From Desulforamulus ferrireducens (GTDB lineage Bacteria; Bacillota; Desulfotomaculia; Desulfotomaculales; Desulfotomaculaceae), in NCBI RefSeq assembly GCF_002005145.1, contig NZ_CP019698.1:744001-808000 (forward strand): a stretch of DNA of 64,000 nt, read 5' to 3'. The notes below the pieces were generated by a model. It was not told the DNA's origin. It made no database searches and was given only the letters and a program-made list of their open reading frames with translations. The translations under genes were made by a program, and so were the position numbers. This document shows, one piece after another, positions 1 through 64,000 of the stretch (position 1 is the stretch's first letter; each line of letters opens with the position of its first letter).

Positions 1-776
1 CCGGTCGGTCCGAGGGATTAGTTGTTTTGGCGGTAACCTTAGGTTATGGTCTAATTGGCTTTATTGACGATTTTATTAAGGTAGTAATGAAAAGAAATCT
101 TGGTTTAAAAGCCAAGGAAAAAATTCTGGGACAGGTCATTTTAGCTACGGTACTGGCAGTGATTGCTGTATTTCAACTGGGACGAGGGACGGATTATGTA
201 ATTCCCTTTTCCGGCTTTTTTACCCCCGGCGGCTACAGCTTTGATCTTGGCTGGTGGCCCTTCTTTGCCATTACCCTCATTGTGTTGCTGGGCAGCAGCA
301 ATGCCGTAAATCTAACTGATGGGTTAGATGGCTTGGCTGCGGGTGCCACAGTTTTTACTGCCTCAGCCTTTGCCCTGTTGGCCCTAGTCAGTGGCAAAGT
401 GGGTACCGCAGTGGTGATGGCCGCAGTGGCAGGCGGTTGTCTGGGTTTCCTTTTTTACAACCGTCATCCAGCCAAGGTGTTTATGGGTGATACCGGTTCC
501 CTGGCCCTAGGGGGAGCTTTGGGAGCGGCAGCGGTGGTTACCCGCAACGAATTATTATTGATTGTGATAGGTGGTTTGTACGTTCTGGAAACCCTTTCAG
601 TAATTATCCAAGTCATTTCCTTTAAGACCACTGGTAAACGAGTATTCCGTATGAGCCCGTTACATCACCACTTTGAACTATCCGGTTGGTCGGAGACCCG
701 AGTGGTGGTGACCTTCTGGGTGCTGAGCTTTTTGTTTTCAGTGGCAGGGTTGTTATCTATTAAAGGGCTGGGGTAA
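1..776 (+). CDS. mraY: phospho-N-acetylmuramoyl-pentapeptide transferase, 5' truncated by window edge
   Basis: This is the C-terminal 257 codons of MraY, the integral membrane enzyme that makes lipid I from UDP-MurNAc-pentapeptide and undecaprenyl phosphate. The frame is open to the first base, so the start lies upstream of the window and the in-frame TTG at 27 is internal. Visible family motifs are GRSEG at the edge, the aspartate-rich NLTDGLDGLAAG (about residue 107 of the visible part), FMGDTGSLALGG, and PLHHHFELSGWSE near the end. Several hydrophobic membrane segments separate them. The gene heads the dcw cluster and murD follows after 34 bases. Confidence 0.97.
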   Translation, partial: GRSEGLVVLAVTLGYGLIGFIDDFIKVVMKRNLGLKAKEKILGQVILATVLAVIAVFQLGRGTDYVIPFSGFFTPGGYSFDLGWWPFFAITLIVLLGSSNAVNLTDGLDGLAAGATVFTASAFALLALVSGKVGTAVVMAAVAGGCLGFLFYNRHPAKVFMGDTGSLALGGALGAAAVVTRNELLLIVIGGLYVLETLSVIIQVISFKTTGKRVFRMSPLHHHFELSGWSETRVVVTFWVLSFLFSVAGLLSIKGLG

Positions 777-810
777 TACGTCAGCTATCAACGGATAAGG
801 AGCATAGCAA

Positions 811-2172
811 GTGAATTTAAAAAATAAACATGTATTAGTTGTGGGAGCAGGTGTCAGTGGCCAAGCAGTCAGCCGGTTTCTGCTGGGCAAGCAGGCCAAG
901 GTTAGCCTCACTGACTCCCGCACTCAAGAACAAATGGGACCCCTGGCGGATGAACTGGCCGCTCAAGGAATTTCTCTCTATTTGGGAGAAAACCCGGTAA
1001 TTGATCTGGAAAATTGTGATTTACTGGTGGTAAGTCCCGGTGTGCCTTTAACTGTACCGCCGGTGGTGCAGGCACGGCAAAAGGGGATACCGGTAATTGG
1101 TGAGCTGGAACTGAGTTATCATTTTACCAGGTCACCCATCATAGCTATTACCGGTACTAATGGCAAAACCACCACCACCTCCCTTATTGGTCAAATGTTT
1201 CGCGATGCCGGCTACCATACATTGATAGCAGGCAATATCGGCTTGCCCCTAATCAGTGAAGTGGAAAAATATACGGCAGAAGATGTGGTGGTGGCGGAAG
1301 TTTCCAGTTTTCAGTTGGAAACCACCGCACAGTTCAGACCCAAGGTGGCAGTAATCCTCAATATCACGCCGGATCACCTGGACCGCCACGGTAGCATGGC
1401 CGCCTATATAGAGGCCAAAGCACGTATTTTTGCGCAACAACGGGAGGGTGATTGGGTGGTGTTGAATTACGATGATCCCATTACCCGTGATTTGGCCGGG
1501 GCTGCTCAGGACAGAGTCATATTTTTTAGCAGGCAGCATATTCTAGAAAAAGGAAGTTTTATCCAGGGTGATAAAATAATGGTTAGCGATGGGGAAGGTA
1601 GTTGGGCCATTGCCAATACAGCTAGTTTAAGAATTCCCGGTGCCCACAACCTGGAGAATGCTTTGGCTGCCGTGGCTGTAGGCCAGGCCATGGGACTGGC
1701 TCCGGCAAATATTGCTTACACCCTGTCCAGTTTTACGGGGGTTGCCCATCGGTTAGAGTATGTGACCACCATTAATGGTGTAGCTTACATCAACGACTCC
1801 AAAGGAACCAATCCCGATGCTGCCATCAAGGCCTTGGAGGCCTATGATGTTCCCATCGTCCTGATTGCTGGTGGTAAAAATAAAGGGGTTTCCTTTAAGG
1901 ATTTCGCCCAAAAAATTAAGGAAAAAGTTCGTGTCCTTATTACTGTCGGTATGCACGGCTATCAAATTGCGGAGGCTGTCCAGGAACAAGGCTTCACCAA
2001 TATCTTTAACGCCCAGGACTATGCCCAGGCAGTTAAAATTGCCCATGAACAGGCTAAACCCGGTGAGGTAGTGCTACTCTCCCCTGCCTGCACCAGTTGG
2101 GATATGTTTAAAAACTTTGAGGAACGTGGGGAACTGTTTAAAAGATTGGTGCGGGAGTTGGAGGAGAGATAA
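811..2172 (+). CDS. murD: UDP-N-acetylmuramoylalanine--D-glutamate ligase
   Basis: MurD is the cytoplasmic ATP-dependent ligase that adds D-glutamate to UDP-MurNAc-L-alanine. The 453-residue protein has the usual length. It shows an N-terminal Rossmann-type nucleotide-sugar domain ([17 protein letters not shown]), the Mur-ligase P-loop [13 protein letters not shown] near residue 115, and the C-terminal motif [11 protein letters not shown] near 330. The GTG start at 811 has GGATAAGGAGC about 8 bases upstream. It is co-directional with mraY and probably in the same operon. A remnant of the dispersed GGC-rich repeat lies just after its stop codon. Confidence 0.97.
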
Positions 2173-2173
2173 C

Positions 2174-2253
2174 AGCTTGCCCTCAGCCGTCAGCCCTCGG
2201 CTTTGGTTTGTTTAGTGCCAGGGATTGATGAATTTTAGGGCCATTGGCTTATA
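2174..2253 (+). repeat. remnant of dispersed terminator-repeat family (copy E)
   Basis: Just behind the murD stop there is CCCTCAGCCGTCAGCCCTCGG and, about 60 bases on, GGCCATTGGCTT. These are the same low-complexity words that build the arms of the four large repeats elsewhere in the window. The conserved core and the hairpin are missing, so I read it as a decayed or partial copy. It occupies the murD-ftsW intergenic gap. Confidence 0.55.
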
Positions 2254-2306
2254 GTCATTTCTTTAAAGCCGATGACCAAAGGATGACCAGCAAAGGAGGT
2301 AGAATC

Positions 2307-3410
2307 ATGCGTCTCAAAAAACGCCCCCCGGACTTTGTGCTATTTTTGACAGTGCTCATGCTCTTATGCATAGGGTTAGTGATGGTTTTTTCCTCCAGTC
2401 AGTATGTTACCATGGTCCGGTATGGAGATAGTTTCTACTTCTTTAAAAGACAATTACTCTGGGCATTACTAGGTCTAGGTGCCATGGTCTTTATGATGAA
2501 TTTTGATTATCACCATTTGAAGCGTTGGATTGGGGCTATTATTATTACCGGCTTTGTCCTACTAATTGCCGTGCTTATACCGGGAATTGGAACTGTCACC
2601 AATGGTTCACAACGTTGGATTGATTTAGGTTTTATGTCCTTTTCCCCGGCAGAAATGGTAAAGCTATGTATGATTATGTTTGTGGCCTTTGGCCTAGCTA
2701 AAAAAGGAGAAAGCATCCAGGACTTTAAAACCGGTCTAGCTCCCTATTTATTGGTTATGGCAGTGGCGGCAGGTCTGATTTTAGCACAGCCCGACTTAGG
2801 AACAGCCCTTGTTTTGTGCGGCACCATCTTTATTATGTTCTTTGTGGCAGGTGCTCGCATACTGCATTTAGGAGCTTTGGGTGCACTGGGATTAGTGGCA
2901 GTGGGGCTGGCCATTGCTCTGGAACCATACCGCATGAGTCGTTTTTTAGCCTTTCTGCATCCCGAGGCAGATCCCCAGGGTACCGGATATCATATTATCC
3001 AATCTTTATATGCCCTTGGTTCAGGGGGCTTGTTTGGAATGGGTCTGGGGCAAAGTAAACAAAAGTTTCTCTATCTACCAGAAAACCATACGGATTTTAT
3101 TTTTGCCATCACCGGGGAGGAACTGGGATTTATCGGGGCGTCCTTAATTGTTTTGCTCTTTATCATGTTTGTCTGGCGTGGTTTGAAAATTGCCGTTACC
3201 TCACCGGATCCCTTTGCCAGCTTGTTGGCTTCAGGTATTACCAGTGGTATAGCCTTGCAGGCATTGATAAATATGGGTGTTGTCACAGGTTCTATGCCAG
3301 TAACCGGTGTCCCCTTACCCTTTATCAGTTATGGAGGTACTTCTCTGCTGTTTACCCTGATCGGCATTGGGATTTTGTTAAATATATCAAGATTTACCAC
3401 TCCAAGATAG
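2307..3410 (+). CDS. ftsW: FtsW/SpoVE-type SEDS peptidoglycan polymerase
   Basis: This is a SEDS-family integral membrane glycosyltransferase that polymerises lipid II for septal or spore-cortex peptidoglycan. The 367-residue protein has about ten hydrophobic segments. It shows SEDS signatures such as FSPAEMVKLCMIMF, the DLGTALVL block, GSGGLFGMGLGQSKQKFLYLPENHTDFIFA and the C-terminal GVPLPFISYGGTSLL. I chose the ATG at 2307 because AAAGGAGGT lies 7 bases upstream; longer in-frame starts at 2244 or 2283 lack this. In B. subtilis the gene between murD and murG is spoVE, so a sporulation-linked role is possible; sequence alone does not separate FtsW from SpoVE. Confidence 0.93.
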   Translation: MRLKKRPPDFVLFLTVLMLLCIGLVMVFSSSQYVTMVRYGDSFYFFKRQLLWALLGLGAMVFMMNFDYHHLKRWIGAIIITGFVLLIAVLIPGIGTVTNGSQRWIDLGFMSFSPAEMVKLCMIMFVAFGLAKKGESIQDFKTGLAPYLLVMAVAAGLILAQPDLGTALVLCGTIFIMFFVAGARILHLGALGALGLVAVGLAIALEPYRMSRFLAFLHPEADPQGTGYHIIQSLYALGSGGLFGMGLGQSKQKFLYLPENHTDFIFAITGEELGFIGASLIVLLFIMFVWRGLKIAVTSPDPFASLLASGITSGIALQALINMGVVTGSMPVTGVPLPFISYGGTSLLFTLIGIGILLNISRFTTPR

Positions 3411-3434
3411 TCAGAACAAGAAGAGGTGAATCCA

Positions 3435-4547
3435 GTGCGTGCCATATTGACAGGCGGTGGAACCGGGGGGCATATCTATCCTGCTCTGGCTATCGCCAGG
3501 GGATTGCAAACCAGTTTCGATAATACAGAAATCCTTTATGTTGGAACCAATCGTGGCCTTGAGGCGGATATAGTCCCTAAGGCCAATTTGCCATTTCAGG
3601 CCATTACTGTCTCAGGTTTGGAGAGGAAACTATCCCTGAACAATCTAAAGGTGTTCTGGCAGGCCTGGCAAGGTTACCGCGAGGCAACTCAGATTGTGAA
3701 GAGTTTTCGTCCCGATGTGGTGATCGGGACCGGCGGGTATGTTTGCGGCCCGGTGGTTTTAGCTGCCGCCAGACAAGGTATCCCCACCCTCATCCATGAA
3801 CAAAATGCCTTACCTGGTATTACCAACCGTTTGCTAGCCCGGGTGGCCAAGGGGGTGGCGGTTACCTTTGAAGACTCGGTGCAATACTTCCCCCAGAGGG
3901 ATAAGGTTACCGTGACAGGTTTACCGGTACGGCCGGAAATTACCCGGTCCAATCGCCAAGCAGCCCTGCAAACCTTTGGTCTAGAGGAAGAAAAACTAAC
4001 GCTGCTGGTATTTGGCGGCAGTCGGGGAGCCAGAAGGATCAATCAAGCCATGGTGGAAACTATCCAATATTACGGGAATCAACCGGGCATACAAATTATC
4101 CATGCCACCGGTCAGTCTGGTTATCAAGAGTTTCTTAATGAAGTTAAGGACCGGGGTATTGAATTGGATAAATATGTTAATATTATAGTAAAACCCTATT
4201 TATACAATATGCAAGAAGCGCTGGCCGCTGCTGATTTAGTGGTGAGCCGGGCAGGTGCCGCAACCCTGGCGGAACTTACAGTTTTAGGCTTGCCATCTAT
4301 TCTCATACCCTACCCCTATGCGGCGGAAAATCATCAGGAATTCAACGCCAAAGCCCTGGTGGATCGGGGTGCGGCGGTAATGATTAAAGATGCAGAGTTA
4401 ACTGGAGCTACCTTAATCGCCCAGTTGCAGAAGATTATTCTGGAGGAAAACCGGTTAAGTGAGATGTCCCTGGCCAGTAAAAAAATGGGACGGCCAGAGG
4501 CACTGGATGACATTATGGAATGTGTGAAAAAAATCTTGCCACGGTAG
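3435..4547 (+). CDS. murG: UDP-GlcNAc:lipid I N-acetylglucosaminyltransferase
   Basis: MurG is the membrane-associated GT28 enzyme that converts lipid I to lipid II at the cytoplasmic face. The N-terminal glycine-rich loop MRAILTGGGTGGHIYPALAI follows directly from the GTG at 3435, which has AGAGGTGA 6 bases upstream; a GTG nine bases earlier would be too close to the ribosome binding site. HEQNALPGITNR (about residue 124) and the UDP-binding region with VFGGSRGARRIN and SRAGAATLAEL are all present. The length of 370 residues is normal. It follows ftsW by 24 bases. Confidence 0.96.
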   Translation: MRAILTGGGTGGHIYPALAIARGLQTSFDNTEILYVGTNRGLEADIVPKANLPFQAITVSGLERKLSLNNLKVFWQAWQGYREATQIVKSFRPDVVIGTGGYVCGPVVLAAARQGIPTLIHEQNALPGITNRLLARVAKGVAVTFEDSVQYFPQRDKVTVTGLPVRPEITRSNRQAALQTFGLEEEKLTLLVFGGSRGARRINQAMVETIQYYGNQPGIQIIHATGQSGYQEFLNEVKDRGIELDKYVNIIVKPYLYNMQEALAAADLVVSRAGAATLAELTVLGLPSILIPYPYAAENHQEFNAKALVDRGAAVMIKDAELTGATLIAQLQKIILEENRLSEMSLASKKMGRPEALDDIMECVKKILPR

Positions 4548-4736
4548 TTGTCTTATTTTGCCGTGGCTGTCTGAGGTTGGAAAAACAGTAATTTTTCTGG
4601 CAGAAGCAGGACAAGCATCTGGATGTCACCCTGTGGTCAGTAACACCTCCGGGGCGCCATGCATAGTATGGCTTACAGAAACACTCTTGAACAATAAATT
4701 CAAGGGATAGTCCTGTTTCGGGAAGGAGTGATGCAA
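4548..4736. other. murG-murC intergenic region with two small hairpins
   Basis: This 189-base gap contains GCCATgcatagtATGGC (about 4657-4674) and CTTGAacaataaatTCAAG (about 4685-4704). Neither is followed by a T-run, so neither looks like a terminator. A promoter may lie here, but I could not find a convincing -35/-10 pair. Confidence 0.35.
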
Positions 4737-6119
4737 GTGCAGGGAGAGCAAAAGGGGATTCATTTTGTTGGCATCGGTGGAGCCGGGATGAGTGGAATTG
4801 CCACTGTTCTGCTGGGCATGAAGGACTACCGTGTGTCAGGTTCAGATATTAAAACCTCACCTGTGGTAGAAAGATTAAAGAAATTAGGTGCGGTTTGTTA
4901 CATTGGCCATAGAGAGTCTAATATAAGTGAACAAATTGATGAAGTGGTTGTATCCACAGCCATATCAGCCGATAATCCTGAGGTTCTGGAAGCACAAAGG
5001 CGAGGTTTGCCTTTGGTCAGAAGAGGGGAAATGTTGGCTCGGCTAATGCGCAGCAAACGCGGCATTGCTGTGGCGGGTGCCCACGGTAAGACCACCACAA
5101 CATCCATGACAGCCCTGGTATTTGAAGGGAATGGGCTGGACCCAACCATTCTTATTGGAGGTGACTTGAGCAATATTGGTGGTAATGCCAAAGTGGGTCA
5201 AGGAGAATTTTTGGTGGCAGAAGCGGATGAAAGTGATGGCTCGTTTTTATTATTGGATCCCGAGATTGCCATCGTTACCAATATAGATGATGACCACATG
5301 GATTATTATGGTAGCCAGGAAAATATTATCAAGGCCTTTGGCCAGTTCTTACAAAAGGTGCCAGCCCACGGATTGGCTGTTGTTTGCCTGGATAACCCCA
5401 TCCTTAAACAAATGATACCCGGTTTGTCCTGTCCCGTAGTCACCTATGGCTCGCGGGATTCAGGGGCAGATTACACCCTGCATTATCACAGCGTGGAAAA
5501 CGGCATTTCCCGAGGGGAAGTATATTATCAAGGTAAAAGGCTGGGCCAGTTAGAATTAGTTGTGCCTGGCTATCATAATCTACTCAATGCCATGGCAGCA
5601 ATGGCTGTTGGTCGGCATGTCGGTTTAGATTTTTCGGGTATTGCTGCTGCTTTAAGAGAGTTTAGGGGAGCCAAAAGACGTTTTCAGGTAATTGGCGAGA
5701 CAAAGGGTATTAAGATAGTGGACGATTATGCACATCACCCCACCGAAATTAAAGCCACTTTACAGGCAGCCCGGTCTGCCCACAAAGGAAGAATTGTGGT
5801 GGTGTTCCAACCTCACAGGTATACCCGTACCCGCCAATTGTATCGGGAATTCGCCAGGGCTTTCCATCATGCCGATTTATTAATCATGACGGACATTTAT
5901 GCTGCCAGTGAAACGCCCCTGGAAGGTATCAATACTCAGCTAATTATTGATCACATACCTCACAGGGAGGGACAGCAAGTAGTTTACCAGGCCACCTTAG
6001 GAGAGGCAGTAACTTACTTGTACCACCATGTTCAGGAGGGTGATCTGGTACTGACCATGGGTGCCGGCGATGTTTGGACATTGGGTGGAGAATTGCTGAA
6101 GAGACTGGAGGAAAAATAA
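4737..6119 (+). CDS. murC: UDP-N-acetylmuramate--L-alanine ligase
   Basis: MurC attaches L-alanine to UDP-MurNAc, the first step of peptide-stem assembly. The 460-residue protein has the N-terminal GIGGAGMSGIA dinucleotide-like loop, the P-loop VAGAHGKTTTTSM near residue 108, EADESDGSF near 160, and the C-terminal DDYAHHPTEI signature near 325. The GTG at 4737 is preferred because GGAAGGAG ends 8 bases upstream, whereas GTG 4728 and ATG 4731 overlap that ribosome binding site. murB starts two bases after the stop. Confidence 0.96.
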   Translation: MQGEQKGIHFVGIGGAGMSGIATVLLGMKDYRVSGSDIKTSPVVERLKKLGAVCYIGHRESNISEQIDEVVVSTAISADNPEVLEAQRRGLPLVRRGEMLARLMRSKRGIAVAGAHGKTTTTSMTALVFEGNGLDPTILIGGDLSNIGGNAKVGQGEFLVAEADESDGSFLLLDPEIAIVTNIDDDHMDYYGSQENIIKAFGQFLQKVPAHGLAVVCLDNPILKQMIPGLSCPVVTYGSRDSGADYTLHYHSVENGISRGEVYYQGKRLGQLELVVPGYHNLLNAMAAMAVGRHVGLDFSGIAAALREFRGAKRRFQVIGETKGIKIVDDYAHHPTEIKATLQAARSAHKGRIVVVFQPHRYTRTRQLYREFARAFHHADLLIMTDIYAASETPLEGINTQLIIDHIPHREGQQVVYQATLGEAVTYLYHHVQEGDLVLTMGAGDVWTLGGELLKRLEEK

Positions 6120-6121
6120 CC

Positions 6122-7033
6122 ATGAACTACACCTCACTGGCTGGCGAACTCCAGTCATTGGTGAAGGGGACCGTGTTGGTCAATGAACCAATGAAGAAAC
6201 ACACCACTTGGCGCATAGGCGGTAATGCCGACCTCTTTGTCCATCCCGCAGATAAAGAGGATGTACGTCAAGCCATAGAGTTTGCCAGGAGTAAGCAAAT
6301 GCCCTGTACTGTCATTGGTAACGGCTCTAATCTACTGGTAAGAGATGGCGGTATTCGAGGTATGGTCCTAAAAGTGGGGCGAGGGTTAGCCGGTATTTCC
6401 ATAGAGGGCACTACCATTAAGGCCGGTGCCGGGGCCATGCTGCCGGAGTTGGCAGCGGCGGCTCGGCAAGCCGGCATCGGGGGTTTTGAATTTGCCGCGG
6501 GTATTCCAGGTTCCCTGGGTGGGGCGATCATGATGAATGCCGGGGCCTTGAATGGTTGTGTGGCAGATGTGTTAGTTTCGGTTGAGGCCTTAAATGAAGA
6601 TAACCAATATGTTACTTTTTATAAAGAAGACTTAGATTTTTCCTATCGTTTCAGCAGTCTGCAGGATAAAGCCATAATTTGTTTAGAAACCAGCTGGCGG
6701 GGTTTTCCCAAGTCAAGTGAAACCATTAAGGAGGAAACCCGTGAGTATTTGAGTAAGAGAAAACTTGCGCAGCCCCAAGGCTACCCCACGGCGGGCAGTG
6801 TCTTTAAAAATCCGCCGGGAGATTATGCCGGCAGGCTTATTGAAGCCTGTGCTTGTAAAGGTATGCGGGTGGGTGATGCCGAGGTATCTCAAAAACACGC
6901 CAACTGGATTATTAATTTGGGCAATGCTACGGCCCGGGATGTCTTAACCTTGATAGAAAAAATAAAAAAACAGGTGCAGGAACGCTTTAACATTACCCTA
7001 CACCTGGAAATAAGAGTGTTGGGAGAAGATTAG
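6122..7033 (+). CDS. murB: UDP-N-acetylenolpyruvoylglucosamine reductase
   Basis: MurB is the FAD- and NADPH-dependent reductase that completes UDP-MurNAc. The 303-residue protein has the type II MurB layout: THE FAD-domain motif GNGSNLLVRDGG near residue 63, AGIPGSLGGAIMMNAGA near 125, and PQGYPTAGSVFKNP near 218 containing the catalytic serine. The ATG at 6122 has GGAGG 10 bases upstream inside the end of murC. An in-frame upstream ATG at 6074 lies deep within murC and is rejected. The gene is translationally close-coupled to murC. Confidence 0.96.
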   Translation: MNYTSLAGELQSLVKGTVLVNEPMKKHTTWRIGGNADLFVHPADKEDVRQAIEFARSKQMPCTVIGNGSNLLVRDGGIRGMVLKVGRGLAGISIEGTTIKAGAGAMLPELAAAARQAGIGGFEFAAGIPGSLGGAIMMNAGALNGCVADVLVSVEALNEDNQYVTFYKEDLDFSYRFSSLQDKAIICLETSWRGFPKSSETIKEETREYLSKRKLAQPQGYPTAGSVFKNPPGDYAGRLIEACACKGMRVGDAEVSQKHANWIINLGNATARDVLTLIEKIKKQVQERFNITLHLEIRVLGED

Positions 7034-7047
7034 GCGGAGGTGACACC

Positions 7048-8301
7048 GTGGAAAAGTTTGTCATTGTAGGGGGAAACCGCCTGAAAGGCAGTATCAAAGC
7101 TAACGGTTCGAAAAACGCAACCTTACCGATTCTTGCCGCTACCTTGCTGACCGGTGGAGTATGTACAGTGCACCAGGTCCCCAGACTGAGGGATGTTTTG
7201 GTCATGCAGGAATTACTTAGTTATTTAGGGGCGAAAGTTACCTTTGAAGGTAACACCATGACGGTTGATTCTTCCCGTGTCCAACCACAGGAGATATCTG
7301 AGGATTTAATGCGCAAAATGCGAGCTTCTAACTTAGTATTAGGTCCGCTGCTGGGACGTTTTGGCAGTGTCAAGTTATCTCACCCCGGGGGCTGCAATAT
7401 TGGCTCCCGCCCCATGAACCTGCATTTTAAGGGTTTAACAGCGTTGGGTACGCAAATTACAGAAAAATTTGGCTACATTACAGCCAAAGCTAATCAACTA
7501 ACTGGTACAGTAATACATTTTGACGTTCCCAGCGTAGGGGCGACGGAAAATTTAATGATGGCCGGTGTTTTGGCGGAAGGAACTACCATTATCCGTAATG
7601 CGGCCAAGGAGCCGGAGATTGTTGATTTACAGAATTTTCTAAACGCCATGGGCGCTAAAGTGGTGGGTGCCGGAACTGATGTGATACGTATTGAAGGAGT
7701 GAAAGAATTAGGTTCTGTTACCCACACAGTGATACCGGATCGCATTGAAGCAGGAACCCATCTAATAGCAGGTGCTATTACCCAGGGGGATGTGACGGTA
7801 ACCAATGTCATTCCCGAGCACCTGGATCCAGTGATTTACAAATTGAGAGAGGCCGGTGTATTGGTAGAAGTTGGGGACGACTGGGTAAGAGTGCAAGGGA
7901 ATGGTACTCTCAAGGCAGTGGATATCAAAACCATGCCCTATCCCGGTTTCCCCACCGATATGCAATCTCAAATGATGGCACTGCTCACGGTGGCTGAGGG
8001 AACCAGTGTCATTACAGAAACTATCTTTGAGAACCGTTTTAAACATATTGCAGAATTTCGCCGCATGGGAGCAGATATTTACTTGGAGGGACATACCGCC
8101 GTAGTTAAAGGGGTAAAGCGCCTTACCGGAGCTTGTGTAGAGGCCACAGACCTGAGAGCCGGCGCAGCCCTTATTTTAGCTGCCTTAGCTGCTGAGGACG
8201 GCACGGTGCTGAGTCACATTGAACATATCGACCGAGGTTATGAACGGATTGAGAAGAAATATAACGCCTTGGGGGCAAGAATAATTAGGGTTAACAGTTA
8301 G
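7048..8301 (+). CDS. murA: UDP-N-acetylglucosamine 1-carboxyvinyltransferase
   Basis: MurA transfers enolpyruvate from PEP to UDP-GlcNAc, the committed step of peptidoglycan synthesis and the fosfomycin target. The 417-residue protein begins MEKFVIVGGNRLKGSIKANG, has the substrate lysine region SKNATLPILAA, and carries the catalytic cysteine in HPGGCNIGSRP (about residue 116), so it should be fosfomycin-sensitive. The C-terminal DLRAGAALILAALAAE motif is normal. The GTG start has GGAGGTG 5 bases upstream. A terminator and a new promoter follow, so murA ends the first transcription block. Confidence 0.97.
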   Translation: MEKFVIVGGNRLKGSIKANGSKNATLPILAATLLTGGVCTVHQVPRLRDVLVMQELLSYLGAKVTFEGNTMTVDSSRVQPQEISEDLMRKMRASNLVLGPLLGRFGSVKLSHPGGCNIGSRPMNLHFKGLTALGTQITEKFGYITAKANQLTGTVIHFDVPSVGATENLMMAGVLAEGTTIIRNAAKEPEIVDLQNFLNAMGAKVVGAGTDVIRIEGVKELGSVTHTVIPDRIEAGTHLIAGAITQGDVTVTNVIPEHLDPVIYKLREAGVLVEVGDDWVRVQGNGTLKAVDIKTMPYPGFPTDMQSQMMALLTVAEGTSVITETIFENRFKHIAEFRRMGADIYLEGHTAVVKGVKRLTGACVEATDLRAGAALILAALAAEDGTVLSHIEHIDRGYERIEKKYNALGARIIRVNS

Positions 8302-8409
8302 CCAAACCACAACAGCCAGAGTGATTATTCCTTAATCTATAATAAATAATCATTGTAGCAGGTTGGCCTTGCCAAGCTGCCAGCGTAAAAAAATACGACA
8401 ACCTGCTAA

Positions 8410-8430
8410 GAGTCAATTGACTCTTTTTTT
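8410..8430 (+). terminator. Rho-independent terminator after murA
   Basis: The 14-base palindrome GAGTCAATTGACTC is followed directly by seven T residues. Upstream, a further inverted repeat pairs AGCAGGTTG (about 8357) with CAACCTGCT (about 8399). Confidence 0.75.
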
Positions 8431-8439
8431 GGTTTTATC

Positions 8440-8469
8440 TTGGACAAGTTCATATATCTCCGTTATAAT
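8440..8469 (+). promoter_or_regulatory. sigma-A-type promoter for ftsQ-DUF881-sbp operon
   Basis: TGGACA (8441-8446) and a consensus TATAAT (8464-8469) are separated by 17 bases. It lies just after the murA terminator and about 45 bases before the chosen ftsQ start. Confidence 0.7.
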
Positions 8470-8518
8470 AATGTCAAAATTACCATTGACAGAAAATACT
8501 AGGCAAGGAGAGGGAGCT

Positions 8519-9271
8519 GTGTATCGACCTCGAACAGGGGCCCCCCGAAAAAAAAACCACTTAGTACAGAGTGTTTTTTTTATTTTGCTGGTGGCAGTGG
8601 CAGCATATGTGATCTTACAGTCACCAATATTTGAAATTAGAGAATTTGTGGTCACCGGTAATCGTCAGTTACCTAAAGAAGATCTGATTAAATACTCCGG
8701 TCTAAATTATGGGGCAAATTTGTTTAAAGTAAATTTATCTGATGCAGAGGAAAAACTTAGCCTGGTTCCTCTGGTCAAAAAAGCCACCATGGAACGTGTA
8801 CTACCCGATAAAATAGTGATTAATGTGGTGGAAAGAAAAGCTGTGGCACTGGTTCCCTGGGAAAATAGCTTTATTAAAGTGGATTCTGATGGGGTATACT
8901 TGCAAAAGGGTCAAATCGCCTCGGCTTTACCCATCATTACCGGACTGCAAATAAAGGCAAACGGGCCTGGTAAAAAGATAGATTCAGAACATTTACCAGT
9001 GGCCTTAAATGCACTAACGCAACTTCCCCGTACGCTAGTCATGAATTTGTCTGAAATCAACATAAATGAGGCCGGTCAAATTTACCTCTATACCATTGAC
9101 GGGGTACAGGGGAGAATGGGCCTGCCCACGGATCTTCCATATAAAGCGAATGTTTTTCAACAGGTCATTAGCAGCATTGAACAGCCTGGGGATGAAATAG
9201 AGTATGTCGACTTATCCAATCCCAAGGTACCAGTGGTTAAATACACCAGACAACAGGAGGGCAGCCAGTGA
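8519..9271 (+). CDS. ftsQ: cell division protein FtsQ/DivIB
   Basis: FtsQ/DivIB is a bitopic divisome protein that links early and late division proteins. The 250-residue protein has a basic cytoplasmic tail, one membrane segment (about residues 17-36, FFILLVAVAAYVIL), then an external POTRA domain starting FEIREFVVTGNRQLPKEDL and the FtsQ domain. I chose GTG 8519 because AAGGAGAGGG lies about 6 bases upstream. The in-frame ATG 8471 overlaps the promoter end and would put the start at or before the transcript start. The stop overlaps the next start by four bases. Confidence 0.88.
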   Translation: MYRPRTGAPRKKNHLVQSVFFILLVAVAAYVILQSPIFEIREFVVTGNRQLPKEDLIKYSGLNYGANLFKVNLSDAEEKLSLVPLVKKATMERVLPDKIVINVVERKAVALVPWENSFIKVDSDGVYLQKGQIASALPIITGLQIKANGPGKKIDSEHLPVALNALTQLPRTLVMNLSEININEAGQIYLYTIDGVQGRMGLPTDLPYKANVFQQVISSIEQPGDEIEYVDLSNPKVPVVKYTRQQEGSQ

Positions 9272-9984
9272 AACTTAAGGAATACCAATGGGGTATTGTT
9301 CTGGTTGGCCTGGTCCTGGGGCTTATGTTGACCATGCAGTATCGTTCTTCCAACACACTTAGCGAGACCCCCCCAGTGGCCAGAGTCCAAACTCTGGTGA
9401 ATGAAATTGAGCAGAAACGAGAAGAAAGGGATCAACTACAGCAGAAAGTTAACAGTTTGCGGGAACAGCTCGATAAAAAAGCCACTGTGCAATCGGATAC
9501 CACCCGGGTAGAGTTAGAAGCCTTGCGTATCATTGCCGGCAGTAAAGCTGTGGGCGGTCCTGGGGTAGAAGTATCTCTAAAAGATAGCACTGTGGCACCG
9601 CCTGCCGGACAAGATCCTAATCTATATGTACTGCATGACGAAGATGTATTTAGGGTCATCAATGAATTAAAGGCAGCGGGAGCAGAGGCCATTGCTTTAA
9701 ATGGGGTGAGATTAATCGCCACCAGCGAAATCCGTTGCATAGGTCCCACCATTTTAACCAATAAGAATAAGAGATTACCCGCCCCTTTTACCATTACAGC
9801 CATTGGCAACCCAGAAACATTGGAAAACTCTCTCTATATGAAGGGCGGGGTGGTGGAACAATTAAAAATCTGGGGTATTCAAGTGCAAGTCCGCAAGAAA
9901 AATTATTTGGAGGTACCGGCTTATACTGGACCAACTACCTTTGAGTATGCACAGGCATTGGAAGCTCATGAAGGCGGGATGTAA
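9268..9984 (+). CDS. DUF881 membrane-anchored protein (YlxW/YlxX type), first copy
   Basis: This 238-residue protein has a short cytoplasmic tail, one N-terminal membrane segment (about residues 9-25), a coiled coil (about 40-72, rich in E, K, Q and L) and a DUF881 domain (about 75-235). DUF881 genes are typical of Firmicutes dcw clusters; their exact function is not established. The GTG start overlaps the ftsQ stop (GTGA) with AGGAGGG upstream. The GPGVEVSLKDS segment and the NELKAAGAEAIALNGVRL block are shared with the next gene, indicating tandem duplication. Confidence 0.9.
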   Translation: MKLKEYQWGIVLVGLVLGLMLTMQYRSSNTLSETPPVARVQTLVNEIEQKREERDQLQQKVNSLREQLDKKATVQSDTTRVELEALRIIAGSKAVGGPGVEVSLKDSTVAPPAGQDPNLYVLHDEDVFRVINELKAAGAEAIALNGVRLIATSEIRCIGPTILTNKNKRLPAPFTITAIGNPETLENSLYMKGGVVEQLKIWGIQVQVRKKNYLEVPAYTGPTTFEYAQALEAHEGGM

Positions 9985-10689
9985 ATGAACAAAACATTAT
10001 ATATATCCATTACCCTCGTTGCCTTTATCCTGGGCTTAATGATGGCCTTCCAATTTCGTACAGCCGGAAGAGTGGATTCAGGTGTTCCTTACGACCGGGC
10101 ACAGCTTTTGACAACGGAACTAAAACAATTGGAAAGAGAATATGCCGACCTGCTGGCTGAAGCCAATGACCTGGAAGCCAAACTGACTCAGGTGGAAAAG
10201 GGTCGTCCTGAGGCATCCCAGGCAGTTTTAGATGAACTGATCAAGGTTCGCCAGTTGGCAGGGATGACCAAACTGCAGGGACCAGGTGTAGAAGTGAACT
10301 TAGAGCCAATCCAAAGGGAAGATGAACTGGGGGATAACCTGTTTAATGTCAGGGATGAAGACTTACTTAGGGTAGTTAATGAATTAAGGGCTTCCGGGGC
10401 TGAAGCGCTGGCTATTAATGGACAAAGAATTATTTCCAACAGTGAAATCAGATTGGCCGGTTCTTTTATTGACATAAACTTAACCAGGATATCACCACCT
10501 TACTCAGTGCTGGCCATTGGCCCCGCGGACCAACTGGAAAGTGGCCTGTTAATTAAAGGTGGTCTGGTAGATACCATGCGAGATTGGGGAATATCTGTTA
10601 CCGTGATTAAGCACGCGTCTTTGGTGATTCCTGCCTATAATCACCCAATTCATTTAGAATACGCCAAACCGCTTAAGGAGGCACAATAA
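9985..10689 (+). CDS. DUF881 membrane-anchored protein, second copy
   Basis: A 234-residue paralogue of the preceding protein: membrane segment about residues 5-22, coiled coil about 35-70, DUF881 domain after that. GPGVEVNLEPI and NELRASGAEALAINGQRI match the first copy. The ATG directly abuts the stop of the previous gene and its own stop overlaps the sbp start by one base, so the trio is tightly coupled. The role is probably in division or envelope organisation, inferred only from its location. Confidence 0.9.
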   Translation: MNKTLYISITLVAFILGLMMAFQFRTAGRVDSGVPYDRAQLLTTELKQLEREYADLLAEANDLEAKLTQVEKGRPEASQAVLDELIKVRQLAGMTKLQGPGVEVNLEPIQREDELGDNLFNVRDEDLLRVVNELRASGAEALAINGQRIISNSEIRLAGSFIDINLTRISPPYSVLAIGPADQLESGLLIKGGLVDTMRDWGISVTVIKHASLVIPAYNHPIHLEYAKPLKEAQ

Positions 10690-11030
10690 TGTGGACCGGA
10701 GTTTTATTAGCCCTGGTGGGGTTAGCTGTGGGAGCCTTGGTTGGGCTTAACGTACCCCTGGTATTGCCACAGGCCTATGCTCAATATCTTGGCTTGGGTG
10801 TTTTGGCAGCTTTGGATTCTGTCTTTGGCGGTATTCGCGCCGCCATGGAGAATCATTATGACAACCACATTTTCATTACGGGCTTTTTTAGTAATATTCT
10901 ACTGGCTGCAGGTTTGGCCTATCTGGGGACAAAATTAGGTGTTCCCCTCAGTACAGCCGCAGTGGTGGCCTTTGGCGTGCGTTTATTTCAGAATCTAGCC
11001 ATTATACGACGGCATTTATTAAAAAAATAA
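10689..11030 (+). CDS. sbp: small basic family protein (Sbp, DUF1290)
   Basis: A 113-residue hydrophobic protein with about three to four membrane segments, matching the Sbp/DUF1290 family found between divIB/ylxWX and ftsA in Bacillus and Clostridia. The motif AALDSVFGGIRAAMENHYDN in the middle is characteristic. Its function is unknown. TAATG couples it to the DUF881 gene before it. About 90 bases separate it from ftsA. Confidence 0.88.
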   Translation: MWTGVLLALVGLAVGALVGLNVPLVLPQAYAQYLGLGVLAALDSVFGGIRAAMENHYDNHIFITGFFSNILLAAGLAYLGTKLGVPLSTAAVVAFGVRLFQNLAIIRRHLLKK

Positions 11031-11120
11031 GTATTTTGGTATTATTAGAAAAGGGAATTTCTATTCTGTGTTGAATTTTACATTTTAAGTAAACCCATTT
11101 GCATTTAGGAGGTGCCTGGC

Positions 11121-12095
11121 TTGGCCAGGGGACATATTGTCTGTGGACTTGACATTGGCACGACCAAAGTGGTATCAGTTATTGCCGAAGTTGGACCCAA
11201 CGGATATCCTCAAATCTTGGGGATGGGTGAGTGTCCAACTATCGGTGTGCGTAAAGGGGCAGTAACTGATGAAACCGCTCTAGGCAAGTCTTTGTCTCAG
11301 GCTGTCTTAGCAGCGGAAACAATGGCCAAAGAGAGTGTCAAAACAGTCTACTTGGCTTCTCCCTTAGCCAGCCAACTAACTGGCTGGGAATCCTTAAATG
11401 AACAGTTATTAAATAGTGTACAGTTAATAGGATTACAGCCAATTGAACTTGTCCCTTCGGTGGTTACAGCGGCAGAGGCCCTGTTAACGGATACAGATAA
11501 AAAACTAGGTACAGTATTATTGGACCTTGGGGGATTAACCAGCAACTTGGCCATTTTTGATGGGGGAGTTTTAACCCAGACCAATTCCCTGGCTGTGGGC
11601 AGTGAACATATATCCAGCGATCTAGCTCTCTGCTTAAGAACCACTATCAGTGAAGGAGAGCGGATCAAAAAGCTGTTGGGAGTCTCTTACGCGGAGACGG
11701 AAGATTTTGTGGAAGTCCGCAGTGTGGGAGGCAATGACCAAAGAAAAGTTCCCCTGAGGGCTGTCAGAGATATTATAGAATCACGGGTTAAGGAAATCCT
11801 AGAATTAGCACATCAGGCCATCAGTCAAGCCTGTCGGCCAGAGTCCCTAGCCGGTGGTGTTATATTTACAGGTGGGGGAGCGCTGCTTGCAGGATTATTG
11901 CCACTGGCCAAGAATGTATTACAGGTATCAAAGCTTGCCATAGGTAGGCCAGGCAGGGTAGGAGTACCTGACGAGATGTGGGTTAGCCCTGAATATGCTT
12001 CGGCTATTGGATTGGCTATATATGGCGCCAAAAGAAAATTCCGCCGCACAGGACGCATTTCAGGATGGCGTCAAGTTCTAGATAAATTTATGTAA
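11121..12095 (+). CDS. ftsA: FtsA-like actin-family division protein, shortened
   Basis: FtsA tethers FtsZ to the membrane and organises the divisome. The protein has the actin-type phosphate 1 loop ([13 protein letters not shown]), phosphate 2 ([14 protein letters not shown]) and adenosine motif ([12 protein letters not shown]), and a C-terminal tail [13 protein letters not shown] that could be the amphipathic membrane helix. It is only 324 residues against about 400-440 usually. The missing part falls in subdomain 1C, between KTVYLAS and [16 protein letters not shown], where about 16 residues replace about 85. Phosphate 2 also deviates from the common DxGGGTT form. The TTG start follows AGGAGGTG by 6 bases; ftsZ follows after 44 bases. 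Confidence 0.88.
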
Positions 12096-12139
12096 CAAAG
12101 ATAAGCGGCTTGATGGTAAATACGGAGGAGGATAACTTT

Positions 12140-13192
12140 ATGCTGGACTTTGAACTGGACCTGGACCATTTTGCAAACATTAAGGTAATAGGTGTTGGTG
12201 GCGGCGGAAATAACGCAGTAAACCGAATGATTAGTGCTGGACTTAAGGGTGTTGAATTTGTAGCGGTCAATACAGATGCCCAATCACTATTCCTTTCCCA
12301 AAGTAACCATAAGATACAAATAGGTACTAAATTAACCAAAGGCTTGGGTGCCGGCGCTAACCCGGAAATTGGCAGTAAAGCGGCAGAAGAAAGTCGCGAT
12401 GAGATCATGCAGGCCCTTAAAGGGGCAGATATGGTCTTTGTTACTGCCGGTATGGGTGGCGGTACAGGTACCGGTGCGGCCCCTGTGGTAGCGGAGATTG
12501 CTAAAGAAATGGGTGCCCTGACAGTTGGTGTTGTTACCAAGCCCTTTACCTTTGAAGGTAGAAAAAGACAAACCCAGGCCGAACAGGGTATTGAAAACCT
12601 CAAGAGCAGGGTGGATACACTGATCACCATCCCCAACGATCGTCTACTACAAGTAATTGATAAAAATACCTCTATTGTTGAGGCCTTCCGTATTGCAGAC
12701 GATGTGCTGCGTCAAGGTGTACAAGGTATTTCAGACCTTATTGCCGTACCAGGGCTGATTAACTTAGACTTTGCCGATGTTAAGACCATTATGAAGGATA
12801 CCGGCTCTGCTCTCATGGGTATTGGTTCTTCCACTGGCGAAAACCGTGCCACCGAAGCAGCCCGCATGGCCATTTCCAGTCCCTTGCTGGAGACCTCCAT
12901 CGAGGGTGCCAGGGGTGTATTATTAAACATTACCGGCGGTACCTCCCTAGGTTTGTTTGAAGTGAACGAAGCTGCGGAAATCATTGCCCAGGCTGCGGAT
13001 CCGGAAGCCAACATTATTTTTGGTGCGGTAATTGACGAAAGAATGAACGAAGAAGTCCGTGTCACAGTTATTGCCACTGGCTTTGATCATCGCATTAGCC
13101 CGAAAAAAGATAAGAAAAAACCTGAAATGGAAATTAAGCCCTTTACCAGTCACGATGACTTGGATATTCCGGCTTTCCTCCGTCGTCGCTAA
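12140..13192 (+). CDS. ftsZ: cell division GTPase FtsZ
   Basis: FtsZ is the tubulin-like GTPase that polymerises into the Z ring. The 350-residue protein has the [13 protein letters not shown] nucleotide loop near residue 18, the tubulin signature [10 protein letters not shown] near 105, and the C-terminal partner-binding peptide [12 protein letters not shown]. The C-terminal linker is short. The ATG at 12140 follows GGAGGAGGA by 8 bases; an in-frame ATG 30 bases upstream lacks a ribosome binding site. A strong terminator follows. Confidence 0.98.
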
Positions 13193-13199
13193 GATTAAA

Positions 13200-13226
13200 C
13201 CCTCCTGTCAGGCAGGAGGGTTTTGT
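13200..13226 (+). terminator. Rho-independent terminator after ftsZ
   Basis: CCCTCCTG, loop TCAGG, CAGGAGGG, then TTTTG. It sits 8 bases after the ftsZ stop codon. Confidence 0.9.
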
Positions 13227-13294
13227 ATATTTATCCTAGGATAACTGTTTATCCTAAGGGAAAAATAGATAAAAAAGTAAGGTGGTGAAATCCC

Positions 13295-13444
13295 ATGACT
13301 AAAGATTTGAGAGCGGAAAAGCAAACCCTTACTACTAAAAAGGGTCTGGACAAGGTCAGAGGACAACAATTCTTTGCCGATCCCAATAAAGGTCCCGCCC
13401 ATAAAGATTCCAACCGTAACGACATTAACGACCCCATAGGATAG
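13295..13444 (+). CDS. small hydrophilic protein of unknown function (49 residues)
   Basis: A short open frame starting ATG with GGTGGTGAAA 8 bases upstream and encoding a highly charged 49-residue protein. It is rich in K, D, N and Q, with no hydrophobic segment and no cysteine, and ends in a D/N/P-rich tail (KDSNRNDINDPIG). The ribosome binding site and the next gene starting nine bases after its stop support translation. I do not recognise a family. Its composition resembles that of small soluble sporulation-type proteins, but that is only an impression. Confidence 0.6.
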   Translation: MTKDLRAEKQTLTTKKGLDKVRGQQFFADPNKGPAHKDSNRNDINDPIG

Positions 13445-13453
13445 AGGTGCACC

Positions 13454-13678
13454 ATGGCTCCTAAATGGCGACTCTTAACCACTACCCCCAACATGATTGA
13501 GGCCGAAATTCTCAAAAGTGCCCTGGAAAGCGCCAATATTCCGGTAAGTCTTAAGTGGGAAAGCTTTAACGCTGTGTTGTTTGGCACCTCTGCCAGCGGC
13601 CCTGGCACCCAAGTGGAAGTGTTTGTGCTGGAGGAAGATTGGCCAGAGGCACAGGCATATCTAACCTATGTGGACTAA
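13454..13678 (+). CDS. DUF2007-type putative signal-transducing protein
   Basis: A 74-residue protein matching the DUF2007 pattern: an N-terminal strand, EAEILKSALESANIPV, and a C-terminal VLEEDWPEAQAYL. Such domains are PII-like in fold and of unclear function. It starts ATG nine bases after the 49-residue gene, with GAGGTG upstream, so the two are probably co-transcribed. They precede the spoIIG promoter. Confidence 0.75.
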   Translation: MAPKWRLLTTTPNMIEAEILKSALESANIPVSLKWESFNAVLFGTSASGPGTQVEVFVLEEDWPEAQAYLTYVD

Positions 13679-13723
13679 ATTGTAGAACTAAGGAAGAAAA
13701 AAACTGGAATATGTTTCCAGATA

Positions 13724-13757
13724 TTGACAAGTTTTCCAACCCCGGTGGTGCTATAAT
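13724..13757 (+). promoter_or_regulatory. spoIIG-type promoter with 22-base spacer
   Basis: A perfect TTGACA (13724-13729) and a perfect TATAAT (13752-13757) are separated by 22 bases, far from the usual 17. The B. subtilis spoIIG promoter, read by sigma-A with Spo0A~P, is known for exactly this over-long spacer, and this promoter lies 98 bases before spoIIGA. TGTAGAA at 13681-13687 is one mismatch from the Spo0A box TGTCGAA. Confidence 0.7.
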
Positions 13758-13854
13758 ACTGCCAGGGTTTTTTGTTTTGGATACTGGTATATTTCATTAA
13801 ATTACCCCATATCTTGGTATTGGCTCTCTGTTTATTAAAGTGGGAGAAGCAAAA

Positions 13855-14739
13855 GTGAGACAAGTGGTCTATTTAGACGAGGTATTGATTGTAAATCTTG
13901 CCATGAACCTTACTGCTCTGTGGCTGACATCCAGATTTACAGGTTGTGAACGATCCTTGACCAGATTGCTAGCCGGTGCAGCAGTGGGGTGTATTTATGC
14001 TTTTTTGCTGCTCTGGCCCGGTTGGGAGATGTTGTTACACATAATGGCCAAAATATTGGCCGCTTTGCTGATGGTTTTAATTACCTTTGGATATGGCAAT
14101 CTAAAAAGTTTTGTACGCAGGCTAGGCTATTTATTTCTAAGCAGTTTCTGTCTGGGAGGCATAGCCCTTGGTTTACATTACCTCGGTCAGTCAACGGCTC
14201 TGGCCAACCCGCTGCTTGGGGATTTTAATAAATGGGCAGTATTATCAGGGACTATCGGCATAGCATTAATTTTGGGACACTGGGGAGTTAGAAAGTGGCA
14301 TAAACTTGCTACCCAAATGACTACACGAGTTCCCCTCACCATAACCCTCTGGGGGAAAAAAGTTTCCCTGTCAGCCCTGGTGGATACAGGTAACCAGTTA
14401 ATTGATCCCTTAAGTCAACATCCGGTGATTATTATAGAATATCAGGCTATCAAAGATGTGTTACCCCCTGAACTTTGCAGCATTTTGAGTGCGGGAAATG
14501 AGGATAATATTCTTTCCTTAGCAAATACCCCCTTTGCCAATCGAGTTAGGCTAATACCATTTCATTCACTGGGTAGGGATCGTGGTATGTTGTTAGGTAT
14601 TCGCCCAGACGAGGTTGAGATTCAGGTGAGGGATAAAATACAAAAAACCACCAATGTAGTGGTGGGGGTTTATCATCAGCAATTAAGTCCAGAGCAAAGC
14701 TATCAAGCACTGCTGCATCCGGAGTTACTGGCAGCCTAA
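13855..14739 (+). CDS. spoIIGA: pro-sigma-E processing peptidase SpoIIGA
   Basis: SpoIIGA is the membrane-embedded aspartic protease that activates pro-sigma-E in the mother cell when signalled by SpoIIR. The 294-residue protein has about five N-terminal membrane segments (to about residue 150) and a C-terminal protease domain with the active-site motif [12 protein letters not shown] near residue 177. The GTG at 13855 is preferred, with GGGAGAAG 7 bases upstream. sigE follows immediately, as in other spore formers. Confidence 0.93.
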
Positions 14740-14767
14740 TTTGGAATGGTTTTGGGGAGGGAGATGC

Positions 14768-15493
14768 TTGAGAAACACCTGGCATTTTAAGATACTCATT
14801 AAGCTTTATTTAGCCCGAGTATTTCATTGGCTTGGGCAACAACAGGAAATCTATTATGTTGGTAGCAGCGAAGCGTTACCTCCCCCGCTGTCCAATGATG
14901 AAGAAAGTGATTTAATTGAACGACTGGGGGAAGGTGACAAGCAAGTTAAAAGTATTCTCATCGAGCGTAATCTACGGCTGGTTGTGTACATAGCCAGAAA
15001 ATTTGAAAACACCGGTGTGGGCATTGAAGATTTAGTGTCCATTGGTACCATTGGCTTGATCAAGGCGGTCAATACCTTTGACCCTCATAAAAAGATCAAA
15101 CTGGCCACCTACGCATCCCGGTGCATTGAAAACGAGATTCTCATGCACCTGAGGAGAAATAACAAAACCCGCTCAGAAGTCTCCTTTGATGAACCCCTAA
15201 ATATTGATTGGGACGGGAACGAACTTTTATTGTCAGATGTACTGGGAACGGATAACGATATTATTTATAAAAATTTAGAGGAAGAAGTTGATAAAAAACT
15301 ACTGCATCAGGCCCTCTTAAAATTATCCGGGCGGGAAAGACGTATTATGGAACTGCGTTTTGGCTTAAACAATGGTACAGAAAAGACCCAGAAGGAAGTG
15401 GCAGACATGCTGGGCATCTCCCAATCCTATATTTCTCGCCTGGAAAAACGTATCATTAAGCGTTTAAAAAAAGAAATTCACAGAATGGAGTAA
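14768..15493 (+). CDS. sigE: RNA polymerase sporulation sigma factor E (pro-form)
   Basis: Sigma-E drives early mother-cell transcription. The 241-residue protein is highly similar to B. subtilis Sig[17 protein letters not shown] after an N-terminal pro-region, [19 protein letters not shown] (region 2.1), [18 protein letters not shown] (regions 2.3-2.4), and a region 4 helix-turn-helix ending [16 protein letters not shown]. The first about 28 residues form the amphipathic pro-sequence removed by SpoIIGA. TTG 14768 is chosen: GGGGAGGGAG ends 4 bases upstream and the length then fits the family. It is co-transcribed with spoIIGA. Confidence 0.95.
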
Positions 15494-15524
15494 CTCTTAA
15501 AAAGGGAGAAAACAGTAGCATTAG

Positions 15525-15566
15525 CCCTAAAAACACCAACAAAATGGTGTTTTTGGGGTTTTTTGC
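15525..15566 (+). terminator. Rho-independent terminator after sigE
   Basis: CCCTAAAAACACCA pairs with TGGTGTTTTTGGGG across a short A-rich loop and is followed by TTTTTT. Confidence 0.85.
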
Positions 15567-15581
15567 TGGGCGTAGGAGTAT

Positions 15582-15610
15582 GTATATTAGAATTTTGCCA
15601 AGGTAATAAT
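15582..15610 (+). promoter_or_regulatory. sigma-F-type promoter for sigG
   Basis: GTATA (15582-15586), a 15-base spacer and GGTAATAAT (15602-15610) fit the known sigma-F consensus (GYWTA and GGNNANANT). It lies between the sigE terminator and sigG, as expected for forespore-specific transcription. A leader of about 70 bases follows. Confidence 0.65.
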
Positions 15611-15646
15611 GAACATGTAAGGTCAAGTTCGAACGTTTTTTGACTG

Positions 15647-15686
15647 GTACCGCTGCGGTATTAGAACAACGTTGGGAGGCCGGTAC
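15647..15686 (+). promoter_or_regulatory. sigG leader with two competing hairpins over the ribosome binding site
   Basis: GTACCG (15647-15652) can pair either with CGGTA nearby (15656-15660) or with CGGTAC at 15681-15686, immediately before the ATG. The second pairing encloses the GGGAGG ribosome binding site. A regulatory role is inferred from the sequence only. Confidence 0.4.
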
Positions 15687-16460
15687 ATGCTGGTTAACAA
15701 GGTCGAGATCTGTGGTGTCAATACATCCAAACTGCCTGTACTAACCAACAGTCAGATGAGAACTTTGTTTGAAGCTATGCAGAAAGGAGATCGGGATGCC
15801 CGCACACAACTTATCAATGGCAACCTAAGATTGGTGCTAAGTGTCATTCAGCGGTTTACCAATCGGGGCGAATATGTGGATGATTTATTCCAGGTGGGTT
15901 GCATTGGTCTAATGAAAGCCATTGATAATTTCGATTTGGGTCAAAATGTTAAATTTTCTACCTACGCTGTACCTATGATTATTGGTGAAATCAGACGCTA
16001 TCTCAGGGATAATAATCCCATTCGGGTCAGCCGCTCTTTAAGGGATGTGGCTTACAAAGCTTTGCAGGTGAGGGATAGCCTGGTAAATAAATATTCGCGG
16101 GAACCCTCCATTAATGAAATTGCCGGGGAGTTAAAAATGCCACGGGAGGATATTGTCTTTGCTCTGGATGCCATACAGGAGCCAATTTCCCTCTTTGAAC
16201 CAATCTACCATGATGGCGGAGACCCCATTTTTGTGATGGATCAAATCAGTGATGAAAAAAACCTGGATTTAAGCTGGCTGGAGGAAATATCCATCAAGGA
16301 TGCCCTGAGAAGGCTAAGTGATAGAGAAAAACATATTTTAACCCTACGTTTCTTTGAGGGTAAAACCCAAATGGAGGTGGCCGAAGAAATCGGTATCTCC
16401 CAAGCCCAGGTCTCTCGTTTAGAAAAAGCAGCCTTGAACCATATGAAAAAGTATGTGTAA
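15687..16460 (+). CDS. sigG: RNA polymerase sporulation sigma factor G
   Basis: Sigma-G directs late forespore transcription. The 257-residue protein begins NKVEICGVNTSKLPVL, as in B. subtilis SigG. It contains the region 2 block NGNLRLVLSVIQRFTNRGEY and FDLGQNVKFSTYAVPMIIG, the region 3 segment NNPIRVSRSLRDVAYKALQV, and the region 4 motif GKTQMEVAEEIGISQAQVSR. ATG 15687 with GGGAGG 8 bases upstream is the start. It follows spoIIGA-sigE, the usual gene order, but is separated by a terminator and its own promoter. Confidence 0.96.
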   Translation: MLVNKVEICGVNTSKLPVLTNSQMRTLFEAMQKGDRDARTQLINGNLRLVLSVIQRFTNRGEYVDDLFQVGCIGLMKAIDNFDLGQNVKFSTYAVPMIIGEIRRYLRDNNPIRVSRSLRDVAYKALQVRDSLVNKYSREPSINEIAGELKMPREDIVFALDAIQEPISLFEPIYHDGGDPIFVMDQISDEKNLDLSWLEEISIKDALRRLSDREKHILTLRFFEGKTQMEVAEEIGISQAQVSRLEKAALNHMKKYV

Positions 16461-16462
16461 TC

Positions 16463-16500
16463 CCGTGGCCATTGGCTAAAGACAAGGGGCCAAAGGAAGC
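16463..16500 (+). repeat. remnant of dispersed terminator-repeat family (copy F)
   Basis: GTGGCCATTGGCTAAAGACAAGGGGCCAAAGG directly behind the sigG stop uses the same words as the arms of the large repeats (GGCCATTGGC, GGCCAAAGG). No core or hairpin is present. The copy is very short, so the assignment is tentative. Confidence 0.4.
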
Positions 16501-16532
16501 GGTTTAAATTTATACAATAAAAGTTTACCCTT

Positions 16533-16560
16533 AAAATAAGGCCAAAAGCCTTATTTTTTT
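16533..16560 (+). terminator. Rho-independent terminator after sigG
   Basis: AAATAAGGC, loop CAAAA, GCCTTATTT, continuing into a T-run. Confidence 0.85.
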
Positions 16561-16611
16561 GTGCAAAAGCAGCCCTTTAACGCATATAGATTAACAAGGG
16601 AGGTGGCCGGC

Positions 16612-16875
16612 TTGATTAAAATTTCAGAACTACGCATGAGAGAAGTTGTTAATGTGGTGGATGGCCGCAAGTTGGGCCCGATTAAAGATATTGATATCGA
16701 CCTGGAAGCTGGCCGTATTGCTGCTTTAATATTACCTGGACAAGGGCGCTTTTTGGGGCTGTTCGGTAAAGAGGATGAATTGGTGGTACCCTGGGATAAA
16801 ATAAAGAAAATAGGATTGGATATTATTCTGGTTGAGGTACCAGCTTATCGACGGGAAGATAGTTACCGTTATTAA
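16612..16875 (+). CDS. ylmC: YlmC/YmxH-family PRC-barrel sporulation protein
   Basis: An 87-residue single PRC-barrel protein (LRMREVVNVVDGRKLGPIKDI, then ALILPGQGRFLGLFG and the VPWDKIKKIGLDIILVEVP strand pair). YlmC/YmxH proteins are widespread in spore formers; their function is not defined. The TTG at 16612 has GGGAGGTGG 6 bases upstream. An in-frame GTG at 16561 lies on the terminator T-run and is rejected. Its place after sigG is conserved in Bacillus. Confidence 0.85.
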   Translation: MIKISELRMREVVNVVDGRKLGPIKDIDIDLEAGRIAALILPGQGRFLGLFGKEDELVVPWDKIKKIGLDIILVEVPAYRREDSYRY

Positions 16876-16926
16876 AACAATAGTTATGAAATCGTGAATA
16901 TTAACAATTGTCAAATAAAAATAATA

Positions 16927-16955
16927 TTGCATTTTGTCGAAAGTTTTAATATACT
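16927..16955 (+). promoter_or_regulatory. sigma-A-type promoter for lactate-utilisation operon, with Spo0A-box-like heptamer
   Basis: TTGCAT (16927-16932) and TATACT (16950-16955) are 17 bases apart. The spacer contains TGTCGAA (16935-16941), a perfect match to the Spo0A core box. A heptamer occurs often by chance, so only its position makes it interesting. Confidence 0.5.
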
Positions 16956-17129
16956 TAAGTTAGTTATTAAAGGTTATATTTTACATTCGAAATGTTAATA
17001 AAGGCGGTAACAACGCTTTTTTAATTTTAAATTTGCTTGTCATGCGCTCGGTGTGGTCATACCATCATGCCGAACGACCCAAAATTATATTTTGAAAATT
17101 GCCAAATATACAAAAAAGAGGTGTATTAC

Positions 17130-17717
17130 ATGACTGCAGTACAGGGTAAGGCAGAAAAGTCGCACAATGAAACAACAGGTGCTGCGTTGTACGATAAGTT
17201 TAAAGTCAGCGCAGAGATGTTATCGGCAGAAGTCCACAGAGCAGGCAATTTAGAGGAGGCACGCCAGTTGGTAACCCAGCTGATCAAAGAACTGGGTGCG
17301 AAAAAGGTTGTTTATGCCCCCTCGGAACTGGTTGATGCTCTCGATATGAAGGCCCTGGGACAAGCTGCCGGCGTGGTTATGACTGCGGAAAACCTGCGCC
17401 AAAACGCTGCGGATGCTGAACTGGGTATATCCCAATTGGATTATGCCATTGCTGAGATCGGCACCCTGGCAGGTAATGCCAACAGCATTGAAAGCCGTAT
17501 GGTATCCATATTACCGCCCATTCACATGGCCATTGTCAAGACTGCCAATATACTACCTAACTTATTAGAAGCCATTGCGACTTATAATCAAAAGCTAGGT
17601 GAACTGCCACGCTACCTGACCTTTGTGAGCGGTCCCAGCCGTACCTCGGATATTGAGCGTGTATTAACCATTGGTGTGCACGGACCGGGCAGACTGATCA
17701 TCGTATTTATCGATTAA
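17130..17717 (+). CDS. LUD-domain protein, LutC/LldG type
   Basis: A 195-residue LUD-domain protein, as found in the LutABC/LldEFG lactate dehydrogenase complexes of Firmicutes and sulfate reducers. It carries LDYAIAEIGTLAGN (about 137-150) and the FVSGPSRTSDIE motif near the end, shared with LutB/LutC proteins. It probably acts with the following gene in oxidising lactate to pyruvate in the cytoplasm. ATG 17130 with AAAGAGGTG upstream is preferred to an in-frame start at 17037, which overlaps the promoter leader. The gap to the next gene is 13 bases. Confidence 0.85.
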   Translation: MTAVQGKAEKSHNETTGAALYDKFKVSAEMLSAEVHRAGNLEEARQLVTQLIKELGAKKVVYAPSELVDALDMKALGQAAGVVMTAENLRQNAADAELGISQLDYAIAEIGTLAGNANSIESRMVSILPPIHMAIVKTANILPNLLEAIATYNQKLGELPRYLTFVSGPSRTSDIERVLTIGVHGPGRLIIVFID

Positions 17718-17730
17718 GGGGTGAATAATA

Positions 17731-19875
17731 GTGGCTACAGTTCTGAAGAATGAGATTCAAAATGCACTAAATAACGATAATCTAACCGGTGCCCTAGGAA
17801 GGTTTGGGGAAGCTTACGTACCTGCCCGGGAAAAGGCCTATGAAGGTAAGGACTTTGAAAAACTGAGAGCTGAGATTGCCCAAATTAAGGCCTCTGCTGC
17901 TGAAAACATGGAGGCCCTGGCCCAACAGTTTACCGCTCAGGCAGAGAAAAACGGTGCTAAGGTTTTCCGTGCCAAAACCGGTCAGGAGGCCAAGGAATAT
18001 ATTGCTAAGCTAATTACCGAACATAAAGTTAAGACTGTGATTAAATCAAAATCCATGGCTTCCGAGGAAATTCATCTTAACGAGTACCTCTTAAAGAACA
18101 CTGACGTTGCTGAAGTGGCTGAAACGGACTTAGGGGAATGGATTATTCAGCTTTGCGGCCAACGGCCGTCTCACATGGTCATGCCAGCTATCCACATGAC
18201 CCGAGGTGAAGTGGCTGAGATTTTTTCCAAAGAAACCAAGCAACAGTTGGAACCTGATATTGCCAAACTGGTGAAGGTAGCCAGGGAAAATTTACGCCAA
18301 AAGTTCTTGAAGGCTGAAATGGGTATTTCAGGTGCTAATATCGCAGTGGCGGAAACCGGTACTCTGGTTATGTGCACCAACGAAGGAAATGGCCGTTTAA
18401 CCACCACGGTGCCGCCCATTCATGTGGTTCTGGTGGGCTTGGAAAAACTGGTAGCTAAATTTTCGGATGTAGGACCCATTTTGGAGGCACTGCCCCGCAG
18501 TGCCACAGCCCAAAAGCTAACCACCTATGTCACCATGATGTCCGGTCCCACACCAGCCATTGATTTAGAGGGTAACATTGTTGAGCAAAAGGAAATGCAC
18601 ATTGTCTTGCTGGATAATGGTCGTACGGAAATGCGGGATGATCCCATCTTTAAGCAAGCCTTACAATGCATTCGCTGCGCCTCCTGCCTCAATGTTTGCC
18701 CTGTTTTCCAAAAGGTGGGCGGCCATGTTTATGGCGATATTTATACAGGCGGTATTGGTACCATTCTCACTGCCTTTTTAAATAGCTTTGACAAAGCCGG
18801 GGAACTGCAGAACCTTTGCCTGCGTTGTGAACGTTGTAAATCCTTCTGTCCCGGTAAGATAGATCTACCTGCCTTAATCACCGAACTGCGTCGTCGGACA
18901 GTGAAGAAAGATGGTCTGCCCCTGGGGCAAAAACTGATTTTGGAAAAGGTGTTGGCCAACCGCAAGTTGTTCCATAGTTTACTGAGGACAGCTTCCGTGG
19001 CTCAAAAGCCCTTTGTTAAAGGTAATACTATTCGCCATTTACCTCTGTTTCTTTCTGGTCTAACGGAGGGGCGTAGTCTGCCAGCCATTGCCGAGAAACC
19101 ACTGCGGGATCGGGTGGGACACTCTGTGCCTAAAGGCAAGGTCAAAGCTAAGGTGGCCTACTTTGCCGGTTGTTTAGGTGATTTTGTTTACCCTGAACAG
19201 GGCGAAGCAGCCTATAAGGTGTTAAATAAAATGGGCATGGAAGTTATCTTCCCCATAGAGCAGACCTGCTGTGGTATACCCGCCAGCCAGATGGGTGCAC
19301 CAGAGGTGGCTGTCAAGCTGGCAAAGCAAAACATTGAAGCCTTGGAAAAGGAAAATGTGGATTACATTATTTCCCTTTGCCCCACCTGTGTGGAGGTGCT
19401 GAAACACCACTACTTGGATCACTTTAAAGATGATCCTGCTTGGTTGGCCCGGGCCGAAAAAATGTCCGCTAAAATGATTGATTTTGCTTCCTTTGTGGCC
19501 AAGCATGGTCAGGAGCTAAAATTTAATCAACTGGCTCAAAAGGTGACCTACCATGATTCCTGCCACATGAAGCGGGCCCTGGGAGTATGGCAAGAACCTC
19601 GGCAGTTGCTAAATAGAGCTGGGGTTACCATCACAGAAATGAAGGGCTGTGACGACTGCTGCGGCTTTGGTGGTTCTTACTCCATTAAGATGCCGGAAAT
19701 CTCCATGGCTATCCTCAATAAGAAGCTGGATAATATTGAAGAAACCGGTGTCAGTGTAGTGGCCCTGGATTGCCCAGGATGTAAAATGCAAATTGCCGGT
19801 GGTTTGGATGCTCAGGGTAAGAAGGTTAAGGTTAAGCATACCGCCGAGCTATTAGCAGAGGCGATAAAAGAATAA
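17731..19875 (+). CDS. LutB-LutA fusion: LUD, double [4Fe-4S] and CCG-domain lactate-oxidising iron-sulfur protein
   Basis: This 714-residue protein combines what are separate LutB and LutA subunits in B. subtilis. It has an N-terminal LUD domain (to about residue 300, TYVTMMSGPTPAIDLEG), then two ferredoxin motifs CIRCASCLNVCP and CLRCERCKSFCP (about 313-375), and two CCG domains (CCGIPASQ about 515; DDCCGFGGSYSIKMP about 640; DCPGCK near 680) of the heterodisulfide-reductase type that bind unusual Fe-S centres. The likely role is electron transfer and catalysis in lactate oxidation. GTG start with GGGGTG upstream. No lactate permease is adjacent. Confidence 0.88.
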   Translation: MATVLKNEIQNALNNDNLTGALGRFGEAYVPAREKAYEGKDFEKLRAEIAQIKASAAENMEALAQQFTAQAEKNGAKVFRAKTGQEAKEYIAKLITEHKVKTVIKSKSMASEEIHLNEYLLKNTDVAEVAETDLGEWIIQLCGQRPSHMVMPAIHMTRGEVAEIFSKETKQQLEPDIAKLVKVARENLRQKFLKAEMGISGANIAVAETGTLVMCTNEGNGRLTTTVPPIHVVLVGLEKLVAKFSDVGPILEALPRSATAQKLTTYVTMMSGPTPAIDLEGNIVEQKEMHIVLLDNGRTEMRDDPIFKQALQCIRCASCLNVCPVFQKVGGHVYGDIYTGGIGTILTAFLNSFDKAGELQNLCLRCERCKSFCPGKIDLPALITELRRRTVKKDGLPLGQKLILEKVLANRKLFHSLLRTASVAQKPFVKGNTIRHLPLFLSGLTEGRSLPAIAEKPLRDRVGHSVPKGKVKAKVAYFAGCLGDFVYPEQGEAAYKVLNKMGMEVIFPIEQTCCGIPASQMGAPEVAVKLAKQNIEALEKENVDYIISLCPTCVEVLKHHYLDHFKDDPAWLARAEKMSAKMIDFASFVAKHGQELKFNQLAQKVTYHDSCHMKRALGVWQEPRQLLNRAGVTITEMKGCDDCCGFGGSYSIKMPEISMAILNKKLDNIEETGVSVVALDCPGCKMQIAGGLDAQGKKVKVKHTAELLAEAIKE

Positions 19876-19881
19876 TTAACG

Positions 19882-19911
19882 AAGGGGTTGGACTAATTGC
19901 CAACCCCTTTT
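19882..19911 (+). terminator. Rho-independent terminator after the lut operon
   Basis: AAGGGGTTGG and CCAACCCCTT form a 10-base stem with an 8-base loop, followed by TTTT. Confidence 0.9.
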
Positions 19912-20042
19912 ACTATTAAGAGGAGGTAGAAACTATTTCATTGCTATCTACCATTCTCTCTATGGATAACTTAGTATTCTTGACATATACTACCTAGGCA
20001 AGACATAATTTGGGTGAAGGCTGAATAAGGCGGTGATAGTAA

Positions 20043-20618
20043 TTGCCTCATGTTTTTGATGCTAAAAAGCTAGCTAAACTAGACGACCCTCGTAGAAAAG
20101 AACAAATCCCCGTAGATAAAATATTAGAGCTGTTAGGAGTTAAGACAGGAGAATTTATACTGGATTTTGGCTGTGGTATTGGTTTTTTAGCATTGCCCAC
20201 GGCTAAAGTGGTAGGCGATACTGGATTTGTCTATGGCGTAGATATCCAAGAAGCCATGTTAGTGGAAGCATTAAATCGTAGCAAGCAAGAGAAGCTATTT
20301 AATATCGCCTGGGTCCTCACCCACCCAGATAAAATAACCCTACCCACAGCCAGCATAGATTGTGTTATGATGGGGATGGTGGCCCACGAGGTACCGGATT
20401 TAAAGGGGATGCTGGCTGAATGTGGCAGAGTTCTCAAGCCGGGCGGCAGAATAGGGATTGTAGAATGGAATCAAACCTTTACCGCAATGGGTCCGCCCCT
20501 GGATCACCGACTAAAACCCGAGGTTCTGCAGGATGCTTTATCACAACTAAACTTTTCCGAAATAGTTATTCATGACATTAGTCAAGGGGCATATTTGGTT
20601 GTAGGTAGGAAAGCATAA
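20043..20618 (+). CDS. class I SAM-dependent methyltransferase
   Basis: A 191-residue Rossmann methyltransferase with motif I ILDFGCGIGFLALP (about residue 40), the acidic VYGVDIQ strand, and the post-I VLKPGGRIGIVEWN block near 128. It is of the UbiE/Methyltransf_11 type; the substrate cannot be told. The TTG start follows AAGGCGGTGA. The gene stands alone, between the lut terminator and a dispersed repeat whose hairpin serves as its terminator. Confidence 0.75.
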   Translation: MPHVFDAKKLAKLDDPRRKEQIPVDKILELLGVKTGEFILDFGCGIGFLALPTAKVVGDTGFVYGVDIQEAMLVEALNRSKQEKLFNIAWVLTHPDKITLPTASIDCVMMGMVAHEVPDLKGMLAECGRVLKPGGRIGIVEWNQTFTAMGPPLDHRLKPEVLQDALSQLNFSEIVIHDISQGAYLVVGRKA

Positions 20619-20625
20619 CACAAGT

Positions 20626-20971
20626 GGAGTGTCGCATAACTGCGGTTTTGCGGCACTTCTGTTTTTGGGGGCCATTGGCTTTTGGCCGTCAGCCCTCGGC
20701 CATCGGCCGTCGGCTTGGTTGGATTAAACCCGGCACTTGTACCACATTCCCCTGGGGAGAAGATGATAAGAGCCCCCTTGCCGAGGGGTCGGGGCCGCGT
20801 CGCGAAGCGATTGGGGGAGTTATGCAGGGTTTTTACTTACTCCCTCTGGGCGGTTACGCTACCACCTACACCATAGGGAGGCTCTTTAAAGGCCAATGGC
20901 TTGAGGCCTAAGGCCCAAAAAGCCGATGGCTGATGGCCGATGGCCAGTTTGCATCATCCCCATTGTCTAAC
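20626..20971 (+). repeat. dispersed terminator-carrying repeat, copy A
   Basis: This element fills the gap between two convergent genes. In order it has a terminator hairpin (20628-20657 plus T-run), GGCCATCGGCC-type low-complexity arm (about 20671-20715), the core starting TTGGATTAAACCCGG (20718), a GAGCCCCCTTGCCGAGGGG palindrome (about 20770), GCGAAGCGATTGGGGGAGTT (about 20802), TGCAGGGTTTTTA, ACTCCCTCTGGGCGG, a short GGGAGG stem, then a second GGCCAATGGC/GCCGATGGCTGATGGCC arm (20890-20946) and GCATCATCCC at the end. Similar elements occur at 25400, 27866 (inverted) and 62834. Short open frames inside it are not genes. Confidence 0.85.
20628..20670 (+). terminator. terminator at the head of repeat copy A
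   Basis: AGTGTCGCA pairs with TGCGGCACT (one G-U pair) and is followed by TCTGTTTTTG. It lies 10 bases behind the methyltransferase stop. Confidence 0.75.
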
Positions 20972-20982
20972 AGTCTGGCCCG

Positions 20983-22041
20983 TTACACTAAATACTCCAC
21001 CTTAGCCTCGGGGAAGTATTTCTGCAGCAAACCTTCCATGTGGGCTCTCACCTCTAACATACTCTCCTTAGGATAAATATATTTACCATAGCCAAACTGT
21101 CCATATTTAAACTGACGCTGCTCTTCGTTCATATCCAACTGTGAATTAGGAAAAATCTCCTCGATATTTTGCTTGGCTCGCCGGGTAAAACGATGGGTAA
21201 TTAATTCAAAGGTCAGATCTTTGCGCAGGTCAGGCTTTAACACTCTGTCCAGTTCGGCAAAAAGCTCACTGTAGTCCTGCCGCCAACCATCATAGATCAT
21301 TATGGGAGCAATCAAAAAACCCAGGGGGTAACCGGCAGTTGCCACTTTACCGGCAGCGGCTACCCGTTCAGTCATAGATGGGGTGGCGTGCTCAAACTTT
21401 TTTATCACCGTGGCTGCGTTGATACTAAAACGGAAACGAGTGCGTCCGTTGTGTTTGGCCGCCAGCAAGGTGTCAATGTCGGTAAATTTAGTGACAAAGC
21501 GGAAACGGGCATGCTCCTGCTGACCAAAAAATTCTATGGCCTGTTTTAAGGCTCCGGTGTAACGTTCCACCGGAACGGGGTCCGAAGTGGCGGCCCCTTC
21601 AAAGACAGTTTCCCGGGGTAAATGTTCCTTAATATAAGCCTTGGCCCGATCTAGAATTTCATCAATGTTGACATAGATGCGCAGATAGGGTTTTTTGCCC
21701 AAATTGGTTAACAGGTAACAGTACTCACACTTGCCAGGGCAGCTGGTAACCAGGGGCAGCTGATAATGAGCGGAAGGTTTACAGGTTTGAAATTCCCTAC
21801 CCTTACGTACCCCAATGACCAGGGTTCGCTTGGCTTCTAAAAAGCCCTCCTGGGCTGTTTTGCCCGGTATGCCAGTAATGCGGTTATGGGAACCTGTAAC
21901 TGTAATGGGAATACCTGCGGTTTGAAAATAATCCCGTAAATGTCGACCCAACTCATATTCCAAAGCGGCTGGTTCAATAAAGACTCGCTTGGGCACAAAA
22001 ATATGTTTAGTAGCCGGTGGTTCAAGGACGGTTGTAGTCAT
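20983..22041 (-). CDS. splB: spore photoproduct lyase family radical SAM protein
   Basis: Spore photoproduct lyase repairs the UV-induced thymine dimer of spore DNA by radical SAM chemistry during germination. The 352-residue protein is clearly homologous along its length to B. subtilis SplB: radical SAM cluster motif SCPGKCEYCYLLT (C101, C105, C108), RFVTKFTDIDTLLAAKHNG, TRFRFSINA, AGYPLGFLIAPI and KYGQFGYGKYIYPK. However FEGAATSD has alanine (A151) exactly 43 residues after the third cluster cysteine, where SplB has the H-donating Cys141. The ATG at 22041 is preferred to the adjacent upstream TTG, with AAAGGT upstream. Confidence 0.85.
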   Translation of the reverse strand: MTTTVLEPPATKHIFVPKRVFIEPAALEYELGRHLRDYFQTAGIPITVTGSHNRITGIPGKTAQEGFLEAKRTLVIGVRKGREFQTCKPSAHYQLPLVTSCPGKCEYCYLLTNLGKKPYLRIYVNIDEILDRAKAYIKEHLPRETVFEGAATSDPVPVERYTGALKQAIEFFGQQEHARFRFVTKFTDIDTLLAAKHNGRTRFRFSINAATVIKKFEHATPSMTERVAAAGKVATAGYPLGFLIAPIMIYDGWRQDYSELFAELDRVLKPDLRKDLTFELITHRFTRRAKQNIEEIFPNSQLDMNEEQRQFKYGQFGYGKYIYPKESMLEVRAHMEGLLQKYFPEAKVEYLV

Positions 22042-22212
22042 CAAAACAGACCTTTCTTTTTTCTATCAGTATGTCGCTGACAGGAAAAAATATGCAGGCT
22101 AGGACCGGAGACCTATTTTTACTAACTGGTAATGGTTGAAGAAAATGAAAGATAATTAAAGATATGGACAACCTGATCTTTCCTGATTGGCAAAAATTAC
22201 TGCAGGTTAGTT

Positions 22213-22241
22213 TTGACTCACTATATATAGTATTTTATAAT
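22213..22241 (+). promoter_or_regulatory. sigma-A promoter of nrdR-nrdD-nrdG
   Basis: TTGACT (22213-22218) and TATAAT (22236-22241) with a 17-base spacer. NrdR box 1 fills the spacer, so binding should block RNA polymerase. Confidence 0.8.
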
Positions 22242-22265
22242 TACCCTACCCACAAGATATCGTGG
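22218..22265 (+). promoter_or_regulatory. paired NrdR boxes
   Basis: Box 1 TCACTATATATAGTAT (22218-22233) matches 14 of 16 positions of the known consensus ACACWATATATWGTGT. Box 2 CCACAAGATATCGTGG (22250-22265) matches 12 of 16. Their starts are 32 bases apart, about three helical turns, as is usual for NrdR box pairs. Confidence 0.85.
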
Positions 22266-22307
22266 TTGCATGTTGTGTGTTTTTACCCAGATCTGGGGGT
22301 GTGTTTA

Positions 22308-22769
22308 ATGCATTGTCCCTTTTGTAATTTTCCAGAAAGTCGGGTACTAGATTCCCGACCGGCGGATGAAGGCAGCAGTATCCGCCGACGTAGGGAGTGT
22401 AATGCCTGTGGGAAAAGGTTTACCACCTACGAACGGTTGGAGGAACGTCCATTGGTAGTGGTTAAAAAAGATGGGCGTCGGGAAGTGTTTGACCGGAGTA
22501 AGTTAGTGGCAGGTTTTATGAAAGCCTGTGAAAAAAGACCGGTACCTATCCAAAAAATAGAAGATACTGTGAACTATATTGAAAGGGAATTACGCAACCA
22601 GATGGAACCAGAGGTACCCAGCCACAGAGTAGGGGAATTGGTGATGAACCAATTGTTGGAACTGGATGAGGTGGCCTATATTCGTTTTGCCTCGGTCTAC
22701 CGACAATTTGGTGATATCTATAGCTTTCTCCATGAGGTGGAGAAGTTGTTAAAGAGTAAAGAGAGATAG
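22308..22769 (+). CDS. nrdR: transcriptional repressor NrdR
   Basis: NrdR is the ATP/dATP-sensing repressor of ribonucleotide reductase genes. The 153-residue protein starts [18 protein letters not shown] with a zinc ribbon (two CxxC: CPFC and CNAC), [17 protein letters not shown], and an ATP-cone domain from [19 protein letters not shown] 22308 with GGGGGTG upstream gives the standard length; the in-frame extension to 22164 runs through the promoter and operators. nrdD follows 14 bases later and the boxes upstream imply autoregulation of the whole operon. Confidence 0.97.
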
Positions 22770-22783
22770 GGGGCCCTAGTTAG

Positions 22784-24814
22784 ATGTTTGCGAAAATTAG
22801 AAAAAGGGATGGACGGGAAGTAGCCTTTGATGAAACAAAAATTACCGATGCTATTTTTAGGGCAGCCAAAGCAGTGGGTGGGGAAGACCGCCAGACTGCC
22901 ATGGAGTTAACTTTGGAAGTCCTCAAAATGCTAAAGAAGAAATACAATGGACATATCTTTGGCGTGGAAGAAGTGCAGGATATGGTGGAGAAGGTGCTGA
23001 TCGAAGCCGGTCACGCCCGCACTGCCAAAGCCTATATCTTATACCGTCATCAGCGGACCCGCCTGCGTGATGCTAAGAGTGATTTGATGGATGCCGTGGA
23101 GGAGATTTTAGAAGAAACCAACCGTGAAAATGCCAATGTTTCCAACTCTCCTTCGGCTAAAATGCTGCAAATTGCCAGCGCTGCCAGCAAGAAATACTAC
23201 TTAACTCGCTTAATCCCCGAGGAAATGTCTCAGGCCCATGCCAGAGGGGATATACATATACATGACTTGGATTTCTATGGTAAGACCCTAACCTGTATTC
23301 AAATACCTCTGGGTCGATTACTTAAGGAAGGCTTTAATACCGGGCATGGATATATCCGTCCTCCCAGACGGCCTACTTCTGCCACTGCCCTGGCAGCCAT
23401 TATTTTGCAGAGTTCTCAAAATGATATGCACGGTGGCCAGTCCTTTGCCTTCTTTGATCGGGATATTGCTCCCTTTGTGGAAGATGCCACCGATAATGAA
23501 ACCTATCAGGCTATGGAGGCCTTAATCTATAATTTAAACAGTATGCACAGCCGGGCCGGAGCACAGGTACCCTTCTCCAGCCTAAACCTGGGCACGGAAA
23601 CTTCTGAGGCGGCCCGACGGGTTACCCGAAATCTGTTGTTGGCCTACGAAGCTGGTTTAGGCAGAGGGGAAAACCCCATTTTCCCCAACATCATCTTTAA
23701 ATTAAAGGAAGGCATTAACCTAAATCCGGGGGATCCCAACTATGATTTATTCCAGTTAGCCATGAAGGTAGCCGCCAAGCGTTTGAATCCTACCTTTAGC
23801 TTTATGGACTCCTCCTTTAACCAGGAGTATGGCGACCAAGTGGGCTATATGGGCTGCCGTACCAGGGTTATTGCTAACCGTAGAGGACCTGCGGTTACCG
23901 ACGGACGTGGTAATTTATCTTTCACCACCATTAACCTGCCCAGGATTGCCATTAAGGCCGAACGTAATTTGGATAAATTTTATCGTATGTTGGATGAAAC
24001 CTTTGATTTAACCTGTCGTCAATTGTATCACCGTTATCAAGTACAGGCTAAGTTAAAGGTAAAGGATATGCCCTTTGTGATGGGGCAGGGGTTATACCTG
24101 GGTTCCCAGGGGCTAAAACCCAATGATCCCATTGAAGACGTGATCAAACACGGTACACTTTCCCCTGGCTTTATTGGCTTGGCTGAGGCATTGGTAGCCC
24201 TCACCGGGAAGCATCACGGTCAGAGCGAAGAAGTCCAGGCCTTAGGCTTGGAGATTGTTTCTTACCTCCGTCGTAAGGCCGATGAAGCCTCGGAACAATA
24301 TGATCTAAACTTTACCCTGCTGGCCACTCCGGCAGAGAGTGTTTCCGGTCGCTTTGCCAAAATAGACCGCAAGGAATTTGGTATCATTCCCGGTGTAACG
24401 GATAAAGCGTACTATACCAACTCTTTCCACATACCGGTGAGTTATCCCATTGATATCTTTAACAAGATTTCCTTGGAAGGACCCTATCATAAGTATTGCA
24501 ACGCCGGGCACATTAGTTATATTGAAATGGCTTCACCGCCACAGCATAATCCTCAGGCGATGGAGGCTATTATTAAACACATGAAGGCCAGTGACATGGG
24601 TTATGCCGCTATCAATTTCCCAGTTGATTATTGCACGTCCTGTAGTGTCACCGGTGTGATTAACCAAGATAGTTGCCCCCGCTGTGAATCCCAGGAAATT
24701 CGCCGGGTACGCCGTATCACAGGATATCTCAGCACAGTGGACCGCTTTAACGATGCCAAAGTGGCAGAATTGAACGATAGAACCGTTCACTCGGGTTTTG
24801 ATCCCAAGGGCTAG
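22784..24814 (+). CDS. nrdD: anaerobic ribonucleoside-triphosphate reductase
   Basis: NrdD is the class III, oxygen-sensitive glycyl radical enzyme that makes dNTPs from NTPs. The 676-residue protein has an N-terminal ATP-cone (IRKRDGREVAFDETKI), the catalytic barrel with SSLNLGTE (about 266) and a C-terminal zinc site built from CTSC and CPRC. The glycyl radical region RRITGYLSTVDRFNDAKVAEL lies near 645. It is the only RNR in the window, fitting a strict anaerobe. It lies between its repressor gene and its activase gene. Confidence 0.97.
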   Translation: MFAKIRKRDGREVAFDETKITDAIFRAAKAVGGEDRQTAMELTLEVLKMLKKKYNGHIFGVEEVQDMVEKVLIEAGHARTAKAYILYRHQRTRLRDAKSDLMDAVEEILEETNRENANVSNSPSAKMLQIASAASKKYYLTRLIPEEMSQAHARGDIHIHDLDFYGKTLTCIQIPLGRLLKEGFNTGHGYIRPPRRPTSATALAAIILQSSQNDMHGGQSFAFFDRDIAPFVEDATDNETYQAMEALIYNLNSMHSRAGAQVPFSSLNLGTETSEAARRVTRNLLLAYEAGLGRGENPIFPNIIFKLKEGINLNPGDPNYDLFQLAMKVAAKRLNPTFSFMDSSFNQEYGDQVGYMGCRTRVIANRRGPAVTDGRGNLSFTTINLPRIAIKAERNLDKFYRMLDETFDLTCRQLYHRYQVQAKLKVKDMPFVMGQGLYLGSQGLKPNDPIEDVIKHGTLSPGFIGLAEALVALTGKHHGQSEEVQALGLEIVSYLRRKADEASEQYDLNFTLLATPAESVSGRFAKIDRKEFGIIPGVTDKAYYTNSFHIPVSYPIDIFNKISLEGPYHKYCNAGHISYIEMASPPQHNPQAMEAIIKHMKASDMGYAAINFPVDYCTSCSVTGVINQDSCPRCESQEIRRVRRITGYLSTVDRFNDAKVAELNDRTVHSGFDPKG

Positions 24815-24879
24815 ACCTGTGGAGCTTCTGCATTATTTAAAGGGTGTGGGGTATTGACCCCCTAAGGGAGGATTAGTTT

Positions 24880-25383
24880 ATGAAGCTTCGCCTGGGTGGT
24901 ATCACTGCCAACAGTGTGGTGGACGGACCAGGGCTAAGGACAGTGGTGTTCCTGCAAGGGTGTCCTCGACACTGCCAAGGTTGCCACAATGAGGCGCTAC
25001 TGGACCCACAGGCCGGTCGGCTAGTAACCTTGGAGGAAGCTTGGGCTGCGATAAGGGACTCTATTTCTCCCTTGACCCAGGGTATTACTTTCAGTGGTGG
25101 AGATCCACTGCTGCAGCCGGAGGCTGTATATGCCTTAGCTCAGCGGCTAAAGGATACTTATCCTTCTTTGGATATTTGGTTATACACCGGTTACCTGTAC
25201 GAAGAAGTAAAAAACTTACCCGTAATGGAGCTGGTGGATGTACTGGTGGACGGCCCTTTTGTGCAAGCCCAAAAGGATTTGGATTTGGTTTTTCGAGGCT
25301 CCACTAACCAAAGGTTAATCGATTTGGCCAAGACCCGCCAGACCGGCCAACTGGTTCTCTGGCAACCACGGATGTGGTCATAA
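24880..25383 (+). CDS. nrdG: anaerobic ribonucleotide reductase-activating protein
   Basis: NrdG is the radical SAM activase that installs the glycyl radical on NrdD. The 167-residue protein has VDGPGLRTVVFLQGCPRHCQGC with the cluster cysteines of the CxxxCxxC motif (about residues 28-35), FSGGDPL (about 72) and DVLVDGPF. ATG 24880 has a GGGAGG site 9 bases upstream. It ends the nrd operon; a dispersed repeat with its terminator follows 17 bases later. Confidence 0.95.
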   Translation: MKLRLGGITANSVVDGPGLRTVVFLQGCPRHCQGCHNEALLDPQAGRLVTLEEAWAAIRDSISPLTQGITFSGGDPLLQPEAVYALAQRLKDTYPSLDIWLYTGYLYEEVKNLPVMELVDVLVDGPFVQAQKDLDLVFRGSTNQRLIDLAKTRQTGQLVLWQPRMWS

Positions 25384-25399
25384 AGTCTAATACTAATAG

Positions 25400-25439
25400 G
25401 AAGTGTCGCATGACTACGGTAATGCGGCATTTCTTTTTT
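25400..25439 (+). terminator. terminator at the head of repeat copy B
   Basis: A 12-base stem GAAGTGTCGCAT/ATGCGGCATTTC (one G-U pair) followed by TTTTTTG, 17 bases after the nrdG stop. Confidence 0.8.
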
Positions 25440-25811
25440 GGCAGTCAGCCATCGGCCGTCGGCTTTAACTTTTGGCTATCGGCCATCGGCCATCGGCCGT
25501 CGGCTAAAATATTGGCCATTGGCCTTTGGCTGTTAGCCATTGGCTTAGTTGGATTAAATCTGATACTGGTAGCACATTGTAGAGGGAACTTTATTTGAGC
25601 CCCCTTGCCGAGGGGGCGGGGCTGGGGGACGCGTGTCGCGAAGCGACTGGGGGAGTTCTGCAGGGTTTTATGCCCAACACCCTCTGGTGGCTGTGCAGCT
25701 ATCTACCTCTCAGGGAGGTTCTCAAAAAGGCCAATGGCCAAAGGCTAAAAGCCAAAAACCGAAGGCTGATGGCCGACGGCCAATACGCATCATCCCTAAC
25801 TGCGCAACACC
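25400..25811 (+). repeat. dispersed terminator-carrying repeat, copy B
   Basis: This is the largest copy. It has the hairpin GAAGTGTCGCAT/ATGCGGCATTTC plus T-run (25400-25439), then long low-complexity arms made of GGCCATCGGCC, GGCCGTCGGC and GGCCATTGGCC (25445-25545). The core follows: TTGGATTAAATCTGATAC, GAGCCCCCTTGCCGAGGGGG (about 25597), GCGAAGCGACTGGGGGAGTT and TGCAGGGTTTTATGCCCAA. A second arm (25729-25783) and the end ACGCATCATCCC come last. It separates nrdG from the next operon. The overlapping short reading frames are repeat-derived. Confidence 0.87.
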
Positions 25812-25869
25812 CCCTTTTTACGCCTGACCCAAGTAGGCCCAGACAAGACCACCAAGTCAGAGCCAAGTT

Positions 25870-25887
25870 CTGTGACTAAAGTCACAG
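25870..25887 (+). promoter_or_regulatory. Crp-type palindromic operator
   Basis: CTGTGACTAAAGTCACAG has perfect 7-base arms and contains TGTGA-N6-TCACA, the CRP-class site. It lies about 150 bases before the DUF1858 gene. A TATAAT at 25976-25981 has no good -35, which would fit an activated promoter, though the site would then be centred about 110 bases upstream of the start; TAAAAT at 25931-25936 is an alternative -10. Confidence 0.55.
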
Positions 25888-26034
25888 GATTTGCGTTGCA
25901 TTACTCACCTCCTGGGAGAACCTCCGGGTGTAAAATAAAGACAGAAAACAGTACTGTTAGTTGAGATGATTAGACTATAATAAACAGTCCAAGAATGGCA
26001 CAGACTAAGAGGAAGAACAAGGAGGAGATACCTT

Positions 26035-26232
26035 ATGGAAAAAATAACTAAGGACATGACCATGGGTTATATTGTCAAAGAATTCCCCCAAACTGCCGAG
26101 GTGTTCCAACGTTATGGCATGGGTTGTCTGAGCTGTCCCACTGCCCAGCTAGAGTCCTTGGAAAAGGGTGCTATGCTGCACGGCTTGGATATAACCGCAT
26201 TATTGGCAGAACTTAATAAAGTGGTAAAATAA
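26035..26232 (+). CDS. DUF1858 domain protein
   Basis: A 65-residue protein consisting of one DUF1858 domain: MTMGYIVKEFPQTAEVFQRYG, then the redox-type CLSC motif (residues about 36-39) and a C-terminal helix HGLDITALLAELNKVV. Such domains accompany hybrid cluster proteins and redox enzymes; the role is not settled. Strong AAGGAGGAG ribosome binding site. It starts a four-gene run with the CopD-like and Fe-S genes; the next start is 11 bases after its stop. Confidence 0.8.
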   Translation: MEKITKDMTMGYIVKEFPQTAEVFQRYGMGCLSCPTAQLESLEKGAMLHGLDITALLAELNKVVK

Positions 26233-26243
26233 GGGGTCAGGAT

Positions 26244-26726
26244 ATGCTTACCTTGGTGCAAATAGCCAGATTTTTACACGATCTGGCTTTCACTACGTGG
26301 ATTGGTAGTATGATTTTTATGATGTTGGTACTGACCCCTGCCGTGGGGGCCAAAGGAATTCCTCCTCAATTTTTACGCCTCATGGGTATCGAGCGCTTTA
26401 AAAATTGGGCCTGGGCCAGTATTATTATTTTAGCTGTGACAGGCACTTACCGTTTGTACGGGCGATTTTATATGTTTGACCTCTTTCTAATGAGCCGTTA
26501 TGGAAAACTGATGATGTTAAAAATAAGTTTATTTTTAGTTATGGTAATTCTCACGGCTATTGTTAGTCTGTCCTATGCTAAACGTATTCCGGCGGAAGCT
26601 CCCCAGAAACCAGGAGAGCAGCCAACTCCTGAATTTGCCACTATGCAACGAAGATTTATCTCTTTTTCCGCCACCAATTTAGCGCTGGGAGTAACCATTA
26701 TATTTATCATGTCGATTATTAGATGA
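26244..26726 (+). CDS. CopD-like/DUF4149-type four-helix membrane protein
   Basis: A 160-residue membrane protein with four hydrophobic segments (about residues 5-32, 55-73, 89-110, 138-157). The first holds histidine 12 (RFLHDLAFTTWIGSMIF), and the pattern resembles CopD/DUF2269-type proteins. There is no clear metal site beyond that histidine, so copper transport should not be assumed. It is co-directional with the DUF1858 and Fe-S genes, suggesting a membrane partner for a redox process. Confidence 0.6.
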   Translation: MLTLVQIARFLHDLAFTTWIGSMIFMMLVLTPAVGAKGIPPQFLRLMGIERFKNWAWASIIILAVTGTYRLYGRFYMFDLFLMSRYGKLMMLKISLFLVMVILTAIVSLSYAKRIPAEAPQKPGEQPTPEFATMQRRFISFSATNLALGVTIIFIMSIIR

Positions 26727-26744
26727 TCAAGGGAAGGTGAGGTC

Positions 26745-27350
26745 TTGAGGGGTTTTCCGGAGTATTATGAGATTGCCCGCTGTCGCAACTGCCCCAATGC
26801 CATCCTGGATTTAGAGCGCATGGCCAGGGCTTGCCAAGAAATCTTAGAGGAACAAAACTTTTCTGCCAGGCAGAGGGAACGTTTGGGGCCAATGGCCAAA
26901 GCAAAATACCATGATATTTTTAGGATAGCCATTGCCGGATGTCCCAATTCTTGCAGCCAGCCCCAGATCAAGGATTTTGGTCTGCAGGGGCAGGCTGTAC
27001 CGGAGGTGGGAGAGGGCTGTACCCACTGCGGCCTCTGTGTCAAAGTTTGCCCGGACAAGGCAATTGTACTTAATCCAGCAGGGCCGGAGATAGATCGTTC
27101 CCTCTGTCTCAATTGTGGTAAATGTGCCCGTAATTGCCCGACGGCAGCCATTGGCATCAGCCAGCGAGGCTATCGTGTTATCTGGGGAGGCAAGCTGGGG
27201 CGTCGACCCATGTTAGCCAGGGAGGTTTGTTGTTTAACTGATGAGCAAGGGGCCACTGAATATTTGCAACAAGCCATTACCCTTTTATTAAGAGAAGGTA
27301 AACCCGGTGAAAGATATGGTGCTTTGCTGGAAAGATTGAATAAAAAATGA
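26745..27350 (+). CDS. truncated siroheme-reductase-like protein with two [4Fe-4S] ferredoxin motifs
   Basis: A 201-residue protein matching the C-terminal half of anaerobic sulfite/nitrite reductases of the AsrC type. IAGCPNSCSQPQIKDFG (about 64-80) is the second half of the siroheme-[4Fe-4S] motif, followed by CTHCGLCVKVCP and CLNCGKCARNCP ferredoxin motifs and GGKLGRRP. The first half of the siroheme motif is degenerate: CRNCPNAILD has CxxC rather than Cx5C, and the N-terminal reductase repeat is absent. It may bind only Fe-S clusters. TTG start with GGGAAGGTGAGG upstream. Confidence 0.7.
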   Translation: MRGFPEYYEIARCRNCPNAILDLERMARACQEILEEQNFSARQRERLGPMAKAKYHDIFRIAIAGCPNSCSQPQIKDFGLQGQAVPEVGEGCTHCGLCVKVCPDKAIVLNPAGPEIDRSLCLNCGKCARNCPTAAIGISQRGYRVIWGGKLGRRPMLAREVCCLTDEQGATEYLQQAITLLLREGKPGERYGALLERLNKK

Positions 27351-27360
27351 TAAAAAAATC

Positions 27361-27414
27361 TCGACATTTGTCTATTATTGCCATATAATTGACAAGTGTG
27401 AAATTAAATTCACA
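27361..27414 (+). promoter_or_regulatory. promoter with palindrome at the predicted transcript start
   Basis: TCGACA (27361-27366) and TATAAT (27384-27389) are 17 bases apart. TGTGAAATTAAATTCACA (27397-27414) begins about where transcription should start and looks like an operator. The first downstream element is a terminator, not a gene. Confidence 0.4.
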
Positions 27415-27444
27415 TCCCGCCTTTTTTAACTTTTTTTTATTTTG

Positions 27445-27468
27445 CTCGGCCACTGGCCGAGTTTTTTT
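27445..27468 (+). terminator. Rho-independent terminator
   Basis: CTCGGCC, loop ACT, GGCCGAG and a TTTTTTT tail. It may end the DUF1858 operon or a short RNA from the promoter at 27361. Confidence 0.9.
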
Positions 27469-27555
27469 CTTTTTGGCGAATTTTTTTAAAAAGGAAGGAG
27501 ATTTAAAGGAAGGAGCCAATTTACCATAAAAATTCTTTAAGATGGGAGAAGAACT

Positions 27556-27864
27556 ATGGAAATCTTAGCTATTTTAAAACAGTTAAGTCAGGACAAGCCT
27601 CAGGTTGTGGGGGCTATTCAAGGGTTACGGCAGGCTGTCCTGAAGGAATGCTCATTAGACGCCAAAACAGCAAACCTGGTGGCCATCGGTATTGCCACAG
27701 CCATAAGAAACCAGGAGGCGTTAATCGGACATATCCAGTTAGCTAAAGAGGCTGGGGCCACTGAGGACGAAGTGGTAGGGGCCATACTGCTGGCTCTTCC
27801 CTCCAGTGGCGTCCCAAGTACCCTCACTGCCTTACCCCAGGCCTGGCAGGCCTTTAAAAAGTAG
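27556..27864 (+). CDS. carboxymuconolactone decarboxylase (CMD/AhpD-like) family protein
   Basis: A 102-residue all-helical CMD-domain protein: LDAKTANLVAIGIATAIRNQEALIGHIQLAKEAGATEDEVVGAI. The AhpD-type CxxC is absent (the first position reads EALIGH where many have ECxxxH), so peroxidase-partner activity is doubtful. GGGAGAAG ribosome binding site 6 bases before the ATG. It stands alone between a terminator and the inverted repeat copy C. Confidence 0.75.
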   Translation: MEILAILKQLSQDKPQVVGAIQGLRQAVLKECSLDAKTANLVAIGIATAIRNQEALIGHIQLAKEAGATEDEVVGAILLALPSSGVPSTLTALPQAWQAFKK

Positions 27865-27865
27865 C

Positions 27866-28118
27866 CAGACAACTTAGGTCTTAGAGAACCTCGGCAAGGG
27901 AGCTGGCGCGGCGGACGGAGGAAGTTGGGCATAAACCCTGCATAACTCCCCCAGTCGCTTCGCGCCAGCCCCCTCAGCGAGGGGGCTCAAATAAAGTCCC
28001 ATCTCCAGGGGAATATCTACAAGTACCCGGCTTAATCCAGCCAAGCCGACGGCTGATGGCTGAAGGCCGACAACAAAAACAGGAGTGTCGCATTAGCTTT
28101 TATTTGCGACACTCCATT
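27866..28118 (-). repeat. dispersed terminator-carrying repeat, copy C (inverted)
   Basis: Read on the minus strand this has the hairpin GGAGTGTCGCA/TGCGACACTCC, GCCATCAGCCGTCGGC arm, TTGGCTGGATTAAGCCGGGTAC, GAGCCCCCTCGCTGAGGGGGC, GCGAAGCGACTGGGGGAGTT and TGCAGGGTTTATGCCCAA, then ends without the second GGCCAATGGC arm. It sits between two convergent genes with its hairpin end touching the cooS stop, the same relation to its gene as in the other copies. Confidence 0.85.
28082..28115 (-). terminator. bidirectional terminator at the head of repeat copy C
   Basis: A perfect 11-base stem with A-runs on one side and T-runs on the other, so it can work in both directions. On the minus strand it ends cooS. 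Confidence 0.85.
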
Positions 28119-28120
28119 TT

Positions 28121-30235
28121 TTAGCGTTTGGGCAGGTTAGAGGATAAGCCTAGTTCTGCCCGCTTTTTCTCAATATGCTCCATATAAATATCCGCAGCCT
28201 TTTCGGCATCCAGTTCAATCATTACTTTACCCAGGCCCAGGGTTTCGGTGGTTTCGGTCAGGGTTTTCACCACCACTTCGCTACCTGTGACCGAGGGCAC
28301 CGGAGCTATGTGTACCAACCAGCCCATGGCCACTGCGGTGCAGGCATCGGCTACGGCCTTTTGCTCCAGGTATTCCGGAGCACCGATGACTAAGGGCAGG
28401 GCATTGGTATCTACATCCAGGGCATCGGCCAGTTCCATGGCGGTGTGGGTCATTTTACCCACATCTACGCAGGCGCCGTAAGATAGCACCGGCGGTATAC
28501 CCAGAGACTGACAAACCTTCTTGAGGCCGGGACCTGCTTCGTTGGCCGCTTCGGGTCTGCACAGTCCGGTATACTCGTAGACCGCAGAAACACAGCCACC
28601 TGAGAGAATCAGGACATCCCGCTCAATGAGAGCCTTAGCCAACTTAAAGGCGTTGCTGCCACCCTGACCATAGCGGGCGGTGGTGCAGCCTACCATGGTG
28701 GCGATACCACGGATGTTCCCGTTGGCAATTTGTTCAATGAGAGGTTGCCAACTGCCACCTAAAGCCTGTTTAACCGATTCTGTGGAGAAACCTACCATGC
28801 AATCACTGACATGGGGCGGCACATAAATGTCCCGGTTTTCTTCCTTCCGCTTTTTAAAGAACTCCAATGCCCGCTCCAGGCATTTCTCTGCTTGTTTAGC
28901 CATTTGTTCCGGGATAAAATCCAGAGTTTCGGTGTCTGGCATACGAATAACAGGGTCCACACTCATTAACTTGGTACCAAAGCGCTGGGCATAGAGTGGT
29001 AGGGTAGGTACGGTACAGTTGTAGTCAAACATAAACAGATCCACACAACCGGTGGCCATTAAATATTCCTCAGACAACCATTCCCCTTCCTGACCAGCCA
29101 GGGCAGACATATGATGGGAGCCGGAGTAGTTGATCAACTGTTGGCCTTCGCAGACGTGGCCCAACACTTGGATGCCCTCGGCACCAATTTCCTTAGCCCT
29201 CTGCTGCCATTTATCGGTGGAGGCCAGATCAATCACCACATGGGCCAAGAGGGGCATATGACCGTTGGTGATAATGTTTACTTTGTTGGGGTCCAGGAGA
29301 CCCATATTCATTTTTTGGTGGGTAATTTCCTGGGTACCGATGAGAATTTCTTGCAAGATGTCCAGGGCAAATAAACCCTGAAACTCATTGGCCACACCCA
29401 GGCGAACACAGGTGAGCAGGAAGTCTATAGGATCTGCCCCCAGGTTGGTCATACATTTGGTTTGGGCAAAGCCCACTTCGGAGAAGGCACCGCCAGGGAA
29501 TAATCCCAGTTTACGCCATAGTTCCTTACGGCGGGGAGGAGCAAAGGCCTCCACCAGTTTTGATTCCATATAGTTAGGACGATGCAGGTCTTCCAGGAAG
29601 AAATCCGCAAATTCCACGGCCAGCTTTTCTATGGGCTTGTTGGTATCCATCCCCAGGAACTCGGCGTATTTTTTCAATTTTTCCGGTTCTCGAATTTTCA
29701 AACCACTTTCCGGGTTGGTACCGGCTGCCCTGAGGGTACGGGCTGCTTGCATGGCATGATAGCAATTGGCCGAAGTACCAATGGTGGTATGACGATAGGT
29801 GAAGTTACGGGATACCATTACATGGGCATCCACACCGCAAACACCCCGCTGGGCCTTTTTAGAAATGCGGCAGGGGCCGTTAGCACAGAGTTGGCAAGAT
29901 AGGCCAGGGGAACAGAAGTTGCACTGGGGCTGTTGTTCTGAGAAACGGTCAAAGACGTTAGTTAAACCCTGGTTATGTACCACCTGATACATTTCCCGCA
30001 TGGCCGGGTCCACAATAACGTTTAAAGGGTAACCCTCTTTAGATTGATCATCCTTGTTTTTAATATGCTCTCGCTGCCAGCGATGCAGGGCTTCTCCCTG
30101 GGGAGAAGGTTCAAACTTGCGATAGTTATAGGGTACTTGCGTTTTATTGCGATCCTGATGGGCACTGGGATCGTTAGTATCCGGCCGATGTGTTGGATCG
30201 CTATTGTGGATTAATTCGGTTTTTTTGTCAGACAT
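28121..30235 (-). CDS. cooS: anaerobic Ni-Fe carbon monoxide dehydrogenase catalytic subunit
   Basis: CooS oxidises CO with water to CO2. From the ATG at 30235 (AAGGAGGG upstream) the protein has 704 residues. The N-terminal cysteines are C105-x2-C108 for the D cluster and C114, C117, C122 and C133 for the B cluster. C-cluster ligand motifs are present: NGHMP (histidine), GHVCEG, DYNC, VGCTTAR, SGGCVSAVYEY and YGACVDVGK. The D-cluster CxxC, instead of Cx7C, is the type known for the [2Fe-2S] D cluster of Desulfovibrio vulgaris CODH. No CooF, hydrogenase or acetyl-CoA synthase gene is adjacent; a Crp-type regulator gene lies upstream. Confidence 0.95.
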   Translation of the reverse strand: MSDKKTELIHNSDPTHRPDTNDPSAHQDRNKTQVPYNYRKFEPSPQGEALHRWQREHIKNKDDQSKEGYPLNVIVDPAMREMYQVVHNQGLTNVFDRFSEQQPQCNFCSPGLSCQLCANGPCRISKKAQRGVCGVDAHVMVSRNFTYRHTTIGTSANCYHAMQAARTLRAAGTNPESGLKIREPEKLKKYAEFLGMDTNKPIEKLAVEFADFFLEDLHRPNYMESKLVEAFAPPRRKELWRKLGLFPGGAFSEVGFAQTKCMTNLGADPIDFLLTCVRLGVANEFQGLFALDILQEILIGTQEITHQKMNMGLLDPNKVNIITNGHMPLLAHVVIDLASTDKWQQRAKEIGAEGIQVLGHVCEGQQLINYSGSHHMSALAGQEGEWLSEEYLMATGCVDLFMFDYNCTVPTLPLYAQRFGTKLMSVDPVIRMPDTETLDFIPEQMAKQAEKCLERALEFFKKRKEENRDIYVPPHVSDCMVGFSTESVKQALGGSWQPLIEQIANGNIRGIATMVGCTTARYGQGGSNAFKLAKALIERDVLILSGGCVSAVYEYTGLCRPEAANEAGPGLKKVCQSLGIPPVLSYGACVDVGKMTHTAMELADALDVDTNALPLVIGAPEYLEQKAVADACTAVAMGWLVHIAPVPSVTGSEVVVKTLTETTETLGLGKVMIELDAEKAADIYMEHIEKKRAELGLSSNLPKR

Positions 30236-30300
30236 GGTAACCCTCCTTAATGGATATCTGTTGTGATTATTCCCTAAGGAGGCAATATTATGCAAAAAAC

Positions 30301-30981
30301 CTATCTTAGCAAATCTTCTAACTTATTCTTAGCTAATATCACAATTTGCTGTCGATCCACATCAATGGCACCGGCCCGCTTGAAGCTATTTAACATCCTG
30401 TTTATTGTTTCCCGTGAACTGCCGGTTAAATTGGCCAACTCCTGGTTGGTGAGACTCATATTAATAACAGTTCCCTGGGAATTTTTAATGCCGTGCTCCT
30501 CAGCCATCTTTAGCAGGGCAAAGGCCAGCCGCCGGGCGGTATCGTGCAGGGCCAGGTTCATCACCTTTTCCTGGGCTGTGCGCAGTCGGCGGGACATGAT
30601 GCGGAGCATTTCTACAGCCATCACGGGGTTCTTGCTGATGAGGCGTTCAATGTCCTTGTTACGTAGGACGCCCACCACCGAGTCCTCTTGAACCTCGGAA
30701 GTGGCCGGATAATTACCGCCGTCAAACAGCACCACTTCGGCAAACACTTCACCGGCATGGACAAAATGTAAAATATGTTCCCGACCGTCCTCCAGTCGTT
30801 TAGTCAATTTAATTAGACCCGACTTAAGGATATAAATAGCCTCACCCGGTTCTCCTTCCATGAAAATGATGCGCCCTTTTTTATAGCTGCGTTCCAATAT
30901 TAGTTGAGAAATCTCTAGCAGTTGCTCATCAGACAGGCCAAAGAACAGGGGTATTTTTTTCAGATACTTTATATTCTCCAA
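30301..30981 (-). CDS. Crp/Fnr family transcriptional regulator
   Basis: A 226-residue regulator with an N-terminal cyclic-nucleotide-type beta-roll (about 10-120), a dimer helix and a C-terminal winged helix-turn-helix. The recognition helix SSRETINRML keeps the R-E-x3-R positions by which CRP reads TGTGA half sites. It lacks the N-terminal cysteines of FNR, and the CooA heme-ligand segment is not conserved (GEVFAEVVLF), so it is not an obvious O2 or CO sensor. TTG start with GGAGGTG. It is in line with a methyltransferase gene upstream and cooS downstream. Confidence 0.88.
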   Translation of the reverse strand: MENIKYLKKIPLFFGLSDEQLLEISQLILERSYKKGRIIFMEGEPGEAIYILKSGLIKLTKRLEDGREHILHFVHAGEVFAEVVLFDGGNYPATSEVQEDSVVGVLRNKDIERLISKNPVMAVEMLRIMSRRLRTAQEKVMNLALHDTARRLAFALLKMAEEHGIKNSQGTVINMSLTNQELANLTGSSRETINRMLNSFKRAGAIDVDRQQIVILAKNKLEDLLR

Positions 30982-30992
30982 TCAGGCACCTC

Positions 30993-31751
30993 CTACTTGC
31001 TTAATATACAGGATCTACGGCGGGAGGCCTTGATGACAGTGGCTTGACTGTCCCAACTGTGAGGTCGGCGATCAAATCCCCCATACACCTCAATTTCTTG
31101 AAAATTGGCCTGGACCAGGCTTTCTTCCAGTTGTTTTCGGGTCAAGGGTCGCAAAGGCACTTGACCACTGCCCAGGCATTCCTGGCTACCGTTAGGGCCG
31201 TTTTTTACTAAGGAGGTGATAAAATTAATCAGTCCATCGGCTCTAAACTCGTAGTGACGGGTGAAAACAAGGCCTGCCTGGTGGTTGACAATATCCGGTA
31301 GCTGGGTGATGTTACCTTTGAGAATACGGTCATAGTTTATAGTTTGGATTAACAGTAATCCTCCGTAATATAGTCGCTCTTTCATTTGATTAAGTGCTAA
31401 CAAGAGGTCTTTGTCGTTGAGCAGATGAACAAGGGAATTGCCAATACAGACTACGGCATCAAATTTACCCTCAAGGCTATCCAACTTCCGCATATCCCCG
31501 GTGTGGAAATCCACCGCAAGTCCTTCCTTGCGAGCCTTTTCCCGGGCCAATTTAATCATTTCCTGTTCATAATCGATACCCACCACGTTTAATCCCCATC
31601 TGGCAAATTCCAAAGCATAGTTGCCAGACCCACAGGCTACATCTAATACCCTGCTGACACCATTATCAGTGAATAACTGGCGAAAGAAATTGAGCTGGGC
31701 ATTACCGGTTGGAAAAATATCATCGTAATACTGGCTTAATTCTTTATACAT
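30993..31751 (-). CDS. class I SAM-dependent methyltransferase
   Basis: A 252-residue Rossmann methyltransferase: N-terminal YYDDIFPTGN cap, motif I VLDVACGSGNYALEFAR (about 36-52), VVGIDYEQEMI, and FDAVVCIGNSLVHLL near 97. The substrate is unknown. It lies 11 bases upstream of the Crp-type gene on the same strand, so the order methyltransferase-regulator-cooS may be one operon. Confidence 0.75.
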   Translation of the reverse strand: MYKELSQYYDDIFPTGNAQLNFFRQLFTDNGVSRVLDVACGSGNYALEFARWGLNVVGIDYEQEMIKLAREKARKEGLAVDFHTGDMRKLDSLEGKFDAVVCIGNSLVHLLNDKDLLLALNQMKERLYYGGLLLIQTINYDRILKGNITQLPDIVNHQAGLVFTRHYEFRADGLINFITSLVKNGPNGSQECLGSGQVPLRPLTRKQLEESLVQANFQEIEVYGGFDRRPHSWDSQATVIKASRRRSCILSK

Positions 31752-31933
31752 TTAACTACACCTCAAAACATTTTCTATTAGTTTACCCAGGTTTCTACAT
31801 CCTTTGCGCAATAGCTGACTTCATTGTAATAGAAGGTAAAAAATATGGCAATGCTGGAGATAAATGAATAATAAGGAGAATTTGGCTAAGAATATAGTTG
31901 TTTTTACATAACATTACAGAAAAGGGGGTTATT

Positions 31934-32365
31934 ATGAAAAAAATCCTCCTGATAGCCGGTGTGGGGGTGCTGTTGCTGCTAAGCCCGCTGGTTACCAAAA
32001 TACCAGCCATCAATAAGCGGCTGGACGGACCGGGTTTTTGTGGGGGCTGTCATGTGATGGAGCCCTGGGTGGACACCTGGCTCCACAATGCTCACAGACA
32101 GACAGCTTCCTGCAGTGATTGCCACATTCCCCATGACTTTGTACGTGGGGCCTATTATAAAGCCTATGTAGGGACCCGGGATGTGGCAGAAATGATTTTG
32201 GGTAATTGGCCTACCCCCATAAAACTCAGTGGACATGGTGGGAAGGTAACACAGGAAAATTGTTACCGTTGTCATGAAACACTGCTGACGCCGACTAACG
32301 AAACACCCCAGGGTAAAACCCGCAACTGCTGGGACTGTCATCGTAACACACCGCACTCATTGTAA
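31934..32365 (+). CDS. nrfH: cytochrome c nitrite reductase small subunit, membrane quinol oxidase NrfH
   Basis: NrfH is the NapC/NirT-family tetraheme cytochrome that takes electrons from menaquinol and passes them to NrfA. The 143-residue protein has one N-terminal membrane anchor (about residues 3-20) and four heme motifs CGGCH, CSDCH, CYRCH and CWDCH. ATG 31934 follows AAAGGGGG by 5 bases. nrfA starts 28 bases downstream. Confidence 0.95.
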   Translation: MKKILLIAGVGVLLLLSPLVTKIPAINKRLDGPGFCGGCHVMEPWVDTWLHNAHRQTASCSDCHIPHDFVRGAYYKAYVGTRDVAEMILGNWPTPIKLSGHGGKVTQENCYRCHETLLTPTNETPQGKTRNCWDCHRNTPHSL

Positions 32366-32393
32366 TAATTATTTTTGAAAGGAGCGAACTATT

Positions 32394-33671
32394 ATGAAAT
32401 CTAAGGGTTTTATTCTGGCACTGGCGGCCATTGCTGCCATTGTAGTGTTGGGAGCCATGTATATGTCTTTTCAAAAGAATAACCGAGTTTTGACAGAGAC
32501 GGCAAATCTTCCACCCATTGGGGAGAATGAAATAGACCCAGCTGTTTGGGGAAAGCACTATCCCAGGACTTATGATACTTTTTTAAAGGGTAAAGAAACG
32601 GGAGTTGCTACCAAATACGGTGGTAGTGACCCCTTTGATAAAGCCGAGCAACAACCAGAAATGAAAACTCTCTTTGCCGGCTATGGCTTTGGTGAGGAAT
32701 ATTTTGAGGAGCGAGGACACTTCTACGCTCTCCTTGATAACAGTAAGATAACCCCTGCCCGCAGAAAGGCCGGCGCTGTCTGTCTTTATTGTAAATCGCC
32801 TGCCATACCCGGTTTGTTGGCTAAATATGGTGATGAATTTGGCCAATATAGCTATGAAGAAATGTACAAACAGGTCAAATTTTCCATTGGCTGCTCTGAT
32901 TGCCACGATCCCAAGGATATGAGCCTGCGGATTACACGTCCAGCGCTGGTAGAAGCTCTGGAGCGCATAGGAAAAGATTGGAAGTTAGCCTCCCGCCAAG
33001 AAATGCGTTCCCTGGTTTGTGCCCAGTGCCACGTGGAGTATTACTTTAATAAAGAAAAGAAAGTAACCTTCCCCTGGGACAAGGGCTGGACTGCCGATCA
33101 AATGGAAGAATACTACGGAGACTATGAAAATACCATCCATATAGATTGGACACACCCACAATCGGGAACCAACCTATTAAAAGCCCAACATCCAGACTAT
33201 GAATTTTCCCAGGGCGGCGCCCATGCCTCCGCCGGGGTGGCCTGTGCCGATTGCCATATGCCCTACGAAAGGGTAGGTAATGTTAAAGTGACTTCCCACT
33301 GGTGGGTAAGCCCTACCAGGACCATTAACCAGAGTTGCACCCAGTGTCACCGCGAAGATGAGGAATGGCTATTGAGCCGCATCCATTACTATCAGGATCG
33401 CAACTTTGAAGCCTTGCGCCGGGCAGGCAATTTAAATGTTGAGGCCATTAAGGAAATTGAAAAATCCGCTAATACCCCAGGGGTTGACGCCAAACTCCTG
33501 GAGGAAGCCAGGGCCTTGCATCGTTCCGCTCAGTGGCGCTGGGATTATATGTCGGCAGAAAATAGTATGGGCTTCCACAACCCACAGGAAGGTATGAAGA
33601 CCTTGAGTAAATCCATTGATTTGGCTCATCAGGCCATTGCCACAGCCCGCAAAGCACGGGGGGCAGAGTAA
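32394..33671 (+). CDS. nrfA: ammonia-forming cytochrome c nitrite reductase catalytic subunit
   Basis: NrfA reduces nitrite to ammonium by six electrons outside the cytoplasmic membrane. The 425-residue protein has an N-terminal hydrophobic signal/anchor, the diagnostic active-site CLYCK (CxxCK, lysine-ligated heme 1, about residue 131), then four CxxCH motifs: CSDCH, CAQCH, CADCH and CTQCH. FSQGGAHASAGVACADCHMPY is the usual region of heme 4. Strong GAAAGGAG site. ResB starts one base after the stop. Confidence 0.97.
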   Translation: MKSKGFILALAAIAAIVVLGAMYMSFQKNNRVLTETANLPPIGENEIDPAVWGKHYPRTYDTFLKGKETGVATKYGGSDPFDKAEQQPEMKTLFAGYGFGEEYFEERGHFYALLDNSKITPARRKAGAVCLYCKSPAIPGLLAKYGDEFGQYSYEEMYKQVKFSIGCSDCHDPKDMSLRITRPALVEALERIGKDWKLASRQEMRSLVCAQCHVEYYFNKEKKVTFPWDKGWTADQMEEYYGDYENTIHIDWTHPQSGTNLLKAQHPDYEFSQGGAHASAGVACADCHMPYERVGNVKVTSHWWVSPTRTINQSCTQCHREDEEWLLSRIHYYQDRNFEALRRAGNLNVEAIKEIEKSANTPGVDAKLLEEARALHRSAQWRWDYMSAENSMGFHNPQEGMKTLSKSIDLAHQAIATARKARGAE

Positions 33672-33672
33672 A

Positions 33673-34857
33673 ATGTCTAAGTTAAAGTCAACCTTAGCAG
33701 GGACATGGCAGGTTTTCTCCTCCATGTCCCTGGGATTGGTGCTGTTATGCTTGATTATTGTTCTATCCATTATAGGTACCTTGCACGTCGGTATTTTTAA
33801 ATCGCCCTGGTTTTTGGCTGCCAGTGGCCTGCTCACGGCAAACCTGTTGGTCTGCACCTGTGGCAGACTAAAGACCTTGCTAAAAAGTCGTGGCGTACCT
33901 GGTGTGTTACAGCAGGAAGGAAAACACAGATTCATAGCACTGGACAACCTAACCCCTGAACAGGTGGCTCAGGAGGCCAGTGCAGAGCTAAGCAGGTTAG
34001 GGTTCCGAGTAAAAAGGCAAAATACCGGACAAGGTACTATCCTTTCCGGCAGCAAAGGGGGGTGGGCTGCCTTTGGCTCGCCACTGCTGCATCTAGCCAT
34101 GGTTTTTGTTATAGCCGGCAGTGTAATTGGGGGAATTTGGGGGCAGGAAAACTATTACGAGGTGGAAGTGCCAGGCAAGGCACTGTTGACCCAGGATGGC
34201 TACCCCTTTGATTTAAATATTAAGAAGTTTCATATAGATACCTATGAGGATGGTTCAGCAAAACAATATACATCCACTGTGGAAGTTTTATCAGCCAACG
34301 AAAAACTACTGGAAAAAGCTGTTTCCGTCAACCGGCCGCTCCATTATCAGGGGGTTAAGGTTTATCAAACTGCCTATGGCTATCATTTGCAGGGGGCGGT
34401 GCGGGATGTAAACCGCAGTTTTGATTTCGCGGTGGAAGAGGGTGACAGGATTTTCCTAGGGGGCTCAGCCCACTTGGAACTGGCGGTACAGTGGCCCAGG
34501 TATTTTATCTTTAGCAACGGGGTTCCTTTTACCATGGGCATTGCCGAATTAGGAGAACCTATTCAGATCCTGGATAAGGAAATCGTCTTTACCAACCGGA
34601 CAACCTATACCGGGCTGCAAGTGAAGAAGGACCCCGGCCTACCTCTGGTCTATGCAGGTTTCGTCCTCTTTTTAATAGCACTGCCCATGCGTTTATATGT
34701 AAGGCCCAAGCAAATCTGGTTACTGCTAACTGCCAGCACTGCTGGCACGGAGGTGCGGCTGGCTGCCCGCCACAGAATCAAGGATAAGGAGCAGGAAGAG
34801 TTACTACTGGAGAAACTAAGCGGGATCAACCGGAAGGAGAGCGCTTTGCAAACATGA
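33673..34857 (+). CDS. resB: cytochrome c biogenesis protein ResB/Ccs1
   Basis: ResB/Ccs1 is the System II factor that, with CcsA, delivers heme to apocytochromes c. The 394-residue protein has three N-terminal membrane segments (about 15-33, 45-63, 140-160), a large external domain (about 165-330) containing VNRPLHYQGVKVYQTAYG, and a last membrane segment near 335. ATG 33673 lies one base after nrfA, so it is translationally coupled. Its position shows dedicated maturation of the nine NrfHA hemes. Confidence 0.93.
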   Translation: MSKLKSTLAGTWQVFSSMSLGLVLLCLIIVLSIIGTLHVGIFKSPWFLAASGLLTANLLVCTCGRLKTLLKSRGVPGVLQQEGKHRFIALDNLTPEQVAQEASAELSRLGFRVKRQNTGQGTILSGSKGGWAAFGSPLLHLAMVFVIAGSVIGGIWGQENYYEVEVPGKALLTQDGYPFDLNIKKFHIDTYEDGSAKQYTSTVEVLSANEKLLEKAVSVNRPLHYQGVKVYQTAYGYHLQGAVRDVNRSFDFAVEEGDRIFLGGSAHLELAVQWPRYFIFSNGVPFTMGIAELGEPIQILDKEIVFTNRTTYTGLQVKKDPGLPLVYAGFVLFLIALPMRLYVRPKQIWLLLTASTAGTEVRLAARHRIKDKEQEELLLEKLSGINRKESALQT

Positions 34858-35705
34858 TACCTATGATTGAACAATATGCCTTTGATGCTACTCTTTATAT
34901 TTATGCCCTAGCGGCACTGGTCTTTTTATTCTATACCCTGACGGAAAGAAAAAGCCTGTTCACTGCTGCCCTGATGATGGTTGGGTTCGGCTTGCTGGTA
35001 CATTCAGTGGGTCTGGTGGGGCGCGCCATCAATACAGGAAGATTGCCCTTTACCAATATGTATGAGTTTACCATCTTTTTTGCCTGGGGAGTCATTATAG
35101 CTTACCTAATTACCCAGAGGAAACATCCCGTTCCTCTATTGGGTATTGTGGTGCTGCCAGTGGCAGTTGTTTTGATGGCGGCGGCCAGTATGATGACACC
35201 CACAGCTCGGCCTCTAATGCCAGCCTTACAAAGCTACTGGCTACAATCTCACGTAGCCACCGCGGTGCTGGCCTATGGAGCCTTCGGGGTATCCTTTGGT
35301 GTGGGGGTGCTTTACCTAATTCGTGATGCCCAACCGGTGGCCGCAGGTCCCACTGGCTCAGGTACCTCCACGGTTCTGCAGGGTATCTCCCTCCTCCCCA
35401 GTACAGAAACCCTGGATAAACTGCTGTACCGGGTGGTAGCCTTTGGTTTTATTTTTCTCACTATGGTACTAATTACCGGGGCTGTTTGGGCTGAACAGGC
35501 CTGGGGTACCTGGTGGAGTTGGGACCCCAAGGAGACCTGGGCTCTCATTACCTGGTTAGTCTATGCCTTGTTCCTGCATGGTCGCTTTACCCACGGCTGG
35601 CAGGGTAGGCGCGCCGCTTGGTTAGCCATCCTGGGTTTTGCCGCTGTTATGTTTACTCTCTTTGGTGTTACTTGGCTTATGCCGGGACTACATAGTTACA
35701 GTTAA
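34854..35705 (+). CDS. ccsA: cytochrome c biogenesis protein CcsA/ResC
   Basis: CcsA/ResC is the heme-handling partner of ResB, with the tryptophan-rich WWD motif GTWWSWDPKETWALITW (about residues 218-234). The 283-residue protein has about eight membrane segments and external histidines, including the HSVGLVGRA and HGRFTHGW regions. ATGA overlap of four bases with resB. It ends the nrf operon and is followed by a terminator. Confidence 0.94.
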   Translation: MIPMIEQYAFDATLYIYALAALVFLFYTLTERKSLFTAALMMVGFGLLVHSVGLVGRAINTGRLPFTNMYEFTIFFAWGVIIAYLITQRKHPVPLLGIVVLPVAVVLMAAASMMTPTARPLMPALQSYWLQSHVATAVLAYGAFGVSFGVGVLYLIRDAQPVAAGPTGSGTSTVLQGISLLPSTETLDKLLYRVVAFGFIFLTMVLITGAVWAEQAWGTWWSWDPKETWALITWLVYALFLHGRFTHGWQGRRAAWLAILGFAAVMFTLFGVTWLMPGLHSYS

Positions 35706-35714
35706 GTGAGCAGT

Positions 35715-35744
35715 CCGCCGATTAACGTTCTAATCGGCGGTTTT
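35715..35744 (+). terminator. Rho-independent terminator after the nrf operon
   Basis: CCGCCGATTA and TAATCGGCGG stem, six-base loop, TTTT tail. Confidence 0.9.
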
Positions 35745-35843
35745 ACGTCTCAGGCCCCAAAATAAATACTCTTAAGTAAAGAACCTTTTTGTCCCTTCCT
35801 TCATAACATATCTTAGAATTACTGCGGAAAGGAAGGGATAGAG

Positions 35844-37076
35844 ATGGCAATTTATGTTGTAAGATCAGGGGACACCTTAGCTGCCATCGCTGCTAGATAT
35901 GGTCTTACGCTGGAGCAGTTGCTGGAGCTTAACCCCCAGATTACCGATCCCAATATTATTTTAGTGGGTCAGGAGGTTACCGTGCCGGATCAGCCGGGCA
36001 CTACGGCACCCTCGCCGACAACCCCTCCCACCTCACAGGCAGCTACTAACCAGTCCGGGGCTCAGGCAGTTTTACGCGCTAACCGCAATCGTATCAACGC
36101 GGTGCTGGAAGCTGCCCGACCCTATGGGGCCTATGCCACCAAAGTAGTGGATGACTTAATTTACCTGCTGGTACTCAACGATGATGAGTTTCGGCAGGGA
36201 CAACGGGTAAGGATTCGGCTGTATAAGATTAACGTTTCTGGCCAAGAAATTAGGTTACGTTACACCACTGGCCAGCGCTTGGAAATAGTGGTGCGGGATG
36301 CCCGTAATAACGAAGTTTGGCGCTATTCCCGGGGGCGTAATTTTACCCAGGCTAGCGGCACTGTTATCATCGGTAGAAATGCCTTCGCCATTTACGAAAA
36401 CAACTGGGATCAAGAAAATAATGCCGGTCGTCAAGTACCTACTGGCAGATATACCATCAATGTCAGCAACGTAGCCAGGGGCTATAGGGATGAGATCATC
36501 AGCATTCCCATTCAGATTGTCGGGGGTGTATCACCTACCACACCGCCTAGACCAACTCCGTCGCCAACCCCAAGGCCTGGCCAATGTACCGGGCAAAATT
36601 TACTGAGTAACCCTAGCTTTGAAAACTGGTCATCATCTTCCCGACCCAGAAACTGGAGTGCCACCAATGTGGTGCGTACTGACGAGGCCTACTCCGGTAG
36701 TTATGCCGCTTTGCTGGGCAGTACACCAAACCGCAATGCCACCCTTTCCCAGGAGATACCTATTCTGGCGGGCAGCAACAACAGAGTAAGTTTCCGGGTA
36801 GCTGAAAATGTAGAGCGGGGTCGGCAGGGTAATTTTGAGTTTGGCGTGCAGGTGCTTTTCCGCAACCGTTCCGGTACCGTGGTCGGCGTAGCTCCCCAGG
36901 GTCCCTTTTCACCGGCACTGCTGGAAGATGAACGATATGAGCTATTTTCCTTTACCACCGGCGATGTCCCCAGAACCGCTGAAACTGCAGAACTAATGTT
37001 CACCTTTAATCCTTCATCCGGCAACAGAAGCAGGGTAAAAATTGATTTTGTTGAATTCCGTTGTCTCAGTAGATAA
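35844..37076 (+). CDS. LysM and BsuPI-domain protein with C-terminal jelly-roll-like module
   Basis: A 410-residue modular protein. LysM is at residues 2-47 (YVVRSGDTLAAIAARYGLTLEQL), and a T/P/S linker follows. A BsuPI-like beta-sandwich (about 105-225) has LRYTTGQRLEIVVRDARNNEVWRYS and RQVPTGRYTINVSNV; BsuPI is the fold of the B. subtilis intracellular proteinase inhibitor. After a second P/T-rich linker comes a domain of carbohydrate-binding type (about 250-408, NLLSNPSFENW). There is no signal peptide, a pattern seen in spore-coat LysM proteins. It stands alone between terminators. Confidence 0.75.
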   Translation: MAIYVVRSGDTLAAIAARYGLTLEQLLELNPQITDPNIILVGQEVTVPDQPGTTAPSPTTPPTSQAATNQSGAQAVLRANRNRINAVLEAARPYGAYATKVVDDLIYLLVLNDDEFRQGQRVRIRLYKINVSGQEIRLRYTTGQRLEIVVRDARNNEVWRYSRGRNFTQASGTVIIGRNAFAIYENNWDQENNAGRQVPTGRYTINVSNVARGYRDEIISIPIQIVGGVSPTTPPRPTPSPTPRPGQCTGQNLLSNPSFENWSSSSRPRNWSATNVVRTDEAYSGSYAALLGSTPNRNATLSQEIPILAGSNNRVSFRVAENVERGRQGNFEFGVQVLFRNRSGTVVGVAPQGPFSPALLEDERYELFSFTTGDVPRTAETAELMFTFNPSSGNRSRVKIDFVEFRCLSR

Positions 37077-37081
37077 TAGAT

Positions 37082-37110
37082 AAACTCCCCGAGTTTTTCG
37101 GGGAGTTTAT
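37082..37110 (+). terminator. Rho-independent terminator after the LysM gene
   Basis: AAACTCCCCGA and TCGGGGAGTTT form a perfect 11-base stem; a short T-rich stretch follows. Confidence 0.8.
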
Positions 37111-37253
37111 CTTTGTACGTTTCAGAAAATATAAGCCTTTCCATATTTCCATAGATGAAAGTAAAAGAAAAACTTGGCTTCTGCCTGTGTCCCAAGGACT
37201 TGGGCGTAAACCAAGTTGTTTCTAATCTTAGTAAATCAGCAGCTTAAAAACAA

Positions 37254-37478
37254 TTAATGCCTACAGGCACTGCAATTACTGGAAGTACAGCCGGTACAAC
37301 TGTCCCCCCGGCTACCGGCCAGCGCGCCGGGGTTGTCTACCCGGAAACTCGACATCACCCTTTTGGGAGCCGCAGCCTGACAGGAAGGACAAGCTAAATT
37401 CTCACCAGTTTCCCCCAGGGAACACAGTTTAGCAAATTTGTGCTGACATTTAACACAGCGGAACTCGTATATTGGCAT
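37254..37478 (-). CDS. FmdB-type zinc ribbon protein
   Basis: A 74-residue protein of the FmdB/CxxC_CxxC_SSSS family: MPIYEFRCVKCQHKF, then CPSC (about residue 33) and a C-terminal tail unusually rich in cysteine (CTGCTSSNCSACRH). The extra cysteines may bind metal. The start with GGAGGTG 6 bases upstream is at 37478, not the upstream in-frame ATG. The function of the family is not established; it often lies near C1- or metal-related genes. Confidence 0.85.
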   Translation of the reverse strand: MPIYEFRCVKCQHKFAKLCSLGETGENLACPSCQAAAPKRVMSSFRVDNPGALAGSRGDSCTGCTSSNCSACRH

Positions 37479-37917
37479 GGAAAACACCTCCGTTTTATTA
37501 CATTTATGTCATAACTATCATAGCACCAAATTAATAGTAAATACAAAACTTATCACATATCAGAGTGCAATTATGTTTATTCTTATTTTTTTATGATATG
37601 GTCCCATAAACTATTAGTACAAATTGCCGTCTACAGTAGAAAGTACATTCGTTTATTTATATTAAAAAAATGTTTGACTGGCATTTCAACCCTTAAATTG
37701 GCTTTTTAAGAAAAATATATAGAAACTTATCCAATATATAGAAATATAAATCAAAGGAAATTTAAGGATTGATAGCGAATCTTCCAGCAAAAAGAACTGG
37801 AGGTATAGATTATGCACAAAAATCCCAGTTTTATGGTGCAAATAATGGTATTGTTTGATAAAAAGTCCCGACAGCTTTGTTGGAGCTTAATCTAAAAGGA
37901 GCATGTGCCTAAGAATG
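37479..37917. other. AT-rich intergenic region at the edge of an accessory patch
   Basis: About 440 bases, clearly richer in A and T than the flanks. It holds a weak 27-codon open frame at 37812-37895 with a GGAGGT site, and CCAG/CTGG inverted repeats around 37785. I see no tRNA, riboswitch or complete promoter. Confidence 0.5.
37812..37895 (+). CDS. possible 27-residue peptide or gene remnant
   Basis: ATG with CTGGAGGT 9 bases upstream opens a 27-codon frame in the AT-rich gap. The good ribosome binding site is the only support. It may be the truncated start of a lost mobile-element gene. No family is recognised. Confidence 0.2.
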   Translation: MHKNPSFMVQIMVLFDKKSRQLCWSLI

Positions 37918-38217
37918 CTAGTTCCAGATGTGAATTAGTCTACTAATAACTAATAGTATACCTATACAACCAACTAACCTATAGTGAGGGTAATAAGGTT
38001 GATTTTGTCTGTTAGGTAGAATATTAGAGAAATACTGAGGTGCAATTAAGCATTGTAACCAGATTAACCCTATCGCAGAATATGCAATGGTTTGATGAAT
38101 CGTGACACCAAACATTGGATGGTCATGATAGCTTATCGCTATATTACTTAGAGAAACTATCACCAGTACAAGGCTCAATAAGCGAAAAAGGAATAATCTG
38201 TTTTCATTAAGTTTCAT
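37918..38217 (-). CDS. small membrane protein of unknown function (99 residues)
   Basis: A 99-residue protein with three predicted membrane segments (about 9-27, 38-58, 79-96). HDHP and HQTI between the first two resemble heme- or metal-handling loops, as in small cytochrome-b561-like domains, but this is only suggestive. AAGGAGAAT precedes the ATG. It belongs to the AT-rich patch and has no obvious partner. Confidence 0.6.
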   Translation of the reverse strand: MKLNENRLFLFRLLSLVLVIVSLSNIAISYHDHPMFGVTIHQTIAYSAIGLIWLQCLIAPQYFSNILPNRQNQPYYPHYRLVGCIGILLVISRLIHIWN

Positions 38218-38417
38218 TATATTCTCCTTAATATTCTAGATAATTATTCTACCAAGGTAATCAATGTTCTATCGGGTGACTGTAAAGAGGTACATGGATT
38301 TCTTTAAATAACTCCATTTTACAACTTTACTATTAACTATTCTCAATTGATTTTGGTGAATAAGTAAGATCTATTTGTATCTTATAGAGCCAGGCTATAT
38401 AAAAGGAGGTTAATTTT

Positions 38418-39833
38418 TTGAAAAAATATTTATTTATTATTTTAGCAGTACAGTTGGTGTTATTTTCCTTTTCATCGGTGGTATTTGCAAACACAGATGA
38501 TGTTTCAAAAGAAGTTATTAAAAAAATTACTAGTGAGTATAATATTGATTTAAATGAATGGATTCAATTTGATATTGCAGACATTCCAGAAGTAGTTAAG
38601 GGAAATTTCCCTGGAATAAATAAAAATATTGGCCAAAGAGTTGTTAGAAAATATTATGCCGGAGGTATTCAAGAAAAATATCATAAGAACGGTGACTATA
38701 AGCCTTTATTTTTAGTTCACAAGGACTTAGGTAAAGCTGTAATCGGATTTTTACACTCAAACGACAAAACCTCTCTTGTCGAAATTGAACTTTCCGAGGA
38801 TGAGGTTGCCCCTGCCACATATGCAGACTCAGGGGATGATTCCTTATTAATATTAAAAATGCCAGTGCCAAAGGCATATAGTGAACTTGACTTTTCCCAA
38901 AATACTGATTTTAAGACGACTGTAAATGGATCAAGTTACTTTTTTCGAGGTGAACCATTTGTATCATCAGATAACCTGACATTCATACCGGTAAGGGATT
39001 TCTCAGAAGTCTTTGGTATAAAGGTAGAATATCATAATGATCAAAGCATTAAACTTATGGGCGATAATTTGACGGTTATTATTTCTCCAACAAAAAGTTT
39101 GTACGATAAAGGTGTGGTTGTATATAAAAATGGAGAGTATACCTTTTATAATGGATACGACTACCCGGAATATCTTTATGTTTTGGTAAATGACCTGAGC
39201 TATCTCCCACTAAGGTTTATTCTAGAAACTTTCGGTATGAATGTTGAATATGACAATATGAACAAAAGCATTACCATAAGGGGTAACAGAATTACTAATA
39301 AACAAAATGAAAACCTGTTTTCAGCCGACCAAAAAAGACTTATTGAGGCGGCTGTTGCTTATGAAGGGGTAAGTCAGGTTAAAGTGTCCGGCAATCACCA
39401 GGCTATGGTGACAGAGCCTGTCCATTTTGATGCGGAAATCACAAGAAGTGGGACTTCAGAAACAATAAAGGCCCAGGAGAGCACCGGTGATCAATATATT
39501 GCAAGCCGAACTTGTGAATCAAATAAGGAAGTTATTAAAATATTACCAAATGGTACTTTAGAATATGTAAACTTATTTTATCTGGCGGGTCAACACCCCT
39601 ACTTCTATCTAGGGATACTTGAATTAGACGGTATTAATAAGTATAAGAAAATGGATATAAAAAAAGTTAGTGAGTCGGAAGACTTAGTAGAGTATTTTAT
39701 AAAAATAATAGACAAATATGATTCGGGTTTTGAAATTAAATTAAACAAGAATACAAATAAAATTATGTATTACAAACAAATTGGCAGGTATTACTGGTAT
39801 CAACCCAAGGAGTTACAATCCTTTACCTATTGA
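38418..39833 (+). CDS. secreted protein with copper-amine-oxidase-N-like stalk domain
   Basis: A 471-residue exported protein with a signal peptide (MKKYLFIILAVQLVLFSFSSVVFA, cleavage after about residue 24). A central copper-amine-oxidase N-terminal-like domain (about 170-295) has the repeated LTFIPVRDFSEVFGIKVEY and LSYLPLRFILETFGMNVEY units, and an unassigned C-terminal part follows. Despite the domain name no amine oxidase catalytic residues are implied; the domain is common in clostridial surface proteins. TTG start with AAAGGAGGT. The codon use is strongly AT-rich compared with neighbours, suggesting acquisition. Confidence 0.75.
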   Translation: MKKYLFIILAVQLVLFSFSSVVFANTDDVSKEVIKKITSEYNIDLNEWIQFDIADIPEVVKGNFPGINKNIGQRVVRKYYAGGIQEKYHKNGDYKPLFLVHKDLGKAVIGFLHSNDKTSLVEIELSEDEVAPATYADSGDDSLLILKMPVPKAYSELDFSQNTDFKTTVNGSSYFFRGEPFVSSDNLTFIPVRDFSEVFGIKVEYHNDQSIKLMGDNLTVIISPTKSLYDKGVVVYKNGEYTFYNGYDYPEYLYVLVNDLSYLPLRFILETFGMNVEYDNMNKSITIRGNRITNKQNENLFSADQKRLIEAAVAYEGVSQVKVSGNHQAMVTEPVHFDAEITRSGTSETIKAQESTGDQYIASRTCESNKEVIKILPNGTLEYVNLFYLAGQHPYFYLGILELDGINKYKKMDIKKVSESEDLVEYFIKIIDKYDSGFEIKLNKNTNKIMYYKQIGRYYWYQPKELQSFTY

Positions 39834-39897
39834 TATTTATTCCCGAAACAATTGCGCTGATCTGAAATAGCCGTGATTCACGGTTCAGAGTAAATAG

Positions 39898-39935
39898 AAC
39901 GCCACTTTAAGCGAAAAGGCCTAAAGTGGCGTTTC
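39898..39935 (+). terminator. Rho-independent terminator
   Basis: AACGCCACTTTA and TAAAGTGGCGTT form a strong stem; the tail TTTCCATTT is moderate. Confidence 0.75.
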
Positions 39936-40042
39936 CATTTAATGGCGGGTTATGTCAAACCCAAAAGATTCTTGCCCCAAAATGAAGGTATTAGTCATAA
40001 TTGCAAGAAATAGTTAGTATCGATTTGAAGGGGGCGTTCAGT

Positions 40043-41611
40043 TTGTATATTCAATTTTTGGGAGCTGCGGAAACAGTAACGGGTTCTTGTTTTTTAGTTG
40101 ATACAGGTGTCACCAGAGTTATGGTGGATTGTGGTTTGTTTCAAGGTTCCAAGGAAATTAAAGAGCGTAACTACCGAAATTTTCCTATCAGTCCGGCTAG
40201 TGTGGACTATGTTTTGTTAACCCATGCCCATATTGATCACAGCGGGCTGTTACCGAAATTTATTAAGCATGGTTTCAAAGGAAAGGTTATTGCTACCTCT
40301 GCCACGGTGGATTTGTGTGAAATACTTCTGCCCGATTGCGGTCACATTCAAGAGATGGAGGTTGAGAGGAAAAACCGCAAATACCGCCGCCAGGGTCGCA
40401 AGCTAATTGAACCCATCTATACCGCCGATGACGGTGCTCATGCATTGAAGTTTTTCGAAAGGGTAGATTACAATCAAGTAATACCCGTTGGTCCCAATGT
40501 AAAGGTTTGTTTTCGGGATGCCGGACATATGTTGGGTTCTTCCATGATTGAAATGTGGATAACGGAGAATGGTCAGGAAACCAAGCTGGTTTTCTCCGGC
40601 GATATTGGCAATACCGGTCAGCCATATCTGAAGGATCCTTCCTTTATTGCCGAAGCGGACTATGTGATTATGGAATCCACCTACGGTAACCGGGAACACC
40701 AGGATTTGGACAACAAGCTGGAATTATTGCAACAGGCCATTGTAGATACTTATAAAAAGGGCGGTAAATTAATTATCCCTGCCTTTGCCGCCGGACGTAC
40801 CCAGGACATACTTTACAGCATTAATTTACTGAGAATGCAGAATGCTATCCCGGAAATGCCCATTTATATAGATAGTCCCATGGCCATTAATGCCACGGAA
40901 ATTTTCAAGAGAAATTGCCATCTCTACGATACCGAAACCAAGGAATTAATCGCCCATGGCTGCCACCCACTGGAGATGTCCAACATTAGAACCACCCGTA
41001 CCATGGAAGAATCCAGAGAACTGAACTTTTTACATGGCCGGGCCATTATTATCTCAGCCAGTGGCATGTGTGATGCAGGCCGGATTAAACACCATCTGCG
41101 GCATAATTTGTGGCGCCCGGAAGCCACCATCCTCTTTGTGGGCTACCAGGCGGAAGGCACCCTGGGTCGCCGCATTCTTTCCGGGGAAAAGACTGTCCGT
41201 ATCCACGGGGAAGAAGTGGTGGTAAGAGCGGAAATCCGCCGCATTGATGGCTATTCCGCCCACGCTGATCAACCGGCTCTCCTTAATTGGGTCAAACAGT
41301 TTAGCAGTAGATTAAAGCAGGTTTTTGTGGTGCACGGGGAAGCTCAGGCCGCTGCCAATCTGGAAAGCTTAATCAAGGCAGAAGGCATACCAGCTCATGT
41401 TCCTTACTGGTTGGAGAAATTTGAACTGGCTACAGCCACCAAGCAGGCTGTTCCTGAGGTGCTTTTGGCAACCTGGCAGAATATCCAGAGGAGAATGCAA
41501 GCGGCCTTGCAGGGTGAGTTGTCACCTACCAAGTATTCTGTACTGCTGCGGCAATTGGCTGAGCTGGAAGCTCAGATGAACGAGATGCTGCCTGAAGAAA
41601 AGGCAATGTAA
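40043..41611 (+). CDS. MBL-fold/beta-CASP RNA-processing nuclease-like protein
   Basis: A 522-residue metallo-beta-lactamase fold protein with beta-CASP and RMMBL domains, of the type acting as ribonuclease on RNA. It shows LTHAHIDHSG (about residue 60, HxHxDH), GHMLGSSMIE, SGDIGN, PAFAAGRTQDILY, the beta-CASP block ASGMCDAGRIKHHL and the C-terminal VVRAEIRRIDGYSAHADQ and FVVHGE motifs. TTG 40043 with GAAGGGGG is preferred; an in-frame TTG at 40001 is also possible. It is the first gene before the pgeF-phoPR run. Confidence 0.88.
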   Translation: MYIQFLGAAETVTGSCFLVDTGVTRVMVDCGLFQGSKEIKERNYRNFPISPASVDYVLLTHAHIDHSGLLPKFIKHGFKGKVIATSATVDLCEILLPDCGHIQEMEVERKNRKYRRQGRKLIEPIYTADDGAHALKFFERVDYNQVIPVGPNVKVCFRDAGHMLGSSMIEMWITENGQETKLVFSGDIGNTGQPYLKDPSFIAEADYVIMESTYGNREHQDLDNKLELLQQAIVDTYKKGGKLIIPAFAAGRTQDILYSINLLRMQNAIPEMPIYIDSPMAINATEIFKRNCHLYDTETKELIAHGCHPLEMSNIRTTRTMEESRELNFLHGRAIIISASGMCDAGRIKHHLRHNLWRPEATILFVGYQAEGTLGRRILSGEKTVRIHGEEVVVRAEIRRIDGYSAHADQPALLNWVKQFSSRLKQVFVVHGEAQAAANLESLIKAEGIPAHVPYWLEKFELATATKQAVPEVLLATWQNIQRRMQAALQGELSPTKYSVLLRQLAELEAQMNEMLPEEKAM

Positions 41612-41635
41612 GGATAAAAGGATGGGGGGACCCGG

Positions 41636-42469
41636 ATGAAGGGTATCACAGTGGAGCGGCGAGGCCAACTACAGTATATTCAATTTAACTCCTTTAAACA
41701 GACGGGTAAAGTAAGCCATGGTTTTACCACCAGGTTGGGCGGGGTTAGCTGTGCTCCCTATGATGGCCTCAATATGGCTCTGCATGTGGGAGATGATCCG
41801 GCCAAGGTAAGAAAGAACCGTCAGTTAATTTGTGCTGCCCTTGGTATGAAGGCCGAGGACTTAGTGGCCGGTGAACAAGTACATGGCAGTGAAGTGGCAG
41901 TGGTCAGAGAGGAACACAGGGGACGTGGTGCTTTGCAGTACGACACAGCCCTGCCTGCTACCGATGCACTGATTACCAATGTACCCGGCATTCCCCTCTC
42001 CAGTTACTATGCGGATTGTGTACCCATACTGCTCTTTGACCCGGTAAAAACCTGCGTGGGTTTAGCCCACGCAGGTTGGCGGGGTACCGTGCAAGAGATT
42101 GCCGGCAAAACAGTGGCCCGCATGGCTGAAGTATACGGCTCTCAGCCGGCTGACATTTTAGCGGGCATTGGGCCCTCCATTGGACCTTGCTGCTACCAAG
42201 TGGATTTACCTGTCCAACAGGCCTTTGCCAAGACCTTTAGTTACTGGCAGGAGTTACTTAAACCAGCGGGTGAGAATCGTTGGATGCTAGATTTGTGGGA
42301 AGCCAACCGAAAAATTTTGTTGACAGCCGGTATTCAAGCCAGCCATATTACGGTAGCCAAGATTTGTACCTGTTGCCACAACAAAGAACTGTTTTCTTAC
42401 CGGGCCGATCAGGGTAAGACCGGTAGAATGGCCTCACTAATTATGATCTACCCAGAGGGGGGAGTTTAG
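41636..42469 (+). CDS. pgeF: peptidoglycan editing factor PgeF (laccase-domain, YlmD/YfiH)
   Basis: PgeF/YfiH is a copper/zinc multi-histidine protein; E. coli PgeF removes wrongly incorporated serine from UDP-MurNAc-peptides. The 277-residue protein carries HGFTTRLGGVS, GEQVHGSEV (about residue 83), YYADCVPIL and the GLAHAGWRGTV site. In B. subtilis the homologue ylmD lies between ylmC and ylmE; here ylmE is 4.7 kb further on. GGGGGGAC site before the ATG. The stop overlaps the phoP start (TAGTG). Confidence 0.9.
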   Translation: MKGITVERRGQLQYIQFNSFKQTGKVSHGFTTRLGGVSCAPYDGLNMALHVGDDPAKVRKNRQLICAALGMKAEDLVAGEQVHGSEVAVVREEHRGRGALQYDTALPATDALITNVPGIPLSSYYADCVPILLFDPVKTCVGLAHAGWRGTVQEIAGKTVARMAEVYGSQPADILAGIGPSIGPCCYQVDLPVQQAFAKTFSYWQELLKPAGENRWMLDLWEANRKILLTAGIQASHITVAKICTCCHNKELFSYRADQGKTGRMASLIMIYPEGGV

Positions 42470-43167
42470 TGCCGAAAATTTTGATTGTAGACGATGAACA
42501 ACCCATTCGCGAGTTGGTAAGATTTAATTTGGAAAAGGAAGGTTTCCAGGTCATTCAGGCCGCCGACGGCAATACCGCCCTGACCATGGCCAAAAATGAC
42601 ACACCTGATATTATCGTGCTGGATATCATGCTGCCAGGACTGGATGGCTTTGCCGTCTGCCGGGCCCTGCAGCAGGATAGCACCACCCGCAACATACCCA
42701 TTATCATGCTCAGTGCCCGGGGGGAAGAATTGGACAAGGTGCTGGGTCTGGAATTGGGAGCGGACGATTACATTACCAAGCCCTTTAGTCCCAGGGAACT
42801 GGTAGCCAGGGTGAAGGCCCGGTTAAGACGACACTCAGTGGAGAATCAGGTTGCCGAAGAACCTGGGAGAATTACCATTGATAAGCTGGTTATTGACCAG
42901 GAACGTTTTATGGTGTCCTATGATGGCGTTAAGCAAGATTTAACCCCCAAGGAATTTGAACTGTTGCGTTATTTGGCCAGCAACCCGGGCAAAGTATTTA
43001 CCAGGGATTTTCTCTTAGAACAAATCTGGGGCTACGATTTTCCCGGTGATTCCAGAACCGTGGACGTACATATTAGACACATTCGCCAGAAGCTGGAGCA
43101 GCTTCCCGAAGCACCGCAGCTTATCGAGACAGTGCGAGGTGTTGGTTATCGTTTTAAGGAGGTCTAA
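42469..43167 (+). CDS. phoP: PhoB/PhoP-type OmpR-family response regulator
   Basis: A 232-residue response regulator: receiver domain with the acidic pocket VDDE, phospho-acceptor aspartate in VLDIMLPGLDG (about D53), conserved lysine in YITKPFSPREL, and a C-terminal winged helix (LTPKEFELLRYLASNPGKVFTR, SRTVDVHIRHIRQKLE). The GTG start overlaps the pgeF stop, and phoR starts 5 bases after. Assignment to phosphate control rests on linkage to pstB and phoU. Confidence 0.92.
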   Translation: MPKILIVDDEQPIRELVRFNLEKEGFQVIQAADGNTALTMAKNDTPDIIVLDIMLPGLDGFAVCRALQQDSTTRNIPIIMLSARGEELDKVLGLELGADDYITKPFSPRELVARVKARLRRHSVENQVAEEPGRITIDKLVIDQERFMVSYDGVKQDLTPKEFELLRYLASNPGKVFTRDFLLEQIWGYDFPGDSRTVDVHIRHIRQKLEQLPEAPQLIETVRGVGYRFKEV

Positions 43168-43172
43168 AGAGA

Positions 43173-44534
43173 GTGCTTACAGGCATTCGTCAACGTACCC
43201 TCGGTAGTTATGCCATACTGTTTGGTATTTATGTTTTGTTAATGCTTTTTCATAATTGGGGCCTAGTTAACCTTTTAACGGTATTGCTAGGCTCTTTTTG
43301 GGCTACGGTATTGCTGGCTTGGCTGACAACCAGGCGATTAATTACCCCGGTGGAACAAATTACCTCGGCAGCCCAGGAAATGGCCGGGGGAGTATTGGAT
43401 ATGGAAATAAGGGTGCAGGGCGAACAGGAATTGGACGACCTGGCCTGGAGTATTAACTACATGGCACGGCAATTGCGCAAGAATTTATTTCTGATCACGG
43501 AGGAGCGCAACCGTGCCAGAGCTATTTTAAACAGTATGGCCGATGGTGTGATTGCCCTGGATGAGAATGGTCGAGTTATTCTAATTAACCCTGTGGTGGA
43601 GAGTATCTTTAATATCAAGGAAGAACACTGGATAGGTACTGAGTTAATTAAAGTAATTCGTAATCACGAACTGGAGCAGCTTTTTATTCGCGCTTTACAG
43701 GATATGCAGCCGATGTTAAATAACGAATTACAGATACTTACACCGGAACCCCGTCTGTTTAGGGTACAGATATCCCCCCTCAAGGGTGTTAAGCATAAGA
43801 AAATGGGTGTGGTGGGCCTGTTAACAGATGTAACAGAAAGAAGAAAGCTGGATCAAATGCGCACCGAGTTTGCTGCCAACGTCTCCCATGAACTGAGGAC
43901 CCCTTTAACCTCCATCAACGGTTTTGTGGAGACCCTCTTGGATGGTGCCATGGAACAACCGGAAATTGCCAGGAATTTTTTAGAGATTATTCACTCGGAA
44001 GGAAAAAGGCTGGCCAATTTAATTGATGACTTGTTAAAGCTCTCCCGTTTGGAGGATCGGCGCAATATCCTGCATAAGCAGCCAGTGAATTTAGCGGATG
44101 TGATCCAGAAAACGGTGAAGATGTTTGAAGGTTTAGCCCAGGACAAAAATATTGAACTAACAATAGCTATTCCGGAGGATTTGCCTTCTGTGCCGGGGGA
44201 TGCCGGGCTATTGTCCCAGGTAGTGGTTAACTTGGTGGATAATGCGCTAAAATACACCCTGCCCGGGGGAAAGGTGAACATTGCCGTCAATCCTCAGCAT
44301 GATCATGTTACTGTAGCTGTGGCCGACACAGGTATAGGTATTCCGCCGGAAAATTTATCCAGGGTTTTTGAGCGTTTCTACCGGGTGGATAAGGCCAGAA
44401 GCAGAGAAATGGGTGGTACCGGACTGGGTTTATCTATATCTAAGCATATTGTGGAAGCTCATGGGGGGAAGATAAAGGTAACCAGCAGTCCTGCAGGAAG
44501 CACCTTTACCTTTACCTTGCCTTTGGAGGTTTAA
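43173..44534 (+). CDS. phoR: PhoR-type sensor histidine kinase
   Basis: A 453-residue membrane histidine kinase: two closely spaced N-terminal membrane segments (about 12-52) with practically no external loop, HAMP (about 55-105), PAS (about 120-220), HisKA with AANVSHELRTPLTSINGF (about 235) and HATPase_c with NLVDNALKY, DTGIGIPPE and GGTGLGLSI. The lack of a sensor domain outside suggests sensing through a partner, as known for PhoR with PstSCAB-PhoU. It is paired with phoP. Confidence 0.93.
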   Translation: MLTGIRQRTLGSYAILFGIYVLLMLFHNWGLVNLLTVLLGSFWATVLLAWLTTRRLITPVEQITSAAQEMAGGVLDMEIRVQGEQELDDLAWSINYMARQLRKNLFLITEERNRARAILNSMADGVIALDENGRVILINPVVESIFNIKEEHWIGTELIKVIRNHELEQLFIRALQDMQPMLNNELQILTPEPRLFRVQISPLKGVKHKKMGVVGLLTDVTERRKLDQMRTEFAANVSHELRTPLTSINGFVETLLDGAMEQPEIARNFLEIIHSEGKRLANLIDDLLKLSRLEDRRNILHKQPVNLADVIQKTVKMFEGLAQDKNIELTIAIPEDLPSVPGDAGLLSQVVVNLVDNALKYTLPGGKVNIAVNPQHDHVTVAVADTGIGIPPENLSRVFERFYRVDKARSREMGGTGLGLSISKHIVEAHGGKIKVTSSPAGSTFTFTLPLEV

Positions 44535-44631
44535 CAGGATTTTAACATTGAGACAACAAAGGGGTAATATGCTGTTGTTACACTTTGAGCATGTGAAAGG
44601 ATAGTTTTGTTCACATATAGGAGGTAACACG
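44535..44631 (+). promoter_or_regulatory. phoR-pstB gap with Pho-box-like sequence
   Basis: The 97 bases include TTTTAACATTGAGACAAC, resembling the TTAACA-repeat Pho boxes of Firmicutes, and then TGTGAA and TTCACA spaced 12 bases apart before the pstB ribosome binding site AGGAGGT. The genes pstS, pstC and pstA that often sit here are missing. Confidence 0.35.
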
Positions 44632-45387
44632 TTGGCTTATAAAATTGCAGCTAAGGATTTAAACCTGTATTACCGGGACATGCAAGCTTTAAACAAGATA
44701 AACCTGGACATTGAAGAAAAGCATGTGACCGCTTTAATTGGCCCTTCGGGCTGTGGTAAATCCACCTTCTTACGCACCCTAAATAGAATGAACGATTTAA
44801 TTGAAGGGGTACGGGTCGAGGGTCAGGTTTTATTAGACGGTAAGGATATTTACCATCCCACAGTGGATGTGGTGGGATTAAGGAAAAGGGTAGGTATGGT
44901 CTTTCAACGTCCTAACCCCTTTCCCATGACCATTTATGAAAATATTGCCTATGGTCCAAGAATCCATGGTCAGAAAAACCGCCGCATTTTAGATGAAATA
45001 GTGGAAAGCAGTCTGCAGGCAGCGGCCCTGTGGGAAGAGGTCAAGGATCGCCTCCATAAACCTGCCCTGGGGCTTTCCGGTGGCCAACAGCAGCGACTTT
45101 GCATTGCCCGGTTATTAGCGGTGGAACCGAATGTTTTACTTATGGACGAGCCAACCTCCGCTTTAGACCCCATTTCCACCCTTAAGGTAGAGGAATTAAT
45201 TCGTGAGCTAAAAGGTAAATATACCATTGTCATTGTGACTCATAATATGCAGCAGGCTGCCCGGGTTTCCGATACCACAGCATTTTTCCTCAGCGGCGAA
45301 CTGGTGGAATTTGGCAATACCGAGTTAATTTTTACCCAGCCCAAGGATAAACGCACCGAAGATTATATCACCGGTCGTTTTGGCTAA
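44632..45387 (+). CDS. pstB: phosphate ABC transporter ATP-binding protein
   Basis: PstB energises high-affinity phosphate import. The 251-residue ATPase has Walker [10 protein letters not shown] (about 37-45), Q-loop, signature LSGGQQQRL, Walker [14 protein letters not shown] and the H-loop [27 protein letters not shown] is PstB-typical. TTG start with AGGAGGT. Its membrane partners PstC/PstA and binding protein PstS are not adjacent, so they must lie elsewhere or be absent. Confidence 0.94.
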
Positions 45388-45416
45388 AACTGCTTAATTT
45401 TAAGGGGGTTTTACCT

Positions 45417-46073
45417 TTGTCCAGCCGACTATCCTTTGATAAAGCCTTGGCTGATCTGCAGCAAGATATTTTGCGCATGGGCAGTTTAGTGGAAAAATCC
45501 ATTTATGATGGAGTAAAATCTTTGGCCACACAGGACATAATTTTGGCCGGTGAGGTTATTGAGGGCGATGATGTCATTGATGAACAACGCTTTAAAATTG
45601 AAGATAAAATAATTAAAATAATTGCTACCCAGCAGCCGATGGCTAAAGACTTACGTATTTTAGTTACCGGTATGCGGATTGCCATAAGTCTGGAGCGGAT
45701 GGCTGACCACTCGGTGGATATTGCCAGAGTAACCATGTGCTTAGCCGAGGAAAAGCTGATCAAACCACTGGTGAGTATTACAGAGATGGCTAAATTGGCT
45801 CAACAAATGGTCAAAGATGGACTTGATGCCTATGTGCATAGCGATCCTGAGAAAGCCAGGGCAATGTGCAAGGCCGATGATGAGGTAGATCATCTTTACC
45901 ACCAAACCTATCAGCACCTGGTTTCCTATATGAAAAGAGACCCCGCTACCATTGTTCAGGCAACCTATCTAATGTTTGTAGCCAGATATCTGGAGCGCAT
46001 AGCCGACCATGCCACCAATATCGGGGAGTACGTGATCTTTCAAGCCACGGGAGAATGGAAAGAATTGAATTAA
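45417..46073 (+). CDS. phoU: phosphate signalling complex protein PhoU
   Basis: PhoU is a negative regulator that couples the Pst transporter to PhoR. The 218-residue all-helical protein has two PhoU repeats with the metal-binding-type E/D motifs (SLERMADHSVDIARV about residue 83; LERIADHATNIGEYV about 190). TTG start with AAGGGGG. It follows pstB by 29 bases and ends the phoP-phoR-pstB-phoU run. Confidence 0.94.
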   Translation: MSSRLSFDKALADLQQDILRMGSLVEKSIYDGVKSLATQDIILAGEVIEGDDVIDEQRFKIEDKIIKIIATQQPMAKDLRILVTGMRIAISLERMADHSVDIARVTMCLAEEKLIKPLVSITEMAKLAQQMVKDGLDAYVHSDPEKARAMCKADDEVDHLYHQTYQHLVSYMKRDPATIVQATYLMFVARYLERIADHATNIGEYVIFQATGEWKELN

Positions 46074-46082
46074 AATCGCTAA

Positions 46083-46107
46083 AACGCCTAAATGGGCGTT
46101 TTTTTTA
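46083..46107 (+). terminator. Rho-independent terminator after phoU
   Basis: AACGCC, loop TAAAT, GGGCGTT and an eight-T tail. Confidence 0.85.
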
Positions 46108-46167
46108 CAGAGGAATTCATCTACCTTCTGTCGAAAACCTTTTATTGGCAATAAGGCAGGTGAAGTC

Positions 46168-47163
46168 ATGACAGAGGATTTTCCCCGTGAAGAAAGACAA
46201 AGGAAACCCAGAAAAAGACGTGTTGTCAAAAAGGGCAGGCTGCTATTTTTTATTCTCCTGTTTACTGCTCTGCTTCTGTGTATCCTGTGGTATCTTTTTA
46301 GTGGGATCAAAACCCTAATCTATCATCAACTGCTGGAAATACAAACCATCCAGCCCAGCCTTGTGCGACAGGAGTTTTCCGTGCAGGGATTGTTGATTAA
46401 ACAGGAATACCCCATTACTTTGCCCATCAAGGGTAGCATGAACTTTACTATTTCCGATGGGGAAAGGGTTAAGGCCGGTACTCAGTTGGGGGTGTTGAGC
46501 GCTACCGATATGGAGTCGGCTTCCGGGGTCAAAGCCTATGCAGTTAAGTCACCCACCAGTGGTATGCTGTGTACCCATGTGGACGGCTTTGAAGATATTC
46601 TTATTCCTGGTAACATTAACATTGTACAAATTCCTGCATTGGATAAAATAGATAGTAATATAAGTGGTGAAGTACCTGCTGTGGCGGAAAAAGGCCAAAA
46701 GGTTGCTAAGGTTATTGATAACCTAGGTCCACTATATATCTTTGGCTATTTATCCCAGGAAAGACTAGGTGCAATTCATGGCCTGAAGGATGCTTCTCTG
46801 AAGATTAAATGGCAACAACAAATCCTAGAAGCTAAGGTAGATAAATTGATTGCTAATCAAGAGCAACCGGGCATGCTCTTATTAATAAAGAACTATCCGG
46901 ACACCATTCTCCACCAACGCAAACTGGATTTCCACTTGATTACAGGTGAACTGGAGGGTCTGCTGGTAAATGAGGAGGCCCTGGTATTTAAGGATAACAA
47001 ACCTGGTATATATATCCTTTGGAAAGGGATGGTTCGTTGGGTTCCTGTGGAGATTAGTGGTCGGATGGCCCAAAAGGTTAAAATAACTGGACAAGAGATC
47101 CAACCGGGCGTACGATATATTGTAAATCCTAAATACGCCCGGGAAGGGGACAGGCTAACATAA
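46168..47163 (+). CDS. HlyD-like membrane-anchored protein
   Basis: A 331-residue protein with a very basic N-terminus, one membrane segment (about residues 25-45) and an external part resembling HlyD-family adaptor proteins: a lipoyl-like half near residues 75-140 (SDGERVKAGTQLGVLSATDM, KSPTSGMLC) and beta-barrel strands after. No cognate ABC or RND transporter is next to it. It stands before ylmE, where related Clostridia carry a similar gene. A TGTCGAA heptamer lies 33 bases upstream, of doubtful meaning. Confidence 0.65.
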   Translation: MTEDFPREERQRKPRKRRVVKKGRLLFFILLFTALLLCILWYLFSGIKTLIYHQLLEIQTIQPSLVRQEFSVQGLLIKQEYPITLPIKGSMNFTISDGERVKAGTQLGVLSATDMESASGVKAYAVKSPTSGMLCTHVDGFEDILIPGNINIVQIPALDKIDSNISGEVPAVAEKGQKVAKVIDNLGPLYIFGYLSQERLGAIHGLKDASLKIKWQQQILEAKVDKLIANQEQPGMLLLIKNYPDTILHQRKLDFHLITGELEGLLVNEEALVFKDNKPGIYILWKGMVRWVPVEISGRMAQKVKITGQEIQPGVRYIVNPKYAREGDRLT

Positions 47164-47176
47164 GGCGGGAGATAAT

Positions 47177-47854
47177 TTGAGCATAATTCAAAACATAACC
47201 CAAATGAAAAACCAAATTGCCAGAGCTGCTGAGAAAGCTGGCAGAGATGTTAATGACATTAGGCTTATAGCTGTAAGTAAAACTGTCAATGCCGCCAGAG
47301 TTCAAGAAGCTGTGGACGCTGGTATATGTGATCTTGGTGAGAACCGAGTCCAAGAGCTAATGGACAAGTATCCTTTAGTGGAAGGGGCTCGCTGGCACCT
47401 GATTGGACACCTGCAGACTAACAAGGTTAAGTATATCGTCGGTAAGGTGGCTCTGGTGCATTCCCTGGACCGCTGGTCTCTGGCTCTGGAACTGGACAAA
47501 AGGGCTAGGGAAGCGGGGGTGGTTATACCAGTCCTGGTACAGGTAAACGTTGCTGGCGAAGAAACCAAATTTGGTTTAGCAGTACCAGAGGTGAGGGACT
47601 TCGTTACAGAAGCAGCAGCTTTAACCGGTATCTCCATTGAAGGACTAATGACCATTGCACCCCTGGTGGAGAACCCCGAGGAAGTAAGGCCAGTGTTTAG
47701 GGAATTAAAAAGAATCTCAGAAGGCTTAAAGGATATTCCCGGGGTTAGAATGGAACAGCTTTCTATGGGGATGAGTAATGATTTTGCAGTAGCCATAGAG
47801 GAAGGAGCCACCATGATTAGAATCGGTACGGCAATCTTTGGCAGCCGGAAATAA
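47177..47854 (+). CDS. ylmE: YggS/YlmE-family pyridoxal 5'-phosphate homeostasis protein
   Basis: A 225-residue PLP-binding TIM-barrel protein (YggS/PLPBP family) that buffers pyridoxal phosphate. Motifs: LIAVSKTVNAARVQEAVDAG with the PLP lysine (about K35), GENRVQEL, HLIGHLQTNKVKY, and the C-terminal LSMGMSNDFAVAIEEGATMIRIG. TTG start with GGCGGGAG. It is in the conserved ylmE-sepF-ylmG-ylmH-divIVA block. Confidence 0.93.
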   Translation: MSIIQNITQMKNQIARAAEKAGRDVNDIRLIAVSKTVNAARVQEAVDAGICDLGENRVQELMDKYPLVEGARWHLIGHLQTNKVKYIVGKVALVHSLDRWSLALELDKRAREAGVVIPVLVQVNVAGEETKFGLAVPEVRDFVTEAAALTGISIEGLMTIAPLVENPEEVRPVFRELKRISEGLKDIPGVRMEQLSMGMSNDFAVAIEEGATMIRIGTAIFGSRK

Positions 47855-47867
47855 AGGGAGGGATCGT

Positions 47868-48308
47868 ATGGCCAGAGGGATGTTTGATAAAATGCTAACT
47901 TTCATGGGTTTTGGTGAGGTGGAGGAACCAACGGAAGCAAAAGGGTCTGAACAGCAGGAACAACATCAGCCGCCAATCGGCCGGAAAAACGCCCAAGTGG
48001 TAAATATACATGCTAACCGGCAGATGAGAGTGGTAGTCTGTGAGCCGGCTTCCTTTGATGAGGCGCAAAATATTGCCGACAACCTAAAAAATCGCCGGGC
48101 AGTGGTGGTTAATTTAGAAAAGGCCGGTGCAGAACAGGCGCGGCGGATAGTTGATTTTGTCAGTGGGACAACCTTTGCTTTAAGTGGTAGTATGGAAAAG
48201 GTGGGCAATAGTATTTTCCTCTTTGTGCCCAGTAACATAGACATTACCAATGATACCAAGAGAGAGCACAAAGAAAAAAGTATTTTTTCCTGGGCTAGGA
48301 CACAATAA
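47868..48308 (+). CDS. sepF: cell division protein SepF
   Basis: SepF binds FtsZ and anchors it to the membrane in Gram-positive bacteria. The 146-residue protein has the N-terminal amphipathic helix (MFDKMLTFMGF), an acidic/Q-rich linker and the SepF core (VVVCEPASFDEAQNIADNLKNRRAVVVNLE, RIVDFVSGTTFALSGSMEKVGNSIFLFVP). ATG 47868 with AGGGAGGGA upstream is the start. Given the shortened FtsA in this genome, SepF may carry more of the FtsZ-tethering load; that is inference. Confidence 0.95.
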   Translation: MARGMFDKMLTFMGFGEVEEPTEAKGSEQQEQHQPPIGRKNAQVVNIHANRQMRVVVCEPASFDEAQNIADNLKNRRAVVVNLEKAGAEQARRIVDFVSGTTFALSGSMEKVGNSIFLFVPSNIDITNDTKREHKEKSIFSWARTQ

Positions 48309-48326
48309 GAAAATACGGGGTGAATC

Positions 48327-48581
48327 ATGTACAATCTTATTTCCTTTCTTAATGTTGCTTTTTGGGTTTACGAGATGATGCTGTTGGCCAGGATTCTGTT
48401 GTCCTGGTTCCCGCACAATCCGTATAATCCCGTGGTACGTTTCCTTTACGAAACCACCGATCCTTATCTCAACATCTTTAGACGAGTTATACCCCCCTTG
48501 GGCATGGTAGATATTTCTCCTATTGTAGCGTTCCTCGTACTACGTATGATTCAAAACTTAATTTTTAGTTTGGTGAGGTAA
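48327..48581 (+). CDS. ylmG: YggT/YlmG family membrane protein
   Basis: An 84-residue protein with two hydrophobic segments and the YggT signature LLARILLSWFP and FLYETTDPYLNIFRRVIPP. The family is linked to division and membrane biogenesis but has no defined activity. Its stop abuts the next start, so it is coupled to ylmH. The location after sepF is conserved. Confidence 0.92.
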   Translation: MYNLISFLNVAFWVYEMMLLARILLSWFPHNPYNPVVRFLYETTDPYLNIFRRVIPPLGMVDISPIVAFLVLRMIQNLIFSLVR

Positions 48582-49373
48582 ATGAAGTTGAACCGCCAGG
48601 CTCTTTTAAACCACCTGCGGGACCCAGAGGAAAAGGCTTTGTTGGCCAAGGTTCTGGATGGCGTGGACAAGGTACTTCGGCATCACCGCCCGTTAGTTAC
48701 TAATTTCTACGACCCGTATCATACGGGTCTCATCATTTCTCTGCTGGAACGATTCCCCGATCTGGATTTTGCCACCTTTGGTGGGTACGATACCGCCGAA
48801 AGGGTTCGCATAGCCATTTTTCCCAACTACCTTGAGGAAGCAGCAGTGGACTTCGGTATTTCCTTACTGGCAGTTGAAGGGAATTTTAAGATGGTCAAGG
48901 TAAATCATCGGGATTTCCTGGGTTCATTGTTAGGCTTAGGCATTAAAAGGGAGCTAATTGGAGATCTTTTGGTTAACGAATCTGGCTGTCAGGTGGCAAC
49001 CACCCAGGAGGTGGTGCCTTACCTTACCGCTAATTTAACCAAAGTCCATAGGGTCAAGGTAGAAGTAAGGGAAATTGACCTTTCAGAGCTAATATTGCCG
49101 GAGCTAAAAATAAAAGAAATTAATACTACCGTTGCCTCCCTGAGATTAGATGCCATAGCTGCAGCAGGCTTTGGCACGTCCCGCAGCCGCATAGCCAGGG
49201 AGATTTTGTCCGAAAAACTCAGTGTTAATTGGCATGTCTGCTCGGAACTAGCTGCACCGGTGAAGGAAGGGGATATGCTTTCCCTGCGGGGACGAGGTAG
49301 GGTTGAGGTGGCGGAGATTAAAGGAAACACCAGAAGTGGCCGAATTAGTGTAGTATTAAGAAGATACCTGTAA
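48582..49373 (+). CDS. ylmH: S4-domain RNA-binding protein YlmH
   Basis: A 263-residue protein with an N-terminal domain (FPDLDFATFGGYDTAERVRIAIFP), the middle segment FLGSLLGLGIKRELIGDLLV and a C-terminal S4 RNA-binding domain (about 180-255; RLDAIAAAGFGTSRSRIAREIL). YlmH homologues bind ribosomal complexes and help ribosome rescue. ATG abuts the ylmG stop. It lies in the conserved division block before divIVA. Confidence 0.93.
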   Translation: MKLNRQALLNHLRDPEEKALLAKVLDGVDKVLRHHRPLVTNFYDPYHTGLIISLLERFPDLDFATFGGYDTAERVRIAIFPNYLEEAAVDFGISLLAVEGNFKMVKVNHRDFLGSLLGLGIKRELIGDLLVNESGCQVATTQEVVPYLTANLTKVHRVKVEVREIDLSELILPELKIKEINTTVASLRLDAIAAAGFGTSRSRIAREILSEKLSVNWHVCSELAAPVKEGDMLSLRGRGRVEVAEIKGNTRSGRISVVLRRYL

Positions 49374-49407
49374 TCCAATCAAAGGGCATAATCGGAGGTG
49401 TTGGCAG

Positions 49408-49944
49408 ATGTCAGTTTTAACCCCTTTGGAAATACAAACCAAGGAGTTTACCAAAGTCCTGCGTGGCTATGATGTAAAACAGGTGGATACCTGGGTACAG
49501 AAAATAAAAGAACATTATGAAAAGCTATATGTGGAAAACCACGAGCTTAAAGAACGTTTGGCCAAAAGTGAAGAGAGTATTGTGCACTACCGGGACTTAG
49601 AGGATGCCCTGCAACGAACCCTGGTTATGGCCCAAAAGAGTGCCGAAGATATGCGTACCAATGCCGAAAAGGAAGCCAAGCTGATGCTGGAGCAGGCTGA
49701 GACTGCCGCCAAGGCTATTAAACAAAAGGCAGAGGAAGAAGCCGAGCGGATGGTGCAGGAGGCTGCCCGCAAAGCAGAGGAAATGTTAAAGATGGCCGAG
49801 GAACGGGTGAGTGCCATCTTAGAAGAATATCGCCGATTGGAAAAGCAAGCTAATGTGTTTAAGGTGAAGTTTAAAGCGTTATTAGAGGCTCAACTCTCTC
49901 TGGTGGAAGGTAAACTGGAGGGAGTGGAGGAAGAAGGCGCCTAG
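49408..49944 (+). CDS. divIVA: DivIVA-type cell pole/division protein
   Basis: DivIVA recognises curved membrane at poles and septa and directs division-site and sporulation proteins. The 178-residue protein starts with the lipid-binding domain LTPLEIQTKEFTKVLRGYDVKQVDTWVQ and continues as a long coiled coil (about 35-165) with heptads rich in A, E and K. GGAGGTG precedes the ATG by 8 bases. In B. subtilis ileS follows divIVA; here 10 kb of Mo-cofactor and formate genes intervene. Confidence 0.93.
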   Translation: MSVLTPLEIQTKEFTKVLRGYDVKQVDTWVQKIKEHYEKLYVENHELKERLAKSEESIVHYRDLEDALQRTLVMAQKSAEDMRTNAEKEAKLMLEQAETAAKAIKQKAEEEAERMVQEAARKAEEMLKMAEERVSAILEEYRRLEKQANVFKVKFKALLEAQLSLVEGKLEGVEEEGA

Positions 49945-49999
49945 AAAATAATTTAGTAAAAATTGTAGAACATTTGGAAAATATAGAAAAATGTAAATA

Positions 50000-50029
50000 T
50001 TGCCAAAGGTATCTTTTTTTGGCTATAAT
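50000..50029 (+). promoter_or_regulatory. promoter of the Moco-riboswitch transcript
   Basis: TTGCCA (50000-50005) and TATAAT (50024-50029) with an 18-base spacer, about 35 bases before the first aptamer. Confidence 0.7.
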
Positions 50030-50063
50030 GTAGATAAAATTTCGCAAGGATTTTATATTTAGA

Positions 50064-50166
50064 TTACCTCCGAGCTTGGGAACCTGTGATATTAGGTTAT
50101 GGTTCTCTAGCCGATAGGGTTCACCTGGAAACGGGTGTGCCTCCCGTGTGGAAAGGATGGTAGGTT
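50064..50166 (+). ncRNA. molybdenum-cofactor (Moco) riboswitch, aptamer 1
   Basis: The sequence carries the Moco-RNA hallmarks: ACCTCCGAGC at the 5' side, CTGGAAACGGGTG in the middle and GCCTCCCGTGTGGAAAGG at the 3' side, closed by ACCT pairing with AGGT. The 3' element is almost the same as in the E. coli moaA leader as I remember it. A terminator follows 20 bases downstream, so control is probably by transcription termination. Confidence 0.82.
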
Positions 50167-50185
50167 TATTAAACATGCCCTTTAA

Positions 50186-50208
50186 CCGCACGTTGGTGCG
50201 GTTTTTTT
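50186..50208 (+). terminator. expression-platform terminator of riboswitch 1
   Basis: CCGCAC, loop GTTG, GTGCGG and TTTTTTT, between the two aptamers. Confidence 0.88.
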
Positions 50209-50228
50209 ATACTTAAATGATATGCAAA

Positions 50229-50326
50229 GTTCTCCGAGCCATAACGCCTAAAACAATTGTCATGGTATTATGGCCGTTTAGGGTTAATCGGGAAACTGGT
50301 TAGCCTCCCCTTTGGAAAGGAGAGCA
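50229..50326 (+). ncRNA. molybdenum-cofactor (Moco) riboswitch, aptamer 2
   Basis: TCTCCGAGCC, ATCGGGAAACTGGTT, GCCTCCCCTTTGGAAAGGAGA reproduce the same conserved pattern, closed by TCTCC (50231-50235) with GGAGA (50319-50323). No terminator follows. Its GCCTCC (about 50303-50308) is complementary to GGAGGC (50393-50398) at the ribosome binding site of the next gene, so translational control is possible. Confidence 0.82.
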
Positions 50327-50404
50327 TTATGCCGCCTGTACGCAGGGTTGGTTTGTGCTGCCTTTCAATGGGCACATACTAATCATGTAGTCGGAGGCGA
50401 AGGT

Positions 50405-50656
50405 ATGACAACGGAGATGAGTGATGCTGAAGCCATCTTAACCCTGGCCTTAGTTATTACAGATATGGCTACACTGATTAATAACGATGTGGTTCGCAAA
50501 AATATAGTTATTATAGCTAACGAATTAGTTTGTCATGCTTCGGACAGGCCACTAACCAAGGATTTTTATATATCTTTGTCTAATCTGATGGCTTTACTAA
50601 AGCAGGAAAAACAAAAGTATAACAACAAAAATGCCAACACTACGCACTGCTACTAG
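50405..50656 (+). CDS. unknown 83-residue protein under tandem Moco riboswitch control
   Basis: A mainly helical 83-residue protein (DAEAILTLALVITDMATLINNDVVRKN, NELVCHASD, ISLSNLMALLKQEK), with no membrane anchor, one cysteine in the middle and one near the C-terminus. I do not recognise a family. The ATG at 50405 has GGAGG 7 bases upstream; an in-frame extension to 50312 would start inside the riboswitch and is rejected. It is the only gene before the next terminator, so it is the direct target of the two aptamers. A role in Mo/W cofactor use or metal supply is inferred only from that. Confidence 0.65.
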   Translation: MTTEMSDAEAILTLALVITDMATLINNDVVRKNIVIIANELVCHASDRPLTKDFYISLSNLMALLKQEKQKYNNKNANTTHCY

Positions 50657-50674
50657 TATGTGCGGTGTTGGCAA
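50633..50674. terminator. terminator between convergent genes
   Basis: GCCAACAC plus CGCAC pairs with GTGCG plus GTGTTGGC, giving a long stem that overlaps the end of the small gene. TTATTTTTT follows on the plus strand. Confidence 0.8.
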
Positions 50675-50693
50675 CTTATTTTTTACCAGTATT

Positions 50694-51332
50694 TTATTGG
50701 TCGGATTTTAACTGAGTTCGCGCCTGGTTAACAACCTTTTCAGGAAAGGCATGCCTAAATTGTATTTTGGCCCATTCCCAATAGGGGGTACCGGCGAGAT
50801 AAAGATCCTCAAGGATTTTTTTCATTTCTGCAAGTTCCCCTTGGTCTGTTTTATGGTCTGGCAGCTGCTGGTTAAATGAATGGGTAAGCTCCGCTGTCTC
50901 CTGCCCATTTGCCATGACCGACTGTCCCTTTTCCCACCTGGCCTCAAAATCCTTCCTAATAGCTTCCTTTTTTCTTTCTAATAACTCCGCCTGAGCCTTT
51001 AAGTGTTCTGGCAAATCCTCCTGCAAGGGCAGCCCATGCTCTACCAAATAGCTGTAATAAGAGCTTGTGGATGGTTGGTGATTAAGCTGCTCTACTAGAC
51101 TTCTGATTCTTTCCTCGGGAGATATAAACATCTCTCCCTCTCCATCCCGCAACCAAGATTCTGAGACGCCATATCTCAGACAAATGTGTTTGACTAAGGA
51201 ATCAGAAGGTTTTTTGGAAGCATTTTCAATGTTACCCACATGGCTTCTATCTATGCCCAAATCGTTTGCCATCAGAGCTTGCGTTAGGCCAAGGTTTTCT
51301 CGTAACAATTTTAATCTTTCAGAAATACTCAT
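50694..51332 (-). CDS. XRE-family transcriptional regulator
   Basis: A 212-residue regulator with an N-terminal lambda-repressor-type helix-turn-helix (residues 2-60; LRENLGLTQALMANDLGIDRSHVGNIE) and the segment SESWLRDGEGEMF, seen in many phage- and mobile-element-type XRE proteins. The C-terminal two thirds are helical and charged, with no known domain. ATG 51332 is preferred because AGAAGGA lies 6 bases upstream. Three near-identical GAAACATATTA-type repeats upstream suggest autoregulation. Confidence 0.82.
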   Translation of the reverse strand: MSISERLKLLRENLGLTQALMANDLGIDRSHVGNIENASKKPSDSLVKHICLRYGVSESWLRDGEGEMFISPEERIRSLVEQLNHQPSTSSYYSYLVEHGLPLQEDLPEHLKAQAELLERKKEAIRKDFEARWEKGQSVMANGQETAELTHSFNQQLPDHKTDQGELAEMKKILEDLYLAGTPYWEWAKIQFRHAFPEKVVNQARTQLKSDQ

Positions 51333-51346
51333 ACACATTCCTTCTC

Positions 51347-51423
51347 AGAAACATATTATGCGGGTTTGTCGATTCTTGGAAACATATTACTGTTGACTTG
51401 CTGTCTCAGAAGCATTATACTGG
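51347..51423. promoter_or_regulatory. three phased operator-like repeats upstream of the XRE gene
   Basis: CAGAAACATATTATG (51347), TTGGAAACATATTACTG (51377) and CAGAAGCATTATACTGG (51407) share a GAAACATATTA core and are 31 and 30 bases apart, about three helical turns. A plus-strand promoter TTGACT-N17-TATACT (51393-51421) overlaps the third copy and points toward moeA. Confidence 0.6.
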
Positions 51424-51720
51424 CCTTAAATATTAGGTTAAATATGCCAATTCACCATAACATTAGCAAGATTACAGCCAAATCTGGTAAGAGGGGGGAG
51501 AAAACACAACTAGGCAGCATAAAAGGCCATATGCTGCATATTACTTAGTTTTCTACTGGTACATTCATGATTACTTACTGAATATTAGCAAATTTTGAGT
51601 TCTCTGACAAGGGTTTAGTAAAACGAACCCGCCGTAAAGATAACAAACAAAACTGGCAGGTTGGACAGAGTTAGTGAGAGTACGGCATGGTAAGGAGAAA
51701 AAGATATTGGAGGACCCAAA
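51424..51720. other. leader region before moeA
   Basis: About 300 bases without a convincing gene. It contains GCAGCATA (51515-51522) pairing with TATGCTGC (51531-51538), without a T-run, and GGGTTT/AACCC around 51613-51630. I see no third Moco aptamer here. Confidence 0.45.
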
Positions 51721-52956
51721 ATGTATAAAGATATTCCACTGGAAGAAGCGTTAGCTATTTTGATGGAGTACACCAGGCCCCTGGGTTTTGATGAAATCGA
51801 TATCATTGAAGCTTTAGGGCGAGTTTTATATGAGGATATTTATGCCGGTTTTCCTTTACCTCCCTTCGATAGGTCTCCCTTGGATGGGTATGCGGTTAGG
51901 GCAGAAGATACATCGGCAGCCAGTAGGGATCACCCTGTCCTTCTCCAGGTAAACCAGACTATCTATGCCGGTGATTTGCCAGCGGGACCAATCGCACCAG
52001 GGGAGGCTGCGGCCATAGCTACCGGTGCCCCATTTCCTCCAGGAGCCAATGCTGTGATAAAAATAGAAGACACAAAGCTGGTGGCAGAAGACCAAGTCTT
52101 AATCTATTCTCAGCTTAAACCAGGGGACAATTATATCAACAAAGGTGATGATGTACCCGAAGGAGAGAGGATACTTACCAGGGGGATGCTAATTACCCCT
52201 GCTGTTATTGGTCTTTTAGCTTCCCTGGGCAGAAAAACGGTCAAGGTTTTTAAAAAGCCTAAGGTAGCAGCTTTATCAATTGGGGATGAATTAGTAGGTA
52301 TTGATGAGCCTCGACCGGACGGGAAAATTTACAACAGCAATATTTATGCTATTTCCGCCCAGATAACCGAAGCGGGAGGGATACCTGTTCCCTATCGGGA
52401 TACTGTTGATGATCAGAATCAGATAGCTAACTTGTTAAATACTTGTTTGCAGGAAAATGACATGGTGATTACCACCGGTGGTGTATCGGTGGGCAAAAGA
52501 GACTATGTTAAAGAAGCCATCAACATAAGTGGAGCCAATACCCTTTTTTGGAAGGTTAATATAAAGCCTGGCACACCCATTGTTTGTGGTGAAAAAAACG
52601 GTCGCCTGATCGTTGGACTGTCAGGAAATCCATCGGCGGCTATGATTACTTTCTACATGCTTATTAGGCCGGTGATACAAAAAATAACTGGTCTGCAGCA
52701 AGTGCATTTGCCCAATGTTACCGCTATCATGGATGAACCCTTTAAGAAAAAAAGTAAACAAAGACGCATGCTAAGGGCAAAGGTATATTGGAAAAACGGT
52801 TGTTATCATGCTGTCCCCAGTGGTATGCAGAGTCCAGGGGCGCTCAAATCCATGTTGCAATGTAACGCTCTGATAGATATTCCTGGTGGCAAAGGCCCAT
52901 TAAGTATTGGCGAAGAAGTCAAAGCCATTTTACTCTCAACAAACTATGTTTTATAA
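51721..52956 (+). CDS. moeA: molybdopterin molybdenumtransferase
   Basis: MoeA inserts molybdate (or tungstate in relatives) into adenylylated molybdopterin. The 411-residue protein has the N-terminal EALGRVLYEDIYAGFPLPPFDRSPLDGYAVR, a middle MoCF domain with VAALSIGDELVGIDEP and TTGGVSVGKRDYV, then VNIKPGTPIVCG, GLSGNPSAAMITF and the C-terminal domain IV. Start ATG 51721 with GGAGGACC upstream. It precedes mobB and the formate dehydrogenase, whose cofactor it serves. Confidence 0.95.
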   Translation: MYKDIPLEEALAILMEYTRPLGFDEIDIIEALGRVLYEDIYAGFPLPPFDRSPLDGYAVRAEDTSAASRDHPVLLQVNQTIYAGDLPAGPIAPGEAAAIATGAPFPPGANAVIKIEDTKLVAEDQVLIYSQLKPGDNYINKGDDVPEGERILTRGMLITPAVIGLLASLGRKTVKVFKKPKVAALSIGDELVGIDEPRPDGKIYNSNIYAISAQITEAGGIPVPYRDTVDDQNQIANLLNTCLQENDMVITTGGVSVGKRDYVKEAINISGANTLFWKVNIKPGTPIVCGEKNGRLIVGLSGNPSAAMITFYMLIRPVIQKITGLQQVHLPNVTAIMDEPFKKKSKQRRMLRAKVYWKNGCYHAVPSGMQSPGALKSMLQCNALIDIPGGKGPLSIGEEVKAILLSTNYVL

Positions 52957-53018
52957 CATCTCCAATATTTTGATAATTTAAACAATTGCCAATGTTCACA
53001 AATATGGGAGGGGAAAAC

Positions 53019-53519
53019 ATGGCCAATATCCCTATGGTGTCAATAGTGGGAAAATCGGATGCTGGCAAAACAACCTTTATGGAAAAGCTGATTAAAGAGC
53101 TTAAGGCAAGAAATATCAAGGTGTGTACAATAAAACACGATGTCCATGGCTTTGACATTGATCAACCGGGCAAGGATACCTGGCGTCATTCCCAGGCAGG
53201 CGCGGATACAGTGGTCATCTCCTCACCGCAAAAAATGGCCATGATTACCAAAGTCAGGGAGGAGTTAAGCTTAGATCAAATTGCTGAAATAGTTAGCGAC
53301 GATACCGACATTATCATCACTGAGGGCTATAAAAGAGCGAATAAACCCAAAATTGAAATTAGTCGTTCCGAAAGAGGTACAGAGCTTCTGTGTACTCCTG
53401 ATGAACTAATTGGGCTGGTAAGTGATATACCCTGGAGTATAGGTGTACCAGTTTTCCAACTTGATGATGCACCTGGTGTGGCGGATTTGTTACAGGACAA
53501 ATTTAAACTACGCTCCTGA
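53019..53519 (+). CDS. mobB: molybdopterin-guanine dinucleotide biosynthesis adaptor MobB
   Basis: MobB is a GTP-binding protein that assists formation of the bis-MGD cofactor. The 166-residue protein has the P-loop SIVGKSDAGKTTFMEKLI (about 7-24), CTIKHDVHGFDIDQPGKDT and ITEGYKRANKPKIEISR. ATG 53019 with GGGAGGGG is preferred to an in-frame ATG 33 bases upstream. bis-MGD is the cofactor of the formate dehydrogenase encoded next. Confidence 0.93.
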   Translation: MANIPMVSIVGKSDAGKTTFMEKLIKELKARNIKVCTIKHDVHGFDIDQPGKDTWRHSQAGADTVVISSPQKMAMITKVREELSLDQIAEIVSDDTDIIITEGYKRANKPKIEISRSERGTELLCTPDELIGLVSDIPWSIGVPVFQLDDAPGVADLLQDKFKLRS

Positions 53520-53625
53520 GGGTAAATAACTAAAGAAGGGAGTGGGGTTTAAGGAATTTGGCCCAATAAGTGATAAAGAGAAAGAATATCAGAGTCCCAT
53601 GGATACAAGGGGGGATAACTAGATC

Positions 53626-56600
53626 ATGCGGAAAATGACAAGGCGCGATTTTTTGAAAAGTATAAGCATTGGGACTGCCGGCTTGACTTTGGCAGCAACT
53701 CCTGCCCTAGCAGGGGAATCCCAGGGTAGAATTACCGGAGAAAAATTACCTGCCAAAATAAGAAAAGTAAAGGAAACCTATTCCATATGTTGTTTCTGTG
53801 GCTGCGGTTGTGGCCTATTGCTGTATTCAAATGAAGAGGGCCGTTTGGTCTTTTGTGAAGGTTACCCGGATCACCCTGTTAATGTCGGGACAATTTGCCC
53901 TAAAGGAAATGGCATTATTGAAGGTAATACCGTTATCAACAAAAAAAGGGGACGCGAATTTAATAAGCAACGGGTTACAAAACCTCTTTACCGTGCTCCC
54001 GGAAGTAATAAATGGGAAGAGAAAAGTTGGGACTGGGTCTTATCTGAGATTGCAAAGCGGGTTAAGAAAACTCGCGATGAGTCCTTTGAGGAAAAGGATG
54101 AGCATGGTGTAACTGTCAACAGAACAACTGCCATAGCCGGCATCGGTGCAGCAGCCCTTGATAATGAAGAAATTTACCTCTTACACAAAATGTACAGAGC
54201 GCTGGGCATGCTAAATATTGAACACTGTGCCCGCCTCTGACACTCGTCCACGGTAGCCGGTCTGGCTCCTAGTTTTGGACGCGGAATTATGACTAATCAC
54301 TTTGTGGACTACAGAAACGCCGATGTAGTTTTAATCATTGGTTCAAATACTGCCGAAAACCACCCCATGGGTATGAAATGGGTCATGAAGGCCAAGGAGA
54401 GAGGTGCCAAGCTCATTGCCGTTGACCCAAGGGTAAGTAAATCAGCCAGTATGTGCCATGTCCATGCCCGTCTGCGGCCTGGTACAGATATCGCATTTAT
54501 TAATGGCATGATTAATTATATTATTGAAAATGATCTCTGGTTTAAAGAATATGTGCTTAATTATACCAATGCCAGCTTCTTGATTCACCCGGATTATAAA
54601 TGCGAAGACGGTGTCTTCTCTGGCTTAACCCATATTGATGGTAAATTAAGCTATGATACAACTACCTGGCAATACCAAATGGACGGCGATCAAATTAAAA
54701 AAGATCCCACCTTACAAGATCCCAATTGTGTTTTTCAAATTCTTAAAAAGCATGTCAGCCGCTATGATATAAAGACTGTTTGCCAAATCACCGGAACTCC
54801 GGAAGATACTTACAGAAAGGTCTGTGAAATGTTTGCATCCAGTGGCAAACCAGATAAATCAGGCTGTGTTATCTATGGTATGGGTATTACCATGCACTCT
54901 GTGGGTACACAAAATGCCAGAGCGCTTTGTATCCTACAACTACTTCTAGGTAACATGGGTATTCCTGGCGGTGGTGTTAATCCTCAGCGTGGTGAGCAAA
55001 ACGTTCAGGGTTCCACAGACATGGCTATGTTACATGGCAATCTTCCGGGTTACCTGGGCATGGTTTACGCCAGCAAACACAAAACACTGGCAGAGTATAT
55101 AGAGAAAGAAACTCCCAAAACTGGCTATTGGTCTAATAAGCCAAAATTCTTCATTAGTCAGTTAAAGGCCTGGTATGGAGACAAGGCCACCAAAGAAAAT
55201 GATTTCTGTTTTGATTGGTTACCTAAACATGATGGTAAGAATCGTTCATTTATGAGTTTAATTGATTATATGGCCAAAGGTGAAATTAAAGGGTGCTTTA
55301 TAACAGGTCAAAACCCGGCTGTTGGAGGACCTTCTACTGTTCAAGCCAATAAGGCCTTGGAGAATCTTGATTGGTTAGTGGTATACGATATTTTCGAAAT
55401 TGAAACTGCTGCCTTCTGGAAACGGCCAGGAGCTGATCCAAGCAAGATCAAAACGGAAGTATTCCTTTTACCGGCAGCCATGTCTTTTGAAAAGGAAGGT
55501 TCGATTACTAACTCCGGCCGCTGGATGCAGTGGCGTTACAAAGCTGTTAATCCACCGGGGGAAGCAAAGTCCGATCTCTGGATTGCTTATAACCTGTTTA
55601 AAGCCATTCGCAAAGAGTATCAAAGTGGCGGTAAATTCACCGATGCAATATTCAATCTGACCTGGGATTATGACAAACCTGGTGATGAAGAACCTGATAT
55701 TGAGAAGGTAGCTGCTGAAATTAATGGTTACGAAGTTGCAACCAAAAAGGTGATACCGGGTTTTGCCAGTTTAGCTGATGATGGCTCAACTGCCTGTGGT
55801 AATTGGTGCCTAAGTGGTTACTGGTATGAAGATCCCGATGCTAAAGTACCAGCATGTAAACGTCGGATTAATAAAGACCCCTCTGGTATGGGAGTATTTC
55901 CACAATATTCCTTTGCTTGGCCGGCTAACCGTCGTATTGCTTACAACCGTTGTTCCGCTGATCCTGCCGGCAACCCGTGGAATCCCAAAAAACCTTATGC
56001 CAGATGGGATGCTGTGGCTGGTAAATGGATAATACCGGATGTACCTGACTTTAAGGCTACAGAGCCGCCAGAAGTATCAGCAAAGGATGCCTTTATTATG
56101 TCCGAGGACGGTCATGGCCGATTATTTGCGGTCAAGGGCTTAAGCGACGGTCCGTTACCGGAACACTATGAACCTTTTGAAAGTCCCTTTAAGAATCTTA
56201 TATCTAAACAACAAAACAACCCAATGGCTCTTATCTTTAAAGATGGAATGTTTAAACAACTGGCGGAAATTGGTAGTGATAAATATCCCTGCGTAGCCAT
56301 TACGATACACGTGGTAGAACACTATCAAAGTGGTGCAACCACCCGCAATTGCCCCTCCTTAGCTGAAATTTCGGCTCATATGTTTGTCAACATTTCACCT
56401 AAATTAGCTCAAAAAATTGGGGTTAAAAATGGTGATGATGTTATTGTGGAATCTGTTCGAGGTCAAATAACCTGTAAAGCTGCTGTTAACGGGGTCTGCG
56501 TGCCGCTCATCGTTAACGGTAAAGAAATAGAAGTGATCTCTATGCCTTATTCCTGGGGCTTTATGGGTTTAACCACAGGAGCTTCAGCCAATGATTTGAC

Positions 56601-56676
56601 TCCATTCGTAGGTGATCCGAACAGTAATATTCCTGAATACAAAGCATTTCTTTGCAATGTAAGAAAGGCAAACTAG
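53626..56676 (+). CDS. fdnG: selenocysteine-containing formate dehydrogenase alpha subunit (Tat-exported)
   Basis: One gene of 1016 residues with an in-frame TGA at 54238-54240 (residue 205) read as selenocysteine, which ligates Mo or W in the bis-MGD site. It has a Tat signal (TRRDFLKSISIGTAG), the N-terminal [4Fe-4S] motif CCFCGCGCG with CPKG, then EHCARL-Sec-HSSTVAGL and FGRGIMTNHFVDYRNADV. The TGA is followed at FDH-like spacing by a SECIS hairpin. Molybdopterin domains include ERGAKLIAVDPRVSK, GNMGIPGGGVNPQRGEQNVQG and the C-terminal NGDDVIVESVRGQ. It oxidises formate on the outer side of the membrane with the two following subunits. Confidence 0.96.
54241..54280 (+). promoter_or_regulatory. 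bacterial SECIS element
   Basis: Stem AGCC (54255-54258)/GGCT (54264-54267) with apical loop GGTCT, and an outer GTCCA (54246-54250)/TGGAC (54276-54280) helix. The loop begins 18 bases after the TGA, the same spacing as in the E. coli fdhF SECIS, which also has a GGUCU loop. Confidence 0.88.
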
Positions 56677-56712
56677 AGTTGAAACCAGCAAGATTTATTG
56701 GAGGTGTAATAA

Positions 56713-57519
56713 ATGGCCAAGGGTGTGCTTGTGGATATAACAAAATGTATTGGCTGTAAAGCCTGTCAAGTGGCCTGTAAACAATGGAACGATCTGCCGG
56801 CTAAAATTCCCGAGTTTGTAGATGGTTTAACCGGACCACCGGATATGGATGGCGACACCTATACCGTTGTCAAATTTAAAGTGGCGGAGATGGCTGGCGA
56901 CTATAAAATTCGCTCGGCTAAAAAGCAATGTATGCATTGCCTACACCCAGCTTGTGCATCGGCATGTTTTGCCAAAGCCTTGGAGAAGGATGCCAAGACC
57001 GGTGCCGTCATCTACCATCCGCACCTATGCGTTGGTTGCCGTTACTGCATGCTGGCTTGTCCCTTCGATGTTCCTAAGTACCAGTGGGAAAAAACCTTTC
57101 CCTTGATCAGCAAGTGCCAATTTTGTTTTGATCCCGAGGATAAATATGATCGCCTAAGCTATGGTAAACCACCGGCCTGTGTAGATACCTGTATCACCGG
57201 TGCCCTGGTCTATGGCGAGCGGGATGAGTTGTTAAAAGAGGCCTGGAACAGAATTAACAGTGATCCCAGTTATATCAAAAAGGTATTGGGTGAAAAAGAA
57301 GCCGGCGGAACCTCCTGGCTGTATATTTCCGATGTACCCTTTGAAGAATTTGGCTTCCGTCCCAACCTGGGTACCAAACCCTTACCGGAGTACTCTCACG
57401 ACTTCCTGAAATATACACCAATTATTGCGCTGGGTTGGGGTACCTTACTAACCGTTCTATATCATTATACAAAGCGGCGTGAACAAATCGCTTCCGAGAA
57501 AAAAGATGTTCACCTATAG
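56713..57519 (+). CDS. fdnH: formate dehydrogenase iron-sulfur subunit
   Basis: A 268-residue electron-transfer subunit with four [4Fe-4S] motifs: CIGCKACQVACKQW (about 12-25), CMHCLHPACASACF, CVGCRYCMLACP and CQFCF followed by CVDTCITGAL. One C-terminal membrane segment (about 232-255) anchors it. It carries electrons from FdnG to the membrane subunit. Strong GGAGGTG site; 36 bases after fdnG. Confidence 0.95.
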   Translation: MAKGVLVDITKCIGCKACQVACKQWNDLPAKIPEFVDGLTGPPDMDGDTYTVVKFKVAEMAGDYKIRSAKKQCMHCLHPACASACFAKALEKDAKTGAVIYHPHLCVGCRYCMLACPFDVPKYQWEKTFPLISKCQFCFDPEDKYDRLSYGKPPACVDTCITGALVYGERDELLKEAWNRINSDPSYIKKVLGEKEAGGTSWLYISDVPFEEFGFRPNLGTKPLPEYSHDFLKYTPIIALGWGTLLTVLYHYTKRREQIASEKKDVHL

Positions 57520-57563
57520 GCAACGGATAGTGGCGAACCAAATTGTTATTAGGGGGGAAAACA

Positions 57564-58727
57564 ATGTCGGCAGATAAAGGATTGTTTCAAGAAATTGCGG
57601 CCTATAAGTGGAAGTTTACCATGACCACTGTCCGCAAAATATTAATTCTGTTGGCCGGCCTCGGTGTGGTATGTATGCTTTACCGACTGGCTACGGGTTT
57701 AGGATCCGCTACCAATCTTAATGATCAGTGGCCCTGGGGCCTTTGGATTGGCTTTGACGTACTAACCGGTGTTGCCTTGGCAGGGGGGGGCTACGGTACG
57801 GCTATTATTGTACACGTACTGCACAGAAACAAGTACCATGCCATTGCCCGCAGCGCCATGTTAACCTCATTGCTTGGCTATCTATTAGTTATGATAGGTT
57901 TGTTTATGGATATTGGCCAATGGTTTAACTTCTGGCGACCCTTTGTATCCTGGGGTCATACTTCGGTGCTCTTTGAAGTTTTCTGGTGTGTATCCTGCTA
58001 CACCACTGTGCAGGTATTGGAATTTGGTGAGATATTAACCGAGAAGGTTGGCACCAAATATCATAACTTCTTTAAAAAGGCTTTGCCTGTATTGCTGATC
58101 CTGGGAATTATTTTTCCCACTTTGCACCAGTCTTCCCTGGGCGCACTGTATATCATTATGGTTGATAAGCTATATCCACTGTGGTGGTCGCCATATATTG
58201 GCTTACTGTTCCTAATATCTTCCTTCTTCGTCGGCCCAGCCATGATTTGTGTGGAAACTGCCCTGGCGGGTAAGGCCTTTAAACATGAAGTACCAATTTC
58301 TGTTTTGCGCGGTTTGGTACGGATTTCCGGTGTATTTATGATTCTCTATCTGGGGTTGAAGTTCTACGATCTGGTTGACAGAGGAGTAATCAACCTAATG
58401 TTTGCAGGCAATCTAGAAGGAAATATGTTCCTTTTAGAGATTGTCTTAGGGGTTATTATTCCTATCTTCATCGCCTTTAGTGGTATGAGTAATACCCGGA
58501 AGGGTTTAATTACCTTTGGTATCTTGGTTAGCGGTGGGATTGTCTTAAATCGGATGAATGTGGTATTTACCGGTATGTCTGCTGCCCTGGGTGGCTGGTA
58601 CTTCCCTTCCATTATGGAGTGGGCAGTTACCGTTGGCTTGATTTCCCTTGGTTGCTTAGCTTACTGTTTTATCGCTGAAAACTTTAACATACTAACTCAC
58701 GAGGATCATGGGAAGGCCCATGCCTAA
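57564..58727 (+). CDS. NrfD/PsrC-type membrane subunit of formate dehydrogenase
   Basis: A 387-residue polytopic protein of the NrfD/HybB family with about nine to ten membrane segments. NDQWPWGLWIGFDVLTGVALAGGGYGT is the usual quinone-site region, and FLMDIGQ-like and HQSSLGALYIIM motifs (about 195) follow. It replaces the cytochrome b subunit of E. coli FdnI and should pass electrons to menaquinone without heme. ATG 57564 with AGGGGGG upstream. It is in operon with fdnGH and fdhE. Confidence 0.92.
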   Translation: MSADKGLFQEIAAYKWKFTMTTVRKILILLAGLGVVCMLYRLATGLGSATNLNDQWPWGLWIGFDVLTGVALAGGGYGTAIIVHVLHRNKYHAIARSAMLTSLLGYLLVMIGLFMDIGQWFNFWRPFVSWGHTSVLFEVFWCVSCYTTVQVLEFGEILTEKVGTKYHNFFKKALPVLLILGIIFPTLHQSSLGALYIIMVDKLYPLWWSPYIGLLFLISSFFVGPAMICVETALAGKAFKHEVPISVLRGLVRISGVFMILYLGLKFYDLVDRGVINLMFAGNLEGNMFLLEIVLGVIIPIFIAFSGMSNTRKGLITFGILVSGGIVLNRMNVVFTGMSAALGGWYFPSIMEWAVTVGLISLGCLAYCFIAENFNILTHEDHGKAHA

Positions 58728-58751
58728 ACTGTAAACAAAGGAGTTGCTCTA

Positions 58752-59564
58752 ATGGATGCCAGAACCCGCACAGAGAAGTTAGCTGGTTTTTTCCTCGAAC
58801 TAATGGATCTGGAGAATGTTACCCCGTCATTAGAGTGTAAGGTTAGTTTTAAGCCTGAACAAGTTCAAAAATGGAGCCAGGGCCAAGCGGCCCTGGCCAT
58901 AGCCCCACCGGAATTTGATCTGGCTAAAGCTTTTAGACACTTTTGTTCTGTGGCCAAGGCCTGTCAAAGATGGCAAGTTGGACCACAGCCCGTAACAGAT
59001 GAGTTATTAATTAACCTAGAAGAATTATCCCAGGAGCAAAGACAAGAATTGATCTTGTCCTTGTTCATGGTAGAACATAAGAACTATAAGGTTGTTGAAA
59101 AGCTAAAAGCTCCGGCAGGGCTGTTGGAGTTTATTGCCTACAACGCTTTCAAACCCCTTTTAAAGAATTACAGGGACCTAGCCTTGGGTCAGTTAGCCAT
59201 CAGTGAGTGGTTCAAGGGATATTGCCCAATTTGTGGGGATCAGCCGACCCTGGCCAAACTTACTGGTGAGGATGGGCATCGTGAGTTATACTGCCAACGC
59301 TGTGAAACAAGTTGGCGCTATGAACGCATGGGCTGTCCTTACTGCAATGAGGTTACTCCCGCCGAAGCTTCCTTTTTTACCCTTGATGATAACAAACAAT
59401 ACCGGGTTTATCTTTGTGATAGATGTAACAGCTACTTAAAAACTGTGGACGAACGGGAATGCGGCGAAGTTGATCTGTTTTGTGAGGATTTAGCCACTTC
59501 TGCATTGGATGAAATAGCCCAAGCCGAGGGATACCAGAGGGGAAACAATCGATTACTGCTTTAG
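58752..59564 (+). CDS. fdhE: formate dehydrogenase accessory protein FdhE
   Basis: FdhE binds Tat-exported formate dehydrogenase and supports its maturation. The 270-residue protein has an N-terminal helical part and a C-terminal rubredoxin-like region with four cysteine pairs: CPICGDQ (about 158), CQRCETSWRYERMGCPYCNE and CDRCNSYLKTVDERECGEVD. ATG with AAGGAG 6 bases upstream. It ends the fdn operon. Confidence 0.93.
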   Translation: MDARTRTEKLAGFFLELMDLENVTPSLECKVSFKPEQVQKWSQGQAALAIAPPEFDLAKAFRHFCSVAKACQRWQVGPQPVTDELLINLEELSQEQRQELILSLFMVEHKNYKVVEKLKAPAGLLEFIAYNAFKPLLKNYRDLALGQLAISEWFKGYCPICGDQPTLAKLTGEDGHRELYCQRCETSWRYERMGCPYCNEVTPAEASFFTLDDNKQYRVYLCDRCNSYLKTVDERECGEVDLFCEDLATSALDEIAQAEGYQRGNNRLLL

Positions 59565-59683
59565 TAGTTTAGTTACTAAACACTGTGTAAAACAGGTTTA
59601 AAAATATTAAATCGTGCCTGCTATACCCCAGCTTATCTTGGGGAATTTTTTTTGTTTCCCTAACTGCTCCAAAATAAGTCCAG

Positions 59684-59712
59684 TTGACCTTTGTGTCAGT
59701 TTTGGATATAAT
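59684..59712 (+). promoter_or_regulatory. sigma-A promoter of ileS
   Basis: TTGACC (59684-59689) and TATAAT (59707-59712), spacer 17 bases. Confidence 0.85.
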
Positions 59713-59718
59713 AATGTC

Positions 59719-59970
59719 GTTTAATATGCGTATCGCCATGGAACGGGAAAAGTAGACTGGTGGGAGTCTGTACAGAGAGTCCGGTATTTGGTGCAAGCCG
59801 GGCCAGCACCATCTGTTGAAGATCACCCGGGAGGTGCCAGCTGAAACCTTGGGGAGTAAGTATGGCCGTTAACACCACGTTATAGGTGTATCGAGTGTTC
59901 AGACATGTTGTCTGTTCATGAGGGTGGTACCACGGGTTATTGGCTCGTCCCTTTCGGGACGAGCTTTTTT
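59719..59970 (+). ncRNA. T-box riboswitch, isoleucine specificity
   Basis: A complete T-box leader: AGTA-type bulge (AAAAGTAGAC about 59749), CAGAGAGTC (about 59773), GGTGCAAGCCGGG apical loop (about 59790), specifier region TTGAAGATCACC with ATC (59822-59824) as isoleucine codon, the T-box AGGGTGGTACCACGG (59921-59935) and the terminator hairpin at 59943-59970. It lets uncharged tRNA-Ile promote read-through into ileS. Confidence 0.93.
59943..59970 (+). terminator. T-box terminator
   Basis: GCTCGTCCC, TTTC loop, GGGACGAGC, followed by TTTTTT. Confidence 0.92.
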
Positions 59971-60004
59971 AAGTTTACAAACCAAAAGGTCAGGAGTGAA
60001 GGAT

Positions 60005-62797
60005 GTGGATTACAGTAAAACCTTAAATTTGCCCCAAACCGACTTCCCTATGCGGGGCAACCTACCCCAAAGGGAACCGGAAATTTTAAAACGCTGGCAA
60101 GAGATCGATCTGTACAATAAAGTTCAGGAGAAAAATCAAGGCAAGCCCAAGTATATTCTGCACGACGGGCCGCCCTATGCCAATGGACATATTCACCTGG
60201 GACATACACTCAACAAAGTATTAAAGGACATGATCGTTAAATACCGTACCATGAGCGGTTACGATTCTCCTTATATTCCGGGTTGGGATACCCACGGCTT
60301 ACCCATTGAACAACAAGCCATCAAACAATTAGGTATAAACCGTCACCAGATTGATCCGGTGGAATTCCGTAAAAAATGTAAGGATTATGCTTTGGAATTT
60401 GTCAACATTCAAAGGGAAGAGTTTCAGCGTTTAGGCGTACGAGGAGACTGGGAGCGTCCCTATCTGACCTTGCTTCCCCAGTACGAAGCTACCCAGATTC
60501 GTGTGTTTGGTGAAATGGCCAAGAAAGGCTATATCTATAAAGGGATGAAACCGGTTTACTGGTGTGCCAGTTGTGAAACTGCCCTGGCCGAGGCGGAAGT
60601 GGAGTATGCCGATAAAACCTCTCCTTCCATTTATGTGAAATTTCCTGTGAAAGACGGTAAAGGCCTGTTGCCCGCAGATGCAGCGGTGGTTATCTGGACC
60701 ACCACTCCCTGGACCTTACCCGCCAACGTGGCCATTAGCTTACACCCAGAATTTGACTATGTGTTAGCACTGGTAAAAGGGCAGAAGGTACTGGTGGCCA
60801 AAGAGCTGCTGGAGGCCTTTAAGAAGGCTGTGGAAACAGAGGAAGCAGAGATTCTGGCTACCTATAAGGGAGAACAACTGGAAGGAGTGGTCTGCCACCA
60901 TCCCTTTGTGGAACGTGATTCCCTGGTTATCCTGGGCGATCATGTTACTTTGGAGGCTGGTACCGGTGCTGTACACACCGCTCCGGGACATGGTGAAGAA
61001 GACTTTTTAGTGGGTAAAAAATACAACCTGCCGGTACTGGCACCCGTAGACAACAAAGGTAAATTTACTGCCGAAGGAGGTAAATTTGCCGGCCAGTTTA
61101 TTCTCGATGCTAACAAAACCATTGTGGAGGAATTAAAGGAACGGGAAGCTCTGCTGGGACACAGCCACATCAAACACCAGTATCCCCACTGCTGGCGCTG
61201 TAAACAGCCCATCTTCTTCCGGGCTACCGAGCAATGGTTTGCTTCGGTGGAAGGCTTTCGTCAGGAGGCCCTTAAGGCCATCCGCAGCGTGAAGTGGGTA
61301 CCGGAATGGGGCGAAAACCGGATTTACAACATGGTGGAGGGGCGCGGCGATTGGTGTATCTCCCGTCAACGGACCTGGGGTGTGCCCATTCCCATTTTCT
61401 ACTGCAATGACTGTGGTAAAGAAATTATTAACGAAGAAACCATTGCCCATATCCAAGGCTTGTTTAAGGAGCATGGTTCTGATATTTGGTTTGCTAAAGA
61501 AGCTAATGAATTGGTACCCCCTGGCCTTACCTGCCCCCACTGCGGCAAAGGCAAGGACTTCCGGAAAGAAACCGATATTATGGATGTCTGGTTTGATTCT
61601 GGCTCCAGCCATTTGGCGGTACTGGAACAACCGGAATTGTGGCCTGAATTACAGTGGCCGGCAGACCTTTATTTGGAGGGCAGCGACCAGCACCGTGGCT
61701 GGTTTAACTCCTCCTTATCCACCTCGGTGGCTGTTACCGGCAAACCGCCCTACAAGGCTGTGCTGACCCATGGTTTCCTGGTGGATGAAAAGGGACGTAA
61801 AATGTCCAAATCCTTGGGTAACGTAGTAGATCCGCTCAAGGTTATTAACCAAATGGGTGCAGATATTCTAAGGCTATGGGTTTCTTCTGCCGACTATCGT
61901 AGTGATTTATCGGTCTCCCCTAATATCATTAAGCAAATGACCGAGTCCTACCGTAAAATCAGAAATACCGCCCGCTTCCTATTGGGCAATCTTTATGATT
62001 TTGATCCCTCTAAAGATAAGGTTGCCTATGAAAAATTACCCGAACTGGATCGGGTAGCCCTAATGGAGCTGCATAAGCTAATTAAGCGGGTACTAAAAGC
62101 TTACGAGAACTATGAATTCCATGTGGTTTACCATGCTATACACAATTTCTGCGTGGTGGATCTCAGTGCCTTCTATCTGGATATTATTAAGGATCGTCTC
62201 TATACCGCTCCTCCGGCTTCTCTGGAACGTCGGGCTGCTCAGACCGTGATTTACGAAGCACTGGATGCCTTAGTAAGACTGTTGACTCCGGTACTGGCCT
62301 TTACCACCGAGGAAATCTACAGCCATATGCCTGTGGTGGGTGAGAGATTAGCCAGTGTGCAATTGCTGGATATGCCCGAGGTAAACGAATCCTATATTGA
62401 TTTGGATTTGGAGAAAAAGTGGGATAAAATTCAAGAGATCCGCAAAGAAGTACTGAGATCTTTGGAAATGGCCCGTCAGAGCAAAGTTATTGGTAACTCC
62501 TTGGAAGCCAAGGTAGAACTTTTTGTAGATGGTGAAGTGGCTGCCCTCTTGCAACCAATGTCAGAGGAACTAACCACCCTGTTTATTGTTTCCCAGGTTA
62601 GCCTGCAACCTCTCAAAGAGGCACCTGCTGAGGCGACCAAGGCAGAGGAGTTGCCATTGGCTGTCCTGGTGGCACCGGCCACAGGCGGCAAATGCGAGCG
62701 CTGCTGGATGTACCACGAGGCAGTGGGGCAAGATGCCGAACACACCACCCTATGCCCCCGCTGTGCCGGTGTGGTAAAGGAGCACCATAACGTATAA
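60005..62797 (+). CDS. ileS: isoleucine--tRNA ligase
   Basis: IleRS charges tRNA-Ile. The 930-residue class Ia synthetase has HDGPPYANGHIHLGH (HIGH motif), the editing domain (WTTTPWTLPANVAI, GTGAVHTAPGHGEEDF), GRKMSKSLGN (KMSKS) and a C-terminal zinc finger CERCW...CPRC near residue 905. GTG 60005 with AGGAG 8 bases upstream is the start; the frame extends to 59918 but that part is the T-box. In B. subtilis it follows divIVA. Confidence 0.97.
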   Translation: MDYSKTLNLPQTDFPMRGNLPQREPEILKRWQEIDLYNKVQEKNQGKPKYILHDGPPYANGHIHLGHTLNKVLKDMIVKYRTMSGYDSPYIPGWDTHGLPIEQQAIKQLGINRHQIDPVEFRKKCKDYALEFVNIQREEFQRLGVRGDWERPYLTLLPQYEATQIRVFGEMAKKGYIYKGMKPVYWCASCETALAEAEVEYADKTSPSIYVKFPVKDGKGLLPADAAVVIWTTTPWTLPANVAISLHPEFDYVLALVKGQKVLVAKELLEAFKKAVETEEAEILATYKGEQLEGVVCHHPFVERDSLVILGDHVTLEAGTGAVHTAPGHGEEDFLVGKKYNLPVLAPVDNKGKFTAEGGKFAGQFILDANKTIVEELKEREALLGHSHIKHQYPHCWRCKQPIFFRATEQWFASVEGFRQEALKAIRSVKWVPEWGENRIYNMVEGRGDWCISRQRTWGVPIPIFYCNDCGKEIINEETIAHIQGLFKEHGSDIWFAKEANELVPPGLTCPHCGKGKDFRKETDIMDVWFDSGSSHLAVLEQPELWPELQWPADLYLEGSDQHRGWFNSSLSTSVAVTGKPPYKAVLTHGFLVDEKGRKMSKSLGNVVDPLKVINQMGADILRLWVSSADYRSDLSVSPNIIKQMTESYRKIRNTARFLLGNLYDFDPSKDKVAYEKLPELDRVALMELHKLIKRVLKAYENYEFHVVYHAIHNFCVVDLSAFYLDIIKDRLYTAPPASLERRAAQTVIYEALDALVRLLTPVLAFTTEEIYSHMPVVGERLASVQLLDMPEVNESYIDLDLEKKWDKIQEIRKEVLRSLEMARQSKVIGNSLEAKVELFVDGEVAALLQPMSEELTTLFIVSQVSLQPLKEAPAEATKAEELPLAVLVAPATGGKCERCWMYHEAVGQDAEHTTLCPRCAGVVKEHHNV

Positions 62798-62833
62798 GGT
62801 TATCAAGGTAACAGAGATTTCTAAACTTAAGAA

Positions 62834-62878
62834 GGGGAGTGTTGCAATACTACGTTTATGCGACACTTCCCTTTTTTG
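62834..62878 (+). terminator. terminator at the head of repeat copy D
   Basis: A 13-base stem with a GTTGC/GCGAC G-U pair and one A-C type mismatch at most, then CTTTTTTGG. It is the only terminator behind ileS. Confidence 0.8.
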
Positions 62879-63187
62879 GCCATCGGCCCTCAGCCTTCGG
62901 CCGTCGGCTAATATATTGGCCCTTGGCCTTTGGCCGTTAGCCACTGGCTTAGTTGGATTAAGCCTGGTAATCGTAGCACATTCCCATGGAGAAGGAACTT
63001 TATTGGAACCCCTCGCGAGGGCTCGGGGGCTGCTTGGCACGCAGCGACTGGGGGAGTTTTTTTAACTCCCTCCGGCGGCTGCGCCGCCACCTCTCCCAAA
63101 GAGGGAGGTCAAAAAAGGCCTAAGGGCCAAAAGCCGATGGCTGATGGCCGACGGCCGGTTCGTATTATCCTTCCATTGTGCAACAAA
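62834..63187 (+). repeat. dispersed terminator-carrying repeat, copy D
   Basis: Hairpin GGGGAGTGTTGCA/TGCGACACTTCCC with T-run (62834-62878), GGCCATCGGCC/GGCCGTCGGC arm (62879-62947), TTGGATTAAGCCTGGTA core (62953), CCTCGCGAGGGCTCGGGG, GCAGCGACTGGGGGAGTT, CTCCGGCGGCTGCGCCGCC, TCTCCCAAAGAGGGAGG, second arm GCCGATGGCTGATGGCCGACGGCC (about 63133) and TTGTGCAACA at the end. The last bases resemble the head read backwards, hinting at imperfect terminal inverted repeats. Confidence 0.85.
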
Positions 63188-63438
63188 TCCTGCTCGTTTA
63201 AACTATTGTTTTATCCTTGCTGTGATGATATAGTTTATATGAATTTATCAAGAAATTTCTTCCTGTACAAAAACTACTCAGATTATTCTTGAAATTATGG
63301 AAGAAGAATGATAATATTTTATTTAGTCTACTAGACAAGTTTAGACAGTTTACATACAGTTTATATTAGACTAGTTGTTTGGTTATGGTATTTTATGTGT
63401 CGATATAATAAAAGATTTAACAGGGGGAGATAGTTAGT
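63188..63438. other. AT-rich leader of the solute-binding protein gene
   Basis: About 250 bases. TATAAT at 63404-63409 has a possible -35 TTGGTT (63379-63384) at 19 bases. TAGTCTA (63324) and TAGACTA (63367) form an inverted repeat, with further TAGAC words between; this may be an operator. I did not recognise a riboswitch. Confidence 0.4.
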
Positions 63439-64000
63439 ATGAAAAGAAAGTTTACACTTCTGTTAGCATTGTCTTTAGCAATGCTTATCCTAGTAACGGG
63501 GTGCGGCTCAAAGGAAAGTGCGGAAAAGTCAAACGAGCCGGCAGAAAAACAAAAGGATACCTTTAAAGTTGGTATGGAATGTGGCTATGCGCCCTTTAAC
63601 TGGACTCAAATGGATGATTCCAATGGTGCTGTTAAGATTGACGGTACTGCTGAATATGCCGGTGGCTATGATGTAGAAATTGCTAAAAGACTTGCTGAAG
63701 GTTTAGGTAAGGAACTGGTTATTGTGAAAACCGAATGGGATGGTCTGGTACCGGCTTTAACCTCAGGTAAGATTGATGCCATTATTGCAGGTATGTCCCC
63801 CACAGCAGAGCGTAAACAAACCATTGATTTTTCTGATAACTACTATAAATCAGATTTAGTCATGGTTGTTAAAAAGGGGAGCAAATATGAAAATGCTACC
63901 TCCATCCATGATTTTAAAGGTGCTAAAGTAACTGCCCAGTTAAATACCTTCCACTATTCAGTAATCAAACAAATTGACGGTGTGTTGCAACAACCGGCTA
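63439..64000 (+). CDS. amino-acid-type ABC transporter solute-binding lipoprotein, 3' truncated by window edge
   Basis: The first 187 codons of a family-3 solute-binding protein. It has a lipoprotein signal with lipobox LVTGC (lipid-modified Cys22), a short charged linker, then FKVGMECGYAPFNW, GGYDVEIAKRLAEGLGKELVIV, WDGLVPALTSGKIDAIIAGMSPTAERKQTIDFSDNYY and SIHDFKGAKVTAQL. This is the pattern of polar or basic amino acid receptors; the ligand cannot be told. AGGGGGAGA ribosome binding site. The permease and ATPase should follow outside the window. Confidence 0.92.
   Translation, partial: MKRKFTLLLALSLAMLILVTGCGSKESAEKSNEPAEKQKDTFKVGMECGYAPFNWTQMDDSNGAVKIDGTAEYAGGYDVEIAKRLAEGLGKELVIVKTEWDGLVPALTSGKIDAIIAGMSPTAERKQTIDFSDNYYKSDLVMVVKKGSKYENATSIHDFKGAKVTAQLNTFHYSVIKQIDGVLQQPA

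What the first reader, a model, noticed from the sequence alone, without database searches (positions are those of the whole stretch)
50064..50326. Two tandem molybdenum-cofactor riboswitches with different apparent expression platforms
Both aptamers carry the conserved CTCCGAGC, GGAAAC and GCCTCCC..GGAAAGG blocks. The first is followed by a strong terminator, the second by none, but it has an anti-Shine-Dalgarno match to the downstream gene. Tandem Moco RNAs on one transcript would give two-level control, or sense two ligands (Mo versus W cofactor). Mo/W genes moeA, mobB and a formate dehydrogenase lie just downstream.
Basis: partly seen in the sequence, partly recalled or inferred. Interest (0 to 1): 0.75.

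Follow-up and report, generated by a model that had tools for sequence, protein, structure and literature searches.

The report
Tandem tungsten-cofactor riboswitches before small gene
Two RNA sensors of the molybdenum/tungsten cofactor family, both of the kind thought to sense tungsten cofactor, sit one after the other in front of an uncharacterised 83-residue protein gene in a Desulforamulus-type sulfate reducer; such tandems were already known, but the gene they control and the species-specific loss of the second terminator are new details.

Summary
Rfam RF01055 matches at 50056-50174 (73.6 bits) and 50220-50338 (79.4 bits; cut-off 36). The two-ligand idea is not supported: both aptamers lack the P3 stem, as do the other seven in this genome, and P3-lacking aptamers are the proposed tungsten-cofactor type. 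The tandem probably does not read into moeA/mobB/fdh. It lies before an 83-aa ORF (50405-50656), then a strong hairpin and a convergent HTH gene. That ORF is found in only 5 of 113 genomes of the class, always behind RF01055 aptamers (tandem in four, single in one) and beside the same moeA-fdh cassette. The platforms do differ, but this is a derived state: in all four relatives the second (or only) aptamer has a terminator; in the window a deletion removed its U-run and brought the hairpin next to the ribosome-binding site. Folding suggests this hairpin can sequester SD and start codon, so the second switch may now act on translation (inferred). The two aptamers come from two lineages, each closer to its counterpart in a second tandem of this genome. 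Tandem Moco/Wco riboswitches are published (2008, 2022). New member of a known kind; moderate-low interest.

The parts
50000..50029 (+). likely sigma-A promoter TTGCCA-18-TATAAT
   Evidence: 11 of 12 consensus matches; a TTGC..ATAAT pattern with a T-run before the -10 is conserved upstream of the homologous tandem in three other genomes
50056..50174 (+). Moco/Wco riboswitch aptamer 1, P3-lacking
   Evidence: RF01055 73.6 bits; 84% identical over aptamer plus 40 nt to aptamer 1 of the other tandem in this genome
50145..50156 (+). aptamer-1 segment CGTGTGGAAAGG, proposed antiterminator strand
   Evidence: read by eye as pairing with 50178-50192; best duplex of the longer segment 50136-50166 with 50167-50210 is -23.5 kcal/mol versus -15.8 +/- 3.1 in shuffles, 14 of 1000 as good
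50178..50192 (+). CCCTTTAACCGCACG, containing the 5' arm of terminator 1; partner of the antiterminator strand
50184..50208 (+). intrinsic terminator 1
   Evidence: conserved in G001, G007, G008
50220..50338 (+). Moco/Wco riboswitch aptamer 2, P3-lacking
   Evidence: RF01055 79.4 bits
50308..50320 (+). aptamer-2 segment CCCTTTGGAAAGG, proposed anti-sequestor strand
   Evidence: can pair with 50361-50372; z -2.39, p 0.03, but not significant with other boundaries (211 of 1000)
50327..50408 (+). long hairpin derived from terminator 2, now lacking a U-run and enclosing SD and start codon
   Evidence: MFE of 50325-50412 -31.0 kcal/mol, shuffles -23.1 +/- 3.0, 11 of 1000 as low; relatives have a terminator here
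50393..50398 (+). Shine-Dalgarno GGAGGC, seven bases between GGAGG and ATG
   Evidence: invariant GGAGGCGA in five genomes
50405..50656 (+). 83-aa ORF of unknown function, predicted three-helix protein
   Evidence: homologs in 4 other genomes, dN well below dS where dS could be computed; no Pfam or credible NCBIfam match; model pLDDT 83
50632..50683 (+). hairpin between the small ORF and the convergent HTH gene, then TTATTTTTT; probable end of the transcript
   Evidence: fold; strong hairpins at the same place in G001, G007, G008
50694..51338 (-). XRE-type HTH regulator gene, convergent; separates the small ORF from moeA
   Evidence: same arrangement in all five genomes

Best explanation
A pair of OFF riboswitches of the Moco/Wco family, both of the P3-lacking type proposed to sense tungsten cofactor, acts in series on one transcript that encodes a single small protein. 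When cofactor is scarce, the 3' part of each aptamer (the segment ending in GGAAAGG) pairs with the 5' arm or loop of the hairpin that follows, so hairpin 1 does not terminate and hairpin 2 does not close over the ribosome-binding site; the small protein is made. When cofactor is plentiful, each aptamer folds: the first terminates transcription, and transcripts that escape are held back by the second hairpin, which in this species has lost its U-run and encloses SD and start codon, hence would work on translation instead. Shown by sequence: two aptamers, terminator 1, absence of terminator 2 in contrast to four homologous loci, conserved link to the small ORF. Inferred: ligand identity, direction of switching, translational action of the second hairpin, and that the small protein serves when tungsten cofactor is short.
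For: Rfam scores and missing P3 in both aptamers; all nine aptamers of this genome lack P3 by inspection, and three aldehyde:ferredoxin-oxidoreductase-type genes and two TupA-like genes, each behind an aptamer, point to tungsten use. Terminator 1 and its competing pairing. Over 54 aptamers of the genus and one outgroup genome, the aptamer 3' segment pairs with its own platform better than with shuffles (mean z -1.25; 19 of 54 at p <= 0.05, 2.7 expected). Homologous small-ORF loci in four other genomes have RF01055 aptamers and a terminator after the second or only one. Post-aptamer fold z -2.6 with SD and AUG mostly paired.
Against: No ligand or expression data. SD and start sequestration is only marginally beyond chance (47 of 500), and the anti-sequestor pairing of aptamer 2 is significant with one choice of boundaries but not another. 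With the antihairpin enforced, most SD bases open but AUG stays paired in the predicted fold. P3 absence as a mark of tungsten cofactor is a correlation, not a binding result (PMC2408646).
Confidence: 0.6

Rival explanations
1. Only the first riboswitch still regulates. The deletion that removed the U-run of terminator 2 made the second copy a decaying, non-regulating leftover.
For: Among the five homologous loci the U-run is gone only in the window's copy; low-scoring, apparently decaying aptamers exist in relatives (G008:C24:20887, 41 bits); sequestration statistics are modest.
Against: Aptamer 2 is the higher-scoring of the pair (79.4 bits), the stem of the old terminator is kept in the fold with G-U pairs, and its loop still matches the aptamer segment (p 0.03).
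Confidence: 0.25
2. The two aptamers sense different cofactors (Mo versus W), a logic gate.
For: The two aptamers belong to different lineages (70% identity to each other, 80-84% to counterparts of the other tandem).
Against: Both lack P3, the feature reported to separate the two classes; no aptamer in this genome shows P3.
Confidence: 0.07
3. The tandem controls moeA, mobB and formate dehydrogenase by read-through past the small ORF.
For: These genes begin about 1.1 kb downstream of the small ORF and moeA and formate dehydrogenase keep their place in all five genomes.
Against: A strong hairpin follows the small ORF, and a convergent gene lies in the gap to moeA.
Confidence: 0.08

Closest known systems
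Tandem and triple Moco RNAs of Syntrophomonas wolfei and Geobacter metallireducens (Regulski et al. 2008, PMC2408646)
   Same: Several RF01055 aptamers in series; in the S. wolfei triple all lack P3 and the first two are followed by putative terminators
   Different: Different genes: the S. wolfei triple precedes a seven-gene operon (MPT synthesis, transport, unknown genes), here a single small ORF; here the second hairpin lost its U-run relative to four homologous loci
Tandem Moco and Wco riboswitches catalogued by Sherlock et al. 2022 (PMC9481103)
   Same: Pseudo-cooperative arrangement with multiple expression platforms; Wco tandems before genes not of cofactor synthesis
   Different: The small-ORF target is not mentioned in the passages read; one terminator plus a possible translational platform within one class
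Second tandem of the same genome (G000 548065-548346)
   Same: Both aptamers and both platforms resemble the window's pair (84% and 80% identity)
   Different: Its second terminator is intact and the genes downstream are a 184-aa ORF and an L-glutamate gamma-semialdehyde dehydrogenase

Membership tests
Molybdenum/tungsten cofactor riboswitch (Rfam RF01055) | covariance score above the gathering cut-off | tested here: met
   73.6 and 79.4 bits, cut-off 36
Molybdenum/tungsten cofactor riboswitch (Rfam RF01055) | GAAA tetraloop in P4 and conserved CCGAGC, GCCUCCC, GGAAAGG | tested here: met
Molybdenum/tungsten cofactor riboswitch (Rfam RF01055) | binds the cofactor and changes expression | not testable with these tools
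   no ligand or expression data
Tungsten-cofactor (P3-lacking) subclass | P3 stem absent | tested here: met
   P3 deleted in both alignments
Tungsten-cofactor (P3-lacking) subclass | genome has tungsten-use genes | tested here: met
   three AFOR_C genes; two TupA-like proteins, best matches to TupA but below the curated cut-off of 400 bits (174.6 and 251.6)
Tandem (pseudo-cooperative) riboswitch | two aptamers of one class on one transcript | tested here: met
   45 nt between the two matches, promoter-like site upstream; transcription start not mapped
Tandem (pseudo-cooperative) riboswitch | each aptamer has its own working expression platform | tested here: inconclusive
   terminator 1 clear; platform 2 lacks a U-run, sequestration only modestly supported

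The most novel reading that the evidence does not exclude
The second riboswitch was converted by one deletion from a transcriptional to a translational switch, giving two-layer tungsten-cofactor control of a lineage-specific small protein that works in tungsten-cofactor shortage.
Probability: 0.3. Interest if true: 0.55.

Novelty: new member of a known kind. Interest (0 to 1): 0.35.

Why it matters
The five homologous loci give a natural before-and-after set for how an expression platform changes by deletion, and they tie an unknown small protein to tungsten-cofactor status, which gives a first testable handle on its function. The tandem arrangement itself is not new.

Tried and rejected
Mo versus W two-ligand gate: disfavoured because both aptamers lack P3. 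Control of moeA/mobB/fdh: disfavoured by the hairpin and convergent gene between. Function of the small protein by family or fold: no Pfam family, only a weak NCBIfam match (16 bits, cut-off 725), no PHROG better than E 0.12, no PDB sequence match better than E 0.023, no PDB fold match with E <= 0.001 (best 1.1), none on plasmids. A phylum hit in G285 lies within a 431-aa transporter-like frame (looks like a uracil/xanthine permease) and was discarded. Named records: the protein scan of genome contigs found nothing; a DNA pattern scan gave Desulforamulus aeronauticus DSM 10349 and an uncultured Desulfotomaculum MAG, which I equate with G001 and G008 because contig lengths agree. The organism of the window itself is not named by any tool; 'Desulforamulus-type' rests on that kinship. 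Local duplication as origin of the pair: not favoured, since each aptamer is closer to its counterpart elsewhere, though tree support is moderate at best and low for some groups. IQ-TREE stopped on a thread setting; FastTree was used.

Full report
Observation. cmscan with Rfam 15 finds two RF01055 matches on the + strand, 50056-50174 (73.6 bits) and 50220-50338 (79.4 bits), gathering score 36. A promoter-like site TTGCCA-18-TATAAT (50000-50029) precedes them. The first is followed by a terminator (50184-50208), the second is not.

Class. In both alignments the P3 hairpin of the Rfam consensus is missing. Regulski et al. 2008 report that 17 of 19 organisms with P3-lacking Moco RNAs carry genes indicative of tungsten-cofactor metabolism, and note tandem and triple arrangements, the triple with terminators (PMC2408646). 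Sherlock et al. 2022 list thirteen doublets and two triplets for Moco and also tandem Wco riboswitches (PMC9481103). The window's genome holds nine RF01055 matches, all P3-lacking by inspection, two of them (533709, 1813245) ahead of TupA-like genes (best matches to TupA but below the curated cut-off), and three AFOR_C genes. So both aptamers belong to one class and a Mo/W two-input gate is unlikely.

What is controlled. The next gene is an 83-aa ORF (50405-50656) with SD GGAGGC. It is followed by a strong hairpin and a convergent XRE-type gene; moeA, mobB and a selenocysteine formate dehydrogenase come after. The ORF has relatives in G007, G001 and G008 of the same genus and in G051 of another family of the order, and in no other of 113 class genomes; a draw of 398 phylum genomes added one hit, judged false. 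In the nine of ten genome pairs for which dS could be computed, dN is well below dS; the pair G000-G007 gave no dS. This supports a real gene. All five loci share the order riboswitch - small ORF - HTH (convergent) - moeA - formate dehydrogenase. Four have the tandem; G051 has a single aptamer of the second type.

Platforms. In G007, G001, G008 and G051 the second (or only) aptamer is followed by a hairpin with a U-rich tail (6-7 T in 9). In the window the same hairpin has 3 T in 9, and the distance from GGAAAGGAG to ATG is 91 nt against 112-161 nt. With an outgroup and three congeners carrying the terminator, the simplest reading is one deletion in the window's lineage; no species tree was built. 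The result folds into a long hairpin (50327-50408) covering SD and start codon; the segment 50325-50412 has -31.0 kcal/mol, 11 of 1000 shuffles as low. SD plus AUG are unpaired 0.17 on average against 0.40 in shuffles, 47 of 500 as low. In some relatives part of the SD is also predicted paired, so SD pairing is not unique to the window. This is suggestive, not proof.

Switching. In aptamer 1, CGTGTGGAAAGG can pair with CCCTTTAACCGCACG of the terminator; the best duplex of the surrounding segments beats all but 14 of 1000 shuffles. Across 54 aptamers the same segment pairs with its own platform more strongly than with shuffles (mean z -1.25, 19 at p <= 0.05). The aptamers are related, so these are not 54 independent tests. 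The pattern fits cofactor-OFF control.

Origin. A FastTree of 55 aptamers places the first aptamers of the small-ORF and aldehyde-dehydrogenase tandems in one clade with the single one at 638595 (near an [FeFe]-hydrogenase gene) and thirteen others (support 0.77), and the second ones in another clade with the singles of G051 and eight others (support 0.86). Identity over aptamer plus 40 nt is 84% and 80% between like positions of the two tandems of this genome, 70% within the window's pair. So the pair was probably not made by local duplication; single-gene alignments of about 115 nt cannot settle it.

The small protein. AlphaFold2 gives three helices (pLDDT 83, three sequences in the alignment), with no significant PDB match by fold or sequence. 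Its function is open; being under proposed cofactor-OFF control beside a formate dehydrogenase cassette suggests a role in tungsten-cofactor shortage (inference).

Verdict. A sound, conserved instance of a known arrangement, with two details that I did not find in the papers read: an orphan small gene as target and loss of the second terminator.

Noticed in passing
59730-59955 (+): T-box leader, 120 bits, directly before a large aminoacyl-tRNA synthetase ORF (59918-62797, looks like isoleucyl); ordinary.
   Followed up: no
53626-56676 (+), TGA at codon 205: Formate dehydrogenase alpha gene with an in-frame TGA in EHCARLUHSS, a selenocysteine-type site; a hairpin follows but is not beyond shuffles (z -0.7).
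   Followed up: partly
G000 whole genome: 533709, 534046, 534569, 548065, 548229, 638595, 794056, 794220, 1813245: Nine P3-lacking RF01055 matches in one 3.24 Mb genome; other genomes of the order reach 27.
   Followed up: partly
L069 (G051:C5) 168663-168780 and 168830-168950: Two aptamers in tandem with CCGATT in place of CCGAGC and GGAC in place of GGCC, a variant that may keep pairing by paired changes.
   Followed up: no
G008:C24:20887-21006; G005:C23:372686-372807 and 370162-370291: Low-scoring, apparently decaying or divergent aptamers (41-51 bits).
   Followed up: no
G007:C1:554046-554165 and downstream: The second aptamer of the aldehyde-dehydrogenase tandem in G007 has a hairpin with a weak U-run (CTGTTGATT), so weakening of the last terminator may have happened more than once.
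   Followed up: no
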